Assembly: GCA_021791715.1 (NCBI GenBank)
Contig: JAJYWB010000027.1
Location: 1-64,000 of the forward strand
Source of the DNA: Planctomycetota bacterium
GTDB taxonomy: Bacteria > Planctomycetota > Planctomycetia > Isosphaerales > Isosphaeraceae
Reading direction: 5' to 3'
Length of the DNA stretch: 64,000 nucleotides
The position numbers and the translations under genes are program-made. Within the stretch, counting starts at the first letter, position 1, and every line of letters starts with the position of its first letter. The notes under the pieces were generated by a model, which ran no database searches, was not told where the DNA came from, and saw nothing but the letters and a program-made list of their open reading frames with translations. Of this stretch, positions 1-64,000 are shown piece after piece.

Positions 1-1
1 C

Positions 2-3000
2 GACATCCCCGCTGCGACGATCGAGGCGAGGCGCGCGACCGAGCTCGACCCGCGGTCGGTTTTGGCGTGGGCGACCGCGGCTCGGTTGTACGAGACTTCG
101 GGGGATCTCAAATCGGCGGTCGACGCCGACCGGAGACTTTCCGAGATCGATCGGCGGTCGCGAACCGAGTATCTTATGAACATTGCGAAACTTGAAGCTC
201 GGTTGGGGAATCGCGCGCTCGCGCTCAAGGCGGGGAGGGAGTTGCTCGCGGCCGCGCCGGGGAATTCGGAGAATTATGAATTTTACTCAAGTTTATGTTT
301 TCAATTAGGAGAGCCCGACGAGGGGCTCGAGACGTTGCGAAGAGCGGCGCGGGTGAATCCGAACGATACGAAAACGCTGCTCACGCTCGCCGAGACGCTC
401 GCGGGACAATTTCGCACCGACGAGGCGATCGAGTTTTACTGGAAGGCGTTTGAGAGCGTGAATGTGCTCGACGAAAAGACGCGGATCGTCGGCAAATTGG
501 CCGAAACGTATCTCGCGCTCGATCGTTTCGACGCCTTGATCGCGCGGCTTGAACGCCGCGGGAACGAAAGAGATTCCAAACGTGAAAACGCGATTCTTTT
601 GGCACAGGCTTATACGACTTCGGCGGATTTCGGCGCGGCGAGGACTGCGCTCGAGGGGGCGATCGCTTCGAGCAAGCTCGACGTCGCGATTCTGGCGCAG
701 CTTTCGAGGCTCGCCGAGGCCGAGGGGGATTACGCGGCCGCCGCGGGATATGAAAAAGAATTGGTACAAATCGCACCCGATGAAAGGGCGATCGCCAGAC
801 TCGCCGAGCTTTACGTCGGCGCGAGGGATTTTTCGTCGGCGACCGACGTTTGGGGAAAGGAGGCCGAAACGAATCAGGATCCGGGTCGGATATTGCTCGC
901 GCTCGATTTCTTACTCTCGAACCACAAACCCGAGGTCGTCTTGCCGATCGCGAACCGTCTTCTGAGGAAGAATCCGCGCGATTGGGAGGCGCTTTACCGC
1001 GAGGGGACGGCTTACGCCGATCTCGATCGTCCCGACGAGGCGATCCGCGACTTCAACGCGATCCTCGACATGAATTTGAAAGACGATGTGAAAGGAAGGT
1101 ATTGGGACGTCGTCAAAAGATCGAATTCGGTTTTGATACCGTTTCGAGGCGGCGTTTCAGGATCCCAAAAAATCCAGCCTTGTCCGCTTGAAGAATATGC
1201 GGCGCAAGTAAGTTTAATACGTCGATACGCCGGCATTGATCCCGGAGGATCGCTGTTCGCCGCCTTCGGTCCGTCGAATTTCGGCCAAGCGCGGGTCTTA
1301 TCGATCGCCAGGCTCGAAGCGCAGGCTCGGAAAAAGAATCAACTCCGCGGTTTTTACGACCGAATGAGCGAACGCCGCGGCGAAAGGCGAGACGATCCGC
1401 GCGGGCTCGTCGATTGGTATTATCTTCAATTAATTGATCGCTCACGTAACGGTCTTTTCGAGGCGGCTCGCGATCTCGCCGCGGCGGCGCCGACCGATCC
1501 CTCGGCGCAATGGGCTTACCTGAATCAACTGCCGCTCCGCGGCGATTTCGAAGCCTCTCAGCGATCTTCGATCACGAAACCGAGGCTCGTCGCATCGGCG
1601 GCGCCGGCTTCAGCCAAGGCGATTGAGCGTCTGTTCGAAAGCTTTGAACTGCTGAAAAGTATCAAACCCGAATGGATCGATTCCGATATCCTCGTCAACA
1701 TCGCGGTCGAGCTCGAACGAGCGAACCGAACCGATCTCACGAAAAAATTCCTCGACGAAGTCGTCGCCAAAGCCGATCAACCCGAAGAAATCATCGCGGC
1801 GATGAGCCTCGCCGCCGAACTTCAATCGATCGATACGCTATTGAGTCTTTGGGATCGGTATGAAAGACTCGTCGCGGGAAAAGCCCTGGTTTACCCGCCC
1901 GCGATGTTCGTACCCGCCGCGCTTGTGAAAGGATACGTTAGGAGCCCCGTCGAGCCGTTGTGCGAGGCGATCGACGATCTCGCTTTCGACAAACGACATA
2001 CGGCGATCTTGCCGATCGTCGATCACTTCATCGAGGTGATCCGCGGGCGAAACGATCGCATCGCGGGCAAGGCGCGGTCGCGCGGCTTCGCCCCCCGCTC
2101 GAACGGCGGAATACAATATTATGATATCATAATGAATCACACAAGAACTATTTCGAGTTTGGATTACCCCCTTCCCAACGCGTATTTCGATTTCGGTTCG
2201 TTGAACTTTCTGAGGAACGCTTTCGAGTTGTTTCGCCGCGACGATCTGGTGGGCGATCTGATCGATCACCTCAACACGCGATCCCGGTCGGAACGAGACG
2301 CGAAAACCAAAACGTACGCGCTTGTAGCGGTCGCTTATCTTTCGTGGTGGAACGGTGAAAAGGACGACGCGGTCGACGCGTTCAGCCGCGCCGCGGCGTT
2401 TTCTCCCGAAGATTCGGGGCTCAAACTCGCGCTCGCCGAAATCAAAATCAAGAACAAGGAATTCGCCGATGCGATTGAAATCGTCGATTCGTTCGAGCCG
2501 ATCGACGTCGATTCGACGCGCCGTCGCGAACTCGCCGCGATCGAGGCCGCTGTAGCGATCGGGAACGTCGACCGAGCCCGCGCCGCCGCCGAACGCCTCT
2601 TCGGCCTCAGGCTCGAAGTTGAAACGCAACTGACGCTCGCTCGGCAAATGCATCAACTCGGCCTGCGCGAGCTCGCGGCGACCGTATCGGCGCGGGTGCG
2701 CCGCCGCGTCGGCGACAGGCTCGATTCGCTCGTCGCGCTCATGCTCCAATACGAACGGCAAAACAAACGCGACGAATCGATCCAGGTCGCGCTCCAAATC
2801 CTCGGATTGACGAGCCGTTCCAATCGGCTCATATCAAATATAGGATTATATCCAGATGCTAATGCACGTCAGGCGGCGATCCAGGTTTTGGCGCGGTCGC
2901 CGAAGCTTAAGGAAATGATCGCTCGAATCGAGGCGCAAATCGCCGATAATCCCAACGCCACGGCGCTTTACAACCGGCTCGCCGATTACCGCCGCGCCGC

Positions 3001-4879
3001 GGGCGAACCGAAAAAGTCGGTTGAAGCGTTGCTCCAATATTTGGCTCATCGTCCCGACGATGCCGGAGCGCGGTATCAAATCGCGGCGAAGCTCGCGGCC
3101 GACGGCGATCTGGAAGCGGCGATCGATCAATACACAATCGCCTTCGATCAAGACCCGAAATACTTCTCAACCCACCTGAGAGAGATCGGCGGCGTCTTTA
3201 TCGATTCAAAACGATTCGATCGATTAGCCGATCTGCTTGAACGTACGTTTCGATTAGTTACGGATCGCTCGGCTCTTGATACCAGATACCTCGCGGTTTT
3301 CGTTAATAAGATCGTCTCCGAGTCGTCGACCCGCGATCGCGGCAAAGCGATCTTCAGCCGGGCCTGGACGCTCTTTCCCGATGCACGGATAAGTTTTCTT
3401 AGAACAGTTGAAGACCAAACTATATGGAATGATCGTGAAATGTACGACCGGCTCGTTCAATTCATTTTTCCCGCGGACGATCAATCGCGAATCGACGATT
3501 GGTTCGGATGCCTCATGAACGATTGCTGGATCGATTATACGCGTGACGGACGCGTCGTCACGACGTTCGGCAAGTTGCTCGAATCCGCCGCGGCCGGCGA
3601 ACGCTACGAAGACCTCAAAAATCGACTCGAATCCGCTCTTAAGAATCACCCCAATTGGATCGGCGGAAAGGCGCTCGATGCGATCGTTCAACTTGAAACC
3701 GACGATTTCGAGCACGCGATCGCGGCGATCCGTAACTTGCACAAACGCCTCGACGCCGAAGGGTCGATTGAGAAGAAAATGATACCCTGGACGATCGCTC
3801 AGCGGCTCGAAACCGACGATCGAGCCCGCGCCGATGCGATCGCTTTTTATCAAACGACGCTTCGGTGCGATCATCCCGTCGTCCTCGACGCCTCATACGG
3901 GCCGATCGCTCGATTGATCGCGCTTTTTCAAAAATCGACCGATAAACTCGCGGCGCGCGATTATTTGATCGAATACATCAAACGATTTCATTCGCTAAAC
4001 GGCGGCGGTTACACGCCCGAGACGCTCCGAATGAGAGAGATCGAAATCCTCAGCCTGTTCGGCGGAGCGCTCGGCGACCTGGGATTCCCAGCCGACGGCC
4101 TGCGAGCTTATCGTTCCATGCTGGATCTTATCAATAGCTATGTGCAACCATCTCCAGCTTTTAAAACGAAAGAGGAATACGAGTCGATTGCGCGACGCGG
4201 GATCGCGCGCAATCTCGAACTCCTTGAGCGCGGAGCGAACGCGAAAAGGACGCGGGAGATGATCCAAGAGGCGCTCGATCGTCCCGCGGGCGATCGACGC
4301 GCCGACGCGATCGAATTATCGTTATTCGTATATCCCGAACGCGTCGATCGATCCAAAGTTGAGAGCGTTTTGGCGATTGAACTTGAAGCCGACGCGACCG
4401 AAGACGAAGGCTTGCCCGTCGATCTGAAGGCCGATCTCGCCAGGCTTGTCGATCGATATCCCGACGATTTCTCGGTACAAACGCTCGCGGCGCTCGGCGA
4501 GTTGATCGACGGAAAGGCCGATCGGATCGCCGCGGCGCTCGATCGACTTGAGCGGCTCGTCGAGCGAACGCCGCTCGAACCCCTCGCCGAAGGCGTTCGA
4601 CCGAACGCTCGCGTTCGCGCCGCCGCCGAACGCCAGGTCGGCCTTTGGCTTGTCGCGCGAGCGTGCCTGTTAACCGATTCGTACGCAGCCCGCGGCGAAA
4701 AACTCGCCGATCGCTCCCTCGCCGCGTCGCGACGCCTCCTCGACGATTCGTACGCGATCGCGATCACCCGAGAACGGGGCGAATTCGCGCTCAAACGCGG
4801 CGACCGCGCCGCCGCCGAAAAATGGTTCGGTAAAACCCTTGAAGCGATTTTACCCAAACCCGCCGCGGCGAAACGCTGA
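2..4879 (+). CDS. Giant TPR-repeat protein, 5' end outside window
   Basis: The frame is open from the first bases of the window to a TGA at 4877-4879, so about 1,625 residues are visible and the true start lies upstream. A TTG at position 62 is only an internal codon in an open frame. The sequence is a long array of helix-turn-helix repeats of TPR type, with recurrent A/G/Y/A/P positions near the start (residues about 1-350) and again in the middle (about 980-1100), and no obvious catalytic motif. No C-terminal anchor is seen, and the protein ends in a Lys/Ala-rich tail. Planctomycetes carry many such giant TPR proteins, usually scaffolds for protein complexes. The specific role is unknown. 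Confidence 0.9.
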   Translation, partial: DIPAATIEARRATELDPRSVLAWATAARLYETSGDLKSAVDADRRLSEIDRRSRTEYLMNIAKLEARLGNRALALKAGRELLAAAPGNSENYEFYSSLCFQLGEPDEGLETLRRAARVNPNDTKTLLTLAETLAGQFRTDEAIEFYWKAFESVNVLDEKTRIVGKLAETYLALDRFDALIARLERRGNERDSKRENAILLAQAYTTSADFGAARTALEGAIASSKLDVAILAQLSRLAEAEGDYAAAAGYEKELVQIAPDERAIARLAELYVGARDFSSATDVWGKEAETNQDPGRILLALDFLLSNHKPEVVLPIANRLLRKNPRDWEALYREGTAYADLDRPDEAIRDFNAILDMNLKDDVKGRYWDVVKRSNSVLIPFRGGVSGSQKIQPCPLEEYAAQVSLIRRYAGIDPGGSLFAAFGPSNFGQARVLSIARLEAQARKKNQLRGFYDRMSERRGERRDDPRGLVDWYYLQLIDRSRNGLFEAARDLAAAAPTDPSAQWAYLNQLPLRGDFEASQRSSITKPRLVASAAPASAKAIERLFESFELLKSIKPEWIDSDILVNIAVELERANRTDLTKKFLDEVVAKADQPEEIIAAMSLAAELQSIDTLLSLWDRYERLVAGKALVYPPAMFVPAALVKGYVRSPVEPLCEAIDDLAFDKRHTAILPIVDHFIEVIRGRNDRIAGKARSRGFAPRSNGGIQYYDIIMNHTRTISSLDYPLPNAYFDFGSLNFLRNAFELFRRDDLVGDLIDHLNTRSRSERDAKTKTYALVAVAYLSWWNGEKDDAVDAFSRAAAFSPEDSGLKLALAEIKIKNKEFADAIEIVDSFEPIDVDSTRRRELAAIEAAVAIGNVDRARAAAERLFGLRLEVETQLTLARQMHQLGLRELAATVSARVRRRVGDRLDSLVALMLQYERQNKRDESIQVALQILGLTSRSNRLISNIGLYPDANARQAAIQVLARSPKLKEMIARIEAQIADNPNATALYNRLADYRRAAGEPKKSVEALLQYLAHRPDDAGARYQIAAKLAADGDLEAAIDQYTIAFDQDPKYFSTHLREIGGVFIDSKRFDRLADLLERTFRLVTDRSALDTRYLAVFVNKIVSESSTRDRGKAIFSRAWTLFPDARISFLRTVEDQTIWNDREMYDRLVQFIFPADDQSRIDDWFGCLMNDCWIDYTRDGRVVTTFGKLLESAAAGERYEDLKNRLESALKNHPNWIGGKALDAIVQLETDDFEHAIAAIRNLHKRLDAEGSIEKKMIPWTIAQRLETDDRARADAIAFYQTTLRCDHPVVLDASYGPIARLIALFQKSTDKLAARDYLIEYIKRFHSLNGGGYTPETLRMREIEILSLFGGALGDLGFPADGLRAYRSMLDLINSYVQPSPAFKTKEEYESIARRGIARNLELLERGANAKRTREMIQEALDRPAGDRRADAIELSLFVYPERVDRSKVESVLAIELEADATEDEGLPVDLKADLARLVDRYPDDFSVQTLAALGELIDGKADRIAAALDRLERLVERTPLEPLAEGVRPNARVRAAAERQVGLWLVARACLLTDSYAARGEKLADRSLAASRRLLDDSYAIAITRERGEFALKRGDRAAAEKWFGKTLEAILPKPAAAKR

Positions 4880-5307
4880 AACCTCCAAAATCGGCGGGGA
4901 TTTCCAAGGACGGAGGGATATTAATTAATTGCAATTTATGTATTTATTTTATTTTAGCTATTATTCAATAACACGTCGGCGCGTCGCGACTCGAATCGGC
5001 CGACACGCGGCCTTCATCAAAGCTCAAACGCGCCTCGTGGGAGGAGCGGGGTTCGCCGCGGCGCATATCCGATCGTATGTTATGATAAATGTTTATCTTA
5101 AGACGGCTCACCGGGAGGTTCGCCCTCCCAAAATTTGGATATCAATATCAATTATTAAAATATAATTTACTTAATGTATACTAAACTCGGTACGTCGTTC
5201 CGAATTCGAACCGATTCAGGACCGCATTTCGAGTTGCATCCTAATCTCAAAAATGATTTAGTGGCTAACGGTGCAGAAGTAGCCATCCGTACCATTGGCC
5301 GTTCGCG
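4880..5307. other. Intergenic stretch with a small hairpin; no convincing gene
   Basis: The region between the TPR gene and the transposase remnant is AT-rich at both ends. I see no credible gene. A 6-bp perfect inverted repeat (GGAGGG type, arms 5113-5118 and 5124-5129, loop of 5) is followed by AAAATTT, so it could be a weak terminator, but it lies more than 230 bases past the TPR stop. Everything from about 5,170 onward may already belong to the inserted island. Confidence 0.45.
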
Positions 5308-6201
5308 TTAAACGCTCACGCCGATCTCATGCATGAGTTGCTCCACATCCCACTTATCACTTGCCACTCCTGCCGTCATCGAGGGCCTTATCCTGAGTCT
5401 ATTATGCATCCAGCAGAAATTATAGTTGATCATATTGAGAGCGGTCGCTTCCTTGAGATTTTCGAGCTTCTTACCGAACCCGAGCGACAGCATCGTCAGA
5501 CTACGCATGAAAGTCCTAAGGGTCAGATTGTTCTGCTCGGCGTAGCTGATGCAAATCGTCCTCGGATCGAAGTCTCCAATCATGACATTCCGGTCCATTC
5601 CTGTCATCTCGGGAGTGCCATATCGTCCCGGCTGTTCCATAACCGCCCGAAAGTCTTTGACGATCACCCCGTAACCCACGATGTTCTCGAACGCGATGTC
5701 TATCGCTCCAAGTTATGCCGCAAACCCGTCGTTGCCGATTTGAAGCCGGATATGCTTCTCTCCCGGCTTGGCAGCCATGATTCGGCCAGACAATTCGATC
5801 ATGAACTTCTCATCGATCGTGGCCGTTCGCTTGCCTAACACAAACGACGGAATCAATTTCATGGTTTGGTCCATGGCAACGCAGATGAATTGGTCACCAA
5901 CCATGACATCATTCTCGCCTGGCTTCAATAGGCCTTTCTTCTTCTGAACAAATGTCAAAATCTCATCAACCTCGACGTGCCGGTGATTCAGTCTTGTCAT
6001 CCGAGAATCGAGCAAATCAGCCGCACCACGGCCAGCCACAATGTGCTGATGATAGATGGAGTCCCCATGCACGCTAGTCAATCGCTCGGTCGAGAGGATC
6101 GAATTCCCTTCAACCAGATGATGCTGGACGGAGAGACAAGTTGCGGTGGCCTGCGTGCATATGAGACGAGCCCTTTTCCCGGTTGGTGCGGGTCGGGTCA
6201 A
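5308..6201 (-). pseudogene. IS1-family transposase interrupted by an in-frame stop
   Basis: Read on the minus strand, the frame carries the usual features of the long IS1-like DDE transposases: an N-terminal VEGNSI helix-turn-helix segment, a VDEI segment holding the first acidic residue, a GDQ..CVAMD..TKLIPS core, a DGF segment, then a C-terminal SYAEQNNLTLR stretch and a YNFCWMHNRLR stretch. A TAA at 5713-5715 (plus coordinates) interrupts the frame just after DGFAA, where family members usually have an aromatic residue. The downstream codons remain in the same frame and still match, so this is a single nonsense change rather than a frameshift. The N-terminal 20 or so residues do not look like the family, and the true start is unclear. 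The element is probably inactive. Terminal inverted repeats could not be identified. Confidence 0.85.
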
Positions 6202-6376
6202 ATGCTAGCGCTCCTAGAAGAGTCGCTCTCGGATGCTTACCCGCCTGAGTATGCCCCTCTCGGCTGTTGACGCAGACTGGTGATCGATTACCGTGTGTAT
6301 TTATTGTACGACAAATAGTCGCAAAACGCAAGCCTTTGTCTTGCTTTCCCTCTTTTTCTGTCTTACAGTTCGGTTC

Positions 6377-6580
6377 ATGAAACGAGTATCGAGCGGGCGA
6401 CCACGAAAACTTCCTGGCCAACTTAGAAGCGAGCGAATCGAAGTTCGAGCCGATGCCTCAGAAAAGCGGTTGCTCGAATCTGCTGCGAATGAGGCAGGAA
6501 TGAAGTTGTCGGATTGGATACGCGATCGACTTCATTCGGAAGCAACCTCCGAACTCGCAGAAGCAGCACTGTCACGCTAG
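6377..6580 (+). CDS. Small ribbon-helix-helix DNA-binding protein
   Basis: This is a 67-residue protein if translation starts at the ATG at 6377. The frame extends further upstream, but those 28 codons encode an unlikely hydrophobic run. A basic N-terminus is followed by a strand-like SERIEVRADASEK segment and two helices, the pattern of MetJ/Arc-type ribbon-helix-helix proteins such as antitoxins and relaxosome accessory proteins. It ends about 115 bases before the restriction-modification fusion gene in the same direction, so autoregulation of that operon is a reasonable guess. No toxin gene is adjacent. An alternative is a stand-alone antitoxin or mobilisation protein remnant. Confidence 0.6.
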   Translation: MKRVSSGRPRKLPGQLRSERIEVRADASEKRLLESAANEAGMKLSDWIRDRLHSEATSELAEAALSR

Positions 6581-6696
6581 AATTTACCCCGATCCCGAAC
6601 ACGATAGGACACGCGATTGAGATCCAGTGTTCACCATTGAATGAGAAGCAGAGAGACTAATCGCGTTTCTCGGCGTCATTAGTTGAGCGTTTCGAC

Positions 6697-8646
6697 ATGA
6701 CAATATCGAATACAAATAAGGTGATCAGCGAAATTCTGCGTGGCTCAGAATACGCGCTTACGATTTTCACGCCTGACGAAATTAATTTGCTCGAATTTCA
6801 TACCGCTAAGAGCAAAACAACAATTATCTGCGGAGTGACCGGAAAATCGCGTCCAGCAAAACCCGAGGAGATTGTTCGGCAGTTGTATGTGAACAAACTA
6901 ATGGGTCACTATCAGTATCCCAGAGATCGAATCGCGCTGGAGAAATCAGTTTACTTCGGCTCCACAGTTCACGAGAAGGCCGCCGATATTGTTGTCTGGG
7001 AGCAAGAGTCGGAACTTATCCCCTATATCATTGGAGAAATTAAGAGGCCAAAGAGACGAGATGGTTTGGAGCAACTTAAAAGCTATTGCAATGCAGAAGG
7101 TTCACCTATCGGTCTATGGACGAACGGCGGCGAAACAATAGCGCTTCATCGGGAAGAGCCGAATATCTTCCGAAATCTGCCGGATCTTCCAACTGCAACT
7201 CAGAAGTTAGCAGATCTTCTTTCCGAGCAATGGACTCTTGAGGATCTCACGAAACGCAACAAGCTCGTTACAGAGCGAACATCGCTAAAGAGTGTCATAC
7301 TTGACATGGAGAATCTTGTTCTCTCGAATGCTGGGGTGGATTCATTTGAAGAAGTTTTCAAACTAATTTTCGCCAAACTATATGACGAATGGCAGGCTGG
7401 CAGAGGTGGGTCCCGTTCAAAGCGATATCTCGATTTTAGAGTTACAGGATCAGCTCGCGAGTTTGAAGCAAAAGTCACATCGCTGTTCAATCGAGCTAAG
7501 ATGCAATGGCGGGGAGTCTTCGACGATGGAGAGAGACTTAATCTCGAACCGGATCACCTGAAATCATGCGGCTCGTTCCTCGAAGATATTCGCCTGTTTG
7601 AATCAAATCTTCAAGTTATCGACGAAGCATTTGAGTATCTGTCTTTGAAGTACGCCAAAGGCGAGAAGGGGCAATATTTCACGCCTCGGCACGTTATCGA
7701 CATGTGTGTCAAAATGCTCAATCCGACTTTGGATGAATTTGTCATCGACACAGCAGCGGGGTCTTGCGGGTTCACTGTTCACTCCTTCTTCCATGTGTGG
7801 GGTCATCTCTTTACTGCAAAAACTCTTGAATCATGGCAGACAGATTATGCGGCAACTCATGTCTATGGTATTGATTTCGATCCACGTTCCGTGAAGATTG
7901 CCCGTGCGCTAAACTTGATTGCTGGAGATGGGAAATCCAATGTCTACCGGGCCAATACACTTGATCCGCGAAGCTGGAGCAACGAGGCGCGTGTCGGGAT
8001 GTTGCCACGACTTCGCCGTTTCATTGGAGAACCGGAGCGTGATCGATGGAACATCGATAATTATCGCTATTTTGATTTCGATGTTCTCATGACGAACCCG
8101 CCTTTCGCTGGTGACGTCAAGGATACACGCATTACTTATCAATTTGATCTTGCAAAGAATGAACGGGGCAAATGGCAGCGTGAAGTCAGTCGAGACATTT
8201 TGTTCGTCGAACGAAACATGGAGTTTCTCAAGCCTGGTGGAAGAATGGCGATTATTTTGCCACAAGGCCGTTTTAACAACGTCAGCGACAATCAACTTCG
8301 GAGTTTTATCGGGAGTCACGCGCGTGTATTGGCTTGCGTAAGCTTGCATATTAATACCTTTAAACCACATACAAATACAAAAACAAGTGTTTTATTTCTT
8401 CAAAAGTGGAATGATGATCCATTCAAGGGCGCACTCTGCCCTCGCAAAGCAGACTATCCAATCTTCTTCGGAGTCAGCGAATCGCCGGGCAAGGATAATC
8501 TTGGTAATTACAGATATCGCATAGGAAGCGACAACGCCCCGGAGTTAGATAGCAATGGCCAAATGATGGTCGAGCACGACCTTGATGAAATTGCAACCGA
8601 CTTTATCGCATGGGCCAAGCTGCAAAGGCTCTCTTTTCATCGGTAG
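6697..8646 (+). CDS. Restriction-modification fusion: PD-(D/E)xK nuclease domain plus N6-adenine methylase
   Basis: This is a 649-residue protein. Residues about 25-160 match the N-terminal nuclease domain of type I HsdR: E82, D98 and the E114-I-K116 pair form the expected PD-(D/E)xK set, followed by a GLEQLKSYC helix. Residues about 305-620 are a type I HsdM-like N6-adenine methylase, with the QYFTP motif near 326-330, an AdoMet motif I (DTAAGSCGF, 351-359) and the catalytic NPPF at 467-470. The specificity gene starts 7 bases after its stop. A methylase with its own nuclease domain and a separate S subunit is the BcgI-like (type IIB) layout, and no helicase-translocase HsdR gene is present here. 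Codon use is visibly less GC-rich and poorer in CGATCG than in the flanking genes, which suggests transfer. The assignment to type IIB rather than a degenerate type I system is inference. Confidence 0.85.
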   Translation: MTISNTNKVISEILRGSEYALTIFTPDEINLLEFHTAKSKTTIICGVTGKSRPAKPEEIVRQLYVNKLMGHYQYPRDRIALEKSVYFGSTVHEKAADIVVWEQESELIPYIIGEIKRPKRRDGLEQLKSYCNAEGSPIGLWTNGGETIALHREEPNIFRNLPDLPTATQKLADLLSEQWTLEDLTKRNKLVTERTSLKSVILDMENLVLSNAGVDSFEEVFKLIFAKLYDEWQAGRGGSRSKRYLDFRVTGSAREFEAKVTSLFNRAKMQWRGVFDDGERLNLEPDHLKSCGSFLEDIRLFESNLQVIDEAFEYLSLKYAKGEKGQYFTPRHVIDMCVKMLNPTLDEFVIDTAAGSCGFTVHSFFHVWGHLFTAKTLESWQTDYAATHVYGIDFDPRSVKIARALNLIAGDGKSNVYRANTLDPRSWSNEARVGMLPRLRRFIGEPERDRWNIDNYRYFDFDVLMTNPPFAGDVKDTRITYQFDLAKNERGKWQREVSRDILFVERNMEFLKPGGRMAIILPQGRFNNVSDNQLRSFIGSHARVLACVSLHINTFKPHTNTKTSVLFLQKWNDDPFKGALCPRKADYPIFFGVSESPGKDNLGNYRYRIGSDNAPELDSNGQMMVEHDLDEIATDFIAWAKLQRLSFHR

Positions 8647-8653
8647 GATCGCC

Positions 8654-9319
8654 ATGGCAATCGTCAGCACAGCGAAATTCAGCGATACGATCGAGGCCGA
8701 TCGGCTTGATGCGGAATTCTTCGAACCGAAGGACCTGGAGATTCTCAATAAACTACGTCAGGCGGGCGGAAGCACGCTTGGCGAGATCTGCGACGTTCTG
8801 AACGGCAAAACGCCGACTGAATATATTGCCGATGGAGACGTTCCAGTTGTTAGGTCTGGGGATCTCAGTGCTCCGCTTATTTACCCGGATTGTGGTCGCG
8901 ACTTCCTGAGAACTCAGAGATCAGAGAAACTCGTCCGGCTCGTGACCGGAGACGTTCTGATTTCATCAATTGGCTTGGGTTCGATCGGCAAAATCAGTCT
9001 AGTTATGGACGCCGGGGATTTCGTGACGGTATCGGAGGTCACGATTTTGCGATCAAGGAAATATCCTTCCGAGGTGCTCTTTACTTACTTGACGACAGAA
9101 GCCGGCCAGCGACAAATTCTGAGGCAGGTCACAGGGGCGACTGGGCAACAGCACCTTCTGCGATCAAAGGTGGAGATGATCCTCGTGCCTCCGGCTCCTA
9201 AGAGGGATATTGTTGACGCTATTCGTGCCTCATGTGCGCGGGCTTGGGACTTAGAGAAAGATGTTAGCAAACAACATATAAAGACTCACGAAATATTCGC
9301 TAACTCTTTGGGACTTTGA
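8654..9319 (+). CDS. Half-size type I-like specificity (S) subunit
   Basis: This is a 221-residue protein from the ATG at 8654. An in-frame start at 8582 lies inside the preceding gene and is less likely. It has a single target-recognition domain: a short N-terminal helix region with AEFFEPKD, a strand-rich middle with VPVVRSGDLS and GDVLISSIG, a QHLLRSKVEMILVPPAP segment, and a helical tail that would pack as a coiled coil. Full S subunits carry two such units in about 400 residues, so this is a half-S that would have to dimerise to read a bipartite target. It lies between the nuclease-methylase gene (7-base gap) and the HEPN-like gene (3-base gap), so all three are probably co-translated. 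Confidence 0.8.
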   Translation: MAIVSTAKFSDTIEADRLDAEFFEPKDLEILNKLRQAGGSTLGEICDVLNGKTPTEYIADGDVPVVRSGDLSAPLIYPDCGRDFLRTQRSEKLVRLVTGDVLISSIGLGSIGKISLVMDAGDFVTVSEVTILRSRKYPSEVLFTYLTTEAGQRQILRQVTGATGQQHLLRSKVEMILVPPAPKRDIVDAIRASCARAWDLEKDVSKQHIKTHEIFANSLGL

Positions 9320-9322
9320 CAA

Positions 9323-9934
9323 ATGGGCGCGCCGCGTGACATCCTAGATGCGCTCGAGTCGATCGTGTCGATTTACTTTTCGGACGTTCGCCACAAAACT
9401 AGGGCTGCATTCATATTAACTGATGAATTAGTGGAAATGTGTTGCAAGTCTTTGGCAGTAGCCCAAAACCCAAATCTAGGAAGAATTCAGTTTCACACCT
9501 TGCTTGCCCATCCGGCAGTGAATCTTGATCACAACACGGTGGCCCTTGGTGCATCACTCTATCGTAATCACGATACCAGAAATAAAATGCAGCATGTAAA
9601 CGCCGCATTCACCGTGGACGATCAACACTGCGCCGATGGCATCTTGGATGCTGTAAAGGCCGTAGAGCATTGCTTCCCCGGAACGACTAGCACTCTTCCA
9701 GACTCCCTCCGGGTTGCGCTTCGAGTCATCCGTCTGCATTCCAGTGAGGGCGATCCCAGATTACGGGCTGGCTTCGAAGATGCGATGCGAAAGCATCGCT
9801 GGAATGGGGCGAACCGCCGCGCTAGAGTACAGGAACCTCCATATCCAATCGGGACTCGTCGGTACTGGGGTTTTGTCATCATGCCCGAGTTCGCCCAGGT
9901 TGAGGCAATATTGAACCGACTGGGCGCTCCTTAG
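9323..9934 (+). CDS. HEPN-like protein encoded at the end of the R-M operon
   Basis: This is a 203-residue protein starting three bases after the specificity gene stop. I do not recognise a named family for the whole protein. Residues 86-91 read R-N-K-M-Q-H, the RX4H signature of HEPN ribonuclease domains, and they are followed by an alternating helical segment (DGILDAVKAVEHCF) as in many HEPN proteins. Helices around residues 5-45 could supply the other half of the four-helix bundle. The C-terminal 50 residues are rich in Arg, Pro and aromatic residues and may be a separate module. HEPN proteins linked to restriction systems are known as RNA-cutting back-up arms, so an abortive-infection role is plausible, but only the motif and the context support it. 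Confidence 0.6.
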   Translation: MGAPRDILDALESIVSIYFSDVRHKTRAAFILTDELVEMCCKSLAVAQNPNLGRIQFHTLLAHPAVNLDHNTVALGASLYRNHDTRNKMQHVNAAFTVDDQHCADGILDAVKAVEHCFPGTTSTLPDSLRVALRVIRLHSSEGDPRLRAGFEDAMRKHRWNGANRRARVQEPPYPIGTRRYWGFVIMPEFAQVEAILNRLGAP

Positions 9935-10106
9935 CCCTCTCACGGCTGAAAATCCCGTGCAAACTTCACCTAATATACGGACGTTCATTACTTCACATTA
10001 GGATATTACTGCATTTCGGCGATTGTGGTCAAGATCCGACTTCGGTCGTTATCATAACGTTCGATTTCACTTCCACGCGAGACGATAATTCGGGGAGTCG
10101 AGTAAC

Positions 10107-11105
10107 ATGATTCCGTTTCTAAGAGCGGTCGGATCGGCGTGGCTCGCCGCGGCGATGCTGGGATGCGCCGATAAAAGTGGTTTCGAAGCCTCAAAAAGCG
10201 TCGATTCGCCCTCGGCGGGCTACTTCGAGACCGACGCCAAAACCCAAAGCCCGGCCGCGGCAGCGCCTCAGCCGATCGAACTCGCTCGCGGCGGCGAAGA
10301 TTCGCCCCCCGACGCGTCGAAAACTGAACATCAAGAAACCGCGGGCGAGCGGGCGAATCCCGTCGGAGGCGCCGCTCAACCCGCCGATATCCAGCCCCTC
10401 TCGCGAAAAATTATCTACAATGCTTATGTGGATTTGACGATCGATAATTTCGACCGGGGCGCCGAGCGGATCGAACGTCTCGTCGCCGAGTCGGGCGGAT
10501 TTTTGGCGAGTTCGGAGATGAGCGGATCGCCGGGATCGGGACGTCGAGGAGTTTGGACGGCTCGGGTGCCCGTCGCCAAATTCTCGACGTTTCTCGACGC
10601 GCTCTCCAAGATCGGCGAGCCCGTTCGTAAGCGGATCTCGTCCGAGGATATCAGTCGCAAGTTCTACGACGTCGAGGCGCGAATTCGCAACAAAAAGAAC
10701 GAGGAGGCGAGGCTTCTCAAGCTGCTCCAGGAAGCGACGGGGAAGCTGAAAGACGTGATCGACGTCGAACGCGAAGTGACGCGCGTCCGCGAAGAGATCG
10801 AGACGATGCAATCTCAGATCAACCAGTGGTCGAGCCTCTCGGCGTTATCGACGGTGACGATCTCGCTCGTCGAGTTCCGCGATTACGTTCCTCCCGAATC
10901 GCCGAGCTTCGGCGTTCGCATCTCACGCGCGTTTATGGGATCGGTCGATCGCGTCGGCCAAACGTGCAAATCGTTGATCGTTGAATTCGTCGCATTCGTC
11001 CCCTGGCTCCCGTTTTGGATCGTCGGAGCGGTATTCGTTTGGGCCGCGTACCGCTTGATTAAACGTTTCGGCGGAATGCAGATCACTACGTCGCGTAGGA
11101 TCTAG
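10107..11105 (+). CDS. DUF4349 family lipoprotein with C-terminal membrane segment
   Basis: This is a 332-residue protein. The N-terminus has a hydrophobic run ending in a lipobox (AMLGC, Cys about residue 19), so it should be a lipoprotein. A Pro/Ala/Glu-rich linker follows to about residue 95. Residues about 95-285 match DUF4349: a KIIYNAYVDLTID strand, the GGFLASSEMSG turn, a segment of variable charge, then a coiled coil with EREVTRVREEIE and a closing STVTISLVE strand. A strong transmembrane segment (VPWLPFWIVGAVFVWAAY) lies near the C-terminus, followed by basic residues. The family occurs on the bacterial envelope and its function is unknown. It is a single gene, with comB convergent just downstream. 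Confidence 0.88.
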   Translation: MIPFLRAVGSAWLAAAMLGCADKSGFEASKSVDSPSAGYFETDAKTQSPAAAAPQPIELARGGEDSPPDASKTEHQETAGERANPVGGAAQPADIQPLSRKIIYNAYVDLTIDNFDRGAERIERLVAESGGFLASSEMSGSPGSGRRGVWTARVPVAKFSTFLDALSKIGEPVRKRISSEDISRKFYDVEARIRNKKNEEARLLKLLQEATGKLKDVIDVEREVTRVREEIETMQSQINQWSSLSALSTVTISLVEFRDYVPPESPSFGVRISRAFMGSVDRVGQTCKSLIVEFVAFVPWLPFWIVGAVFVWAAYRLIKRFGGMQITTSRRI

Positions 11106-11136
11106 CAAACGCTTACACTTTAGAACGTAAACCATA

Positions 11137-11919
11137 TTATGGAACCGATACGATTCGAAGCGGATCGCGTTTGAGCTCGCAGACGAGATCGAACCGATCG
11201 AAACGGGCGACGTCGTCGATATCTTCGGCTAGGCCGAGGGCGGTCACACGGCGTCCGCCTCGGCCGAGGACGATCGTTCGACGTATGTCTTCGGGCGACG
11301 GATTTTCGACGGCGATCGAGCGGAAAAGACGATCGACGATCAAGGCCGAATCGTTGGCGTGATCGAATCGGCTCGAACGCGATTCGTCGCCGCCGATCAA
11401 CCGCGCGGCGATCGCTCCCGCGAGGAGCGAATCTTCGAGGCTTATGAACCCGTCGGTTCCTGAACAAATGATGTGCACATCACGATCGGCCTTGATCAAA
11501 GCGTTCGTCGTCGCCGAAAAATTGACGAACGCTCCGATCAGCACGCGTTCGGCCTTAAGCGAGGCGAGGACGGCGCGGGTTCCGTTCGTCGTGGTCATGA
11601 CGATCGTCTTCTCGGCGCAGCGGTCGCGGTCGCACGAACGGGGCGAATTGCCGAGATCGAAGCCCGGAATCGGCACGCCTTGTCGTTCACCCGCGAGCAG
11701 AGCCGAGCCGGGGGGAAGCTCGCGGGCTTTTTGTTTCGCCTCGTCGATCTCAAGACACGGGACGATCGCGTTCGCTCCCGCCGCGAGCGCGTGAACCATC
11801 AGCGACGTCGCGCGCAAAACGTCGACGACGACCGCGATTCCCCCAGAAAGCGATCCCTCGGGAATCAGGCTCGGTAATAAATGGACGGACACCCCGCGGC
11901 TCGGATCGTTTCGATTCAT
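11137..11919 (-). CDS. comB: 2-phosphosulfolactate phosphatase (ComB family)
   Basis: This is a 260-residue protein. ComB hydrolyses 2-phospho-3-sulfolactate to sulfolactate in the coenzyme M pathway, and bacterial members are common without that pathway. Characteristic segments are VVVDVLRATSLMVHALAAGA near the N-terminus, LLAGERQGVPIPGFDLGNSP, the TTTNGTRA motif, and SGTDGFISLEDSLLAGAI. The length fits the family. It converges with the DUF4349 gene and is divergent from the hydrolase-like gene at 12087. No other coenzyme M genes are seen here, so the physiological substrate is uncertain. Confidence 0.88.
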   Translation of the reverse strand: MNRNDPSRGVSVHLLPSLIPEGSLSGGIAVVVDVLRATSLMVHALAAGANAIVPCLEIDEAKQKARELPPGSALLAGERQGVPIPGFDLGNSPRSCDRDRCAEKTIVMTTTNGTRAVLASLKAERVLIGAFVNFSATTNALIKADRDVHIICSGTDGFISLEDSLLAGAIAARLIGGDESRSSRFDHANDSALIVDRLFRSIAVENPSPEDIRRTIVLGRGGRRVTALGLAEDIDDVARFDRFDLVCELKRDPLRIVSVP

Positions 11920-12086
11920 TTCTTTATCTACTCATAAAAGTTTATTGATTACATATCGGACTTCCGCGAGCGTGACGCGGCGCGGCCGGATCTTTACAAT
12001 AAAGCGATCGTTCGCGATTGTCGAATCCGCGGGCTCAATCACGAATCAACACGACCGATCGACGAGCGGGCGAAATCGAGCAGATC

Positions 12087-12944
12087 ATGAAGATTCTAAT
12101 AAAATATCATTATCTCATTTTTTTGATTCTCGCGTGCGTCGGTCTGATCGTCGCGGCGGTATCGGCGGCGGAACCGGTCGCGGGAGATCGGACCGCGATC
12201 GGCGACGACGCGACGTTGTTCACGCCCCGGGGTTACACGCCCGAAGGCGATTCGGTTCGGGTGTTTTTGCACCTGCACGGAGCGGCGAGCGCGGTCGAAC
12301 CTGCGCTCGTCTCGAAGGATCGCCGCGCGGTGTTGATCGAATTCAATCGCAAAGGTCTTTCGAGCGTTTATACGAAACCGTTTTCGGATCCCGCTCTCTT
12401 TCCCAGGCTGCTCGATTCGGCGATGAGGGCGCTTCGGGAAAAACGAATATCGAAGGAGCCGAAACCGAGCGAGGTGATCGTTTGCTCGTTCAGCGCGGGG
12501 TTCGGCGGGGTTCGCGAGATGCTTAAAGATCCCGGCGCGTTCGAACGGATCGACGCGATCGTTTTGGCCGATTCGTTGTACGCGGGATATCTTGGAGATA
12601 TCAAAAAACGAGTGATCGATCCCGAGGCGATGGATGGATTCGTCAGGTTCGCTCGGGAGGCCGCGGCGGGTCGCAAGGCGATGTTGATTACACACTCGGA
12701 GGTCGTCCCGGAAGGTTACGCGAGCACCGCCGAAACCGCGAGTTATCTGATCAAAGCCGTGGGCGCTGTTGAAACCTCGAGCGAGGAGGATTGGGGAGAC
12801 GGTTGGAGGCGAACGCGAACCGCGGTCAAAGGACGATTCGTCGTGCTCGGCTTTTCGGGAAGCGAGGGGATCGATCACCTCCGCCATCTTCGCCGCGAAG
12901 GGGAACTTTGGGATCGATTACCGCCGAAAAAGAGAAACAACTGA
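12087..12944 (+). CDS. Secreted alpha/beta-hydrolase-like protein
   Basis: This is a 285-residue protein from the ATG at 12087. An upstream in-frame start at 12018 would place 23 polar residues in front of the signal peptide, so the later start is preferred. Residues 1-30 form a signal peptide with a long hydrophobic core ending near VSAAEP. An FLHLHGAASAV strand-turn near the N-terminus and a CSFSAGFGG segment resemble the oxyanion loop and nucleophile elbow of alpha/beta hydrolases, with Ser in the elbow. LADSLYAGY and a late FVVLGFSGSEGIDHLRHL could hold the acid and the His. No close family is recognised and the substrate is unknown. Confidence 0.65.
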   Translation: MKILIKYHYLIFLILACVGLIVAAVSAAEPVAGDRTAIGDDATLFTPRGYTPEGDSVRVFLHLHGAASAVEPALVSKDRRAVLIEFNRKGLSSVYTKPFSDPALFPRLLDSAMRALREKRISKEPKPSEVIVCSFSAGFGGVREMLKDPGAFERIDAIVLADSLYAGYLGDIKKRVIDPEAMDGFVRFAREAAAGRKAMLITHSEVVPEGYASTAETASYLIKAVGAVETSSEEDWGDGWRRTRTAVKGRFVVLGFSGSEGIDHLRHLRREGELWDRLPPKKRNN

Positions 12945-12998
12945 TTTTAACAGACGATTGATTTGCTTATTTGAGGAGTCGTCGGTTGTAAAGCACGA

Positions 12999-13532
12999 TT
13001 ATACCGATTCGACGAGTTCGCCGGAAAGGGGCTCGAGATGTTCGTCGAGATGCTGAAAGGAATGCGCATCGAACAGCCATTGAAGGCGACGACCGACGGC
13101 TTCGCGTGAAGCCTTTGAGAGTCGAAAAACAGCCAACGTCGCCAGGATTATCAATCCGGAAATCGTCTCGAAAAGCAGATATCGAACGAGACGATCGATC
13201 AGGATCCTTCGAGCCTCGATGATTTCGACGATCGAGTCTTGATCGTTTTCCTTCCAAATTGGATCGTTTGATTCCATATCAAATAGTAGCCTCATAAAAG
13301 CAAATATGTTTAACATTGGCGCCAGTCGAATCAGCGAGTTTACTCCGTCACGGAAATCGCGATGTGCGCGATGTTTCAGCAATCGTTTCTCGAGAAGAGC
13401 GTCCCAAACTTGATTCCTAATTCGAAAGAGATCTTGACGAAACAGCCAAACTCTTACATTCATCCACACGACATAAGAGACGACGAATGAAAGACCAAGA
13501 CATCCCAAAAGCCATTGATATTCAGTTTTCAT
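12999..13532 (-). CDS. Hypothetical membrane protein with two transmembrane helices
   Basis: This is a 177-residue protein of unrecognised family. A hydrophobic helix at residues about 7-30 and a second at about 122-138 flank a charged cytoplasmic or periplasmic loop rich in Arg and Asp. Its start codon overlaps the stop of the upstream minus-strand frame at 13529 in an ATGA arrangement, so the two were translationally coupled. Codon use (GATCG-rich) matches the host. The function is unknown. Confidence 0.6.
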   Translation of the reverse strand: MKTEYQWLLGCLGLSFVVSYVVWMNVRVWLFRQDLFRIRNQVWDALLEKRLLKHRAHRDFRDGVNSLIRLAPMLNIFAFMRLLFDMESNDPIWKENDQDSIVEIIEARRILIDRLVRYLLFETISGLIILATLAVFRLSKASREAVGRRLQWLFDAHSFQHLDEHLEPLSGELVESV

Positions 13533-13853
13533 GAGTTTGTACCCGATCGAGGATCGGAACCGTCTTCGAGAAGCCCGCTGGTCGAACGATCCGTATCGAT
13601 CATTTTCTCGATTTTCGCCAAGCGCGAAGCGAAATCCTTAATAAAGCGGCGATGTCTCTTCTCGGCCAGAATCAGCAAATAGCCTGGACCGATAAAATAT
13701 ACTACCAAACCGATCAAGCTTTAGCGATAGTTTCAACCAAGCGGGATCCTCGTTGAGTTTAACGTATGTGTTACAGATGATTCTGAAGCAGGTCGTTCCC
13801 GATATGAAAGCGGCGATCCACCAAATGATTTTGTAAATTCGATCGATCTTCAT
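13529..13853 (-). pseudogene. Small membrane protein gene split by a frameshift
   Basis: Two overlapping minus-strand frames look like halves of one protein. The first starts at the ATG at 13853 (M-K-I-D-R-I-Y-K), has a transmembrane segment, and runs in good coding style to about 13,720. Its remaining tail past that point is polar and unconvincing. The second frame picks up at about 13,717 with a clear transmembrane helix (LIGLVVYFIGPGYLLILA), a basic cluster and a helical tail ending at 13529. A TAA closes the second frame just upstream of its TTG, so it has no good start of its own. A one-base change near the AAGCTT at 13716-13721 would restore a roughly 108-residue two-helix protein. Sequencing error, decay, or two separate genes are all possible. 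Confidence 0.45.
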
Positions 13854-14110
13854 CGCTTCCAAATCGTTTTCGTCAATCCCGGCATTTTCATTAATCTCCG
13901 ATTTGTGCTCGATCGAGTCGGCTTCTCATTCATTGGGGGAAAAGATCACGTTTCATCGACTGTTTCGAGTTCCGGGATTCGTCGTTTTCAGAACGTTCGC
14001 CTATCTAGCATACATTGTCTATCTCATGCTCGCTGATCGAATTTGTCGAATTTTATGAACCTTCCGGATCAATAATTGACTTCTCTATGAGTAGTGCTGG
14101 TTGGGAGATC

Positions 14111-14185
14111 TTTCACACCGGCTGAGCTGGAACAATGTTCGTAGGCTTGACCATAATCAAGCCGGTTAGTCGAAGGTTCGTGAAA
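14111..14185 (+). ncRNA. Candidate structured leader upstream of mnmA
   Basis: Nested inverted repeats sit 40-110 bases before the mnmA start. TTTCAC (14111-14116) can pair with GTGAAA (14180-14185). The adjacent ACCGGCT (14117-14123) can pair with AGCCGGT (14160-14166). Inside these lie a small GAAC/GTTC hairpin (14130-14140) and a GGCTTGA/TCAAGCC hairpin (14144-14163). The last hairpin shares bases with the AGCCGGT arm, so two alternative folds compete. That is the style of an attenuator or riboswitch leader, but no known class is recognised. Confidence 0.3.
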
Positions 14186-14222
14186 TGTAGCTCGAGTTTG
14201 ATTTTTCGAGGATGCCGAATAA

Positions 14223-15323
14223 ATGCCCGGTCGTGTCGTGTTGGCGATGAGCGGAGGGGTCGACAGTTCGGTCGCGGCGTATCTGCTTAAAGAGCGGGGT
14301 TACGACGTGATCGGACTGTTCATGAGGACGGGTGCGCACGGCGACGATCCCGCTCGGCGAGCCAAAACGTGCTGCTCGGTCACCGATTCGCTCGACGCGC
14401 GAAGCGTCGCGGATCGGCTCGACATTCCCTTCCAGGCGCTCGATTTCGAGAAGGATTTTGAGCGCATCATGGACCGATTCGCCGACGAATACATCGCCGG
14501 TCGAACCCCCAATCCGTGCGTCCTCTGCAACAGCAGGCTCAAGTTCGGCAAGCTTTGGGCGTACGGACGCAAGGCCGGAGCCGATTTCATCGCCACGGGA
14601 CACCACGCGCGGATCGTCGCCGATACCGCCGGCCGATCCCGAGTCGCGCGGGCGATCGATCGCGGCAAAGATCAATCATACGTTTTATTCGAGATACATA
14701 AAGAGATCTTGTCGAAGGTTTTGTTCCCGGTGGGCGAGCTGACGAAAGCTGAGGTCCGAGACATCGCGCGTGATATCGGCCTTCCGGTGCACGATAAGCC
14801 CGACAGCCAGGAGATCTGCTTCGTCCCCGACGACGATCACGTCTCGTTCGTGCGGTCGCGACGGCCCGACGCGGTTTTGGCGGGGTCGATCGTCGACGAA
14901 TCGGGACGGAAGCTCGCCGATCATCAGGGTATTGAGGCGTTCACGATCGGCCAGCGCAAAGGATTGGGGATCGCGCTCGGCGAGCCGCGATACGTCGTTC
15001 AGATCGAGCCGATTTCACGGACGGTTACGGTCGGCCCGCGCGAATCGCTCGATCGACCCGGGTTAATCGCCGCGCAATTCAATTGGCACGTCGAGCCTCC
15101 CGAGCTCGACGAGCCGATCGGCTGCCAGGCACAAATCAGGTCGCAGCATCGCGCCGTCGCATCGTTCGCCACACGGATCGCGAGCGATCAAGGTCGAGAG
15201 CGGGTTGAGGTTCGCTTTGAAGTCCCGCAGCCCTCCGTCGCTCCCGGGCAGGTCGTTACGATCTATCAGGAGGATCTCGTTCTCGGCGGCGGGTGGATCG
15301 AATCGGCGATCTCGCGGGATTGA
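14223..15323 (+). CDS. mnmA: tRNA 2-thiouridine(34) synthase MnmA
   Basis: This is a 366-residue protein. MnmA activates U34 of Lys, Glu and Gln tRNAs with ATP and inserts sulfur. The N-terminal PP-loop ATPase motif SGGVDSS is at residues 10-16. The first catalytic Cys lies in TPNPCVLCN (about residues 97-105) and the second in DSQEICFVPDDDH. GHHARI and QRKGLGIA are further family signatures. The C-terminal beta-barrel domain is complete, and the length is normal. The start is the ATG at 14223. No dedicated sulfur-relay gene is adjacent. A foldable leader precedes it. Confidence 0.96.
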   Translation: MPGRVVLAMSGGVDSSVAAYLLKERGYDVIGLFMRTGAHGDDPARRAKTCCSVTDSLDARSVADRLDIPFQALDFEKDFERIMDRFADEYIAGRTPNPCVLCNSRLKFGKLWAYGRKAGADFIATGHHARIVADTAGRSRVARAIDRGKDQSYVLFEIHKEILSKVLFPVGELTKAEVRDIARDIGLPVHDKPDSQEICFVPDDDHVSFVRSRRPDAVLAGSIVDESGRKLADHQGIEAFTIGQRKGLGIALGEPRYVVQIEPISRTVTVGPRESLDRPGLIAAQFNWHVEPPELDEPIGCQAQIRSQHRAVASFATRIASDQGRERVEVRFEVPQPSVAPGQVVTIYQEDLVLGGGWIESAISRD

Positions 15324-15642
15324 TCCCCACGATGATTGGAGATTTGGCGTCGAGCCTGCGATTCCGACCGATCTTTCGATTCGCACGTGATCGCAAGAGG
15401 GAGGTTGAGGCTTGAAGCGTGCGAATCGGATGTGTTAAGAAGCACGCCCGCGTGTCGTTTATTTCATGCGATCATGCCTCGTGAACTTGTCGAGAGACGG
15501 GGAATTATCCTAAACTGAAGTGACGACTCGACTACGCGAGACGATCGCATTTCGCGCGTGGAACGGATTCGAGCGCCCACGATCGTTGCATGGGACAGAA
15601 AGGTCCGCTTCGGGGGATCGGTTAAGTGGAGTCTTTCGCTTG

Positions 15643-16887
15643 ATGAATCTGGTGAGTCTGATCGTTCCGGTCCCTCGAAAAGGGACGCTGACCGTCGAAC
15701 GCGCGCAATCGTGGCGATCGGCTCTCGAAGCCGAGGGATACGACGTTGAAATGATCGTCGCGCGAGTGGGCGGACCGATCGCGACCGACGTCGACCAGGC
15801 GTCGAGCCGTGTTTGGCGCACGATCTGCGACGCGTGCGGAGGAGCGACCGAGGCCGCGATCGCGGGTCTTCGATCGGCTCGAGGACCGATTCTGGTCATT
15901 CTCGACCCGACGATGGGATACGCCCCCGCCGATCTCGTTCGGGTCGTCGAGCCTCTCGCCGTCGACGCCGCCGATTTGACGATCGCCGATCGATTTATCA
16001 AAGCTTATGATTCTACAACCGTCCACTTAAGCAAATCAGTCAAACCTAAAACCAATTCATCCATAATTGGTCGGTTTGTGCGAAAACTTTTAGGAACATC
16101 GGATCCGTTTACGGGATTGGTCGGGGTTCGGCGTGCGGCGCTCGACGCGGCGGACGACGATTTTTCTCCGGCTGGTTCGAAGTTTTCATTTGAACTGTTA
16201 TCGAAGATCGAGGGACGGGTCGTCGAGGTTCCTGGGCGTCCGGCGTCACGGATTCATCGCGGTCTTTCGGCGTGGAATCCGATCCCGAGCATCGACGACA
16301 TCCGCCATCTCAAGCGGCTCGCCGATCACCGATTCGGCGAGGTTTCTCGGCTGATACAGTTTTGTTGTGTCGGGTTTTCGGGGATGTTTGTCGATCTTAC
16401 GTCGTATGCGAGCTTTCTGTTCTTGTTTCGCTCGATCCCGGGGATCGACGCGATCAAGACTCCCGTCTTTGGTTGTTCGCTGGCGATGTCTTTGGCGGCG
16501 GTCGCGGCGATCACTCTGGCCTTAAGCTGGAATTTCTCGCTCAATCGGCGTCTGACTTTCAGTTATGCGCGGGAGGGATCGCTCGCTCGGCAGTTTATCA
16601 CCTATGCGCTCAGTAACGCGCTCGGCGCGGGGCTCAGTTTGACGATCCGGCTTTCACTTCCCCGTTATTTCGGCTTCTTTTTCCGGCACAATCTCGTCGC
16701 CGCGGTCGTTGGAATCGTGCTGGCGACGGGGATCAACTTTTCTCTGGCGCGGTGGGTCGTCTTTCACGATCGAGACGAACCAAAGCCGAAACAAAACGCC
16801 GACAACCAGGCGATCGTGGATCCGAGCGACGAGCCGGTCGACGCTTTCGCCGCGACGACTTCGCTCGCGGGCGAATCGACGGTTTGA
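15643..16887 (+). CDS. Fusion of degenerate GT2-like glycosyltransferase and GtrA-type membrane domain
   Basis: This is a 414-residue protein from the ATG at 15643. The frame is open back to a GTG at 15520, but the extra 41 residues are Arg-rich and not family-like. Residues about 1-220 resemble polyprenol-phosphate glycosyltransferases (VSLIVPVPRKG start, ARGPILVILD near 80-88, a GTSDPFTGLVGVRR segment). The metal-binding DxD is altered to D-P-T at about residues 88-90, so catalysis is doubtful. Residues about 245-380 are a four-helix GtrA domain (RLIQFCCVGFSGMFVD, WNFSLNRRLTFS). GtrA proteins move lipid-linked sugars across the membrane. The same protein would therefore make and flip the donor, if the first domain is active. 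Confidence 0.8.
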   Translation: MNLVSLIVPVPRKGTLTVERAQSWRSALEAEGYDVEMIVARVGGPIATDVDQASSRVWRTICDACGGATEAAIAGLRSARGPILVILDPTMGYAPADLVRVVEPLAVDAADLTIADRFIKAYDSTTVHLSKSVKPKTNSSIIGRFVRKLLGTSDPFTGLVGVRRAALDAADDDFSPAGSKFSFELLSKIEGRVVEVPGRPASRIHRGLSAWNPIPSIDDIRHLKRLADHRFGEVSRLIQFCCVGFSGMFVDLTSYASFLFLFRSIPGIDAIKTPVFGCSLAMSLAAVAAITLALSWNFSLNRRLTFSYAREGSLARQFITYALSNALGAGLSLTIRLSLPRYFGFFFRHNLVAAVVGIVLATGINFSLARWVVFHDRDEPKPKQNADNQAIVDPSDEPVDAFAATTSLAGESTV

Positions 16888-17114
16888 AATCCTTGGTCAT
16901 CGAACGCTTGAAGCGATTGGAACGGAGCGTCTTCGTACCGATGTACCGATCTCGATTGATTCGACTTGCGCGCATCGTCGGGATTTCGCGTTTCCTGGCG
17001 GTCGTCGCGTCTCCCTCACTTTGATCCGATTCGTTCGCATTCGTTCGTCAGCGTGCTTGCACCCTTGGTTGTCGTGATGTGAAAAATCAACCTTGCTAAA
17101 TTCGGCCAAAAAAA

Positions 17115-17175
17115 ACAGGGAAAAACTCCAAGGTGTGACAACGTAGCTGTCACCGCGATTGCTTACATTCCCTGT
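17115..17175. other. Nested inverted repeats in a gene-free stretch
   Basis: The stretch 16888-17369 holds no convincing gene. Within it ACAGGGAA (17115-17122) is complementary to TTCCCTGT (17168-17175), enclosing a second perfect pair GTGACA/TGTCAC (17135-17140 and 17148-17153). The arrangement would form a two-tier hairpin about 195 bases before the following gene. No T-run follows, so it is not an ordinary terminator. It may be a leader structure or a small RNA. Only the pairing supports it. Confidence 0.3.
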
Positions 17176-17369
17176 GTAGCTTGAAGCGATTTGTCGCCGG
17201 AACGAAGGCTTGAATTCAGCCGCCGCTCCGGGCGAAAACCGCGATGGAGCGTGTTTTACGCTTCGCGACGATCGCGGCGGAATCGCCGGAACGAGTCGAA
17301 GCGAGTCGAAGCGGACGGACGGTCAACGAACGACACCTAGTGGTTGAGCACGACCAGGAGTGCGATCTG

Positions 17370-17993
17370 ATGGATGCCGAGCTTGAGAGGAAACAAACGG
17401 CGACGGCGACGAACGCGTCGGTCGATACGCTTGATGATTCAACCAACGACGAATGGACCGATCGCCGAGCCAGCAAACAGGCGTTGCGAGCCGCGACGGC
17501 GCGGCAGGCGAGCGGTCGCAGGCGGTTCGTCGATCCCACCACGTGCGAACGCGATTATTCCAACGCCGAGATGGAATTCATGAGGGCGATGCAGGAATAC
17601 AAACAACGGAGTGGGCGAATGTTCCCCACATGGAGCGAAGTTCTCGAAGTGCTCCGCGGCCTCGGCTACGAAAAACTCGACGCCGATTCGCAGTCGCTTC
17701 CAGATTCCGCGCCGCCGAAGACAAAAATCGCGAAACACGCGAATTCCACTCCGAACGACTCGCCGTCGCATACGACAATCAATCCAATGTTCACGTTCTC
17801 GGCCGAGTTCGGCGCCAAAGCCCTCACCGACAATCGTCGGGACGATCACGAATCGAAGCTCGAAGTCAAATCGCCCAAGACGAAAAAACGCGCTTCTAAC
17901 GCCGAACTCGAACCGCGCGACGACGAAATCCTCGCGACGATCGCACCCAAGCCGAGAAAAAAACGTCGTCTCGCCGCCAAGGTCGAATGTTGA
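17370..17993 (+). CDS. Planctomycete conserved hypothetical protein
   Basis: This is a 207-residue protein if translation begins at the ATG at 17370, which has an AGGAG nine bases upstream. An earlier ATG at 17244 lacks such a site. The core (about residues 50-105) contains [15 protein letters not shown] followed by [12 protein letters not shown] and [18 protein letters not shown], a segment I recall as recurrent in planctomycete hypothetical proteins. The flanks are low-complexity: Ala/Thr-rich before it, Ser/Pro/Lys-rich after it, ending in a Lys/Arg-rich tail that could bind nucleic acid. The function is unknown. It is followed by a strong bidirectional terminator. Confidence 0.75.
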
Positions 17994-18157
17994 TCGGAGA
18001 AACCTCGATCCGCGAGCCTCGCGACCCCGCCGATTCATTCACTTTCGCCTCGAGGCTCGATCGATCGGCGTCGCATCGCGAGAACCAGAAAGACAAAACA
18101 TGATCACTCAATTTCTCTAATTATTAATTTGTTAGATAAAAGATAAATGTAATAATT

Positions 18158-18202
18158 GGAGGAATCGCTCAATTCGCCGCATCGAGCGATTCCTCCCTTT
18201 TT
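18158..18202. terminator. Bidirectional terminator between convergent genes
   Basis: A 13-bp perfect stem (GGAGGAATCGCTC at 18158-18170, its complement at 18184-18196) with a 13-base loop is followed by CTTTTTA on the plus strand and preceded by an AT-rich run on the other side. It lies right after the stop of the minus-strand thioredoxin gene and also downstream of the plus-strand gene ending at 17993, so it can serve both. Confidence 0.85.
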
Positions 18203-18206
18203 ATCG

Positions 18207-19253
18207 TCATCGAGAGACCGCTTGATCTTGCGGGTTCGATTCCGCGATCGCCGCTCCGTTGCGTGCGAGTTTGGAGGAGAATTCGGAGGGGGATCTGGGA
18301 GATAGCGCGTCGCAATACCGCGCCGCTTTGCTCAGGAAACGATCCCTCGACCTGGCGTCGGAGAAGAGAAAGAGACGATCGCGAAAGATCGCTCCGCAAC
18401 GCGGATCTCCTTCGATCGCCTCGCCGTCGTCGATCCAGCGCACCGAGCAGCGGCCGCGATCAACAGGGACGTATCGGAGCGGATTCGCCACAAACGCGGC
18501 GCGGCGTTCGGGCGTCGAAAATCGGTAAATCTTGCCTTCAAACTCCTCCTGGAGGGTCTCGCTTCCGACGACGAGCGATCGATCACGAACGAGCGCCACG
18601 GGACAGAAACCGCCGACCGCGGGTCTCGTTTGAACTTCGACCCGAGTCTTCTCGGCGTCGGCGTCGAGCGGAGGTTTTTTCTTGGTGCGAACGATCCCCT
18701 GGCGATCGGTCGCCTTCACCTCGGTCGCGCGCGGCGGATCTCCCGCGGCGGTCGATTTCATCTTTGTCGATTCGTCTCGGCGCGGCTCGGCGACACGTTT
18801 TTCGGGCTCGGGAGCGGCCTGAGCCAGCATGTTCGCCAACTCCTCGACCTCGAGATAACCCTCGTTTTTGGCGACGATCCGCCCCGAAGGCGCGATCAAC
18901 ACCGTCGCGGGCAAACCTTCAAGACCGTGCGCCGCGGCGAGTTCAGCATAAACATCAGCTTGTAGCTTCACTGGAATGAAGCGCTCATTACCAAGTTTAA
19001 CGATATTAGGATGAGTAAAGATCTCTCGTTCCATCTTGGCGCAATAGCCGCACCAGGATCCGGTGAATTGAAGCCAAAGGGGCGATCGCGCCGCGCTCGC
19101 CTCGGCGCGGGCCGCCTCAAAATCGGTCCGCCAGGCGATCGAAGCGGGTTCCTGCGCCCTCGGCGCGTGGATCGGGGTCGTGAGAATCGAAGCCAGGAGC
19201 GCGGCCAGGGCGCTCCCGCGTAACGCGGTGCTCGTACAGGACATGCGGTCCAC
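18207..19253 (-). CDS. Secreted thioredoxin-like protein fused to YHS-type domains
   Basis: This is a 348-residue protein. Residues 1-34 form a signal peptide. Residues about 40-150 are a thioredoxin fold with W-C-G-Y-C at 67-71 and a cis-Pro in GLEGLPATVL. A Lys/Pro/Glu linker follows. Residues about 213-265 match a YHS-type domain (GGFCPVALVRD, FEGKIYRFSTPERRAAF, NPLRYVP), and a second, diverged copy follows to about 320 (FRDRLFLFSDARSRDRFL, KAARYCDAL). YHS domains bind metal in some proteins, so a role in extracytoplasmic redox or metal handling fits. This fusion recurs in planctomycetes as far as I recall. The gene stands alone. Confidence 0.85.
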   Translation of the reverse strand: MDRMSCTSTALRGSALAALLASILTTPIHAPRAQEPASIAWRTDFEAARAEASAARSPLWLQFTGSWCGYCAKMEREIFTHPNIVKLGNERFIPVKLQADVYAELAAAHGLEGLPATVLIAPSGRIVAKNEGYLEVEELANMLAQAAPEPEKRVAEPRRDESTKMKSTAAGDPPRATEVKATDRQGIVRTKKKPPLDADAEKTRVEVQTRPAVGGFCPVALVRDRSLVVGSETLQEEFEGKIYRFSTPERRAAFVANPLRYVPVDRGRCSVRWIDDGEAIEGDPRCGAIFRDRLFLFSDARSRDRFLSKAARYCDALSPRSPSEFSSKLARNGAAIAESNPQDQAVSR

Positions 19254-19565
19254 TCCGTCCGTCGGCGATAAGGGAAATTACCGCGATCGACCCGAATCCG
19301 AGCCGATCGACACGCCGGTCCTTCCGGGGACCTCCGCGGCCGAAAGCCGCGGGCCAGACCTTTGGCGGAGGGGAAAACTGATTTTCGCACTCTCTCTATC
19401 GGCCGCCGACCCCCACAATCGAAAAAAAATTTCGTCCCGCCGATCGCTTCCACAAAGCCGCGCCGCCGCGATCGTCACCCTCGACACCCCTTACCAAAAC
19501 CGCGCCTTCGGACCAAGCGCGACCGAATCAATCCCATAAAATACTACTATTTACTTACATTATGA
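19254..19565. other. Intergenic region with two adjacent hairpins
   Basis: No gene is seen. On the upstream side of the thioredoxin-YHS gene lie two adjacent perfect hairpins: GGTCC/GGACC (19317-19332) and CCGCGGC/GCCGCGG (19334-19352, loop CGAAA). They could form part of the 5' untranslated region of that minus-strand gene. A short AT-rich stretch at 19,540-19,565 lies just downstream of the stop of the next minus-strand gene. Confidence 0.35.
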
Positions 19566-20027
19566 TTAGTAGAATCCATTCGTCGCGGCTCGATCCTCCT
19601 CGGGAGGATTTCGCTTTCGAGCCTGGAATTCGGCGATCACTCGTTCGCGCTCGCGAACGATCGCGGCGCGACGCCTTCGCGCATACGCGGCGATCGCGTA
19701 CCAATCGCGAAACGCGACCGCGACGAGAGCCAAAATCAGCATGCATACGACGAACCAGATCGATACGAACCAGCGCCGCGACGAATCTCCAACCCTCGGA
19801 TCAATCCTCGATCCCAAACCGATCGCGATCGCCGCGACCGCCATCAAAACGGCGCCCGCGTACCGACGCATATCTTGACGACGAAAATATAACAATTCAT
19901 CGACCTGTTCGAGTCGATCGCGCCTACCGCGGTCGCGAAATTGAAGCCACGCGAGCAATCCCGCGGCGCACAACACCAAGACCCCGAGCGCCGACCCCGC
20001 CGCCGCGCTCGCCTCGATTCCACGCAT
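19566..20027 (-). CDS. Hypothetical membrane protein, three transmembrane segments
   Basis: This is a 153-residue protein with hydrophobic segments at residues about 9-30, 56-74 and 86-106. A strongly basic stretch with RRRRAAIVRERERV follows and forms a predicted helical cytoplasmic tail. No enzymatic motif is visible and I do not recognise the family. It lies 73 bases downstream of the oxidoreductase gene, on the same strand, but no functional link is evident. Confidence 0.7.
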   Translation of the reverse strand: MRGIEASAAAGSALGVLVLCAAGLLAWLQFRDRGRRDRLEQVDELLYFRRQDMRRYAGAVLMAVAAIAIGLGSRIDPRVGDSSRRWFVSIWFVVCMLILALVAVAFRDWYAIAAYARRRRAAIVRERERVIAEFQARKRNPPEEDRAATNGFY

Positions 20028-20100
20028 CGATCGCTCATCCCCGGTTCGCCGCCGCTCAATCCCGTCCGATCGAAATACGTTCGATCATCGGACCTTTCGA

Positions 20101-21375
20101 TTAAACGTGCACGGGCATCTCAAAACGCTTGCCGTATTCGCGTGAGAGAAGCTTATCGGCCTCGGCGTCGTTCACAAAACGCTCGGTCGACGCGTCGAAA
20201 TCGACCCTGCGACCGACCCGTTGCGCGACGTTTCCCAAATGACACAATCGCGTGCTTAAATGCCCAATCTCAATCTCGGCGTTCGGTTTTTTCCGCGATT
20301 TCACGCATTCGAGAAAATTCGCGATATGCGCGGCCTGGGGATCGGCGATTTTACCCCCCGCGGTCGTTTTTCCCTCGACGACCTTCCATTCGCGCTCGCC
20401 GATGATCAGCGTTCCCTGATCCCCCTCGAACGAGACCCCGAACGACGAACCGTCGATCGGATGCTTCGACCAGATCCGATGCTCCCAGATCAAAATCGCC
20501 GTGGGAAACCGCCAAATCGCAACCTGAGTGTCGGGGGTCTCCTCGTCGTCGTCGAGCACAAAATTCCCGCCGGTCGAGACGATCGACGTCGGGGCGTCGA
20601 GCCCCAAACCCCAACGCGCCAGATCGATCGCATGAATCCCGTTGTTCCCCAGCTCGCCGGTACCCCAATTCCAAAACCAATGCCAATTGTAATGGAATCG
20701 GTTGGGATAAAACGGGCGATCGGGAGCGGGCCCCTGCCACATCGCGTAATCGACCCCCGCGGGAACGGCGCCCGGCGATCCATGACCGATGCTGTTACGT
20801 TTATGAACGATCCACGTTCGCGCCGAGCCGACTTTGCCGATCCCTCCCGATCGAACGATATCGAGCGCCTCGGCGATCTCGGGAGAGCTGCGTCGTTGCG
20901 TTCCCGCCTGAACGATCCGCGCGTATTTGCGCGCCGCCTCGACCATCCGACGCCCCTCGACGATGTTATGACTTACCGGCTTCTCCACATAAACATCCTT
21001 ACCCGATTGGCACGCCATCACCGTCAAAAGCGCGTGCCAATGATCGGGCGCGGCGACGAAAACCGCGTCGATCGTCCGATCGTCGAGAAGTTTGCGAAAA
21101 TCTTTCTCGGAGCGGACCGATTTCGCGCCCGCGGATTCTAAAATCTTCATGGGGCGAGCGAACGACGCGTCGTCGATATCGCAAACCGCGACGATTTCGG
21201 CGCGCGGATCTTTCACGACGGTCGCGATCAATTCCGATCCCCTGCCGCGCACCCCGATCACGCCGATTCGCACGCGTTCGCTCGCGGGTTCGGCGCCCCG
21301 AACGCTATTCGCCGCCAAAACCGCCGCCGTCCCGCCGACCCCCGCCATAAATTCACGCCGATTCACAGCTTTCAT
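20101..21375 (-). CDS. Tat-exported Gfo/Idh/MocA family oxidoreductase
   Basis: This is a 424-residue protein. The N-terminus has a twin-arginine signal (NRREFMAGVGG) with cleavage expected near VRGAEP. A Rossmann domain follows, with VRIGVIGVRGRGSEL for NAD(P) binding, and then EKPVSHNIVEGRRMVEA, which holds the conserved Lys-Pro of the family. The C-terminal domain has the planctomycete-type GELGNNGIHAIDLARWGL and a late IANFLECVKSRKKPNAEIE. The substrate is probably a sugar or sugar derivative. Members of this exported family are numerous in planctomycetes and associated with polysaccharide breakdown. No glycoside hydrolase is adjacent. Confidence 0.92.
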   Translation of the reverse strand: MKAVNRREFMAGVGGTAAVLAANSVRGAEPASERVRIGVIGVRGRGSELIATVVKDPRAEIVAVCDIDDASFARPMKILESAGAKSVRSEKDFRKLLDDRTIDAVFVAAPDHWHALLTVMACQSGKDVYVEKPVSHNIVEGRRMVEAARKYARIVQAGTQRRSSPEIAEALDIVRSGGIGKVGSARTWIVHKRNSIGHGSPGAVPAGVDYAMWQGPAPDRPFYPNRFHYNWHWFWNWGTGELGNNGIHAIDLARWGLGLDAPTSIVSTGGNFVLDDDEETPDTQVAIWRFPTAILIWEHRIWSKHPIDGSSFGVSFEGDQGTLIIGEREWKVVEGKTTAGGKIADPQAAHIANFLECVKSRKKPNAEIEIGHLSTRLCHLGNVAQRVGRRVDFDASTERFVNDAEADKLLSREYGKRFEMPVHV

Positions 21376-21677
21376 TTGATAATTTCCTTTTGTTTAGGAT
21401 CGCGCCGCGGTCGAATTCGCTTCCGATTCTCTCCGAACACGGAAATCGTCGCATGGAACGCGCGGGGGATCAAGCGTCGGCGATTCAACCGATCATTCGG
21501 CTTCGGAGGCGCGCGCCCGGAGATCGTCTCGATCGGCGCGGTCGAGAGGAGTTCGCATCAAACATTCGCCACTCACACAATATTACAAAAATTCATTATA
21601 TTTTCATTTTGATTTCGCTCTTTCAGAAGTCTGTACGGTTTACAAACCGATCTTTAGAAAGGTAATATAAGTTTGTC

Positions 21678-22079
21678 GTGGTTTCGAAGTATAGGGGATT
21701 CGCCTTTCGGTCGATTCTGAGCGAGAATTGCGTTCATCGAGTGGGCGGAGGGGGTCCCAAGAACCTCGAGCTCAAACCGCAAGAATCGAAACTCGATCCG
21801 CCGGGAATCTCGGTGTTAATCGGTGGAACGCCTGGCGAAACGGCGGCCGATTTCCGCAGAGTTTTTGGCCCGCGGTCTAGCATCGGTCAAGCGGCGAAGA
21901 CGGTCGGAACGGCTCAAATTGATCAAATTCGCGCATTGGGATTCGATGTCGTTTCCGTCCCTACCGACAATTTCCCGAATCACGGGCGTATCGTCCATCC
22001 CAAAGACCGAGCCTCGGGGTTTAACCAAGAGAATTTGCAAAAATTATCACGGCTTTTCACAGACACGATAGGGCTCTGA
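21678..22079 (+). CDS. Orphan toxin-tip-like hypothetical protein
   Basis: This is a protein of up to 133 residues from a GTG at 21678, with the start uncertain. The C-terminal 90 residues are compact (GISVLIGGTPGETAADFRRVF, then TVGTAQIDQIRALGFDVV, PNHGRIVHP, GFNQENLQKLSRLF). They look like the tail domain found at the ends of large polymorphic toxins rather than a full enzyme. I recall related tails ending in NHxRIIHP plus a NLxxLSxxF helix, but cannot name the family. The next gene begins two bases after its stop, as in toxin-immunity pairs. No Rhs or secretion part is seen upstream, so this may be an orphan tip. Confidence 0.5.
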   Translation: MVSKYRGFAFRSILSENCVHRVGGGGPKNLELKPQESKLDPPGISVLIGGTPGETAADFRRVFGPRSSIGQAAKTVGTAQIDQIRALGFDVVSVPTDNFPNHGRIVHPKDRASGFNQENLQKLSRLFTDTIGL

Positions 22080-22081
22080 AC

Positions 22082-22593
22082 ATGGGTGATTCAAAAATTG
22101 TATATTTTTTGGGCTCCGACGGTTCCATTCTCGCCGAATCGCGATTGGATCAGGAAGAGGAGGGCTGGTTTTCCGGAACGATCGTCTGGCAGCGATTCCC
22201 TGTCGAGATCAAGAAAGCTCTGGATTGGTATGACGAAGTCGTTCAGGGACAAATGCTAAGCTATCTTGACGAAGCGGAAGCCGCGGTGCGGAAATTCGAG
22301 TTGACGGCGAAGTTTCCGGATGGATCGACGCATAAAACCTACGCGTTGAACATCGGTCCGTCGAATAGCGTGTCGTTCAGGATCAGTCCAATCGCTACTC
22401 GATCGGTATCGACGAAGAAAATGGTCGGCTGAACATTCCACCCGATACAAGCTCGGAATCCACGTCCGCGTTTTTCTCGGACCAATTGATCGTCGAGATC
22501 GACAGAAACCGCTCGAACCAAAACATAGGTCGCCCGGAAAGGTATCCGATCGACTCGCCCCACGCTCTCGTCAATACAATCCGGTCGATTTAA
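22082..22593 (+). pseudogene. Frameshifted acidic partner gene, possible immunity protein
   Basis: The frame from the ATG at 22082 codes well for about 100 residues (acidic, with WFSGTIVWQRFP and ALDWYDEVVQGQMLSYLDEAE) and then ends at 22432 after a poor tail. From about 22,367 an adjacent frame takes over and reads convincingly (SNRYSIGIDEENGRLNIPPD, then FFSDQLIVEIDRNR) to a TAA at 22591-22593. Joining them gives a roughly 170-residue protein. The shift must lie close to 22,360-22,375, because the second frame has a TAG just upstream. It is tightly coupled to the preceding gene. Frameshift decay, programmed shifting or a sequencing error are all possible. Confidence 0.55.
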
Positions 22594-23410
22594 TATCCTC
22601 ATAATCAAAAGCATCGTTGAATTCAGGAGGGCGGATCGGGTCGATTCATTCACAGCCGAATCCCGCCTTAACTCGATCATATCGATCGGAATTACCCGAC
22701 GAATTAAATATGCATAAATAATTATTATTACGATATTTTATATAATAAATTTTAATAATTTATAAATATTTGAATTGTGAATGTGATGAGCCTCGTCGCG
22801 CCGAGCGATCGTCCGTATCGATCGCGAAGCTCCCGAAGCACCCGGAGCCGGCGTTTAGATCGCCGCTCGAGCCTTCGTTCTTCGCGGCTCGCAGCCTAGC
22901 TCTCGGCCGATCCGAAGTCCACCGATCTCGGCGACCTCCACGCGGAGAAAGCCGACGACGTCCTCTCCCTCCGGCGATGAAATTAAAAAACCGCGAATTC
23001 GCGCATTAAGGCTCTCGTACACACCGAAGAATCCGCCGCGCCCGATCTCGACGCGTCTACATATATTATATACAATTTTATTATAGTAGAATTTTCAAAA
23101 AGCGGCCTGTATCTCGAGATCGTCATGCGTCCCATTCATGCCGGAGAGAAATCCAATAATCCATCAATCGCCTCCGAGTCGCCGCGAGAAATCGACGGCG
23201 ATCGACGGAAAAATGCGTATGTCCTAGCGAACTTTCCTTAATTTTACCGATAAGTCGCGAGAATGATAAGCATCTGATTGAAAATGAACTTACAACCCAC
23301 GAGACGACTCGACGTCATCACACCCCGATGGTTTGCGAAGCCGTGCGCACTCATTGCCCGGGCGTTCGCTCCTCGTTAATATTGAAAGACGATATCGGAG
23401 TTCGAAAAAC
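22594..23410. other. Gene-free stretch before padR
   Basis: More than 800 bases contain no gene that I can support. Several AT-rich runs occur (22,690-22,770 and 23,055-23,095), with GC-rich CGATCG-type sequence between them. A 79-codon frame at 22770-23009 has poor amino-acid composition and no ribosome site. The promoter of the padR-efflux cluster is probably in the last 150 bases. Confidence 0.5.
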
Positions 23411-23782
23411 GTGAACGAATTGCTGACCAAAATGTTTTTCGGCGGGTTCGTGCGAATGCACGTCCTTTACCACGCCGTGAGAGAGCCGGTTTTCGGGGTC
23501 GAGATGATGGAGGAACTCGGACGCCACGGATACGAAGTCGGCGCGGGAACGCTTTACCCCATGCTCCATCAGCTCGAAAAAGCGGGATACCTCTCGGCGC
23601 ACTCCGAGGTCATCGCCGGTAAACGGCGTAAATACTATCGAACGACCCCCGCGGGAGAAGAAGCCCTCGAACAAGCCAAAATCAAACTCGGTGAACTCGT
23701 TTCCGAGGTCCTTCACGACAAACCTCCCACCCCTTCAATCCGAACCGATCGATCCGAGAACCATCAAAATCCTAACACTTAA
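23411..23782 (+). CDS. PadR-family transcriptional regulator
   Basis: This is a 123-residue protein if the GTG at 23411 is used. The frame is open further up, but the preceding residues are not family-like. The winged helix is clear: an FVRMHVLYHA helix, GVEMMEELGRHGYEVGAGTLYPMLHQLEKAGYL as recognition helix and wing start, then KRRKYYRTTPAGEEAL for the wing. A C-terminal helix (QAKIKLGELVSEVL) provides dimerisation. PadR proteins often repress an adjacent efflux operon in response to phenolic or drug-like ligands. The RND gene begins 199 bases downstream in the same direction, which points to that role here. Confidence 0.93.
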   Translation: MNELLTKMFFGGFVRMHVLYHAVREPVFGVEMMEELGRHGYEVGAGTLYPMLHQLEKAGYLSAHSEVIAGKRRKYYRTTPAGEEALEQAKIKLGELVSEVLHDKPPTPSIRTDRSENHQNPNT

Positions 23783-23846
23783 TTACGTATAATTCGGAGA
23801 ATGAATCGATGCGGGGCTATCCGATAACAGTGGAGATTTTCCCGGT

Positions 23847-23866
23847 CGCGGCGACCTCTCGCCGCG
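23847..23866. promoter_or_regulatory. GC-rich hairpin between padR and the RND gene
   Basis: CGCGGCG (23847-23853) and its complement CGCCGCG (23860-23866) form a 7-bp stem with a six-base loop in the 199-base gap between padR and the transporter gene. No T-run follows. It could be an attenuator, an mRNA processing site, or part of an operator. Only the symmetry supports it. Confidence 0.25.
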
Positions 23867-23981
23867 GGAGTGAGCGAACCTCGCCCCTCGAACGACACGC
23901 TCGAACGATCATCCGCGGGTTGCTCGCCGAACCGACCGAACGCCGATTCTCATCCCAATCACGCCCGAACGGATCGCTCTC

Positions 23982-26900
23982 ATGAACCCGATCGTCTTCG
24001 CGCTGCGGCGGCCGATGACCGTGATGGTGCTCGTCGTCTCGCTCGCGCTCGGCGGCGTCCTCGCCGTCATTCGCATGCCGATCGATATCTTCCCCAACCT
24101 CAACCTCCCCGTCGTCTATGTTTGTCAACCGTTCGGCGGGATGGACCCCGCGCAGATGGAGGGGCTCTTAACCAATTATTACGAATATCACTTTCTTTAT
24201 ATCAATGGCATTCATCATGTGGAGAGCAGGAACATCCAGGGGATGGCCCTGATGAAGCTTCACTTTCATCCCGATACGAACATGGCTCAGGCGATGGCCG
24301 AGACGATCGGATACGTAACGCGTGCGCGGGCCTTTATGCCTCCTGGAACCGTTTCTCCGTTCGTCACCCGATTCGACGCGGGAAGCGTTCCCGTCGGCTA
24401 TCTCGTCCTTTCCAGCGAAACGAAGTCGATCGGCGAGATTCAGGATCAAGCGCTTTTCAAGGTGAGGCCGATGTTCGCGAGCCTTCCCGGCGTGAGCGCG
24501 CCGCCTCCGTTCGGAGGGAATCAACGAACCGTCGTCATACGTGTCGATCCCGATCGGCTCAGATCGTATCGGATGTCGCCCGACGAGGTGATCGGAGCGC
24601 TCGACGCGGGAAACTCGATCAGCCCCTCGGGAACGGTGCGGATCGGCGATATGATGCCGATCGTGCCGATCAACTCGCTCGTGAGACAGGTGAAAGATCT
24701 CGAGACGATCCCGATCCGACCCGGCCAAGATCCGACCGTTTACCTCCGCGACGTCGCGACCGTCAAAGACGCGAGCGACATCCCCACGGGCTACGCTCTC
24801 GTCAACGGCCGCCGTGCCGTGTACATATTAGTAACAAAACGCGCCGACGCCTCGACCCTCGCGGTCGTGAACAACGTCAAAAAAGCGTTGCCGAGCATGC
24901 AGGCGGTTTTGCCCGACGACATCAAAGTCGGATTCGAGTTTGATCAATCGCCGACGGTCGTGAACGCGGTCCGAAGCCTGATCACCGAGGGAACGCTCGG
25001 CGCCGTGCTTACGGGACTCATGGTGCTGATCTTTCTGCGCGATTGGAGGAGCGTCGTCGTCGTCGTGCTGAACATCCCGTTCGCGATCTGCGGAGCGCTC
25101 ACGGCGATGTGGCTTTCGGGACAGACGATCAACCTGATGACTTTGGGGGGCCTGGCGCTCGCCATCGGCATCCTGGTTGATGAATCGACCGTCGAGGTGG
25201 AAAACATCCACCACCAGATGGACGAAACTTTCTCGATCGCCCGCGCGGTCCGCCGCGGCAATCAACAAACCGCGGTCCCGCGACTCCTCGCGATGCTTTG
25301 CGTCCTCGCCGTCTTCATCCCGTCGTTCTTCATGCAAGGCGCCCCCCGGGCGCTGTTCGTACCGTTATCGCTCGCGGTCGGGTTCGCGATGACGACTTCC
25401 TATTTTCTTTCAAGCACATTCGTACCGGTCGTTTCAACTTGGATGTTGCGACATAAACATATCGGCGAAATCGAAAAAGATCGACCGCGGCGCTCGCTCT
25501 TCGAGCGCGGTCGCGACGCTTACGGCCGAGCGGTAACCGCGGTCGTTCGAGCCCGCGGTGTCGTCGTTCCCGCGTATCTTATCGGCTCGCTCGCGACGAT
25601 CGTCTTCGTGGGACGTTCGCTCGGTCTCGAGATCTTTCCCAAAGTCGACGCGGGACGGTTCCAGCTCCGTTTACGCGCGGCCGACGGAACGCGATACGAG
25701 GAGACCGAACGGCTCGCGATCGCCGCTCTCGAAACGATCGGCCGCGAAGTCGGCAGAGAGAACATATCGATATCGATCGGCTATGTAGGGTTAATCCCAT
25801 CCAGTTATCCGATCAACGCGATTTACCAGTGGACCGCGGGTCCCGAGGAGGCGATCCTCCGGGTCGCGACGAAGGCGGGATCGAAGGTCGATATCGCACG
25901 GCTCAAAGAGCGGTTGCGGCGGGCGCTCGCGGTCGAATTGCCCGGAGTTCGGCTCTCGTTCGAGCCCGCCGATATCGTCAGCGAGGTGATGAGCTTCGGC
26001 TCTCCGACGCCCGTCGACGTTTCGGTCACCGGGCCGAACCTCGCCGACGACCGCGCCTTCGCCGAGAAACTGCGCGCCGAACTCGGCCGAATCTCGGCGC
26101 TCCGCGATCTCCAATTCGGCCAATCGCTCGATTATCCCACGATCCAGATCGATATCGATCGCGAGCGCGCCGGGCTAAGCGGCGTGACCGCCGCGGACGT
26201 GGCGCGGTCGGTCGTCGCGGCCACATCATCAAGTCGATTTATGGTTCCCAATTACTGGCCCGATCCCAAATCGGGGATCGGCTACCAGGTTCAAGTCGAA
26301 ATACCGTATGAAATTATGAATTCTCTCGAACGTATCGAGACGACGCCGATTCAACGTCCGGGATTGGACCGGCAGATTTTGCTCCGCGACGTGGCGAAGG
26401 TTCGTCCGGGAACGACTCCGGGCGAATATGATCGCTACAACATGAAGCGATCGGTGAGCATGACCGCGAACGTCGAGGGCGCCGATTTGGGTCGAATCGC
26501 GGGCGAGATCAAGCGTGCGATTCAACGAGCAGGCGAGCCGCCCAAAGGGGTGGTCGTCGACGTTCGAGGGCAAATCAAGCCGATGGAGGAAATCCTTCAA
26601 GGGCTCGGAATCGGCCTGGCGATGTCGATCGTCGTGATCCTGCTGTTACTGACCGCGAACTTTCAATCGATCAAGCTCGCCCTCGTCGTCGTATCGACGA
26701 CCCCCGCGGTGATCGCCGGCGTCGTCGTCATGCTTCGATTAACCAACACGACGATCAACCTTCAATCGTTTATGGGATCGATCATGGCGATCGGGGTCGC
26801 GGTCGCCAATGCGATCTTGCTGGCGACATTCGCCGAGCATCACCGCCGCGACTCCTACGCCGACGCCGGAAGGGCCGCGATCGAAGGCGCCAAAGGTCGG

Positions 26901-27254
26901 CTTCGACCCATCCTGATGACAAGTTGCGCCATGATCGCCGGAATGGTTCCAATGGCTTTGGGATGGAGCGAAGGGGGTGAACAAACCGCTCCGCTCGCGC
27001 GTGCCGTCGTCGGCGGGCTCCTCGCCGCGACGATCGCGACCCTCGTCGTTTTACCGACGGTCTTCGCGCTCGTGCAGGGGAGGGCGGGGCGACAATCGGC
27101 TTCGCTCGACCCCGACGATCCCGCGAGCACGCACTACCACAAAGAAGACGCCGATTCGAACGAATCCGCGCGGCTCTCGCTTAACGGCGAAACACACTCC
27201 GTCGCTCCTCAATCGATCGACGAGACCCCGTCGTCGACGTTCTTTCATTCATAA
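23982..27254 (+). CDS. RND efflux transporter permease subunit (AcrB/HAE-type)
   Basis: This is a 1,090-residue protein of typical length. It has the twelve-helix RND layout with two large periplasmic loops: the first helix in [20 protein letters not shown], the first loop with [11 protein letters not shown], and the proton-relay helix [21 protein letters not shown] at about residues 388-408. There the usual Asp-Asp pair is Asp-Glu. A second half mirrors it ([21 protein letters not shown] near 970). The C-terminal 60 residues are polar and non-conserved. With the adaptor and TolC-like genes that follow it forms a tripartite pump driven by the proton gradient. The substrate is not deducible, and drugs or organic compounds are likely given the PadR regulator. 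Confidence 0.95.
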
Positions 27255-27277
27255 TTTTCAAGGAAATAAAAAGCGTT

Positions 27278-28615
27278 ATGTGTCATAGAAATATGAAATA
27301 CTTGATCATTTTTATGATTGGAATCGCCTTTCAGGCTTTCGCCCCGGGGTGCGATCGACCTTTGGAGGGCGAGGCCCGTCCCGCACCGCGAACCGTGAGA
27401 ACCGTCGAGATCACGCATCCCGAAAGGCGGTCGGTGAGCCGAAGCGTGGGCGAGCCGGGAGAGCTCGAGGCGTTTGAAACGACGGCGATCCACGCCAAAA
27501 TCGCGGGTTATGTGAAAACATGGACCGTGAACATCGGCGACACGGTCAAAAAAGGTCAGATTCTCGCCGAGTTATCGGTCCCCGAGTTGGAGGCCGAGCT
27601 AAAACAAAAACAGGCCGCGGTCGAACAGGCGATCGCCAAACACAAGCAAACAAACTCGGCGGTTCGCGTCGCCGAGGCCAACGCCGCGGGCGCCGAGGCC
27701 AAGATCGTCGAGGTCCGAGCGGGAACGAGAAGGGTCGAGGCCGACCTGGCGCGGTGGAAAGCCGAGTTCCGTCGCATCGAAGATTTACACGCGGTGCGGG
27801 CGCAAACGGGTACGCTCCTTGATGAAACGCGCAGCAAACTACGCTCGTCCGAGGCCGCGTGCGAGGAGATCGCGGCTCAGATCAAAACCGCCGAAGTCGC
27901 GCTCATTCAAAGCCAGGCCGCGCTCGACGCAGCACGCGCCGACGTCGTCGCCGCGAGTTCGACGATCGATTTCGCCAAGGCCGACGCCAAAACCGTCGAG
28001 GCGAATCTCGCGTACACCAAAATTGAAGCCCCTTTCGACGGCGTCGTGATTCAAAGAAATGTCAACACGGGCGATCTAACACAACCGGGCGCCGATAAAC
28101 CTCCGCTCTTTGTCGTCGCGCGGTCCGATATCATCACGATTAGGGTCAACGTTCCCGAGGCCTTCGCCGCGGACGTTAACATGGGCGATCGCGCCGTGGT
28201 GAAACTGCAAGAACTGAAAGACAAAACCGTCGAGGGAAAAGTGACCCGAGTTTCGTGGGCGATCGACCCCAAAGTGCGCACCTTGCGCGTCGAGATCGAT
28301 ATCCCCAACCCCGGCGGCAAACTTCAACCCGGCCTCTACGCCTACGCGACGATCGTCGCCGAAGAACACACGAACGCCTTAACCCTCCCCGCGACTGCGG
28401 TCGTAAACGAACAGGGTCGATCGTACTGCGCCGTAGTCGTCGCGGGCAAAGCGGTGCGTCGACCGATCGAGATCGGAATCGGCGACGGCATTCTGACGGA
28501 AGTCGTTTCAGGGGTCGACGAACACGATTCCGTCGTCAAAACGAACCCAGCGTCGCTCGCCGACGGACAGAGCGTCGAGATCGTCGATCCCACCCCGAAA
28601 CGCACAACCCCTTGA
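27278..28615 (+). CDS. RND periplasmic adaptor (HlyD/AcrA family) lipoprotein
   Basis: This is a 445-residue protein. The N-terminus is a signal peptide with a lipobox-like FAPGC near residue 25, so membrane anchoring by lipid is likely. A barrel-sandwich segment (AKIAGYVKTWTVNIGDTVKKGQ, split across a long coiled coil of Ala/Glu/Lys at residues about 105-255) and its return half (LAYTKIEAPFDGVVIQRNVNTGD) are clear, followed by beta-barrel and membrane-proximal domains. The long hairpin suits docking with a TolC-like duct. It starts 23 bases after the permease stop. The start could also be the ATG five codons later, at 27293. Confidence 0.93.
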   Translation: MCHRNMKYLIIFMIGIAFQAFAPGCDRPLEGEARPAPRTVRTVEITHPERRSVSRSVGEPGELEAFETTAIHAKIAGYVKTWTVNIGDTVKKGQILAELSVPELEAELKQKQAAVEQAIAKHKQTNSAVRVAEANAAGAEAKIVEVRAGTRRVEADLARWKAEFRRIEDLHAVRAQTGTLLDETRSKLRSSEAACEEIAAQIKTAEVALIQSQAALDAARADVVAASSTIDFAKADAKTVEANLAYTKIEAPFDGVVIQRNVNTGDLTQPGADKPPLFVVARSDIITIRVNVPEAFAADVNMGDRAVVKLQELKDKTVEGKVTRVSWAIDPKVRTLRVEIDIPNPGGKLQPGLYAYATIVAEEHTNALTLPATAVVNEQGRSYCAVVVAGKAVRRPIEIGIGDGILTEVVSGVDEHDSVVKTNPASLADGQSVEIVDPTPKRTTP

Positions 28616-28814
28616 ATCGGGGGTGGATGATCTGAACCCGCTCGCCGGCACGCTTGAGCCCGCACAAACCGAATAACGAGTCATGTCGAAGAGCGATATC
28701 GACCGATAGAATCACCAGCCGGCCGACGGCGCCGGGTCGCTTGGAATCCACGGATCGAGCCTCAACGCGTCGATCCCGCGGCCGTCCAACGAGATCAGGA
28801 GGTTCGATCCCGGC

Positions 28815-30617
28815 ATGTCGGTCTTCACTTTCGAGCCTCGCGGCGACGCCACCCGAACGGCGATCGCCGTACTGATATTCATATTCTTTCAACCGTGGAT
28901 ATCTTACGCGAAACAATATGCTCCTGGGCGGGGAACAGGCGTTTCGCCTTCCGCTCCCGGCCGATATCAACCCGAACAAGTCCAATCGACCGCGCCGAGC
29001 TTCGCGGTCGCTCCGTCGCCGCCGATGAGACTTCCCCCGCCGCTTCCGCCCGAGATCCGGTCTCCTTCGGGTGCTCAAAATAACGCGAATCCAACGGGTT
29101 CCTCACCGAATCCGACGAACCCGAACGCGAACGCGCCGCGCTCTCCGACGGATATCCAAGCCCATATCGAACCCACACTTGAAGATAAACTTGGAGAGCA
29201 ATTGATCTCGGGACAGCCGATCCGGCCGATCGATCTCGCGGGAACGTTAAGGCTCGCCGGCGGACGCAACCTCGATATCGAAATCGCCCGCAGGCTCGTT
29301 TTTCGCGCCGTCGCCGATTTACAGGCGGCGCGCGCCTTATGGCTCCCCTCGCTCTTCATCGGCCCGACGTGGTATCGCGAGGACGGCCAGATTCAAACGA
29401 TCAGCGGTCAGGTGATCAACGCCAACCGGAGTTCGTTGTTCTTCGGCGGATTGGCCACCGGCCCCAACAGTTATCCCGCCAACCCTCCGGGAAGCGGTTT
29501 CCCACCCCTCACGGGGCTCGCGTCGGTCGTCCGTTTCTCAGACGCGATCCTGATCCCACGAGCCGCTCGCCGCGAACTCGCCGCGAGCCGAGCCGACGTC
29601 CACACCGCGACAAACCGAGCCCTCCTCTCCGCGACCGAGGCGCATTTTGATCTGATCCTGGCGAGCGGCATGCTCGCGATCGCACGCGAGGCCTCCGCCT
29701 ACGCGCTGAAACTCTCGGAAATCACCGGCTCCTACGCGCGTACCGGGGAGGGTCTCGAGGCCGATCATCAACGAATTCTCACCGAACTGAAACACCGACG
29801 TAGCATGATCGTCGACGCGGTCGGTCAACTCGAGAACACCTCGGCCAACCTCGTGCGGATGCTCGTGCTCGATCCCGATCAGGTCCTGGCGCCCGTCGAA
29901 CCCGCCGAGGCCCTGATGCGCGTGATCCCCGACGAACTTTCGCTCAACGATATGATTACAAAAGGATTGCTTGAACGTCCCGAACTCGCGTCCGAGCGCG
30001 AAAAGGTGAAGGCGACTCTCTTAAGGCTTAAGCAGGCTAGGCTTCGACCGCTCGTTCCAAGCATGGGGATCAGCTACGCGGGAGGGGGATTCGCGGGAGG
30101 CGCGGGAGCTTTCGTCGGCAATTTCGGCTCGCGCGGCGACGCGACGGTGAGCCTCTTTTGGGAGCTGCAAAACCTCGGCGTCGGCGACCTCGCGACGATG
30201 AAACGATCGCGCGCCGATAAGGAAATCGCCGACCTGAACCTGATCAAAGAAGAGAATCAGGTCGCCGCCGACGTCGTCTCGTCTTACAAAGCTCGGATCG
30301 CCGCGGCGCGAAGGATTTCTCAAACCGCTCCCGAGGTTCTCCGCGCGATCGACTCGCTGAGGCTCAACCTGCTCAACATTCAGCGCGGCGCTGGAGTGCC
30401 CGGCGCCACGCGGCCGATCGAGGTTTTACAACCGATTCAGGCGCTCGCGCAGGCGCGCACCGATTACCTCCGCGCGGTCGTCGCGTACAACCGAGCGCAG
30501 TATCAACTTTATTACGCGATCGGCTGGCCGGCGCAAATCCAAATCAACGACCCCGCGTTCATTCCGCAAAACGCTCCCCCCGCGATGCAACCGCAACCCG
30601 CGAATAATTTTCGATAA
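28815..30617 (+). CDS. TolC-family outer membrane efflux protein
   Basis: This is a 600-residue protein. An N-terminal hydrophobic segment acts as the export signal, then a long Pro/Ser/Asn linker leads to the efflux domain from about residue 120. Two repeats of the outer-membrane-factor helical barrel are visible (RNLDIEIARRLVFRAVADL, and later PEVLRAIDSLRLNLLNIQRG), with the beta-strand portions between them (LPSLFIGPTWYRED, VPSMGISYAGGGF). The protein ends in a Pro/Gln-rich tail. It completes the tripartite pump with the two genes before it, although the 199-base gap may hold its own promoter. A planctomycete outer membrane is the expected site. Confidence 0.9.
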   Translation: MSVFTFEPRGDATRTAIAVLIFIFFQPWISYAKQYAPGRGTGVSPSAPGRYQPEQVQSTAPSFAVAPSPPMRLPPPLPPEIRSPSGAQNNANPTGSSPNPTNPNANAPRSPTDIQAHIEPTLEDKLGEQLISGQPIRPIDLAGTLRLAGGRNLDIEIARRLVFRAVADLQAARALWLPSLFIGPTWYREDGQIQTISGQVINANRSSLFFGGLATGPNSYPANPPGSGFPPLTGLASVVRFSDAILIPRAARRELAASRADVHTATNRALLSATEAHFDLILASGMLAIAREASAYALKLSEITGSYARTGEGLEADHQRILTELKHRRSMIVDAVGQLENTSANLVRMLVLDPDQVLAPVEPAEALMRVIPDELSLNDMITKGLLERPELASEREKVKATLLRLKQARLRPLVPSMGISYAGGGFAGGAGAFVGNFGSRGDATVSLFWELQNLGVGDLATMKRSRADKEIADLNLIKEENQVAADVVSSYKARIAAARRISQTAPEVLRAIDSLRLNLLNIQRGAGVPGATRPIEVLQPIQALAQARTDYLRAVVAYNRAQYQLYYAIGWPAQIQINDPAFIPQNAPPAMQPQPANNFR

Positions 30618-30690
30618 TTTTATTTACATAATTTATATTATCTAGGCTAATAAAACGAACGCCGCGTGATTTTACGATTTTGAACACGCT

Positions 30691-32706
30691 TTATGATTGG
30701 GACGAATCCCGGCTCACCGTGTACGCTTGATTGGGGTGATTGGGCTCGGCGGGAAAAACGAGCCGAAGCACGCCGCTTTTCACAAGCTTGCTCAGGTATC
30801 GATCACGAACCCCTTCGGGATTGCGATCCAAAAGCGCGCCGATCTGGTTGAACGTTAGGGCTCGTCGGGAACAAAGTTCAACGATGAGTTGATTCATCTG
30901 GGAACGTGAAAGCCGCGGGTTTTCTCGAGCCGGCTTGGCGATCGCTATCAGCTCGGGAGGGAATTCGTCGATGCGTGAGGAGTTCGGGGCGTTATGTGGC
31001 GAGTTCGAGCCGCTATGTGAGGAGTTCGGCACGTTATGTGAGGAGTTCGAGCCGCTATGTGGGGAGTTCCGATCGTCGCCTTGCGACCGACGTTTCGATC
31101 GAGGCGATTTAGCCGGTTTTCGTAAGTAATCCGATTCACTCGGATTGGAATTGTCAGATTTCAAAAACGACGATTCGTCAACCGCGTTTTCCACCCGAGC
31201 GAGTCGCCGCGACAGGCGATACGCCGCCCACCTTCCGTACCCTTTTTTTTCTAAGAACCCTTTGGAAACCAGATCTTGGAGAGTGCGTGTGATATCAACT
31301 GGATGATCAAGCGAGAACTGCTGAAGCCTCTGATTTGAAACTTCTCCCTCGACGTCGGCGGTCACCAAAGCCTGAACTTCTTGCGCTTTCAATCCGGCCA
31401 AATCGTCGCCAAGGATCGATCGGAAATGTCTCATCGATTCCTCGGGAAACAGACTGATCATCGGCAGGATGAAAACGACGCGTTCGGGTTTGAGAATCTC
31501 ATGAATCCAGGGAGTTCGCCATTTTTGAGACGCCCATCCCTGACGAATCTTGTCGATCCCGGATCCCGCTTTCTCGCCATACCCGATCATCGCGAACATT
31601 TTTTGTAAATTCACATTGCGACATTCGCTCACACCTCCCTTGAGAATTTGCTCGACGCCCAGCAAAAGCGTACCAGGGTTTGAAAACTCGAGTCGATCGC
31701 GATACCGCTCGACGACGACGCCCCCCTGTCCGCGATAATCCGCGTGAATGATCGAATTGACGAACGCCTCACGAATCGCCTCATGCACAATTGTTTCATC
31801 ATGTCTTTGAGGAGGGGCGGATTCTTGTTCGTTCGTGAACTGGAAGGGGATCTTCAGGTCGGCGACGAGTCTCGGATAAACCTGTTCAAAAAACTGGAAC
31901 AGGTTGAGATTCCTGGTTCCATCGGGAAATATACGATCGGTCCAACGAACGCTTGGATTTTTCGACAATTTCTCACGATAATCGACATGATATTGAGGAA
32001 TCGCCTCGGGATCTTGAATCGACCGCTCCTTGCCGAACATCAACAACCCCGCGACGGTTAAACCTTCCTCGCCCGAGGCTCGATCCTTGCGTCGACCGCC
32101 GAGATTTTCAAGAAGTTCTTGATCGTTTAATTTCAACCAGGGGTGAGCGGGAGAACGCGAGGCGAATCGATTGCGATATTCCTCAAGCGTTTTTTTATCA
32201 AGATCATCAAGCGTAAACTGCTTGAGAATAAGGCTATCGGCGGGCTGTTCAGACTGATCCGCGAGCATTCGGCCCACTACTTCGCGACCGCATCGATAAT
32301 CTCCCTCGTTGTAGCGACGATAAGTTCCTTCAAGAGGATTCGTTCCGACGAAAACGGGTCGTTGTCGTCGAGAAGCTCGGGGAACCCGAACGACGAGGAT
32401 CGACTTATCGTTGATCGAAAGAATTTTTACGTCGTCATTCGTAAGGAGATTAACGCTGATCTTTCCCCGATTGTTGATCGTATTCCAGAATTGTTTGGCG
32501 ATTTTCGCGGGATTCTCCAAACCTTGAATCTCGAAATCACCGACTTCGTTTTCTTTAACTCCCAGCACGATCACACCGCCGTCGGTGTTCGCGAGTGCGC
32601 TGTACGATTCCCATAAACTCGCGGGAAGCCCTCCCTTCGCGGATTTGAACTCCCAGTCCTTATCCTCGCCAAGATCGAGGGCGGTCAGAATGTCTTGTTC
32701 GTTCAT
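30691..32706 (-). CDS. AlbA_2/RecG-like ATP-binding protein (Schlafen AlbA_2 family)
   Basis: This is a 671-residue protein from the ATG at 32706. An upstream ATG at 32745 adds 13 unlikely residues. The N-terminal 130 residues match the AlbA_2 divergent domain (EDKDWEFKSAKGGLP, ALANTDGGVIVLGV, TYRRYNEGDYRC). A middle domain carries DETIVHEAIREAFVNSIIHADY and FSNPGTLL, the HATPase-like segment shared with the ATP-binding helicase-related family, followed by GYGEKAGSGIDKIR. The C-terminal half has winged-helix-like segments interrupted by a Ser/His/Asn heptad repeat. Family members occur in stress, defence and transcriptional contexts, and the precise role here is unknown. It is divergent from the OLD-like ATPase gene. 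Confidence 0.82.
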   Translation of the reverse strand: MNEQDILTALDLGEDKDWEFKSAKGGLPASLWESYSALANTDGGVIVLGVKENEVGDFEIQGLENPAKIAKQFWNTINNRGKISVNLLTNDDVKILSINDKSILVVRVPRASRRQRPVFVGTNPLEGTYRRYNEGDYRCGREVVGRMLADQSEQPADSLILKQFTLDDLDKKTLEEYRNRFASRSPAHPWLKLNDQELLENLGGRRKDRASGEEGLTVAGLLMFGKERSIQDPEAIPQYHVDYREKLSKNPSVRWTDRIFPDGTRNLNLFQFFEQVYPRLVADLKIPFQFTNEQESAPPQRHDETIVHEAIREAFVNSIIHADYRGQGGVVVERYRDRLEFSNPGTLLLGVEQILKGGVSECRNVNLQKMFAMIGYGEKAGSGIDKIRQGWASQKWRTPWIHEILKPERVVFILPMISLFPEESMRHFRSILGDDLAGLKAQEVQALVTADVEGEVSNQRLQQFSLDHPVDITRTLQDLVSKGFLEKKGYGRWAAYRLSRRLARVENAVDESSFLKSDNSNPSESDYLRKPAKSPRSKRRSQGDDRNSPHSGSNSSHNVPNSSHSGSNSPHNAPNSSRIDEFPPELIAIAKPARENPRLSRSQMNQLIVELCSRRALTFNQIGALLDRNPEGVRDRYLSKLVKSGVLRLVFPAEPNHPNQAYTVSRDSSQS
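30980..31069 (-). repeat. 21-bp tandem repeat coding for Ser/Asn/His heptads
   Basis: Four full copies of a 21-bp unit (30980-31063) plus six further bases code, in the AlbA-type gene, for heptads of the form N-S-(S/P)-H-(S/N)-X-X. Alternate units are more alike, giving a 42-bp higher-order period. The repeat length is a multiple of three, so copy-number change would keep the frame. It lies in a likely flexible linker before the last winged-helix segment. Confidence 0.8.
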
Positions 32707-33221
32707 CGATCCGCCCGTTCGATTGAGAAGCCAAATAAGATTCAAATGATTAAAATGCGACCGTGGCCGAAGACGCTTCGCCGAATCGGGCTTCGCGGTA
32801 AGAAAGCGTCACGATCACTCCGTTTCGGTATGTTAAATGAGATCCCAAGCCGGCGCCAACGTCTTCGTGTCGCTTCTTCGATCCAGGAGACCGCCGTTAC
32901 ATCTTTCATTCCAACGAGTTGCGGAATCCGCGCTGCCCGAAACCAGCCGGATATCATGATCGATAATCGGATTCAGCGTCTGTTCGACTTCAAATCGTTG
33001 CAAGGCTTGGAGAGAGCCGACCGATCTCAGAACAAAGAAACCGTTTCTATTTCCTACCGTTGCGCGTCGACAAAAGCTTTTCGGATGGTTTAGAGTGGGA
33101 GAAGTGAAGCGGATCGAACGCCACAATCCGGTTTCGGTCCGTAAGTTACGATCTCGACTCATTCCGGCGTGATTTGAAGATCGCCGAATTTCTCAGACTA
33201 ACCGCCGGGGCGCATCAACGA
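32707..33221. other. Divergent intergenic region with possible gene remnants
   Basis: This region lies between the divergent AlbA-type and ATPase genes. Several overlapping short frames occur on both strands, none with a convincing start. On the minus strand, one frame ending near 32,958 (NPIIDHDI) continues in another frame as SGWFRAARIPQLVGMKD and VTAVSWIEEATR, vaguely like the Walker B region of phage large terminases. This may be a decayed gene fragment, but the evidence is thin. Both neighbouring promoters must lie here. Confidence 0.35.
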
Positions 33222-34298
33222 ATGTATACAACAATAGAGATTCACAATTTTCGACAAATAAAATCGCTACGCGCCGAAGGTTTGCGCCGAATCAACCTGA
33301 TCGTCGGGAGGAACAACTCGGGCAAAACGACTTTTCTGGAGGCGATGAATTTATTGTGCGCCGCGACGTATCCGAGTGTTCTGATCGGACTTGGTCAATT
33401 GCGCGGTCATAAGTATTCATTCCATAATTTAACACAAATCTTAACGCCGTTATTCCATAACCTCGATACAGGGATCAATATTGAAATAAAAGGTCGTCGC
33501 GCAGAAGAAGAAGACGATCGAATTTTGAGTATTAAACCGATAACTCATTTGACTTTCCATCCAGAAACGATTAAATCCGACAAAGTGATCGAACGGATCT
33601 CGGAGAATCAAAAAAATCCCCCAATATCGGGACTTGAGCTCTCATATGCGAACTCAAAAGGAAAAGTATTTTCAAGTTTTTTGAAGAGAGATCCGTCATC
33701 GGGAAACCTGAATCACGACCCGGTATGGAGCGATGATTTCAGGCCCATGACGATGGTCTCTACTTTCGCATGCGCATCTTTTCAAACACTTTCGATTCTA
33801 TTCAGTGAATTAAAAAGCGGAAAAGTTAAAGACGTCGTTTTGGACGCCGTTCAAATCGTCGAACCATCGATCAAGGAATTGGTCGTGTTATCGGAGGAGA
33901 ATGGATCTTCTCTCTACGCCGATATCGGGATCGATAAGCTTATTCCCATCTCCGCGTGCGGAGCGGGAACGACCCGATGTCTATCAATTGTATTAGATAT
34001 GTTTGTAATGCAAAATGGCGCCCTATTGATCGACGATATCGACAACGGGCTCCATTATTCTGTGATGAAAGGATTTTGGGAAAAGCTCGACGAACTGGCG
34101 AAACAATTGAACGTGCAAATCGTCGCGACGACGCATAACGAGGAAATGATGCGGCTCGCGTTGAGCGTGTTCGCGGATAAACCAGGAACGCTCGGCTTAT
34201 TCCGGATCGATCGGAAAGAGGATCGCCACGTCTTCACCGTTTACGACGACGAGGCGATGCGAGCCGTCGCCGAATACAATTTCGAGACGAGAGGATAA
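33222..34298 (+). CDS. OLD-like AAA ATPase (ATP-binding cassette type, SMC-like)
   Basis: This is a 358-residue protein from the ATG at 33222, which starts M-Y-T-T-I-E-I-H-N-F. The upstream extension to 33174 is less family-like. Walker A GRNNSGKTT is at residues 29-37, and a Q-loop/signature-like region lies in the middle (ISACGAGTTRCLSI). Walker B reads ALLIDDIDNGLH at about 267-278. There the usual catalytic Glu is Asp (D272), which could slow hydrolysis. ATTHNEEM is the switch His. No TOPRIM nuclease domain follows, unlike full OLD proteins. Such stand-alone ATPases occur in defence loci. The neighbouring divergent AlbA-type gene supports an accessory patch, but a defence function is only a guess. 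Confidence 0.8.
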   Translation: MYTTIEIHNFRQIKSLRAEGLRRINLIVGRNNSGKTTFLEAMNLLCAATYPSVLIGLGQLRGHKYSFHNLTQILTPLFHNLDTGINIEIKGRRAEEEDDRILSIKPITHLTFHPETIKSDKVIERISENQKNPPISGLELSYANSKGKVFSSFLKRDPSSGNLNHDPVWSDDFRPMTMVSTFACASFQTLSILFSELKSGKVKDVVLDAVQIVEPSIKELVVLSEENGSSLYADIGIDKLIPISACGAGTTRCLSIVLDMFVMQNGALLIDDIDNGLHYSVMKGFWEKLDELAKQLNVQIVATTHNEEMMRLALSVFADKPGTLGLFRIDRKEDRHVFTVYDDEAMRAVAEYNFETRG

Positions 34299-34687
34299 CG
34301 ATAAATATTAATTAATTATTAATATATTTATAATATTTGATTCTCATGTCGAATGACTTCTCCCGCGTTCGACGACTTACGGCGTTTTCTCCAATCGATA
34401 TAAAACATTCATTCTTAATCCATTGTTTTCAGCATAACGCGATTCCGATTCTCTCCGCGCGACGCTTGCACTCCGAATCCCTTCGCGATAACATCGATTC
34501 TCCGACAGCCGTTCGATCTCTCCTCGAAGGCTCGGGCGAAGTTCGTCGCGGCTCGAACCGCCGCGATCGCGATCGTTCGCCCGGTCGCGTCGGACGACCT
34601 TATGCCGTTTTCTCACGCGGTTTGCGGCGTTTTCCGCTAACTCTCGTTACGATCCATCGCTCGACACGTTCTCAAGGAGCGGCGCGG
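34299..34687. other. Intergenic region upstream of the moxR operon
   Basis: An AT-rich segment (34,300-34,345) is followed by GC-rich host-type sequence without a credible gene. The frame leading into moxR is open from 34337, but its 117 codons are Arg- and Ser-rich and have no family similarity. The promoter for the operon should lie here. No clear -35/-10 pair was identified. Confidence 0.45.
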
Positions 34688-35695
34688 ATGACCGAACTCG
34701 ATCAAATCAAACAACGCCTCGATCAATTTCGATCCGATTTCGAAGCCCTCAGACGCGAAATCGGCAAGGTGATCGTCGGTCAAAACGAGATCGTCGACGG
34801 CGCGCTCACCGCGCTCATCGCCGGGGGACACGTCCTCCTCGAAGGCGTGCCGGGCCTCGGTAAAACCCTCCTCGTTCGTACCCTCGCCGACGCGCTCCAC
34901 CTCAAATTCCAACGCATCCAGTTCACCCCCGATCTCATGCCCGCCGATATGATCGGCACCAATATCGTGATGGAAACCGACGAGGGGCGGAAACGATTCG
35001 AATTCCAACCCGGCCCGCTCTTCGCCAATCTCGTCCTCGCCGACGAAATCAACCGCGCCACCCCCAAAACACAATCCGCCTTGCTCGAGGCGATGCAAGA
35101 AAAATCGATCACCGTCGCGGGAAAAACACACCTCCTCGACCGTCCGTTCTTCGTCATGGCCACGCAAAACCCGCTCGAAATGGAGGGAACATACCCCCTC
35201 CCCGAAGCCCAACTCGATCGATTCTTATTCAAATTGTTGGTCAAATTTCCATCCATTGAGGAGATGGAAACGATCCTCGACCGAACGACCGAGGCCAAAG
35301 ACTCGCACGCCGAGCCGATCTTCGACGGCAAACGGATCGGCGAACTTTCGATCCTGGCGCGCCAAACGCCGATCGCCGACGAACTGCGACGATACGCGGT
35401 CGCGCTCGTCATGGCGACACATCCCGATCACGACCTCGCGACCGAAATGACCAAAAAATACGTCCGCTATGGAGCGAGCCCGCGAGGCGCGCAGGCGATC
35501 ATCCTCGCCGCCAAAATCCGCGCAATCCTCGATCATCGCTACCATGTCGCGCGTGAAGATATCCGCGCCGTCGCCCCCGCGGCGCTCCGCCATCGCCTCA
35601 TCCTCAACTTCGAGGGACAATCCGAAAACGTCCAGCCCGACGACGTCATCCTCGACGCGCTCGAATCGATCGAACTCGTCCCCGTCGGCGCTTGA
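34688..35695 (+). CDS. MoxR-family AAA+ ATPase
   Basis: This is a 335-residue protein starting at the ATG at 34688. Walker A GVPGLGKT lies near residues 54-61, Walker B VLADEINRATPKTQSALLEAMQEK near 112-135, and sensor I in ATQNPLEMEGTYPLPEAQLDRF. The C-terminal lid has PRGAQAIILAAKIRA and VAPAALRHRLIL. MoxR proteins act as chaperones for metal insertion or complex assembly, typically together with VWA-domain proteins. Here DUF58 and two VWA genes follow in the same direction, the canonical MoxR layout. Confidence 0.95.
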   Translation: MTELDQIKQRLDQFRSDFEALRREIGKVIVGQNEIVDGALTALIAGGHVLLEGVPGLGKTLLVRTLADALHLKFQRIQFTPDLMPADMIGTNIVMETDEGRKRFEFQPGPLFANLVLADEINRATPKTQSALLEAMQEKSITVAGKTHLLDRPFFVMATQNPLEMEGTYPLPEAQLDRFLFKLLVKFPSIEEMETILDRTTEAKDSHAEPIFDGKRIGELSILARQTPIADELRRYAVALVMATHPDHDLATEMTKKYVRYGASPRGAQAIILAAKIRAILDHRYHVAREDIRAVAPAALRHRLILNFEGQSENVQPDDVILDALESIELVPVGA

Positions 35696-35750
35696 TATTC
35701 CCACGTATTCATTTTGATTCTCGACCGATTCGATACCACGAGGCTCGCCG

Positions 35751-36632
35751 ATGCCGCTGTTCGATTCCGACTTCTTGAAGAAGCTCGAATATCTGGCGAT
35801 CGTCTCGCGGAGGGTCTTTCGCGGCCAGATCCTGGCGCAACGCCGCACGCGGCAACTCGGAGGAGGGATCGAATTCGCCGATCACCGCGATTACACCCCC
35901 GGCGACGACTTCCGCCATCTCGATTGGAACGTCTACGCGCGGCACGACGATCTCCTGATCAAACGCTTCCAGGAAGAAGAGGATCTGCACGTTTATATTC
36001 TTTTGGATTGTTCGAGGAGCATGGCGCGGGGAGAGCCCGCCAAATTTGATTTGGCGCGGCGGGTCGCCGCGGCGCTCGCTTACATCGCGCTCGCGAATCT
36101 CGATCGCGTCGCGGTGATCGGCGTCGCCGGGGATCTCGTCGCCGATTTTCCGCTCACTCGCGGCAAAGGGAGGATTCTCTCGCTCCTCAAGTTCCTCGAA
36201 AATCTCGAACCGACCGCCGCGGCGACCGACCTCGCGCGGTCCGCGGCGAGCTTCGTCCATCGCTCGCAACGGCGCGGTTTGGTCGTCGTGATCAGCGATT
36301 TATATGATCCATCCGGATTTGAAAAAGGGATCGACATCCTCCGCCATCATCGCCACGAACCTCATATCGTCCAAATTTACGACCGCGCCGAGGCCGAGCC
36401 CAAATTCCTCGGCGATCTCGAGCTTGTCGACGTCGAAACCGGGTCGATCCGCAAGGTCACCGTCACCGAACGGAGTTTGAAGGAATATCGAAAGATCTAC
36501 CAAGATTTTCAAGAGTCGATCCGTGGTTATTGCGTGTCGCGCGCGATCGGTCATACGACGACGACCGCCGACGTCGCGTTCGACGACTTGATCCTGAAGA
36601 TGATGCGTTCCGCGGGGGCTTTATCTTCGTAA
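35751..36632 (+). CDS. DUF58 domain protein
   Basis: This is a 293-residue protein beginning MPLFDSDFLKKLEYL. DUF58 features are evident: RTRQLGGGIEFADHRDYTPGDDFRHLDWNVYARHDDLLIKRF, then a VWA-like metal-site strand with ILLDCSRSMARG around residues 84-95 (D-C-S-R-S). The following segment has LALANLDRVAVIGVAGD. No membrane segment is seen, so it is probably cytoplasmic. It starts 55 bases after moxR and precedes two VWA genes, consistent with a MoxR-assisted complex. Confidence 0.93.
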   Translation: MPLFDSDFLKKLEYLAIVSRRVFRGQILAQRRTRQLGGGIEFADHRDYTPGDDFRHLDWNVYARHDDLLIKRFQEEEDLHVYILLDCSRSMARGEPAKFDLARRVAAALAYIALANLDRVAVIGVAGDLVADFPLTRGKGRILSLLKFLENLEPTAAATDLARSAASFVHRSQRRGLVVVISDLYDPSGFEKGIDILRHHRHEPHIVQIYDRAEAEPKFLGDLELVDVETGSIRKVTVTERSLKEYRKIYQDFQESIRGYCVSRAIGHTTTTADVAFDDLILKMMRSAGALSS

Positions 36633-36702
36633 TCGGAGAACGGGATCGTATCGGAGTCGGAGTGGGGCGACGAAATTCATCATTGAACGGGAGACCGACG
36701 TT

Positions 36703-38586
36703 TTGATTCCTCAACTCGCTTATCCGACGGCCCTGGCGCTCGGCGCGCTCGCGATTCCGATCGTGATCTTCTACATCCTCAAGATCAGGCTGCGCCGTGA
36801 ACCCGTCGCGACGATCATGTTCTGGAATCAGATCTTCGAGGAAAAAAAGCCGCGGTCTTTATGGCAAAAACTAAGACATTTGATCTCTCTTTTGCTTCAG
36901 CTCGCGTTTTTGGCGCTGTTGGTTTTCGCGATCGCCGAGCCTTTTTTTTCGTGGGAGAGCGGGCGTGCGCGGCGGATCGTGATCGTGATCGATCAATCGG
37001 CGAGCATGAACGCGACCGACGTCAAGCCGACCCGGCTCGAACGCGCCAAAGACGAGGCGATCAAACTGATCGACGCGATGAGGTTCCGCGACGAGGCGGC
37101 GATCATCGCCGCCGGCAACCCCCCCCGCGTTTATTCGGGGCTCACCGATCATCCGCGAACCCTCCGCGACGCTGTTCAAGCAATCCGGGCCGCCGACGGA
37201 CCGACGACCGTCCCCCAGGCGGTCGAGCTCGCGCGAAGGCTCGTCGTCGATCATGATAATAAACGCATCGTTATCATATCGGATGGGGGATTTCCCGGTT
37301 CGACCGATATGCTCAAAGACGAATCGATCGCAGCGGTCGCGGTCGGATCCTCTGCGACGAACGTCGGGATCACGCGGTTTCAGGCTCGCAGGAGCCTGGT
37401 CGATCCGATCGGTTACGAGATTCTCGTCGAGGCGATGAACGGTTCGAACGAACCCGTCGAACGGAGGCTCGAGATCGATCTCGCCGGCGAACCCGTCGAC
37501 GTCGTTCCGCTTAAGCTCGCCGCGGGCGAAAAATGGACCCGAGTTTTCGAGAAAACCTCGGCCGAGGGGGGGATCCTCAAGGCGTTTTTCGATAAGCCCG
37601 ATTCTCTTCAAGCCGACGACTCGGCGTGGGCGATCCTCCCCAAACGCGAATATCAACGCGTTATCTTATCAACTGCCGGCAATTTGTTTTTGGAGAAGGT
37701 TTTCGAGGCGATCCCGCTCGTTAAATTGACGGTCGTCAAAGAGATCGCGAAAGCGACCGAACCGGGGGCGATTCTGGCGTTTCATCGCTCCGTGCCGGCG
37801 GTGATTCCGAAGGGGCGGGTGATCGTGATCGAACCCGATCGATCGACCGATCTGTGGGATCGAGGCGAAGCGATCGCGGCGCCGATCGTCGCCAAACAAG
37901 ATAAAGATTCGCCCCTCATGGCTCATGTTCGGCTTGATAACGTGATGATGCCCGAGGCGCGAAAGCTTTCGATCAAGGGAAAATACACGTCGCTCGCCGA
38001 ATCGGCGACGGGCGATCCGCTTTACGCGCTCATTCGACGTCCCGAGGGGGACGTTCTGGTGATCACGGTGAATCTTGATAAAAGCGATTTGCCGCTGCAA
38101 ACGGCGTTTCCAATTTTAACGACGAACGCGAGCGCGTATTTCGCGGGAGAAAAGGGAGAATTGAAAGAGTCGATCGCCGCGGGATCGGTCGCCGACGTGT
38201 CGATTCCCGACATCAAAGCGAATGAACATGTCTCGTTCATCGCGATCGCGCCCGACGGCGCCGTGCGCGATCTTCCTCCCGCGGCGAACGGAAAAATCAC
38301 GATCGGCCCGCTCGATCGGAGCGGCGTGTGGAGCGTCGTTAAAAAACCCCAAAACGACGAGCGAGCGAGGGGGGGCGAGATGCGATCGACGCCGCTCGCG
38401 CAGGTCGCGTGCAATCTCGCCGAACGCCGCGAGACCGATCTTCGCCCCGCCGCGGATTGGTCGACGCGCCGCGTCGATATCGCGCGCGGCTTCGGCGGTC
38501 GACCCGTGTGGTATTACCTGATCGCGACCGCCTGGATTTTAACCGCGTGGGAGTGGTTCCTCTATCAACGAAGGTGGATCGACTGA
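36703..38586 (+). CDS. BatA/VWA-domain membrane protein
   Basis: This is a 627-residue protein using a TTG start at 36703 with a GGGAG 12 bases upstream, and no ATG fits better. The N-terminal BatA membrane domain has helices at about residues 7-25 and 54-80. A VWA domain with the MIDAS sequence DQSASM follows (about 93-240), then a long extracytoplasmic region rich in beta-strands, and a final transmembrane segment near WYYLIATAWILTAWEWF. It fits between DUF58 and the larger VWA gene in the MoxR operon. The function is unknown, with probable assembly of or tension sensing at the envelope. Confidence 0.88.
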   Translation: MIPQLAYPTALALGALAIPIVIFYILKIRLRREPVATIMFWNQIFEEKKPRSLWQKLRHLISLLLQLAFLALLVFAIAEPFFSWESGRARRIVIVIDQSASMNATDVKPTRLERAKDEAIKLIDAMRFRDEAAIIAAGNPPRVYSGLTDHPRTLRDAVQAIRAADGPTTVPQAVELARRLVVDHDNKRIVIISDGGFPGSTDMLKDESIAAVAVGSSATNVGITRFQARRSLVDPIGYEILVEAMNGSNEPVERRLEIDLAGEPVDVVPLKLAAGEKWTRVFEKTSAEGGILKAFFDKPDSLQADDSAWAILPKREYQRVILSTAGNLFLEKVFEAIPLVKLTVVKEIAKATEPGAILAFHRSVPAVIPKGRVIVIEPDRSTDLWDRGEAIAAPIVAKQDKDSPLMAHVRLDNVMMPEARKLSIKGKYTSLAESATGDPLYALIRRPEGDVLVITVNLDKSDLPLQTAFPILTTNASAYFAGEKGELKESIAAGSVADVSIPDIKANEHVSFIAIAPDGAVRDLPPAANGKITIGPLDRSGVWSVVKKPQNDERARGGEMRSTPLAQVACNLAERRETDLRPAADWSTRRVDIARGFGGRPVWYYLIATAWILTAWEWFLYQRRWID

Positions 38587-38587
38587 T

Positions 38588-41203
38588 ATGAACGACTTCG
38601 CGACGACTTTCGCATTCGCACTCGAACTCGCGCGGCCGGCGTGGCTGTTCGGTTTATTATTGATCCCTGTACTCATTTATTATTTTATCAAAAGCCTGTG
38701 CGATTTACCGCGCAGGCAGCGGGTTGTTTCGCTGATCGGCAGGTCTTTGATTTTAACGCTTCTGGTTTTGTGCCTGGCGGGTTTAACGTTGCTTAAGCCG
38801 ACCGCCGAGCGTTATGTCGTCTTCGCGGTCGATCGAAGTGTGAGCGTGGGGGACGATTCGCGCAAGGCGGAAGACGCGTTTATCGAGAGCGCCAAGCGAT
38901 CCGCGGGTCGGAATCGATACGCGGTGTTGCCGTTCGCGGCGCGGCCCGGGGCTCTCGTACCCGATCGGCCCCGCGGCGGTCGAGACGATTCGAAACCGGC
39001 CGAGCCGCTCGACGAGAAGGGAACCGATATCGCCGCGGCGATCGAGGTTGCAAAGGCTTCGTGCCCGCCGTTTTTCGTCCCCAAGATCGTGGTTTTGAGC
39101 GACGGGAACGCGACCTCGGGAGACGCGATCAAGGCTTCGCTCCGCGCGGGGGCGCCGATATCGACCGTCGCGGTCGAGCCCCGGAAAGACCCCGAGGCTC
39201 AGGTTTCGGCGGTCGAAGTTCCCGCGCAGGTTCGCCAGGGAGAGCCGTTCCGCGTCGAGGTCGTCGTCGATTCCAATCATGACGATGAAGGCGAAATCGA
39301 GGTGTATCGCGGACCGATCAAGGTCGTATCGGAGCGTAAAAAGATCAAGAAAGGCGAAAATCGCTTCCGCTTCGACCAGCGAGTCGACGACGAACGGCTG
39401 GCGACCTACACCGCACGGATCAAAGGATTTAAAGATACTTTGTTGGATAACAACTCCGACTCGGGGCTGGTTTTCACCGACGGCAAGCCGCGCGTGCTCG
39501 TGATCGAAAGCGACCCCAAAAGCGCCGAGAGGCTCGCGTGGGCGCTCGAGGAGCAGGACGTGAAGGTCGACGTTCGTCCCCCTCAAGGCGCCCCCGACGA
39601 TCTCTCCGACCTGCAAAATTACGAGCTCCTCGTTCTTTCGAACGTCCCCGCGACGTCGCTCACCTCGCGTCAGATGGAAATTGCGCGAACGTATGTTCAA
39701 GATCTTGGCGGGGGTTTGATGATGCTCGGCGGCGATCAATCGTTCGGGCTCGGCGGTTATTACAAGACGGTCGTCGAGGAGATTTTGCCGGTCCGGAGCG
39801 ATTTTGAGAAGGAGAAGGAGAAGCCGAGTTTGGCGATGGTGTTGATCATCGATAAATCGGGATCGATGGGGGGCGAGAAGATCGAGATGGCGAAGGAGGC
39901 GGCGCGGGCCGCGGTCGAACTGCTCGGCCCCAACGATAAAATCGGCGTGATCGCGTTCGAGGGGGAATCGTATTGGGTTTCGGAGATTCATCCGTGTTCG
40001 GACAAGGGATTCGTGCTCGACCGCGTGGCGACGATCGACGCCGGCGGCGGAACGGTGATGTATCCCGCGATGGACGAGGCGTATCAGGCGTTGCGGGGAA
40101 CGGTCGCGAAGCTTAAACATGTAATCATTCTAACCGACGGCATCTCGGCGCCGGGAGATTTCGAGGGAATCACGCAATCGATGGCGCAGGATCGGATCAC
40201 CGTGACGACCGTCGGCGTGGGAGACGACGCCGACCGCAATTTGCTCGAGGAGATCGCCCGGATCGGCTCGGGTCGATTCTACGAGGCGACCGATCCCGGG
40301 TCGGTTCCACAAATCTTCGCCAAAGAAACCGTCACCGCGAGCAAATCGGCGATCAACGAACAACCATTTACTCCCCAGGTGATTCGTCCGTCCCAGGCTC
40401 TTTCGGGAGTCGATCTCGAATCGGCGCCGTTTCTGCTTGGATATGTGATCACTCGTCCCAAGTCGACCGCGGAGGTGATCCTCGCGACCGAATCGGGCGA
40501 TCCGCTCCTCGCGTGGTGGCGTTACGGCCTTGGTTTCAGCGTCGCGTTCACGTCCGACGCCAAAAACAGATGGGCCGCCGAATGGGTGAACTGGCCCGAA
40601 TTCGGCAAATTCTGGGCTCAGATCGCGCGGCATTCGATGCGCAAAGGAGACGCCAAGGGAACGGTCGTTCAGTTAAACCGACGCGATCGGAAGGCGACGA
40701 TCGCGCTCGACGCGATCGAGCCCTCGGGACGTTTCCTCAACGACGCCCAAACCGAGCTGACGGTGATCGATCCTCAACTGGGAGAAACGAAGATCGAGCC
40801 CGTTCAAACCGCTCCCGGACGCTATCAGGCCGAGTTCGACACGACCCGCGCGGGATCGTATCATCTCGAATTGACCGTGAAACGAGGAGGCGCGGTCGTC
40901 GCGCGGCAATCGCGTGGAATCGCGGTCGGCTATCCCGACGAACTGCGGATTCGCGCGACGAACGAAGCGTCGCTCAAATCGATCGCTCGATTGTCGGGAG
41001 GCGTTTACAATCCCAAACCCGAGACGGTTTTTGATCCGACCGAAACGAGGGTTTCGCGAGCGATTCCGCTTTGGCCGTATCTCGCGGCCTTCGCGGCGGT
41101 TTTATTCACGCTCGACGTGGCGCTTCGGCGGATCGATTTTTCGCTCGTTTTCGGCGGGTTCGAACGATTTTCGAAGAATTCGCTTCCCTTGACGAGAAGC
41201 TGA
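38588..41203 (+). CDS. VWA-domain protein with glutamine-amidotransferase-like domain
   Basis: This is an 871-residue protein starting one base after the previous stop. Two N-terminal transmembrane helices (about 18-34 and 48-66) are followed by a VWA-like fold with FAVDRSVSVGDD, a beta-rich segment, and an amidotransferase-like domain near residues 300-400 (VLVIESDPKSAERLAWAL, GGGLMMLGGDQSFGLGGY). A second VWA domain has the MIDAS IDKSGSMGG at about 421-429 and a GGGTVMYPAMDEA segment. A last transmembrane helix is near the C-terminus (LWPYLAAFAAVLFTLDVAL). This is the usual large membrane component of MoxR-VWA operons in planctomycetes. Confidence 0.9.
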   Translation: MNDFATTFAFALELARPAWLFGLLLIPVLIYYFIKSLCDLPRRQRVVSLIGRSLILTLLVLCLAGLTLLKPTAERYVVFAVDRSVSVGDDSRKAEDAFIESAKRSAGRNRYAVLPFAARPGALVPDRPRGGRDDSKPAEPLDEKGTDIAAAIEVAKASCPPFFVPKIVVLSDGNATSGDAIKASLRAGAPISTVAVEPRKDPEAQVSAVEVPAQVRQGEPFRVEVVVDSNHDDEGEIEVYRGPIKVVSERKKIKKGENRFRFDQRVDDERLATYTARIKGFKDTLLDNNSDSGLVFTDGKPRVLVIESDPKSAERLAWALEEQDVKVDVRPPQGAPDDLSDLQNYELLVLSNVPATSLTSRQMEIARTYVQDLGGGLMMLGGDQSFGLGGYYKTVVEEILPVRSDFEKEKEKPSLAMVLIIDKSGSMGGEKIEMAKEAARAAVELLGPNDKIGVIAFEGESYWVSEIHPCSDKGFVLDRVATIDAGGGTVMYPAMDEAYQALRGTVAKLKHVIILTDGISAPGDFEGITQSMAQDRITVTTVGVGDDADRNLLEEIARIGSGRFYEATDPGSVPQIFAKETVTASKSAINEQPFTPQVIRPSQALSGVDLESAPFLLGYVITRPKSTAEVILATESGDPLLAWWRYGLGFSVAFTSDAKNRWAAEWVNWPEFGKFWAQIARHSMRKGDAKGTVVQLNRRDRKATIALDAIEPSGRFLNDAQTELTVIDPQLGETKIEPVQTAPGRYQAEFDTTRAGSYHLELTVKRGGAVVARQSRGIAVGYPDELRIRATNEASLKSIARLSGGVYNPKPETVFDPTETRVSRAIPLWPYLAAFAAVLFTLDVALRRIDFSLVFGGFERFSKNSLPLTRS

Positions 41204-41330
41204 TCGTACACTCGTACTCGGAATTCGTTCCCTCGATTCCGGGGGGGGCGCGAAACGACGAGTTTCAATCATCGGTCGGATCGGCTGATATTACGCGTTC
41301 GGGCTTTCTTCTATCTGTGAGGACGGACTC

Positions 41331-42839
41331 ATGCCAAGTCGGATCCATGACGAGTTAGGACCGGTTCGCGGCCGCCAGTTCACCTCGCTGGCGCTTCGAT
41401 ACGCGATCGCGGGGCTGACGATCGGTTCGGTGATCGCGGTCGGTCTGGGGATCGCGCGGTTGATCGGCGCGGGTTCGATCGGCCCCGCGTGGGCGATCGC
41501 GCTCTTGGCGGGAAGTCCGATCGCGGGGGTGATCGTCGCGGCGATCCGGATCGTCGGGCGTCCGTCGTGGCACGACGCGGCTCAAGCCGTCGACGAACAC
41601 TACTCTCTGAAAGACCGCGCCGCGACTTCGCTCGAATTCATAGCCAAGCCGATCGTGACGGCGATGCACACGCTTCAAATCGACGACGCCGAGCGACATC
41701 TCGATTCGGTCGATCCCAAACGCGTCGTGCCGATCCGCGTTCCGGCGATCGCTCCCTACGCGTGCGGCGGGTTTTTGCTGGCTTTGGTGCTTTTGGCGTG
41801 GCCGCCGCGGGCGACGACCGCGGACGCCAAACCCTCCGAGCCGCTCCCTCAGATCGTCGCCGAGGCGCAAAAGCTTGAAGAAGATCTCAAATCGCTCGAT
41901 GAGCTCGCCCAGCAACAAAAAGACAAGGAACTCGAAAAAACGCTGAAAGAGCTGAAGCAAAAGGTTGAGGAGCTCAAGCAACCCGGGGTCGACGTGAAAG
42001 AGGCTCTCGCCAAGCTTTCGGAGATGCAGGCGAGTTTGATCGCGCAGCAGGCGCAATACAATCCCGCTCTCGTCGACGCTCACCTTCAGGCGTTGGGAGA
42101 GGCGATGAGCGCTTCGGAGGCTCTGCAAGAGGCTTCGGAGGCTCTCCAAAGCGGTAATCACGATCAGGCCGCCGAGAAGCTCGAAAAGATCGATCCCAAA
42201 GAGGTCGACCGCAAGGCTGCGAAGTCGGTGAAAGAGAAGCTCAAAAAGCTCGCCAAGAAGATGAAAGACGAAGGCCAGGGACGGCTCGGCGAGGCGACCG
42301 AGACGCTCGGCGACGGCATTGAAGATCAAGACGCGAACAAAACCAAATTCGCGGGAGGTAAAATCGCCGGCATTTGTCGAAGCCAATCGCGCAAGAAGGC
42401 GATGTTCAACGCGCTTTGCCTTCAGTGCGATAAACTTTCCGAGTGCAAAGCGAACTGCAATAAGAACAGCCTGACGAAGGGAAAATCGCCCAAATCGACG
42501 ACACCAAAGTCGACGTTCGGCATGGGAACGAACGGCGATCTTTACGGCGAGATGCGCCAACTGGGAGCGAAGCGCGACCGCAAAGACATCACGGGCAAGA
42601 TGGGGGAGGGGCCGTCCGAAACCGAGACGACGCATTCTCCCGAGGGGCGAGAAGTCGCATCGGCGAAATACAAAGAAGCTTATCAGAAATATCGCAAGAT
42701 GAGCGAATCGGTTCTCGACGGCGAGGCGATCCCGCTGGGACATCGCCAGACGATCCGGCGTTATTTCGAGCTGATTCGTCCATCGAACGCCGAGCAAGAT
42801 CTGATCGACGCTCCGGGCAAGGACGGCGGGTCGAAGTAA
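41331..42839 (+). CDS. Membrane-anchored coiled-coil protein of the MoxR operon
   Basis: This is a 502-residue protein. Helices at about residues 22-38 and 48-65 and again near 142-158 are followed by a long Glu/Lys-rich coiled coil (about 175-330) with repeated LKEL/EEL heptads. A Cys-containing patch with six Cys (about 343-380: GICR, LCLQCDKL, ECKANCNK) is unusual for the cell interior and could bind metal. The C-terminal 120 residues (FGMGTNGDLYGEM, GEGPSETETTHSPEG, AYQKYRKMSESVL, PLGHRQTIRRYFELI) look well conserved in planctomycetes. It is separated by 127 bases from the VWA gene and is probably the last gene of the operon, given the terminator that follows. Confidence 0.8.
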   Translation: MPSRIHDELGPVRGRQFTSLALRYAIAGLTIGSVIAVGLGIARLIGAGSIGPAWAIALLAGSPIAGVIVAAIRIVGRPSWHDAAQAVDEHYSLKDRAATSLEFIAKPIVTAMHTLQIDDAERHLDSVDPKRVVPIRVPAIAPYACGGFLLALVLLAWPPRATTADAKPSEPLPQIVAEAQKLEEDLKSLDELAQQQKDKELEKTLKELKQKVEELKQPGVDVKEALAKLSEMQASLIAQQAQYNPALVDAHLQALGEAMSASEALQEASEALQSGNHDQAAEKLEKIDPKEVDRKAAKSVKEKLKKLAKKMKDEGQGRLGEATETLGDGIEDQDANKTKFAGGKIAGICRSQSRKKAMFNALCLQCDKLSECKANCNKNSLTKGKSPKSTTPKSTFGMGTNGDLYGEMRQLGAKRDRKDITGKMGEGPSETETTHSPEGREVASAKYKEAYQKYRKMSESVLDGEAIPLGHRQTIRRYFELIRPSNAEQDLIDAPGKDGGSK

Positions 42840-42890
42840 CACGGACGCGCGAGAGTTTGATTCTTAGATAGCGAAACGTTTATTTGTAAC

Positions 42891-42922
42891 GCGGGCGTCG
42901 GCGATCGGCGCCCGCATTTTGT
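42891..42922 (+). terminator. Rho-independent-like terminator after the MoxR operon
   Basis: GCGGGCG (42891-42897) and its complement CGCCCGC (42909-42915) form a perfect GC stem followed by ATTTTGTTT. It lies 52 bases after the stop of the last operon gene, a good position for transcription termination. Confidence 0.75.
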
Positions 42923-42979
42923 TTCGTATATCTTTCTGAATCGATCAATTTAACTTATTGAATTAAATATCAACACATT

Positions 42980-43738
42980 TTAGATATCATTTGCGGATCC
43001 GATAGCGATCGCGAGATCGCGAAAGGTCGTTAATCCCTCGATTTCACGCCGAGGTTCAAAAATCTCCCAAATCATCGCCGCCACGATCGAACAGATCACC
43101 AGAAGCCAATTTTTCGCGTCATGAAAACCAACAAACTCCAGCGCGACCGCCGTCGATAAGAAAAGCACGAAACAAGCCGCGATCGAAGCGGCGGCCATCA
43201 TGTCTCGCGAATTCCGTTTGCTAAACGAGGGGACGGATCCCGGAGCGAGCGCGGCGATTTGATCGAAAAAGATCGCGTCGTACTCGTCGTAATATTGATC
43301 CAAACGTGTCGAAGGTTTTATCTTTGATCGATCCGCTCCCGCTTCGACGAGGAGGGATCGAATCGCCAGAAACGCCCCCGCGGGGAGACAATCCGCCGAA
43401 CCAAGCACTCGAACCGGACGCACGCGTCGCCGCTTCCCCTTAGTCGCAATCGCCTCACAAACGCCCAGCAAGCGACGTTCCTTGGCGGGATCAAGAAGCG
43501 AACGCCATTCGGAATCGGTATAATCCACCCCGAAAAACGCGCCCAAACCCCGGCCGAGCCGCCTCGTTCCCGGTAAAAGGCTCGACTTTCGCCACTCGGC
43601 GACGGACGAATCGAAAGTGAGCTCGGTCGAACGATCGCCGTAACCCTCCGCGTTACGGTAGCGCATCTGATCTCGCATCACCGCGAGAATGTACTCCGCG
43701 GTCGCGGGCTCCTCGTTTAAATAACCGGTGATATTCAT
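42980..43738 (-). CDS. Hypothetical membrane protein, two C-terminal transmembrane helices
   Basis: This is a 252-residue protein, unrecognised. Residues 1-170 are soluble and charged, with an EWRSLLDPAKERRLLGVCEAI helix and a Cys in GSADCLPAGAFLAIRSLL. Two adjacent hydrophobic helices lie at about 184-202 and 211-227, followed by a charged tail with EPRREIEGLTTFRDLAI. Composition matches the host. It converges with the MoxR operon. The function is unknown. Confidence 0.7.
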   Translation of the reverse strand: MNITGYLNEEPATAEYILAVMRDQMRYRNAEGYGDRSTELTFDSSVAEWRKSSLLPGTRRLGRGLGAFFGVDYTDSEWRSLLDPAKERRLLGVCEAIATKGKRRRVRPVRVLGSADCLPAGAFLAIRSLLVEAGADRSKIKPSTRLDQYYDEYDAIFFDQIAALAPGSVPSFSKRNSRDMMAAASIAACFVLFLSTAVALEFVGFHDAKNWLLVICSIVAAMIWEIFEPRREIEGLTTFRDLAIAIGSANDI

Positions 43739-43968
43739 TGAATTTATCTAATTTAATCGAAAAACCTTAATTTATCAATATACAATTGAATCATCGATCG
43801 CCGCGGCGACCAGGCGGCCGACTTGATCGCTTTTGACGATCAAACGCAATCCGATTTTGACGATTCTCCGAGAGAGAAACAAGTCGAGGCTCGATTGACG
43901 CGCGGCTCGGTTCCAAGACAAGATAACCATGGAAAAGCGAATCGGCGTTTTCGCCTGGAGAAAGCCTT

Positions 43969-44529
43969 ATGCGAAATCCGTTCGGAAGGGTCGGCTCGGC
44001 GATCTTGGTCTCCGCGTTTGTGGCGGGGGTCGTCGTCGCGGGCGCCGATCTCAAATCGGGATTGCAGGTCGGCGACGCCGCCGGCCCGTTTGAAGTTCGG
44101 GACATCACGGGCCCGAACAAGGGTAAAACCCTCTGTTATCGCTGACAATACGGCGTCGCTCCCGTGGTCTGCGTGTTCGCACGCGAGATCAGCGAGCCCT
44201 TGACCAGTTTGGTCAAGAACATCGATTCCAAGATCGCCGATCATCACGCCTTGAAATGTTTCGTCGTCGTCCTCACCGAAAACGCCGACAAAACCTCCGC
44301 CAAACTCAAACAACTCGCCGAGAAACATGGGATTTCCAACGTCCCATTAACGTTGATCGAGGACGCCGAGGGTCCCTCGGAGTATAAGATCGCCAAAAAC
44401 GCCGACGTCACGGTGATGATGTGGCGTCAGACCAAGGTCAAGGTGAATCACTCCTTCGCCAAAGGAGAGTTGACCGAGGCCAAAGTTAAAGACGTCGTCG
44501 CCGATATCTCAAAGATCCTCGGCGATTGA
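43969..44529 (+). CDS. Secreted thioredoxin-like protein with in-frame TGA in its CxxU motif (selenoprotein candidate)
   Basis: From the ATG at 43969 (GGAG eight bases upstream) a signal peptide (SAILVSAFVAGVVVAGA) leads to GLQVGDAAGPFEVRDITGP and GKTLCYR, then a TGA at 44143-44145, and the same frame continues QYGVAPVVCVFARE through a complete thioredoxin-like fold (GISNVPLTLIEDAEGPSEYKIA) to a TGA at 44527-44529. Reading the first TGA as selenocysteine gives a 186-residue protein with Cys56-Tyr-Arg-Sec59. As I recall, homologous planctomycete proteins have Cys-Tyr-Arg-Cys here, so TGA sits exactly at the second redox residue. Conserved coding on both sides argues against a dead gene. TGA serves as an ordinary stop elsewhere in the window. 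A nonsense mutation from TGC remains the main alternative. Automatic calling would start at the internal GTG at 44164 and lose the active site. Confidence 0.7.
44143..44184 (+). promoter_or_regulatory. Candidate SECIS-like element after the in-frame TGA
   Basis: Bacterial SECIS hairpins start just after the UGA and carry an apical GGUCU-type loop about 20 bases on, as in E. coli fdhF. Here GGTCT lies at 44166-44170 (bases 24-28 from the T of TGA), flanked by CGT and GCG, which can pair weakly. Immediately after it GCGTG-TTCG-CACGC (44171-44184) is a perfect hairpin. The spacing is encouraging, but the apical stem is short, so this is only a candidate. Confidence 0.35.
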
Positions 44530-44610
44530 GACCGACGTTTTTCGTTCCGTGAATTGATCGCGGAGCGTGTCGTTACGATCATCACTATTTCGCCGATTCG
44601 CATTCTCGAT

Positions 44611-44642
44611 CGACCCGGGCGCGTGTCCCGGGTCGTTTCGTC
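44611..44642 (+). terminator. Terminator after the selenoprotein-candidate gene
   Basis: CGACCCGGG (44611-44619) and its complement CCCGGGTCG (44627-44635) form a perfect 9-bp stem with a seven-base loop, followed by TTTCGTCTT. It lies 82 bases past the final stop of the thioredoxin-like gene, which suggests that the transcript covers the whole frame, including the part after the internal TGA. Confidence 0.75.
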
Positions 44643-45024
44643 TTCGAAGCCTTCGCCAAGCGAAACGCGTGGAATCAAGGGGACGACTTCGCTCCTCCGA
44701 GATTCGCCTATCCCTTTACATAAACATCTGCTTAATAAATCAATTGATTAATTAATGCTGCTTTAACACTATCATTTATTGGGATCGTGTTGATTTTTCG
44801 CAACGCGTCTTCGCGGCGGGGCGCCGCTATGGGGTAATGGAGTGATGGACGCGATTCTTCGGTGATGAAACGCCCGGAAAACTTTGAAGGAGGAGGCGGG
44901 CGCGGGGGATGAAATTCGATGGAAATCGGGGGTCACAAGCCGAGCGATTGGTCGTATGTTTGAATGGAGTGAAACCCACCCGGTCGACATACATGCTATC
45001 GAGAATGGGCGGTCGCGAAAAGAT
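44643..45024. other. Gene-free stretch before the DUF1549 gene
   Basis: About 380 bases without a supportable gene. AT-rich sequence lies at 44,735-44,785. The short frames on the minus strand here are Arg- and Pro-rich and lack ribosome sites. The promoter of the DUF1549 gene follows directly. Confidence 0.5.
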
Positions 45025-45054
45025 TTGACAATCGGCTCGCGCGTTACGTAGTTT
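45025..45054 (+). promoter_or_regulatory. Candidate sigma-70-type promoter for the DUF1549 gene
   Basis: A perfect TTGACA at 45025-45030 is followed after 18 bases by TAGTTT (45049-45054), a moderate -10 match. It lies about 110 bases before the ATG at 45164, which has an AGGAGG ribosome site at 45152-45157. The -35 box is the only perfect TTGACA I noticed in a gene-free region of the window. Confidence 0.5.
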
Positions 45055-45163
45055 AGAAGAAGAATCAAGCCTCCATCCAGCGTACCCTGGCCGATCGCGT
45101 TAACGCGGTTGGTGTTTGGGCTTTTGATCAATGACAATTCGGTGGAATCCGAGGAGGACGGCG

Positions 45164-46849
45164 ATGCGAGCCGGTTTTCGTGGTTGGTCGAAGGGCGTAT
45201 CGGCGTTAATTTTGGCCGTGCTCGCGCCGGCCGTGGTCGGCTTCGCGGCGCGTGGGGTTCCCGCCGACGACGAGCCCGCACCCAAGGCCGAAGCCGCCGC
45301 GGCGGCCGATTCCAAGGCCGTTTCTTCCAAGAGCAAAGGGAAACCCGATTATCTTGATAAGATGATCCAGGAGGCGTGGGAGGCCTCGAGCGTCAAATCG
45401 TCGCGGGTCGCCGCCGACGCCGAATTCCTCAGGCGGATTTACCTCGACATGCTCGGGCGGATTCCGAACGTCCAGGAGGCGAGTTCGTTCCTGGGCGCCA
45501 AAGACCCGAACAAACGCGTTAAGCTTGTCGAGCATTTGCTCAATCACCCCGATTACGCCAAGAATTTCGCGACGATCTGGACGGTGACGCTGATCGGCCG
45601 GGGGAATCAGGGGCGAATGGTCGATCGGGGCGCGCTGACGGGCTGGTTGCGTCAACAGTTCTCGGCGAATCGCTCGTGGAGGGATATCGCGTTCGATCTG
45701 ATCGACGCCAAGGGGTCGAACAAAGAGAACGGAGCGGCGAATTTCGTTTTATCGCATCTCGAATTCGACAAGGCGCCCCTCACGTCGATCTCGACCCGCG
45801 TTTTTCTTGGGCTTCAAATCCAATGCACGCAGTGTCATGATCATCCTTCGAATGATTGGAAACAAACGCATTTTTGGGGGATCAACGCGTTCCTCAAGGG
45901 GATTCGCTCGCGCGACGTGAACAAGCCGAACGCGACCGGCGCCGACGTGTACGATCATACCGAGGTGTTCGACGAGCCGACCGATTCGTTCGCTTCGTTC
46001 GATCGCCGCAACGGATTGGTGGGAATCGCGTTTCCGACGTTCCTTGACGGACGTAAGATCAGCCAGGGGACCGACGTCGACCGTCGCGCCGAGCTCGCCA
46101 AGTTCATCACCCAGGATAACGCCGATTTCGACCGCGCTTTCGTCAATCGGATGTGGGCTCACTTTTTCGGCCGAGGCTTCGTGCATCCGGTCGACGATTT
46201 CGGTGCGCACAACCCTCCCAGCAACCCTGAATTGCTCGATAAACTCGCCGCCGATTTCAAGGCGAGCGGGTACGACATCAAGGCTCTGATCCGTTGGATC
46301 ACGACGAGCCAGGCTTACAACCTGACGAGCATGTCGACGCCTCAGAACGATAAGGACGACACGCTTTACAGCCACATGGCGCTCAAGCCGATGACTCCCG
46401 AGCAGCTCTTCGAATCGCTGATCACCGCGACCGCGGCGCACAAGGCCGGCGGCGGCGGAGACGATAACAAACGACGCGACGAATGGATGAAGCAGTTCCT
46501 GTTCACCTTTGGAAACGACGAAGGCGAAGAGTCGACGAGCTTCCAGGGGACGATTCCGCAAGCTTTGATGATGATGAACGGCGAGTTGATGGCGAAGGCC
46601 GTCGGGGGTCAGCCGGGGAGCTTTTTGGCGAGCGTGCTCGAGCAAGCTCAGCTTCAACGGCGTCAACCGCTCGATCAGTTCATTATCAATCATCTGTTTT
46701 TGGCGGCGCTCTCGCGTCTTCCGTCTTCGGCCGAGCTGAACAAGGCGCGGGAGTTTTTGCGGTTCAATCCCGAGCCGAACCCGATTCCGGTGATGGAGGA
46801 TTTATTCTGGGCGTTGTTGAACTCAAATGAATTCGTGCTGAATCACTAA
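45164..46849 (+). CDS. DUF1549/DUF1553 domain protein, secreted, cytochrome-like CxxCH
   Basis: This is a 561-residue protein starting at the ATG at 45164, chosen for the AGGAGG six bases upstream over an ATG eleven codons earlier. A signal peptide (GVSALILAVLAPAVVGFAA) is followed by an Ala/Lys linker. DUF1549 covers about residues 60-250 (DAEFLRRIYLDMLGRIPN, FLGLQIQCTQCHDHPSNDW, with a CTQCH haem-binding-type motif) and DUF1553 about 300-550 (FVNRMWAHFFGRGFVHPVDDFG, LSRLPSSAELNKAREFL). The pair with DUF1501 is a planctomycete hallmark; these proteins are thought to act outside the cytoplasm, with uncertain function. It lacks the N-terminal cytochrome domain of longer members. Confidence 0.95.
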   Translation: MRAGFRGWSKGVSALILAVLAPAVVGFAARGVPADDEPAPKAEAAAAADSKAVSSKSKGKPDYLDKMIQEAWEASSVKSSRVAADAEFLRRIYLDMLGRIPNVQEASSFLGAKDPNKRVKLVEHLLNHPDYAKNFATIWTVTLIGRGNQGRMVDRGALTGWLRQQFSANRSWRDIAFDLIDAKGSNKENGAANFVLSHLEFDKAPLTSISTRVFLGLQIQCTQCHDHPSNDWKQTHFWGINAFLKGIRSRDVNKPNATGADVYDHTEVFDEPTDSFASFDRRNGLVGIAFPTFLDGRKISQGTDVDRRAELAKFITQDNADFDRAFVNRMWAHFFGRGFVHPVDDFGAHNPPSNPELLDKLAADFKASGYDIKALIRWITTSQAYNLTSMSTPQNDKDDTLYSHMALKPMTPEQLFESLITATAAHKAGGGGDDNKRRDEWMKQFLFTFGNDEGEESTSFQGTIPQALMMMNGELMAKAVGGQPGSFLASVLEQAQLQRRQPLDQFIINHLFLAALSRLPSSAELNKAREFLRFNPEPNPIPVMEDLFWALLNSNEFVLNH

Positions 46850-46939
46850 CCCGACGGGGCGCCGCGGGGGCGTTCCGTCCGTTTCGCCGAACCCCGCGCG
46901 ATCGAACGAACCAACGAGCGATAATAGGAGATTGCGTTT

Positions 46940-48226
46940 ATGTTTGATCCAACGTCCGTCCCCGCGGGGATGACTCGGCGTCACTTTATGAGCCACCTGG
47001 CGTCGACCACGTTGGCTTTACCGGCGATGTCGTTCGTGAACTCGCTCGAGGCGCACGCCGCCGCGGGTCGAAAGACGAACAAAAGCTGCATCTTGCTCTG
47101 GATGTCGGGGGGGCCGAGCCACATGGACACGTGGGACCTCAAACCCGAAAGCGAGAAGAACGGCGGCGAGTTCAAGCCGATCGCAACCTCGGCGCCGGGG
47201 GTGATGATCAGCGAACACCTGCCCACCGTCGCCAAAAATTTTAAACACCTGAACGTACTTCGATCTCTTGATTCACGCGAGGGGAACCACGATCGGGGTA
47301 CGTATGTGATGCACACGGGTTACATCCCCAACCCGACCGTCGTGCATCCGAGCTTCGGCTCGGTTTGCTCGTACGAACTCGGCGAAAGGCTGCAAAACTT
47401 CGACCTGCCGCATTACATTTCGATCAGCACTCCCGCGATGGGCGCGGGCTTCTTGGGAATGACGCACGCCCCGTTCATGGTGCAAAACCCGAACGCGCCG
47501 ATCTCGAACATGAAGCCCCCTTCGGGCGTCGACGACATGCGGATGAATCGTCGCCTCAACATGCTTAGCATGGTTGAGCATAACTTTATTCAATCGAAGC
47601 GCGGCGGCATGCCCGGCGATCACAAAGCCGTTTACGCCAAAACGGTTCGGATGATGAGTTCGCAGTACAATCGCGCGTTCAAGATCGAGGAAGAGCCCGC
47701 CGCGGTGCGCGAGGCGTACGGCAAGGGGGGCTTCGGCTCGGCGTGCCTGATGGCGCGAAGGCTCGTCGAGATGGGTGTGACGTTCGTCGAGATCGGCCTG
47801 GGAGGCTGGGACACGCACACCGACAACTTTAAAAAGCTTTCGACCGATCTTCTGCCGCAGCTCGACAAGGGGATGGGAACGCTCGTGGGGGATCTGGCGC
47901 AGCGCGGCCTGATCGATACGACAATGGTCGTTTGGATGGGCGAATTCGGCCGCACGCCGCGGATCAACCAGAACGCGGGGCGCGATCATTGGCCCAAAGG
48001 GTGGTCGATCGTCATGGGGGGAGCGGGGATGTCGGGGGGGCACGCGATCGGCGCCACCGATAAAGACGGCATGGAGATCGTCGACCGACCCCTCGGCATC
48101 ATGGACGTCGTCGCCACGATGACGAAAGCGATGGGAATCGACCTCGCAACCCAATACACGACGCCGCGCGGCCGGCCGTACAAAATCGTCGACGACGGCA
48201 AACCGATCCCCGAACTGTTCAGTTGA
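46940..48226 (+). CDS. Tat-exported DUF1501 protein
   Basis: This is a 428-residue protein. The twin-arginine signal TRRHFMSHLAST at residues 12-23 directs folded export. The alkaline-phosphatase-like DUF1501 fold shows LLWMSGGPSHMDTWDLKP near residues 52-69, HDRGTYVMHTGY, GLGGWDTHTDNF, and VVWMGEFGRTPRINQNAGRDHW near residues 330-351, all standard in sulfatase-like planctomycete proteins. It begins 90 bases after the DUF1549/1553 gene with an AGGAG ribosome site and is part of the same operon. The substrate is unknown. Confidence 0.95.
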   Translation: MFDPTSVPAGMTRRHFMSHLASTTLALPAMSFVNSLEAHAAAGRKTNKSCILLWMSGGPSHMDTWDLKPESEKNGGEFKPIATSAPGVMISEHLPTVAKNFKHLNVLRSLDSREGNHDRGTYVMHTGYIPNPTVVHPSFGSVCSYELGERLQNFDLPHYISISTPAMGAGFLGMTHAPFMVQNPNAPISNMKPPSGVDDMRMNRRLNMLSMVEHNFIQSKRGGMPGDHKAVYAKTVRMMSSQYNRAFKIEEEPAAVREAYGKGGFGSACLMARRLVEMGVTFVEIGLGGWDTHTDNFKKLSTDLLPQLDKGMGTLVGDLAQRGLIDTTMVVWMGEFGRTPRINQNAGRDHWPKGWSIVMGGAGMSGGHAIGATDKDGMEIVDRPLGIMDVVATMTKAMGIDLATQYTTPRGRPYKIVDDGKPIPELFS

Positions 48227-48267
48227 TCATTCAATCGAGCGCGTTCGCGATCATTCACGATCGATTC

Positions 48268-48311
48268 GAATCCCCGATTCGTCTTCACGACGTCTCGGGG
48301 ATTCTTGTTTA
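48268..48311 (+). terminator. Terminator after the DUF1501 gene
   Basis: GAATCCCCGA (48268-48277) and its complement TCGGGGATTC (48295-48304) form a perfect 10-bp stem with a 17-base loop, followed by TTGTTTAA. It lies 42 bases after the DUF1501 stop and ends the two-gene operon. Confidence 0.8.
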
Positions 48312-48510
48312 AACGCGATCGAGCACGACGACGGTCGCCCCGCTTCGAACGCACGGCTTGCCGGACACACAAGCGATCGTTTGAGCTGAAACCTTCGAAA
48401 AGCGATCGACCGAGCCCTTCGCGGCGAAACGATCTGCCCAATCGATCCCCCCGGGTGTATGCTGAACGCGGCGCGGCGGGCGCCTTCCCAATCGGCCAAG
48501 GAATCGACAA

Positions 48511-50043
48511 ATGGACATGGATAAACTGGTTTCGTTGTGCAAGCGGCGCGGATTCATCTTCCCCTCGAGCGAAATATACGGCGGGATCAACGGCTTTTGG
48601 GATTACGGGCCGCTCGGCGTCGAACTCAAACGCAACGTCAAAGACGCTTGGTGGCATGATCACATAACAAGCCGAGACGACATGGTGGGTCTCGATTGTT
48701 CGATCATCATGAATCCGAAGGTGTGGGAGGCGTCGGGGCATCTGGGAGGGTTCAGCGACCCGATGATCGACTGTCGCGCGTGCAAGGGTCGGTTTCGCGC
48801 CGATCAGGCGACCGCGGTCGTTTTCGCGCTCGGTTCGGCCGACGATCCCTCGTCCAAACCGCGGTTTTTCGTCGTCTGCGGGATCGGCGATCGCGACGAC
48901 GTTCTGAAGGCGAACGAGAAGGCGATCGAGAAAGCCAAAAAGGCGAACAAGGGAGCGGCGTGGCCCGAGACGAGCGAGACGATCCGGCTCGACGACGCGG
49001 CGATCGCCGACGACCGCTACGCTCTCGTCCCTTGTCCGGCGTGCGGACAGGCGGGGACGATCACTCGTCCAAGATCGTTCAATTTGATGTTCAAAACCTA
49101 CGTGGGCGCGCTCGAAGACGACTCTTCGGTCGCGTACCTTCGTCCCGAGACGGCGCAGGGGATCTTCGCCAATTTCAAGAACGTCGTCGACACGGGACGC
49201 GTGAAGCTCCCGTTCGGAATCGCCCAGGTGGGCAAAAGCTTTCGCAACGAGATCAATCCTCGAAACTTCACGTTTCGATCGCGTGAATTTGAACAAATGG
49301 AGATTGAATTCTTTTGCCGGCCCGACGAGGCTCAAGAATGGTATCAATATTGGCGTGATTATCGTTTTAAGTGGTATACGGGTTTGGGATTGCGGAGCGA
49401 TCGTCTGCGGCTTCGCGACCACGATTCGGCCGAACTCGCGTTTTATTCGACGGCGACCGCCGACATCGAATACGCCTTCCCGTTCGGCGTCAGCGAGCTC
49501 GAGGGGATCGCGCACCGGGGCGATTACGACCTTTCGCGGCATCAGCAATTCAGCGGCAAGGATCTCAGCTACTTCGACGAGGAACGCAAAGAACGGTTCA
49601 TCCCCCACGTGATCGAGCCTTCCGCGGGCGCCGATCGAGCCGCGCTCGCGTTCCTTTGCGAGGCGTTCGTCGAAGACGAGGTCGGCGGCGAACCCCGCAC
49701 CGTCCTCAAATTTCACCCCAGGCTCGCGCCGATCAAAGCCGCGGTCTTTCCCCTCGTCAAACGCGACGGCATGCCCGAAATCGCCCAAAAAATCGTCGCC
49801 GACCTCAAACGTAAAAAAATCAACGCGTTCTATGATGAAAAAGGAGCGATCGGTAGAAGGTATCGCCGGCAAGACGAGGCGGGCACGCCGTTCTGCGTGA
49901 CGGTCGACGGTCAAACCCTCGTCGACGGCGCCGTGACGATCCGCGATCGCGATTCGTGCGAACAACGCCGCGTCGCGGTCGATTCGATCGTCCGAGCGAT
50001 CGACGACCTCGTCGAAGGGGTCGAAACCTTCTCAAAAGATTAA
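48511..50043 (+). CDS. glyS: Glycine--tRNA ligase (single-chain alpha2 type)
   Basis: This is a 510-residue protein. It charges glycine onto its tRNA and is the single-chain class II form rather than the two-subunit glyQ/glyS form. Class II features include GFIFPSSEIYGGINGFWDYGPLG near residues 14-36, SGHLGGFSDPMIDCRACKGRFRADQA with a zinc-type Cys pair, and a second Cys pair in PCPACGQ. RPETAQGIFANFKNV, RNEINPRNFTFRSREFEQMEIEFF (motif 2) and EPSAGADRAALAF (motif 3) follow, with an anticodon-binding domain at the C-terminus. The start is the ATG at 48511, with 48517 possible. The length is typical. Confidence 0.96.
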   Translation: MDMDKLVSLCKRRGFIFPSSEIYGGINGFWDYGPLGVELKRNVKDAWWHDHITSRDDMVGLDCSIIMNPKVWEASGHLGGFSDPMIDCRACKGRFRADQATAVVFALGSADDPSSKPRFFVVCGIGDRDDVLKANEKAIEKAKKANKGAAWPETSETIRLDDAAIADDRYALVPCPACGQAGTITRPRSFNLMFKTYVGALEDDSSVAYLRPETAQGIFANFKNVVDTGRVKLPFGIAQVGKSFRNEINPRNFTFRSREFEQMEIEFFCRPDEAQEWYQYWRDYRFKWYTGLGLRSDRLRLRDHDSAELAFYSTATADIEYAFPFGVSELEGIAHRGDYDLSRHQQFSGKDLSYFDEERKERFIPHVIEPSAGADRAALAFLCEAFVEDEVGGEPRTVLKFHPRLAPIKAAVFPLVKRDGMPEIAQKIVADLKRKKINAFYDEKGAIGRRYRRQDEAGTPFCVTVDGQTLVDGAVTIRDRDSCEQRRVAVDSIVRAIDDLVEGVETFSKD

Positions 50044-50079
50044 ATTATTCATTATTTCTTCTGCAAGCGCGATGATTTT

Positions 50080-50907
50080 TCAGACGAATCGATCCGCCGC
50101 GATCGCGCGGCGATCGACCTCGTCGGTCGCCGAATCGGCCTCGATCGGATACGCTCGATAAGCGACATACGCCGAACCCGCGGCGAAGCCGATCGCGATC
50201 GCACATGTAATTAATACTTGTTTCCAGGTGGAAAACCGCCTGATTCCGGGAACGCGCGTTATCCACGAGGTCTGAGCCGAGATCGCCAAAAGCGCGACGC
50301 AGCCGACGAGCAGATCGGCGAAATACATCCCCGAGAGCGCGAGCAAAACCGTCGCCGCGATGAACGTCGGAACCGAGGCCGACGCGTCGGCCAAGTTCGC
50401 TTTAAAAAATGAAACCAGCATGACAATTACTGATAAACATGTAATAATCGCCGTGAGAACTCCGAGAACGAGGCTTCCCGAAAGCGCGAGCGTGATCGAA
50501 AGCCCCGCCGAAGCAGCGGCGATCGACGGCCAAAAAACCGCCGGCCGAACGCTTTCGGCGAGCCGATCGAGGTCGATCCAGAAAAGCCAAACGATCGCTC
50601 CCGTCGCGATCCGAACCCAAACCGAGGGCCTCGTTTCGGCGGGGATCAGCCTGAAAAACAGGTACACGCCGAGAATCGATAAAAGAAGACGAGCGATAAG
50701 CGAAACCTCGCGACGCACCGCGACGACCGACGCGACCAATCCGACGATCATCCCGCCGATCGCCGCGAACGGCGGCCAATCCGCGGCCTCGACGGGCTGA
50801 AAAGTCGGCGTACCATGAAGCGCCGCGTACGCGACGCAATAGCCGATCGCCATGAAACACGCGACCCCGATCGACGCGAACGGAATTGATTTAACAATCC
50901 ACTTCAT
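50080..50907 (-). CDS. Polytopic membrane protein of unknown function
   Basis: This is a 275-residue protein with about seven or eight hydrophobic segments (FASIGVACFMAIGYCVAYAA, IGGMIVGLVASVVAV, LLLSILGVYLFFRL, IATGAIVWLFWI, SIAAASAGLSITLALSG, and others) and short polar loops. No transport or enzyme signature is seen. The C-terminus (DEVDRRAIAADRFV) is charged. It converges with glyS. Its upstream neighbour on the same strand is the YceI gene, about 200 bases away. Confidence 0.75.
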   Translation of the reverse strand: MKWIVKSIPFASIGVACFMAIGYCVAYAALHGTPTFQPVEAADWPPFAAIGGMIVGLVASVVAVRREVSLIARLLLSILGVYLFFRLIPAETRPSVWVRIATGAIVWLFWIDLDRLAESVRPAVFWPSIAAASAGLSITLALSGSLVLGVLTAIITCLSVIVMLVSFFKANLADASASVPTFIAATVLLALSGMYFADLLVGCVALLAISAQTSWITRVPGIRRFSTWKQVLITCAIAIGFAAGSAYVAYRAYPIEADSATDEVDRRAIAADRFV

Positions 50908-51103
50908 GATGATTCTTTTACGTAAAGGGCGATCGGAAACGCGCTCGATAAGTGAGAAACGAGCGACGATCGCTCCGAGCGGACGCGTCTTCCAAACTAT
51001 CGGCGCGGATCGAACGATCGGGTCGGACCCGAATCGCTTCGCCGAACCGCGCCGAACGTCGAATCGTCAAATTACTTATTACAACATAGAAATCGCACTG
51101 ATC

Positions 51104-51700
51104 TTATTGATGATTCCCCTCGAGGCTCGCGATCAAGCGGATCTCGTCCCCCACCATGGGGATCATGTTTTTCATGCCGAAATCGGATCGTTTGATCGTG
51201 AAGGTCGCCTCGATCCCCGCGACCTTGCCGCCGCGCGGACCCGTCGCGGTTCCCGTCGTCTCGACCTCGATCGTCACGGGCTTGGTCGTCCCATGAAGCG
51301 TCAAATTCCCGGTCACCAGATACGAGTCTTTCCCCTTCGCCTCGACCTTCTCGCTTTTGAAAGCGATCGTCGGGAACTGCTTGGCGTTGAGGAAATCCGG
51401 GCTCTTCAAGTGTTGATCACGCTTTTCATTGCCCGAATCGATCGCGGCGGTTTTCACCACAAGGTCGAACGCGCATTTGGTCGGGTCGGCGGAGTCGATC
51501 GTGAAACTCCCCGAAAAATCGTTGAACCTGCCGTAAGCGTAACTTGCGTTCATGTGTTTAACACGATAGAGAACCGACGAATGGACCGCGTCGACCTTGT
51601 ACGTGTCGGCTGCGCGAACGGGTTGCGATTGCGCCGCGACGCCGAGGAGCGAGGCTCCCGCGAGCGTCAAAATCCGAGCGAACGATATCCCGAGTTTCAT
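51104..51700 (-). CDS. YceI-family secreted lipid-binding protein
   Basis: This is a 198-residue protein from the ATG at 51700. The frame is open 18 codons further, but the signal peptide starts here (KLGISFARILTLAGASLLGVAA, cleaved near VRAAD). The lipocalin-like YceI fold is recognised from YKVDAVHSSVLYRVKHMN, GRFNDFSGSFTID, DQHLKSPDFLNAKQFPTIAFKS and VTGNLTLHGTTKPVT, ending in VGDEIRLIASLEG. YceI proteins are periplasmic and bind isoprenoid or other lipids. The domain appears complete. It is a single gene. Confidence 0.94.
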   Translation of the reverse strand: MKLGISFARILTLAGASLLGVAAQSQPVRAADTYKVDAVHSSVLYRVKHMNASYAYGRFNDFSGSFTIDSADPTKCAFDLVVKTAAIDSGNEKRDQHLKSPDFLNAKQFPTIAFKSEKVEAKGKDSYLVTGNLTLHGTTKPVTIEVETTGTATGPRGGKVAGIEATFTIKRSDFGMKNMIPMVGDEIRLIASLEGNHQ

Positions 51701-51924
51701 GATGGATCCCTTCCGGACTGTCCAACCAAAAATCGAACGACGATCGCGGCCCACTCAGCGACGATCACCTCAATATTTAGGGGTGAGCTTAGCCGGCCGA
51801 GCGCTTCGATTCAACAGCCCATCGATCGAGGGATCTTGAAATCGCTTGTCGGAAATTCGATCATGGAATGAGGTGCTAGGATTGAGTGACAGTCGTTCGA
51901 AGAAACATAGAGGAGAGGACGACG

Positions 51925-52329
51925 ATGCGATTTCTAGTTCGACCGCTCATGATCACGGCTTTCGTCGCGTTGATTCCGGTTTTGGCGGCCGTACGGCCGG
52001 CGCGTGCTCAAGGGTTCTATTCGACGATGCCGATCCAATTCGGCGGCTACGGCGGCTACAATTGGTTCACATACGGCAATTACGGTGGAATCAACCCGTA
52101 TCAAGCGTTCCCAGGGCTTTACAACCGGAATTATTACTTCCAATCGCCCCTTTATTACGCTCCGATCATGTCGACCGGATTCAACGATTACACGTCGCCG
52201 ACCGGAGGGATGCAAATCGCCGAACCGGTCGTTATCGTCGGCGCGAAACCGAAAGGAATCCGTCGCATCGGCAGAGCTTTAACTCCGGGCAAACGGGTGA
52301 AAACGGTCATCATTCGGGGCCAATATTAA
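51925..52329 (+). CDS. Small secreted Gly/Tyr-rich protein
   Basis: This is a 134-residue protein from the ATG at 51925, chosen over an upstream GTG because of the GAGGAGAGG ribosome site and because the signal peptide (FLVRPLMITAFVALIPVLAA, cleaved near ARAQ) starts there. The mature part is rich in Gly, Tyr, Asn and Pro (FGGYGGYNWF, YGNYGGINPY), then turns basic at the end (KPKGIRRIGRALTPGKRVK). No family is recognised. It is probably an extracellular structural or adhesive protein, with the basic tail suggesting contact with acidic polymers. Confidence 0.7.
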   Translation: MRFLVRPLMITAFVALIPVLAAVRPARAQGFYSTMPIQFGGYGGYNWFTYGNYGGINPYQAFPGLYNRNYYFQSPLYYAPIMSTGFNDYTSPTGGMQIAEPVVIVGAKPKGIRRIGRALTPGKRVKTVIIRGQY

Positions 52330-52753
52330 TCGCCCCGTCGCGTCGTTCGCAACGCCTTGTATGATACGGGTTTGCGACGAATCACACACGATCGGTTCAA
52401 GACTGCGTCGCAACGCGTGTGAAACGAATCGATCAAACGGGGGGGTTGCCGGCGTCTTCCGAATCGTCGGGTCGATCGCCGCGACGACCGGCGAAACCGC
52501 CGATCGGCTTCGATTCTCAATCGCACTCAAACGTCGGCCCGAATCTCGCGAGAGCTTCGAGCGATCGGCCGCTCGAAGCGACGAGGAAACTCCATAAATA
52601 GCTATATCATTGATCTTGGCATAATGAATTTCACTTTGGATGTTCGGGGTGGACCGTCGCGTATAGAATAGTTAGAAATCGAGCCGACTCGACCGGCGCG
52701 GACGAGTCGATACGGGATATCTCGGCGTCGTCGCGACGGTCGGTTTCGGGGGA
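52330..52753. other. Gene-free stretch upstream of the cation efflux gene
   Basis: More than 400 bases without a supportable gene. Short frames on both strands have Arg/Ser-rich, non-family composition. A TATAGAAT at about 52,660-52,667 could be a -10 box, but no clear -35 box is in register. Confidence 0.4.
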
Positions 52754-52834
52754 ATGATCCGCTCGACCGACCCGACCGCTAAGCGAAGCCCTTTTGGCGA
52801 AACGAATGAACATCCAAACGCGGGAGCGGCGCCG

Positions 52835-53818
52835 ATGGGCGAATCGGGATCTCGGCGATTGAAAGCGCTCGATCATGGGGGTTGTCGTCATCATCATCCT
52901 CGATTGAATGCGGGAGGCGAGCGCAAGCTGGCGTGGGCGATCGCGCTGACGACCGCGTTCGTCCTCGTCGAGGGCGCCGCGGGATACCTATCGAAAAGCC
53001 TCGCCTTATTATCGGATTCTGTTCATAATTTATCAGACGCGTTAGCGCTTTTATTTTCATGGTATGCGGTTCACGCGGCTCGTCGGCCGTCGAATTCGAG
53101 GCGAACGTACGGTTATCATCGCATCGGCATCCTCGCGGCGCTCGCGAACGCGGTGACTCTCGTCGTTTTGGCGGTTTGGATCGCGTGGGAGGCGGTCGAA
53201 CGGCTCAAATCCCCCGCGCCCCCCGTCGGCGTAACGATGATCGTCGTCGCCGCGGCGGCGATCTTCATCAACGGATTGATCAGTTATTGGCTCCATTCCG
53301 ATGCGCGGCATGATCTCAACATTCGCGGAGCGTATCTTCATATGCTGGGAGACGCGTTAACCGCGTTCGCGGTCGTCGTCGCGGGGCTGATCGTCGTGTT
53401 CACACGATCGACCTTCGCCGACCCGATCGTCTCGGTGATCATCGCGATCGTAATCCTCTGGAGCTCATGGGGTTTGCTCGTCGATTCGACCGATGTTTTA
53501 CTTGAAAGCACTCCCAAAGGTCTCGATATGACCGGGCTCGAACGATCGCTCGCCGAATTTCCCGAGGTCGTCGGCGTGCACGACCTTCACGTCTGGACGA
53601 TCGCATCCGAAATGATCGCGTGCAGTTGCCACCTCGTCGTCGACGATCAACAAGTCAGCGGAGGTCAGCGCATTCAACGCGCAGTCGCCGAGATGCTTCG
53701 CGACCGGTTCGGCATCTGCCACGCCACCCTTCAGATCGAGACCGACTCGTGCGAATCCGATTCGATCTTCTGCAAAATGCGCAAAACCCCGTTGCAAACC
53801 GATCCGCACGCTCATTGA
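52835..53818 (+). CDS. Cation diffusion facilitator (CzcD-like Zn/Co/Cd efflux)
   Basis: This is a 327-residue protein from the ATG at 52835, which has a GGAG eight bases upstream; the earlier ATG at 52754 lacks a well-spaced site. A His-rich N-terminal patch (GGCRHHHPR) precedes six transmembrane helices. The metal site is seen in helix 2 (SLALLSDSVHNLSDALALL) and helix 5 (LHMLGDALTAFAVVVAG). A cytoplasmic C-terminal domain ends with a Cys/His-containing segment (DSCESDSIFCKMRK). The protein exports divalent metals in exchange for protons. It is a single gene. Confidence 0.92.
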   Translation: MGESGSRRLKALDHGGCRHHHPRLNAGGERKLAWAIALTTAFVLVEGAAGYLSKSLALLSDSVHNLSDALALLFSWYAVHAARRPSNSRRTYGYHRIGILAALANAVTLVVLAVWIAWEAVERLKSPAPPVGVTMIVVAAAAIFINGLISYWLHSDARHDLNIRGAYLHMLGDALTAFAVVVAGLIVVFTRSTFADPIVSVIIAIVILWSSWGLLVDSTDVLLESTPKGLDMTGLERSLAEFPEVVGVHDLHVWTIASEMIACSCHLVVDDQQVSGGQRIQRAVAEMLRDRFGICHATLQIETDSCESDSIFCKMRKTPLQTDPHAH

Positions 53819-53868
53819 TCGTAAAATCACCGCTCCCGGTCGAACCGATAGCACCCTATTTATTAATA

Positions 53869-54519
53869 TTAAACCTTGTTAAAAGCTCGAACGACGGCCT
53901 GGCCGTAATTGACGAAGCCCTGACCGTAGCTTTGAACGCTGCGCGATTGGCTGAGCGAATTGAACGCATGGCCGACCTGCGCGACCGACGCCGATTTGCT
54001 GTATCGCGCGATCTTCGCCGAATCGCCCGAGAGAGCGTCGCGGAGGAAAGAAAGCCCGACATCCCATGTCTTGGGCGAAAACGCGAGGTCGAGGTAATTG
54101 AGCGCCACGGTTTTCGTTTGCTTCGATGTGACGCCACGATATCCCTGAACGATCGTATTCCAACCGTATTTTAAAACCCGCGACGTCTCCGAAGGAGTCG
54201 AAGCGTGAACTCCCAGCACGACGCCGTGCCAATCGCGAACCGTGATCGGCTTGCCTTTGTCAGTCCAACCGCGCCAAATGAGCATCCCGCGCGGGGTCAC
54301 GCTCAGCGTGCTTCCCGGTTGATCGGGCATCCACGCCGATTCGGAGGGAGTTAAAACGATCGGCGCAACCGTCACCCCATGCGGCAGATGTGGCGATCCC
54401 GCGTGCGCCGCGACGGCGCTAAGTAATGAACGCGTTTCGAGCCCCTCGACACGAACGCGTGAACCACGCTCGCGACGCGGCGACTCCGACACCAACTTCT
54501 TCAGCCACATCGGGAACAT
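53869..54519 (-). CDS. LEPR-XLL motif protein, planctomycete type
   Basis: This is a 216-residue protein. The N-terminal region has a basic stretch followed by VRVEGLETRSLLSAVAA (residues about 22-38). This fits the LExRxLLSA motif found at the start of many planctomycete surface or exported proteins, where it is thought to guide export. The rest (TPRGMLIWRGWTDKGKPITV, GWNTIVQGYRGVTS) has no recognised domain. It may be an export-tagged extracellular protein of unknown function. It faces the cation efflux gene, tail to tail. Confidence 0.7.
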   Translation of the reverse strand: MFPMWLKKLVSESPRRERGSRVRVEGLETRSLLSAVAAHAGSPHLPHGVTVAPIVLTPSESAWMPDQPGSTLSVTPRGMLIWRGWTDKGKPITVRDWHGVVLGVHASTPSETSRVLKYGWNTIVQGYRGVTSKQTKTVALNYLDLAFSPKTWDVGLSFLRDALSGDSAKIARYSKSASVAQVGHAFNSLSQSRSVQSYGQGFVNYGQAVVRAFNKV

Positions 54520-55149
54520 CCTTGCTCGAAACGAACAACCTCGCGCGGAACCGCGACCGAAATGCCGCCCCTACATACGATACAATCGGCATTTCCACAA
54601 CCCCGGCATGAGCCGAATCGACCCGCTGAGTCTCGATCTCGCTTCGGTCGATCAAGACGACCGATCGTTCATGTCGCCCCAAATCGAAGAGCTCGCCTCG
54701 CGCCAAAATCGACGATATTCTTCGAGGAAGATCGAACAAGGGAGCAAAACTAGCGATAAAATACATATTACAAAATGTCAATCAATAAATAAGATCAGAG
54801 TTTGCTCGTTGGGCGTTTCGATCTTCTCCTCAATATCGCCTCGGCGTGATCCCTCTGTAAGAAAAATCGCCGGGCAAGCTCGTTTTCTTTTATAAGATTT
54901 CGAAGCGAACTCCACCTCGACGGGCTTTTACTCGCCAACATAACATATAATATATTATTTATAATTCTTGCGATTTCCTCCAAATTATCGGATCGATCGA
55001 ATCGATCGCGAGGATCGTCGCGGCGGGGCGCGCACGGTTCCAGGCTATAATCGAGAACCGAACGAGATTTGGAGTATTGATTCCGAACCCCGAGTCACTA
55101 CAATGCTTTACCCTTTCGTGATTGCCGCGAAGGCTCGGCTTGAAGTACA
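54520..55149. other. Gene-free stretch with a possible -10 box
   Basis: About 630 bases between divergent genes contain no frame with good coding character. AT-rich runs lie at 54,750-54,800 and 54,940-54,965. A TATAAT at 55046-55051 is about 100 bases before the GNAT gene start, but no good -35 box is seen in front of it. Confidence 0.45.
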
Positions 55150-55713
55150 ATGAAGTCGTTCTCTTTACACCTTTCCGGCGGCGACGCCGGTGATTGGGAG
55201 GATCCTCGATTGGAAATACGCCCCGCTCGCGTCGGCGACGTCCCCGCGATCTTCGAACTGATTCGTACGTTTGCCGATCGCAAGTTGATGATCAAAAGAT
55301 CGTTGGGAGAGCTTTACGAGTCGATTCGCGAGTTTCAGGTCGCGGTCGACGCCGACGATCGCGTATTGGGGTGCGCCGCGTTGCACGTGTTTTGGGCGGA
55401 TCTGGCCGAGCTGAAGTGTCTGGCGGTGGCCGAGGCGGCGCAGGGACGCGGGATCGGCCGAGCGCTGATCGAAGCGTGCGGTCGCGAGGCGCGCGGGCTC
55501 GGGATCTCGTCGGTCTTCACGCTCACTTATGTCGCCGAGATTTTCGAGAAGAGCGGCTATCGGAAAATCGATAAATCCGAGCTTCCTCATAAGATCTGGA
55601 ACGAGTGCGTCCGTTGCCCGTTGTTTCCAAGTTGCAACGAGATTGCACTGATCTGGACCGACGCCGATCACGTGGAGACCGGCGTTCATGAACTCGCCGG
55701 AGCGACGAACTGA
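55150..55713 (+). CDS. GNAT N-acetyltransferase, N-acetylglutamate-synthase-like
   Basis: This is a 187-residue protein. The GNAT core is clear: IRPARVGDVPAIFELIRTFA, LKCLAVAEAAQGRGIGRALI as acetyl-CoA-binding segment (the QGRGIGRAL loop near residues 97-105), and a C-terminal WNECVRCPLFPSCNEIALIW, a Cys-rich ending typical of short ArgA-like enzymes. It may acetylate glutamate or another amine at the start of arginine synthesis, but no arg genes are nearby, so the substrate is open. The ATG at 55150 is the natural start, although the residues before RPARVGDV could be shorter. Confidence 0.85.
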   Translation: MKSFSLHLSGGDAGDWEDPRLEIRPARVGDVPAIFELIRTFADRKLMIKRSLGELYESIREFQVAVDADDRVLGCAALHVFWADLAELKCLAVAEAAQGRGIGRALIEACGREARGLGISSVFTLTYVAEIFEKSGYRKIDKSELPHKIWNECVRCPLFPSCNEIALIWTDADHVETGVHELAGATN

Positions 55714-55843
55714 TTTCTCGTGAGATTCGCCGACACATTTTGTCGGTTCGATCGTTCAATGATTAGGCGAGGAAATCGTTTCCGCGAAGGTTGGCGGGAT
55801 CGTGTTCAATCGAGTGGCATCGGGACGAAAGTCGAGGCGTGCG

Positions 55844-57094
55844 ATGAGCGGGTCTTTCGGGTCGGCTCGGCGAATAATCGCGTGTGCGTTTGTCGGATTC
55901 TCATTCTGGGCGATCGTTTCGGGCTTGAGCTTCGCCGCCGATCCTCCCGTCGACCCGCTGATGGACGTAACTCCTTCGGTTGAAAAACCGAAGGATTTCT
56001 CGCAGGCGCCGAGCTACCCCGTGCTGCTCGTCTCGGATAGCGACACGCTCGTCGTCAAGCAAGACGGCGAAACCAAGACGATCCGTTTGCTTGGAATCGA
56101 AGGCAAAGACAAAGCCGGCGCGCAATTTTTGAAAGAACATTTAAAAGATAAGTCGGTTTATCTCGAATACGCCGACTCGGGGCGGAAAGACGAGAACAAT
56201 CATCCGTTTGCGCACGCGTACGTGGCGCCCGGAGGAGAGGCGATCACCCAGACGATGGTGAAGAACGGCGAAAAAGGGATCGTCGTCGCCGACGCCGCCG
56301 GCGGCGACGCGGGTTCCAAAACGGTGAAGCATCATCGGTTCGCTCAGGCCGCGAACAACGTGCAGGCGACGAACAACAACGCGATGACGGGTTATTATCC
56401 GCCGATGTACCCTTACGGATCGAATCGGCGGCGGAATAACTACGGTTACGGGGGCTACGGAGGCTACGGCGGCGGTTACGGCGGTTACGGCGGCGGCTAC
56501 GGTTTTCCCATGATCGGCGGCTACGGATATTACGGCGGCAATAACAACAACAATAACGCCAATAACAACAATAATAATAATCAAAACAATACGAATCAAA
56601 ACGGCAAGGCGAACCCCGCGAATAATCGCACGAACGGCGGCGGAGCGAACTCGGGAAATTTGAACGGGACCGCGATCGCCGCGAACGGTTTTATTCCAGG
56701 GAGCAAGAATCCCTCGCTGGGGGGCGGCGGATTTCGCAACCCTTCGATGGGCGCCGGAGGATTTTACAATCCTTCGATGGGAGGAGGAGGGTTCAAGAAT
56801 CCGTCGATGGGCGCGGGAGGATTTTACAATCCCTCGTTGGGTGGCGGAGGGTTCAGCAATCCGTCGATGGGCGCCGGAGGATTTTATAATCCCTCGATGG
56901 GAGGAGGCGGGTTTTACAATCCTTCGATGGGAGGAGGCGGGTTCAAGAATCCGTCGATGGGCGGAGGCGGTTTTTATATGCCTTCGATGGGGGGCGGGGG
57001 ATTCCACATGCCTTCGATGGGAGGCGGAGGGTTCCACATGCCTTCAATGGGAGGCGGAGGATTCCACGGAGGAGGAGGCGGCGGGCGCAGGTAA
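55844..57094 (+). CDS. Secreted SNase-like protein with Gly/Tyr, Asn-rich and decapeptide repeat regions
   Basis: This is a 416-residue protein from the ATG at 55844, with a GAGG ribosome site eight bases before it. The longer frame from a GTG at 55802 adds a basic stretch. A signal peptide (IACAFVGFSFWAIVSGLSFAA) precedes a nuclease-like strand set (VLLVSDSDTLVVKQDGETKTIRLLGIEG, a staphylococcal-nuclease-type LLGIEGKD). The usual catalytic Arg and Glu residues are not evident further on, so activity is doubtful. Then come GGYGGY tracts, a poly-Asn tract (NNNNNNANNNNNNNQNN) and twelve decapeptide repeats rich in NPSMGGGGF. It is probably an extracellular or surface protein. Confidence 0.75.
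   Translation: MSGSFGSARRIIACAFVGFSFWAIVSGLSFAADPPVDPLMDVTPSVEKPKDFSQAPSYPVLLVSDSDTLVVKQDGETKTIRLLGIEGKDKAGAQFLKEHLKDKSVYLEYADSGRKDENNHPFAHAYVAPGGEAITQTMVKNGEKGIVVADAAGGDAGSKTVKHHRFAQAANNVQATNNNAMTGYYPPMYPYGSNRRRNNYGYGGYGGYGGGYGGYGGGYGFPMIGGYGYYGGNNNNNNANNNNNNNQNNTNQNGKANPANNRTNGGGANSGNLNGTAIAANGFIPGSKNPSLGGGGFRNPSMGAGGFYNPSMGGGGFKNPSMGAGGFYNPSLGGGGFSNPSMGAGGFYNPSMGGGGFYNPSMGGGGFKNPSMGGGGFYMPSMGGGGFHMPSMGGGGFHMPSMGGGGFHGGGGGGRR
56708..57067 (+). repeat. Twelve tandem 30-bp units coding for decapeptides
   Basis: Twelve consecutive 30-bp units encode NPS(M/L)G(G/A)GGF plus a variable residue (R, Y, K, S or H), turning into MPSMGGGGFH in the last three. The variable tenth residue alternates in the middle. 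The DNA differs at wobble positions, so the array is old enough to diverge but still regular. It ends in a run of GGA codons and a basic tail. It can expand or contract without frameshifting. Confidence 0.9.
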
Positions 57095-57125
57095 TCCATG
57101 AAGTTATCACATATTGTTATGAATC

Positions 57126-58910
57126 ATGTCGGCGAATGATCCCGGCGGGGCTTCCCTAGAAGTCGCTTACGCCGGGCGAAACCCCTGGATTCTTCGAGGA
57201 TTGGGGTTTTTGGTCGCGGCTTTGATCGCGACCGTTTTACTCGTTTTGGAGCCTCGATCGGCGATCGGTTGGGACGAGGGTTACACGCTTGGTCGGGAGG
57301 CGCGGGTTCGCTCGTGGATTCGCGGCGTCTTCGATCCAAAAACGTTTGCGCGAACATGGAATCCCGAGCTTGAATTTTTGGTTCAAGACTCGACCCCGCC
57401 GCCCGCTCGCGATCGATTGATTGAACGATCGCGGTTTTTCGATCGCGAAGTCGTCCGTTGGTTTTGGCCGTTCGCGCGCGAAGAGCCGCACGGTCACCCG
57501 CCGTTTTACGCGCTCGTCGGGCTCGTGGGAGACGTTCTCACCCCCGACCGCGCTCCGCTCGAACGCGCCAGGCTCGGACCAATTTTGATCTTCAGCGCGA
57601 CCGCGGGGCTGATTTTGGCGATCCTGGCGCGGCGGTGGGGAATCCTCGCGGGAGCGACCGCGTGCGCAGCCTGGGTCTGCCAGCCCAGGCTCTTCGCCGA
57701 GGCGCGCTACGCCGCGTACGACGGCTTGCTCACAAGCCTTTGGATCGTCGCAATCCTCGTTTTCTCGCTCGCGGTCGAAAAGCGTGAGATCCAAAATCAA
57801 CAATCCTCCAAGACTTCAGATCATAATTCGCCTAAATGGCTTTATGTGGTTTTATTTGGACTTGTTTTGGGCTCGGCGATGGGGACGAAGCTGACGGGCT
57901 GGACGTTTCCGGCGCTTTTCGGCGCGTGGACGATCGCGTTCTGGAGCCGTCGGGGGTTGATCACGCTCGCGATCGGGTGCGCGATCGCCGCGGCGGTCGT
58001 CGTCGCGATCAATCCCCCCTGGTGGTTCGATCCTTGGGACGGCGTTTCGCGGTTTTTTCGATCGAACGCCACGCGCGCCCGAACGATCCCGATCGCGACG
58101 ATGTATTTAGGAAGAATTTATATCACTCCAAAAGAATCTTTACCGTGGACGAACACGCTCGTCTGGACGGCGTTCGTCACCCCCGTTGGGATTTTGGCGC
58201 TCGCGTGTTGCGGGTTCTGGGGCGTCTTAAGACGACCGTTTCGAGATGGAGCGGCTGCGCTCGCCGCGGGAGGCTGGACGATGATGCTGATCCTCCGCGC
58301 CCTGCCGCACACTCCGGGTCACGACGGCGTCCGCCAATTTCTCCCCGCGTTCGGATCGCTGGCGCTTGTCGCGGGTTGGGGCGCGATGAAGCTGAAGGAG
58401 TGGATCGGCGCCCGCGCGACGACGGCTGTCGTAATATTCGCGACGATCGAAGGCGCCGCGGGGATCGCGCTCATGGAGCCCGTTCCGCTTTCGTATTACA
58501 GCCCCTTCGTGGGCGGGCTTCCCGGAGCGACGAAGCTCGGCATGGAACCGACTTATTATTGGGATTCGTTATCGAACGACGCGATCGATTGGATCAACAA
58601 AGAAACACCCGAAGGCGCGAAGGTGCGGTTCGCGTCGTATCCCACGTCGTGGCTTTATTTAAGGATGACGGAGCGGTTGCGTCCCGCGTGTTTACCGACC
58701 GATCGGGGTCGGTTCGCGTGGTATGTGGTGCAGAATCGGCCAGGGGCGTTGAGCGATCTCGATCGATACTTGCTCGCTCGAGCCGAACCCCGGTATGTTG
58801 AAAGGAAATGGGGCGTTCCGCTCCTTTGGATCTTCCCTTACGCCGAGGTTGAGGCGTGGCGACAACCGCGGAATTCGCGTCTCAATCCGAGCGATTCACC
58901 CCTCCCATGA
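57126..58910 (+). CDS. GT-C membrane glycosyltransferase, GT39/PMT-like
   Basis: This is a 594-residue protein with about ten transmembrane segments. The acidic motif WDEGY after the first helix, on the first extracytoplasmic loop at about residues 49-53, is the usual catalytic/metal site of lipid-linked-sugar-dependent GT-C transferases. A short loop near NPPWWFDPWDG and a C-terminal periplasmic domain (GAKVRFASYPTSWLYLRM) complete the picture. It transfers a sugar from a polyprenyl donor to protein or lipid. The next gene overlaps its stop by four bases and encodes a related enzyme. Confidence 0.85.
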   Translation: MSANDPGGASLEVAYAGRNPWILRGLGFLVAALIATVLLVLEPRSAIGWDEGYTLGREARVRSWIRGVFDPKTFARTWNPELEFLVQDSTPPPARDRLIERSRFFDREVVRWFWPFAREEPHGHPPFYALVGLVGDVLTPDRAPLERARLGPILIFSATAGLILAILARRWGILAGATACAAWVCQPRLFAEARYAAYDGLLTSLWIVAILVFSLAVEKREIQNQQSSKTSDHNSPKWLYVVLFGLVLGSAMGTKLTGWTFPALFGAWTIAFWSRRGLITLAIGCAIAAAVVVAINPPWWFDPWDGVSRFFRSNATRARTIPIATMYLGRIYITPKESLPWTNTLVWTAFVTPVGILALACCGFWGVLRRPFRDGAAALAAGGWTMMLILRALPHTPGHDGVRQFLPAFGSLALVAGWGAMKLKEWIGARATTAVVIFATIEGAAGIALMEPVPLSYYSPFVGGLPGATKLGMEPTYYWDSLSNDAIDWINKETPEGAKVRFASYPTSWLYLRMTERLRPACLPTDRGRFAWYVVQNRPGALSDLDRYLLARAEPRYVERKWGVPLLWIFPYAEVEAWRQPRNSRLNPSDSPLP

Positions 58911-61288
58911 CCGATCGCCGGTTTCGGCTCGCATCCGTTCTCGTCTTTCTCGCGGCGCTCGCCGCGACGGCGCCGACGACGGGGGACTTCGGCCTCACGT
59001 GGGACGAGCCTTCGTATCGATATAGCCAGATATTTTCCGAGCAGTGGTGGGGCAGGCTCGTTCGCGCGCGCGATCGAGCCGAAATCGCCGACCTGTTCGA
59101 TTCCAAAACGCTCCTCTATTACTGGCCTTACGGCCGATACGGAATCAACTTTCACCCGCCGCTCGCCGGCCAGCTCAACCTCCTCACCTACGAGATCTTC
59201 GGCGGGTTCATGAAGGATATCCCGGCGCGCCGGATGGCGTCGGTTCTTGAATATGTGTTCACAATTACGATTTTATTTAGTTTTATCGCTCGACGTTACG
59301 GGATTCGGTCGGGTTTGATCGCGGCGGGGGCTCTGTTATTCACGCCCCGCGTTTACGCCGACGGTCATCTCGCCGCGACCGACATCCCGGGCCTTTTTTT
59401 ATGGGCCGCGACGTCGATCGCGTTTTGGAGGGGGTTGTATGAACCGAAGAGCGGTTTATATCGAGTTTTGACGGGAATTTTGATCGGTTTGGCGTTCGTC
59501 GAGAAGATGTCGGCGATCGCGGTCGCGATCCCGCTCGTTCTCTGGTTGATCTTCGCGCGGATACCCGGGACGTTTTTTCGCCGCGGCGGTTTGGCGACGT
59601 GGATCGACGGAGCGATCACGACGATTTTGGTCGCGGCGCCGAGCGCGATCGCCTTCGCCGAGATCCTTCGGCTCAGGTCGAGGTTTCCGGCGCCGAGTCA
59701 TACCGATTTGTTCACGTTTCAGATTCAAACTCCGTTGTCGGGTTGGATTCTCGCGCTTCCTGTTTTGATATGGCTCGTTCGTCGCGCGCTTTATCGCGTC
59801 TTTCGAGGAAACGCGATTCTCGGCGTCGAGCGTCCGGGGCTCGAGATCTGGACCTCGATCCTCGCGTTCGCGCCTTTGATCGGCTGGCTGGGAAATCCCG
59901 CGTGGTGGCGCGACGCGATCCCAAGGCTTACTCATTATTATATGATTAGTTCCGGACGACAAGGCGCGTTGCCCGATATCCAAATTATATATTTTGGTCA
60001 GATTTATGAATATTGTTTGCCGTGGCATAACGCGTTCGTGTTGACCGCGATCACGGTTCCGGTCTCGATTTTGATCGCCGCCGCGATCGGTCTCGCCCTA
60101 TTTCCCTGGATCCGGCTTTATCGCGGAGATCGTTTGCCGATTTATTTTCTTTTACACCTTTTGGTGTTGCCCGTGATCCGGATGTTTCCGACCCCCGCGC
60201 ACGACGGCGTGCGGCTGTTTTTGCCGACGTTCTTTTTTCTGGCGGCGTTCACGGGTTTGGGGGCTTCGATCGCGGCGAGCGCGATCGATCGGATCGCGCT
60301 CGCGGTCTCGGGGCGATCGTTCGCGATCGGCTCGTCGGTTCTGGTCGCGCTCGCGACGCTCGCTCCCGCGGCGATCGGATTAATCAAGATACATCCATAT
60401 GAGTTATCGTATTATAATGAATTGATTGGAGGCCCGCGCGGAGCGTGGCGGCGGGGATTCGAGCTTTCATACTGGTACGACGCTTTCAACGACAAGGCGA
60501 TCGCCGAGGTGAACGCGACGTTGCCGAAGGGGGCTTCGATCTCGTATTCGAGCGATCTTTCCCAGCCGCCTACTTTCATCGAGCTGCAATCGCTCGGCGT
60601 GTTGGATAAAAGTTTTTATTTAAATTATCGCGAGGGGGAACCACCCCCTTATATGTGGCTTTTAACACAAGATTCGAAGACGACGGCGCTCACGCGGTTG
60701 TTGTTCGTGATGAAGCCGGCTTACGCGCTTCGGCCGAAACAGCTCGACGGTTTGCGGGTCTTTTCGATCGTCGATCCCGTCGCGGTCTCACGCGCGTCGG
60801 CGCTGCAATTGTTGCTCGATCGTCCGGGAGTTCCCAGGCGCGTCGTTCGACCTCCCGATTCGCTCCGATTTTTAGCGCGATATCCGGGTTTGGCGCGATT
60901 TTTGGGTTACGAGACGGGCGTTCAAAGCGGATCGAAGAAAACGGGCGTTCATCTCGCTCCGCCGCTCGGGATCAACGAGGCGCTGTTGAAATGGGGCCGC
61001 GACGATCCTTCGAGTTTGCGCGCCGCGGCGCGGGCGATCGTCGAGAAAAAGCCCGTTGATGAAGATCCCAACGCGCGAAAACTTTTTGACGAGATTTCGC
61101 GCTGGGAGGGGACGCCGAACGCTCGGTTGGCGCATGTGGTGCTTTCGACGCGGCCCGAATCGTTCGTCGAGGCGGTCGAGTTGATCGTCCGCCGGCCCGA
61201 CGCGTTGCGCAAGGTTATGCTCACGCCGCAATTCACCGATCCCGATACGATCGGCGGCTATCTGGATCGAGATTTATCGTCGCGGTGA
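58907..61288 (+). CDS. GT-C membrane glycosyltransferase, second of an overlapping pair
   Basis: This is a 793-residue protein from the ATG at 58907, which overlaps the previous stop in an ATGA arrangement. The frame is open to a GTG at 58856, but the overlap start is preferred. Sequence features match its neighbour: TWDEPSYRYSQIF with the acidic pair in the first loop (about residues 33-34), many hydrophobic helices, and a HDGVRLFLPTFFFLAAFTGLG segment shared with the upstream gene (HDGVRQFLPAFGSLALVAG). Its C-terminal 200 residues are soluble and lack a recognised motif. The two probably act on the same polymer. Confidence 0.85.
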   Translation: MTDRRFRLASVLVFLAALAATAPTTGDFGLTWDEPSYRYSQIFSEQWWGRLVRARDRAEIADLFDSKTLLYYWPYGRYGINFHPPLAGQLNLLTYEIFGGFMKDIPARRMASVLEYVFTITILFSFIARRYGIRSGLIAAGALLFTPRVYADGHLAATDIPGLFLWAATSIAFWRGLYEPKSGLYRVLTGILIGLAFVEKMSAIAVAIPLVLWLIFARIPGTFFRRGGLATWIDGAITTILVAAPSAIAFAEILRLRSRFPAPSHTDLFTFQIQTPLSGWILALPVLIWLVRRALYRVFRGNAILGVERPGLEIWTSILAFAPLIGWLGNPAWWRDAIPRLTHYYMISSGRQGALPDIQIIYFGQIYEYCLPWHNAFVLTAITVPVSILIAAAIGLALFPWIRLYRGDRLPIYFLLHLLVLPVIRMFPTPAHDGVRLFLPTFFFLAAFTGLGASIAASAIDRIALAVSGRSFAIGSSVLVALATLAPAAIGLIKIHPYELSYYNELIGGPRGAWRRGFELSYWYDAFNDKAIAEVNATLPKGASISYSSDLSQPPTFIELQSLGVLDKSFYLNYREGEPPPYMWLLTQDSKTTALTRLLFVMKPAYALRPKQLDGLRVFSIVDPVAVSRASALQLLLDRPGVPRRVVRPPDSLRFLARYPGLARFLGYETGVQSGSKKTGVHLAPPLGINEALLKWGRDDPSSLRAAARAIVEKKPVDEDPNARKLFDEISRWEGTPNARLAHVVLSTRPESFVEAVELIVRRPDALRKVMLTPQFTDPDTIGGYLDRDLSSR

Positions 61289-61460
61289 ATCGGGCGAAGG
61301 ATTTTGAAGCCGCGTGTGGAAATTCCTCCGCCCGGTACTGGCTTTGCGCCTCGATCGGCGCTAAGCTGGCGGGACCGCCGGTAATTCCTCGCGACGACGA
61401 CCTCCGACATGTTGTGACGGGTTCGATCGTCGTTCCTCGCTCGGGTCGGGAAAGGTACGG

Positions 61461-62735
61461 ATGATGTCTCATGATGATAAGGTGATCGAGCAGGCGTACG
61501 CGCTCGCGCGGGAGCGTTACGCCGCGATCGGCGTCGACGTCGACCGCGCCCTCGAACGGCTGGCGACGATCGCGATCTCCCTCCATTGCTGGCAAGGAGA
61601 CGACGTCGGCGGGTTCGAGAACAGCGGGCAAGAGATCGGCGGCGGGCTCGCCGTGACCGGGAATTATCCCGGTAAAGCGCGCACCCCCGACGAACTTCGA
61701 AGCGACCTCGATCAGGCGCTGGCGCTCATCCCGGGCGTTCATCGGCTCAATTTGCACGCGAGCTACGCCGAAACCGCGGGCAAACGTGTGGAACGGACCG
61801 ATCTTGAGCCCGCGCATTTCGCACGCTGGATCGACTGGGCGAAGAAAAAGCGGATGGGGATCGACTTCAACCCGACGTATTTCGCGCACCCCAAAGCCGC
61901 CGACGGTTACACGCTGGCGCATCGCGACGCGTCGATCCGCGAGTTTTGGATCGAACACGGAGTGATCTGCCGAAGGATCGGCGCCGCGATCGGCAAGGCT
62001 CTCGGTTCGCCGTGCGTCACGAACGTTTGGATTCCAGACGGTTCCAAAGATACGCCGATCGACCGCAAAGGCCCTCGAGAACGCCTCGCCGCGGCACTCG
62101 ACGCGATCTTCGCCGAGCCGATCGACCCCAAACACAACCTCGACGCGGTCGAATGCAAGCTCTTCGGCCTCGGTTCGGAAAGCTATGTCGTCGGGTCGCA
62201 CGAATTTTATCTCGGCTACGCGATCACAAGGAAGAAGTTATTGTGCCTCGACGCGGGACATTTTCATCCCACCGAGGTGATTTCCGACAAGCTTTCGGCG
62301 GTGCTCGAATGGGTCGACGAAATCCTCCTCCACGTATCGCGCGGGGTTCGCTGGGACAGCGATCACGTCGTCACGCTGACCGACGAACTCTACGCGATCG
62401 CGCAAGAAATCGTCCGCGGTGATTATCTCAAGCGCGTACATATCGGGCTTGATTTCTTCGACGCGAGCGTCAATCGAGTCGCGGCGTGGGTGATCGGCGC
62501 ACGGTCGACGCTCAAGGCGATCGCCGCGGCGCTCCTCGAACCGATCGATACGTATCGACGCGTCGAGGCCGAAGGCGATTACACGGCGCGGCTGGCTCTG
62601 CTCGAAGAACAAAAAACGCTCCCGCTGGGGGCGGTTTGGGATTACCACTGCCTGAAATCGGGCGTTCCCGTCGCCGCGGCGTGGCTCGACGAGGCGAGGC
62701 GGTACGAACGCGAAGTGTTATCAAAACGTCGGTGA
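61461..62735 (+). CDS. rhaA: L-rhamnose isomerase
   Basis: This is a 424-residue protein. It isomerises L-rhamnose to L-rhamnulose. Typical segments are [15 protein letters not shown] near residues 35-49, [86 protein letters not shown] and [17 protein letters not shown], which supply the metal-binding His, Asp and Glu residues. The length is typical. It is followed 46 bases later by a rhamnose transporter. Confidence 0.96.
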
Positions 62736-62781
62736 CATTATTCATAACGATATTTACGTTCTCAGATAGGATTTTACTTTG

Positions 62782-63960
62782 ATGTCACCGAATCCGTTCG
62801 TCGGGGTCGTGTTTCATTGGCTGGGGGGGTTGGCCTCGGGGAGTTTTTACGTCCCGTACCGCGCCGTGCGGAACTGGGCGTGGGAGACGTATTGGCTGGC
62901 GGGGGGATTTTTTAGCTGGATCATCGCGCCGTGGGCGTTGGCTTCGGTGATGACGAACGATCTCGTTTCGGTGCTTCGAGAATCCCCCGCGACGACCCTT
63001 TTTTGGACGTATTTTTTCGGCGTTTTGTGGGGTTTGGGGGGGCTTACGTTCGGGTTGACGATGCGATATCTGGGGATGTCGCTGGGGATGGCGGTTGCGC
63101 TTGGATATTGCGCAGCGTTTGGTACGTTGATGCCGCCGATTTTCGCGGGTCAATTTGTGGATAAGTTGCTGGCGACGACTTCGGGTCAAACGATTTTGGC
63201 GGGAGTCGTTTTGTGTTTGGCGGGAATCGGCGTCGCGGGGTTGGCTGGGATGTCGAAGGAGCGCGAGCTTTCGGTCGAGCAAAAGCTCGCCTCGATCCGC
63301 GAGTTCAACTTTAAAAAAGGAATTTTGGTGGCGACGTTCTCGGGGGTGATGAGCGCGTGTTTCGCCTACGGGCTCGAGGCGGGCAATCCGATCAAAAAAC
63401 TGACGCTTGAACACGGCACGACGACCCTCTGGCAAGGGCTTCCCGTCCTCGTCGTCGTGCTGCTGGGGGGCTTCACCACCAACTTCATCTGGTGCGCGCT
63501 GCTCAACGTTCGCAATAAAACGGGATATCAGTACATTTCGACCCAATTAAAACGCGATTATCCTTCGCGAACGAGCGAGACGATTTTGGAGACCGCGATC
63601 GACGCGCCGGGCGAGGAGATGGCCGAGGGGGCTTCGATCGGCCGCGGCGAAGGTTCGACGCGGATCCCGATTTTGGCGAATTACGCGTTCTCGGCGCTCG
63701 CGGGAACGATCTGGTATTTCCAATTCTTTTTTTATTCGATGGGCGAAACGCAGATGGGAAAATATCAATTCTCAAGCTGGACGTTACACATGGCGAGTAT
63801 TATTATTTTTAGTACATTATGGGGGATCGCGCTGAAGGAGTGGCGGGGCGTGGGGCTTCGAACTCGGTTGTTGGTGATTTTAGGTTTGGCGGTGTTGATC
63901 GGATCGACGGTAATCGTCGGCTACGGCAATTATCTCGCGGGGCACGAAACTCACGCGTAA
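62782..63960 (+). CDS. rhaT: L-rhamnose/proton symporter RhaT
   Basis: This is a 392-residue protein from the ATG at 62782, with a TTG one codon earlier as an alternative. It has ten hydrophobic helices in the drug/metabolite transporter fold. Family segments include GGLASGSFYVPYRAVRNWAWETYWL, FFGVLWGLGGLTFGLTMRYLGMSLGMAVALGYCAAFGTL and GGFTTNFIWCALLNV. The Lys/Arg-containing loop with a variable middle (LKRDYPSRTSETILETAID) is longer than in enteric RhaT. It imports L-rhamnose with a proton, feeding the isomerase encoded just before it. Confidence 0.94.
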   Translation: MSPNPFVGVVFHWLGGLASGSFYVPYRAVRNWAWETYWLAGGFFSWIIAPWALASVMTNDLVSVLRESPATTLFWTYFFGVLWGLGGLTFGLTMRYLGMSLGMAVALGYCAAFGTLMPPIFAGQFVDKLLATTSGQTILAGVVLCLAGIGVAGLAGMSKERELSVEQKLASIREFNFKKGILVATFSGVMSACFAYGLEAGNPIKKLTLEHGTTTLWQGLPVLVVVLLGGFTTNFIWCALLNVRNKTGYQYISTQLKRDYPSRTSETILETAIDAPGEEMAEGASIGRGEGSTRIPILANYAFSALAGTIWYFQFFFYSMGETQMGKYQFSSWTLHMASIIIFSTLWGIALKEWRGVGLRTRLLVILGLAVLIGSTVIVGYGNYLAGHETHA

Positions 63961-63965
63961 CGGGG

Positions 63966-64000
63966 ATGAGCGATGCGACGATCACGAAACGAACGAGCGG
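63966..64000 (+). CDS. Start of a further gene, truncated by the window edge
   Basis: An ATG at 63966, five bases after the rhaT stop and preceded by CGGGG, opens a frame (MSDATITKRTSG) that runs to the edge. Twelve residues are too few to identify a product. The position suggests another member of the rhamnose operon, such as a kinase or aldolase, but that is only context. Confidence 0.35.
   Translation, partial: MSDATITKRTS

Follow-up and report, generated by a model that had tools for sequence, protein, structure and literature searches.

The window, a 64,000-nucleotide stretch of planctomycete DNA, contains a reading frame that opens with ATG at 43969, closes with a TGA stop at 44527-44529 and holds a single internal in-frame TGA, at codon 59 in the context CYR-TGA (Table 1). 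A preliminary description had proposed this TGA as a selenocysteine (Sec) codon, and the frame, its coordinates and the codon are exactly as given there. Coding is conserved on both sides: in tblastn searches all 186 residues align across the TGA with relatives, at identities of up to 60%, and third codon positions hold most of the differences from those relatives both before and after the TGA. Ordinary ORF calling lists the 3′ fragment GTG 44164-44529 alone, the truncation that had been predicted of standard annotation. The ribosome site and signal peptide described earlier are both present by direct reading, the latter composed of MRNPFGR, VGSAILVSAFVAGVVVAG and AGA; residues 9-24 in this region have low pLDDT in the structural model, and the N-termini of relatives are similar. 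The terminator claimed after the full frame is present as a terminator-like hairpin, but its T tail is weak and a single site of this kind does not exceed chance (1 found, 1.9 expected in shuffles). An Rfam scan of the window returned nothing at gathering scores, and a search of a plasmid collection gave no match. Comparison of gene neighbourhoods among relatives revealed no conserved neighbour gene and thus no operon clue to function.

Table 1. Features of the candidate selenoprotein locus and further in-frame TGA genes of the same genome
Feature	Location	Strand	Basis
Shine-Dalgarno-like GGAGAAAG upstream of ATG 43969	43957..43964	+	direct reading
Full-length candidate selenoprotein gene, 186 aa, UGA 59 as Sec	43969..44529	+	whole-length homologues spanning TGA
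Predicted signal peptide (basic n-region, hydrophobic core, AGA cleavage site)	43969..44046	+	direct reading of translation
Candidate redox motif Cys56-Tyr57-Arg58-Sec59 (TGT TAT CGC TGA)	44134..44145	+	
Candidate Sec codon UGA	44143..44145	+	TGA or TGC/TGT at codon 59 of homologues examined
SECIS-like hairpin in coding frame, MFE -19.9 kcal/mol	44158..44199	+	
Ser75-Glu-Pro-Leu78 (SEPL) in canonical CxxC slot of thioredoxins/TlpA	44191..44202	+	element order and TlpA profile alignment
Terminator-like hairpin, weak T tail, after full frame	44611..44635	+	
AhpC/TSA-type protein, in-frame TGA at redox position TGGUTAEC	L163 (G000:C70:17426-17797)		
AhpC/TSA-type protein, in-frame TGA at redox position GDTUPVC	L164 (G000:C46:16022-16420)		
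AhpC/TSA-type protein, in-frame TGA at redox position GLTUARC	L173 (G000:C46:10206-10556)		

Sec use by this organism is not a guess, given the decoding machinery and the other in-frame TGA genes of its genome. The 6.5-Mb draft (145 contigs, 92.5% complete) contains a tRNA-Sec with anticodon TCA (70 bits), selB (340 bits) and selA (504 bits) adjacent on one contig, and a selD (348 bits) that carries its own in-frame TGA in the motif CAGU; every component of the machinery that the preliminary description had presumed is therefore present. Three AhpC/TSA-type genes have an in-frame TGA at the redox position (Table 1). A SelW-like CATU gene (PF10262, E = 5e-18) lies directly upstream of the Sec-containing selD, with the same reading (L056, G000:C129, minus strand), and the selenoproteome of this genome comprises at least six candidate genes. 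Sec decoding genes have been reported for Isosphaera, Gemmata and the Porphyra isolates P1 and P2 (PMC4807772).

Homologues show Sec and Cys interchanging at codon 59. The window protein matched 90 of 119 relatives; in every strong Isosphaeraceae match checked, and in several groups besides, TGA stands in the corresponding column, and the remainder carry TGC or TGT, so that Cys is found exactly where it had been sought. The cultured relative Tautonia sociabilis (L136) shares both the TGA and the hairpin described below, and L018 and L019 exemplify the Cys form. A scan of 84,980 species left 80 loci, all in records labelled planctomycete or unnamed bacterial MAGs, at which codon 59 is TGA (34), TGC (28) or TGT (19) and nothing else; the identical codon is TGA in more than 30 other planctomycete genomes. 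Cys56 and Cys/Sec59 are invariant in 48 homologues. Among the matches listed, SelB and/or tRNA-Sec is present in 34 of 34 genomes with the TGA form, and neither is present in 41 of 56 with only the Cys form, an association (Fisher p = 2.8e-13) for which labels were assigned by hand and in which the genomes are not independent. In a second set, partly overlapping the first, selA occurs in all 21 TGA genomes. A 129-row tree built by a quick method implies at least seven Sec/Cys switches by parsimony, at least two of them forced by strong branches.

Several further arrangements were seen within the family. Sec and Cys copies are adjacent in the same genome (L072 and L074; L098), and in two related genomes a CYRU copy and a CYVU copy, both with Sec, stand in tandem (L020, L024). 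More distant Sec members in other planctomycete families read CLVU, CLIU, CQVU, CFIU, CFVU or CPVU (L065-L069, L071, L073, L076), and the hairpins downstream of these look weaker. Although SelB and/or tRNA-Sec is present in genomes G001, G002, G011, G012, G014, G020, G024, G028 and G033, no member of the family could be detected in them. In a Fuerstiella MAG whose genome has selA and tRNA-Sec, the TGA falls at the first Cys, giving UYRC (L126:3133-3144). We set aside the idea that Sec had moved to the other position of the pair here, as this is a single case among 58 relatives and no strong hairpin follows its TGA; the variant may reflect an error or have arisen recently.

These data bear on two readings in which codon 59 is not Sec. 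The TGA could truly end translation or stem from faulty assembly, leaving a pseudogene or translation of the 3′ part from GTG 44164 only, as the output of ORF callers and the draft state of the genome would allow. This is scarcely credible when the identical codon is TGA in more than 30 independent genomes and otherwise a Cys codon, when both sides are conserved with change mostly at third positions, and when the TGA form coincides without exception with Sec machinery. Readthrough with another amino acid, Cys or Trp, inserted by a suppressor or near-cognate tRNA would by itself also yield the full-length protein. It is nevertheless very improbable: where codon 59 of homologues is not TGA it encodes Cys in every case and Trp in none, the TGA form tracks SelA, SelB and tRNA-Sec, and UGA serves as an ordinary stop in the same gene. 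The Sec reading originally proposed is thus strongly supported by the machinery and the TGA/Cys interchange, and also by the RNA downstream of the codon.

There, a SECIS-like hairpin follows the UGA and exceeds synonymous shuffles in stability, which answers the check for a SECIS element suggested in the preliminary description. Its apical loop, UUCG at 44176-44179, lies 30 nt after the UGA, inside the 16-37 nt of the bacterial SECIS criteria, and its MFE is below their limit of -7.5 kcal/mol. Compared with synonymous shuffles, the candidate gene of the window has z = -3.5, with 0.2% of shuffles as stable. The CYR group comprises 45 Sec genes, and in nearly all of them positions 15-57 after the UGA form one long hairpin with the apical loop at 27-32 nt; the exceptions are few, L064 among them. 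Relative to shuffles that keep the protein and draw on the group's own codons, the Sec genes average -18.95 kcal/mol against -10.25 (mean z -2.9, with 45 of 45 below -1), whereas Cys genes at the same place average -10.29 against -8.45 (z -0.74), a difference in z between Sec and Cys genes with p = 9e-14. At 60-90 bases from the UGA, the Sec genes have no excess stability over shuffles, and Sec sequences that do not belong to the CYR group are less stably folded at the hairpin position. A hand-picked subgroup of 11 sequences contains 4 compensatory pairs, where shuffles give 1.4 and slid controls give 2-3. RNAalifold on all 45 Sec members finds no common pairs because registers shift between sequences; on subgroups it does yield a consensus.

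The loops of the MFE structures are mostly UUCG, CUUCGC or AUCUUCAC. The standard bacterial SECIS model has a G in the first two loop positions (PMC13188914), which the family hairpins usually lack, and the structure would therefore be either a SECIS of unusual form or a hairpin of another class. Since other SECIS classes exist (PMC13188914), a selenoprotein gene need not have the standard loop G. Hairpins whose loops are of the GGU type can be read, by contrast, in the selD and GLTUARC genes of this genome. Whatever its class, the family hairpin would presumably be bound by SelB.

An AlphaFold2 model from 48 sequences (mean pLDDT 90) gave DsbE, deiodinase 2 (DIO2), ResA and peroxiredoxins as best Foldseek matches (E about 1e-7, TM 0.5-0.6); against viral models only distant GPx/Prx were found. 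From residue 66 the elements run strand, helix 76-91, strand, helix, insertion, strand, strand, helix, the order of a thioredoxin fold with a TlpA/Prx-type insertion, which makes the start of helix 76-91 the canonical redox slot. This start of the first core helix has neither CxxC nor UxxC; the slot reads SEPL, with no Cys, and a peroxidatic Cys or Sec after the first core strand is not present in the family protein. CYRU (56-59) instead sits at a short helix before strand 66-71, the first core strand, about 16 residues or more upstream of the slot. When the family profile is aligned with the genome's own TlpA domains (115 columns, at a modest probability of 79-81%), CYRU falls opposite the segment that follows the N-terminal strand and precedes the first core strand. 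ADVT falls opposite the cis-Pro-Thr of TlpA, where the family protein thus seems to lack the cis-Pro. The preliminary description had taken the motif as CxxU replacing the CxxC of a thioredoxin-like protein. A CxxU pair with Cys homologues it is, but the canonical CxxC is not what it replaces. The topology of the model suggests that the Sec centre lies at a displaced site of a thioredoxin-type fold.

A third rival reading is that this is the Sec form of a known family, be it peroxiredoxin-, TlpA- or deiodinase-like or among the GOS/OS groups without a name, that has diverged beyond the reach of the profile libraries. The window protein scores above the cut-off of no Pfam or NCBIfam model, and other members give weak matches only: AhpC-TSA (PF00578) in 7 of 48, at best 0.002, and deiodinase_rel (NF038285) in 12 of 48, at best 1.3e-4. 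The NF038285 score of 12.9 bits is far below the cut-off of 250. A PDB sequence profile search returned noise only. TlpA, ResA and DsbE are exported, as is predicted for the family protein, and share the strand and helix order, but the family has SEPL in their slot, an apparently replaced cis-Pro and CYRU before the first core strand. Peroxiredoxins (AhpC/TSA), including Sec-Prx, belong to the same fold class and are the family of the weak PF00578 matches, yet the separate Prx-like Sec candidates of this same genome hold the residue in its usual place. Iodothyronine deiodinases share the thioredoxin-type fold, with the DIO2 core among the top structural matches; the family scores far below their model, and its Sec is presumably not at the deiodinase Sec position. 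The SelW-like (Rdx) and AhpD-like CxxU selenoproteins also have Sec as the second residue of the motif, but the family protein is predicted to be exported and matches neither PF10262 nor AhpD models, and a true SelW-like gene sits elsewhere in the same genome.

For planctomycete Sec users, passages of PMC4807772 name FdhA and FmdB and not this family. No fitting entry was identified in the prokaryotic selenoprotein table of the 2026 catalogue (PMC13188914), in the part available, and a match would be expected if the family were one of its CxxU thioredoxin-like entries with NCBIfam models. Marine GOS_A, whose alignment is Figure 6E of PMC2398784, is by description listed without a CxxU motif and not among the redox-motif families. 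Planctomycete selenoprotein candidates are listed in the supplement of PMC4807772, and the family may have appeared earlier as an unnamed candidate in the supplements of published surveys. Together with the weak profile matches and the common fold class, this gives membership of a known family some substance; we nevertheless think it unlikely, given that no model scores above its cut-off and that the redox pair has a different place in the fold.

We regard it as highly probable that UGA 59 is read as Sec in a secreted 186-residue protein with a redox role. In the mechanism we propose, the ribosome, with SelB, GTP and Sec-tRNA(UCA), would read UGA 59 as selenocysteine because the downstream hairpin acts as the SECIS. 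Once the protein is exported, Sec59 and Cys56 would act as a CxxU redox pair; in the thioredoxin/ResA/peroxiredoxin-type fold they would occupy the short helix that precedes the first core strand, and the selenol and thiol would cycle through a selenenylsulfide, with a thiol partner re-reducing the oxidised protein. Its most likely role would be the extracytoplasmic reduction of peroxides or of disulfides in proteins; fold and motif suggest this function, and the choice between the two substrate classes is a tentative guess from the fold. In related genomes, the same protein would operate with Cys in place of Sec.

The presence of the machinery, the TGA in relatives and the lack of an identified match to any catalogued family make this look like an undescribed selenoprotein family. 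We consider it probable, with some reserve, that this is the first example of a new selenoprotein family in the Planctomycetota, that its redox centre moved, after loss of the CxxC and the cis-Pro, to the helix ahead of the first core strand, that its SECIS loop departs from the standard bacterial model, and that it switched several times between Sec and Cys. Standard annotation truncates the Sec-using members because none of the profile libraries searched holds the family. If this interpretation is correct, it adds a clade-wide selenoprotein family. The shift of a redox pair to another part of a thioredoxin-type domain would make the relocation of an active site open to test, in proteins that exist naturally with Sec and with Cys, and the conserved hairpins with their unusual loops would provide a set for testing recognition by the SelB of Planctomycetota.
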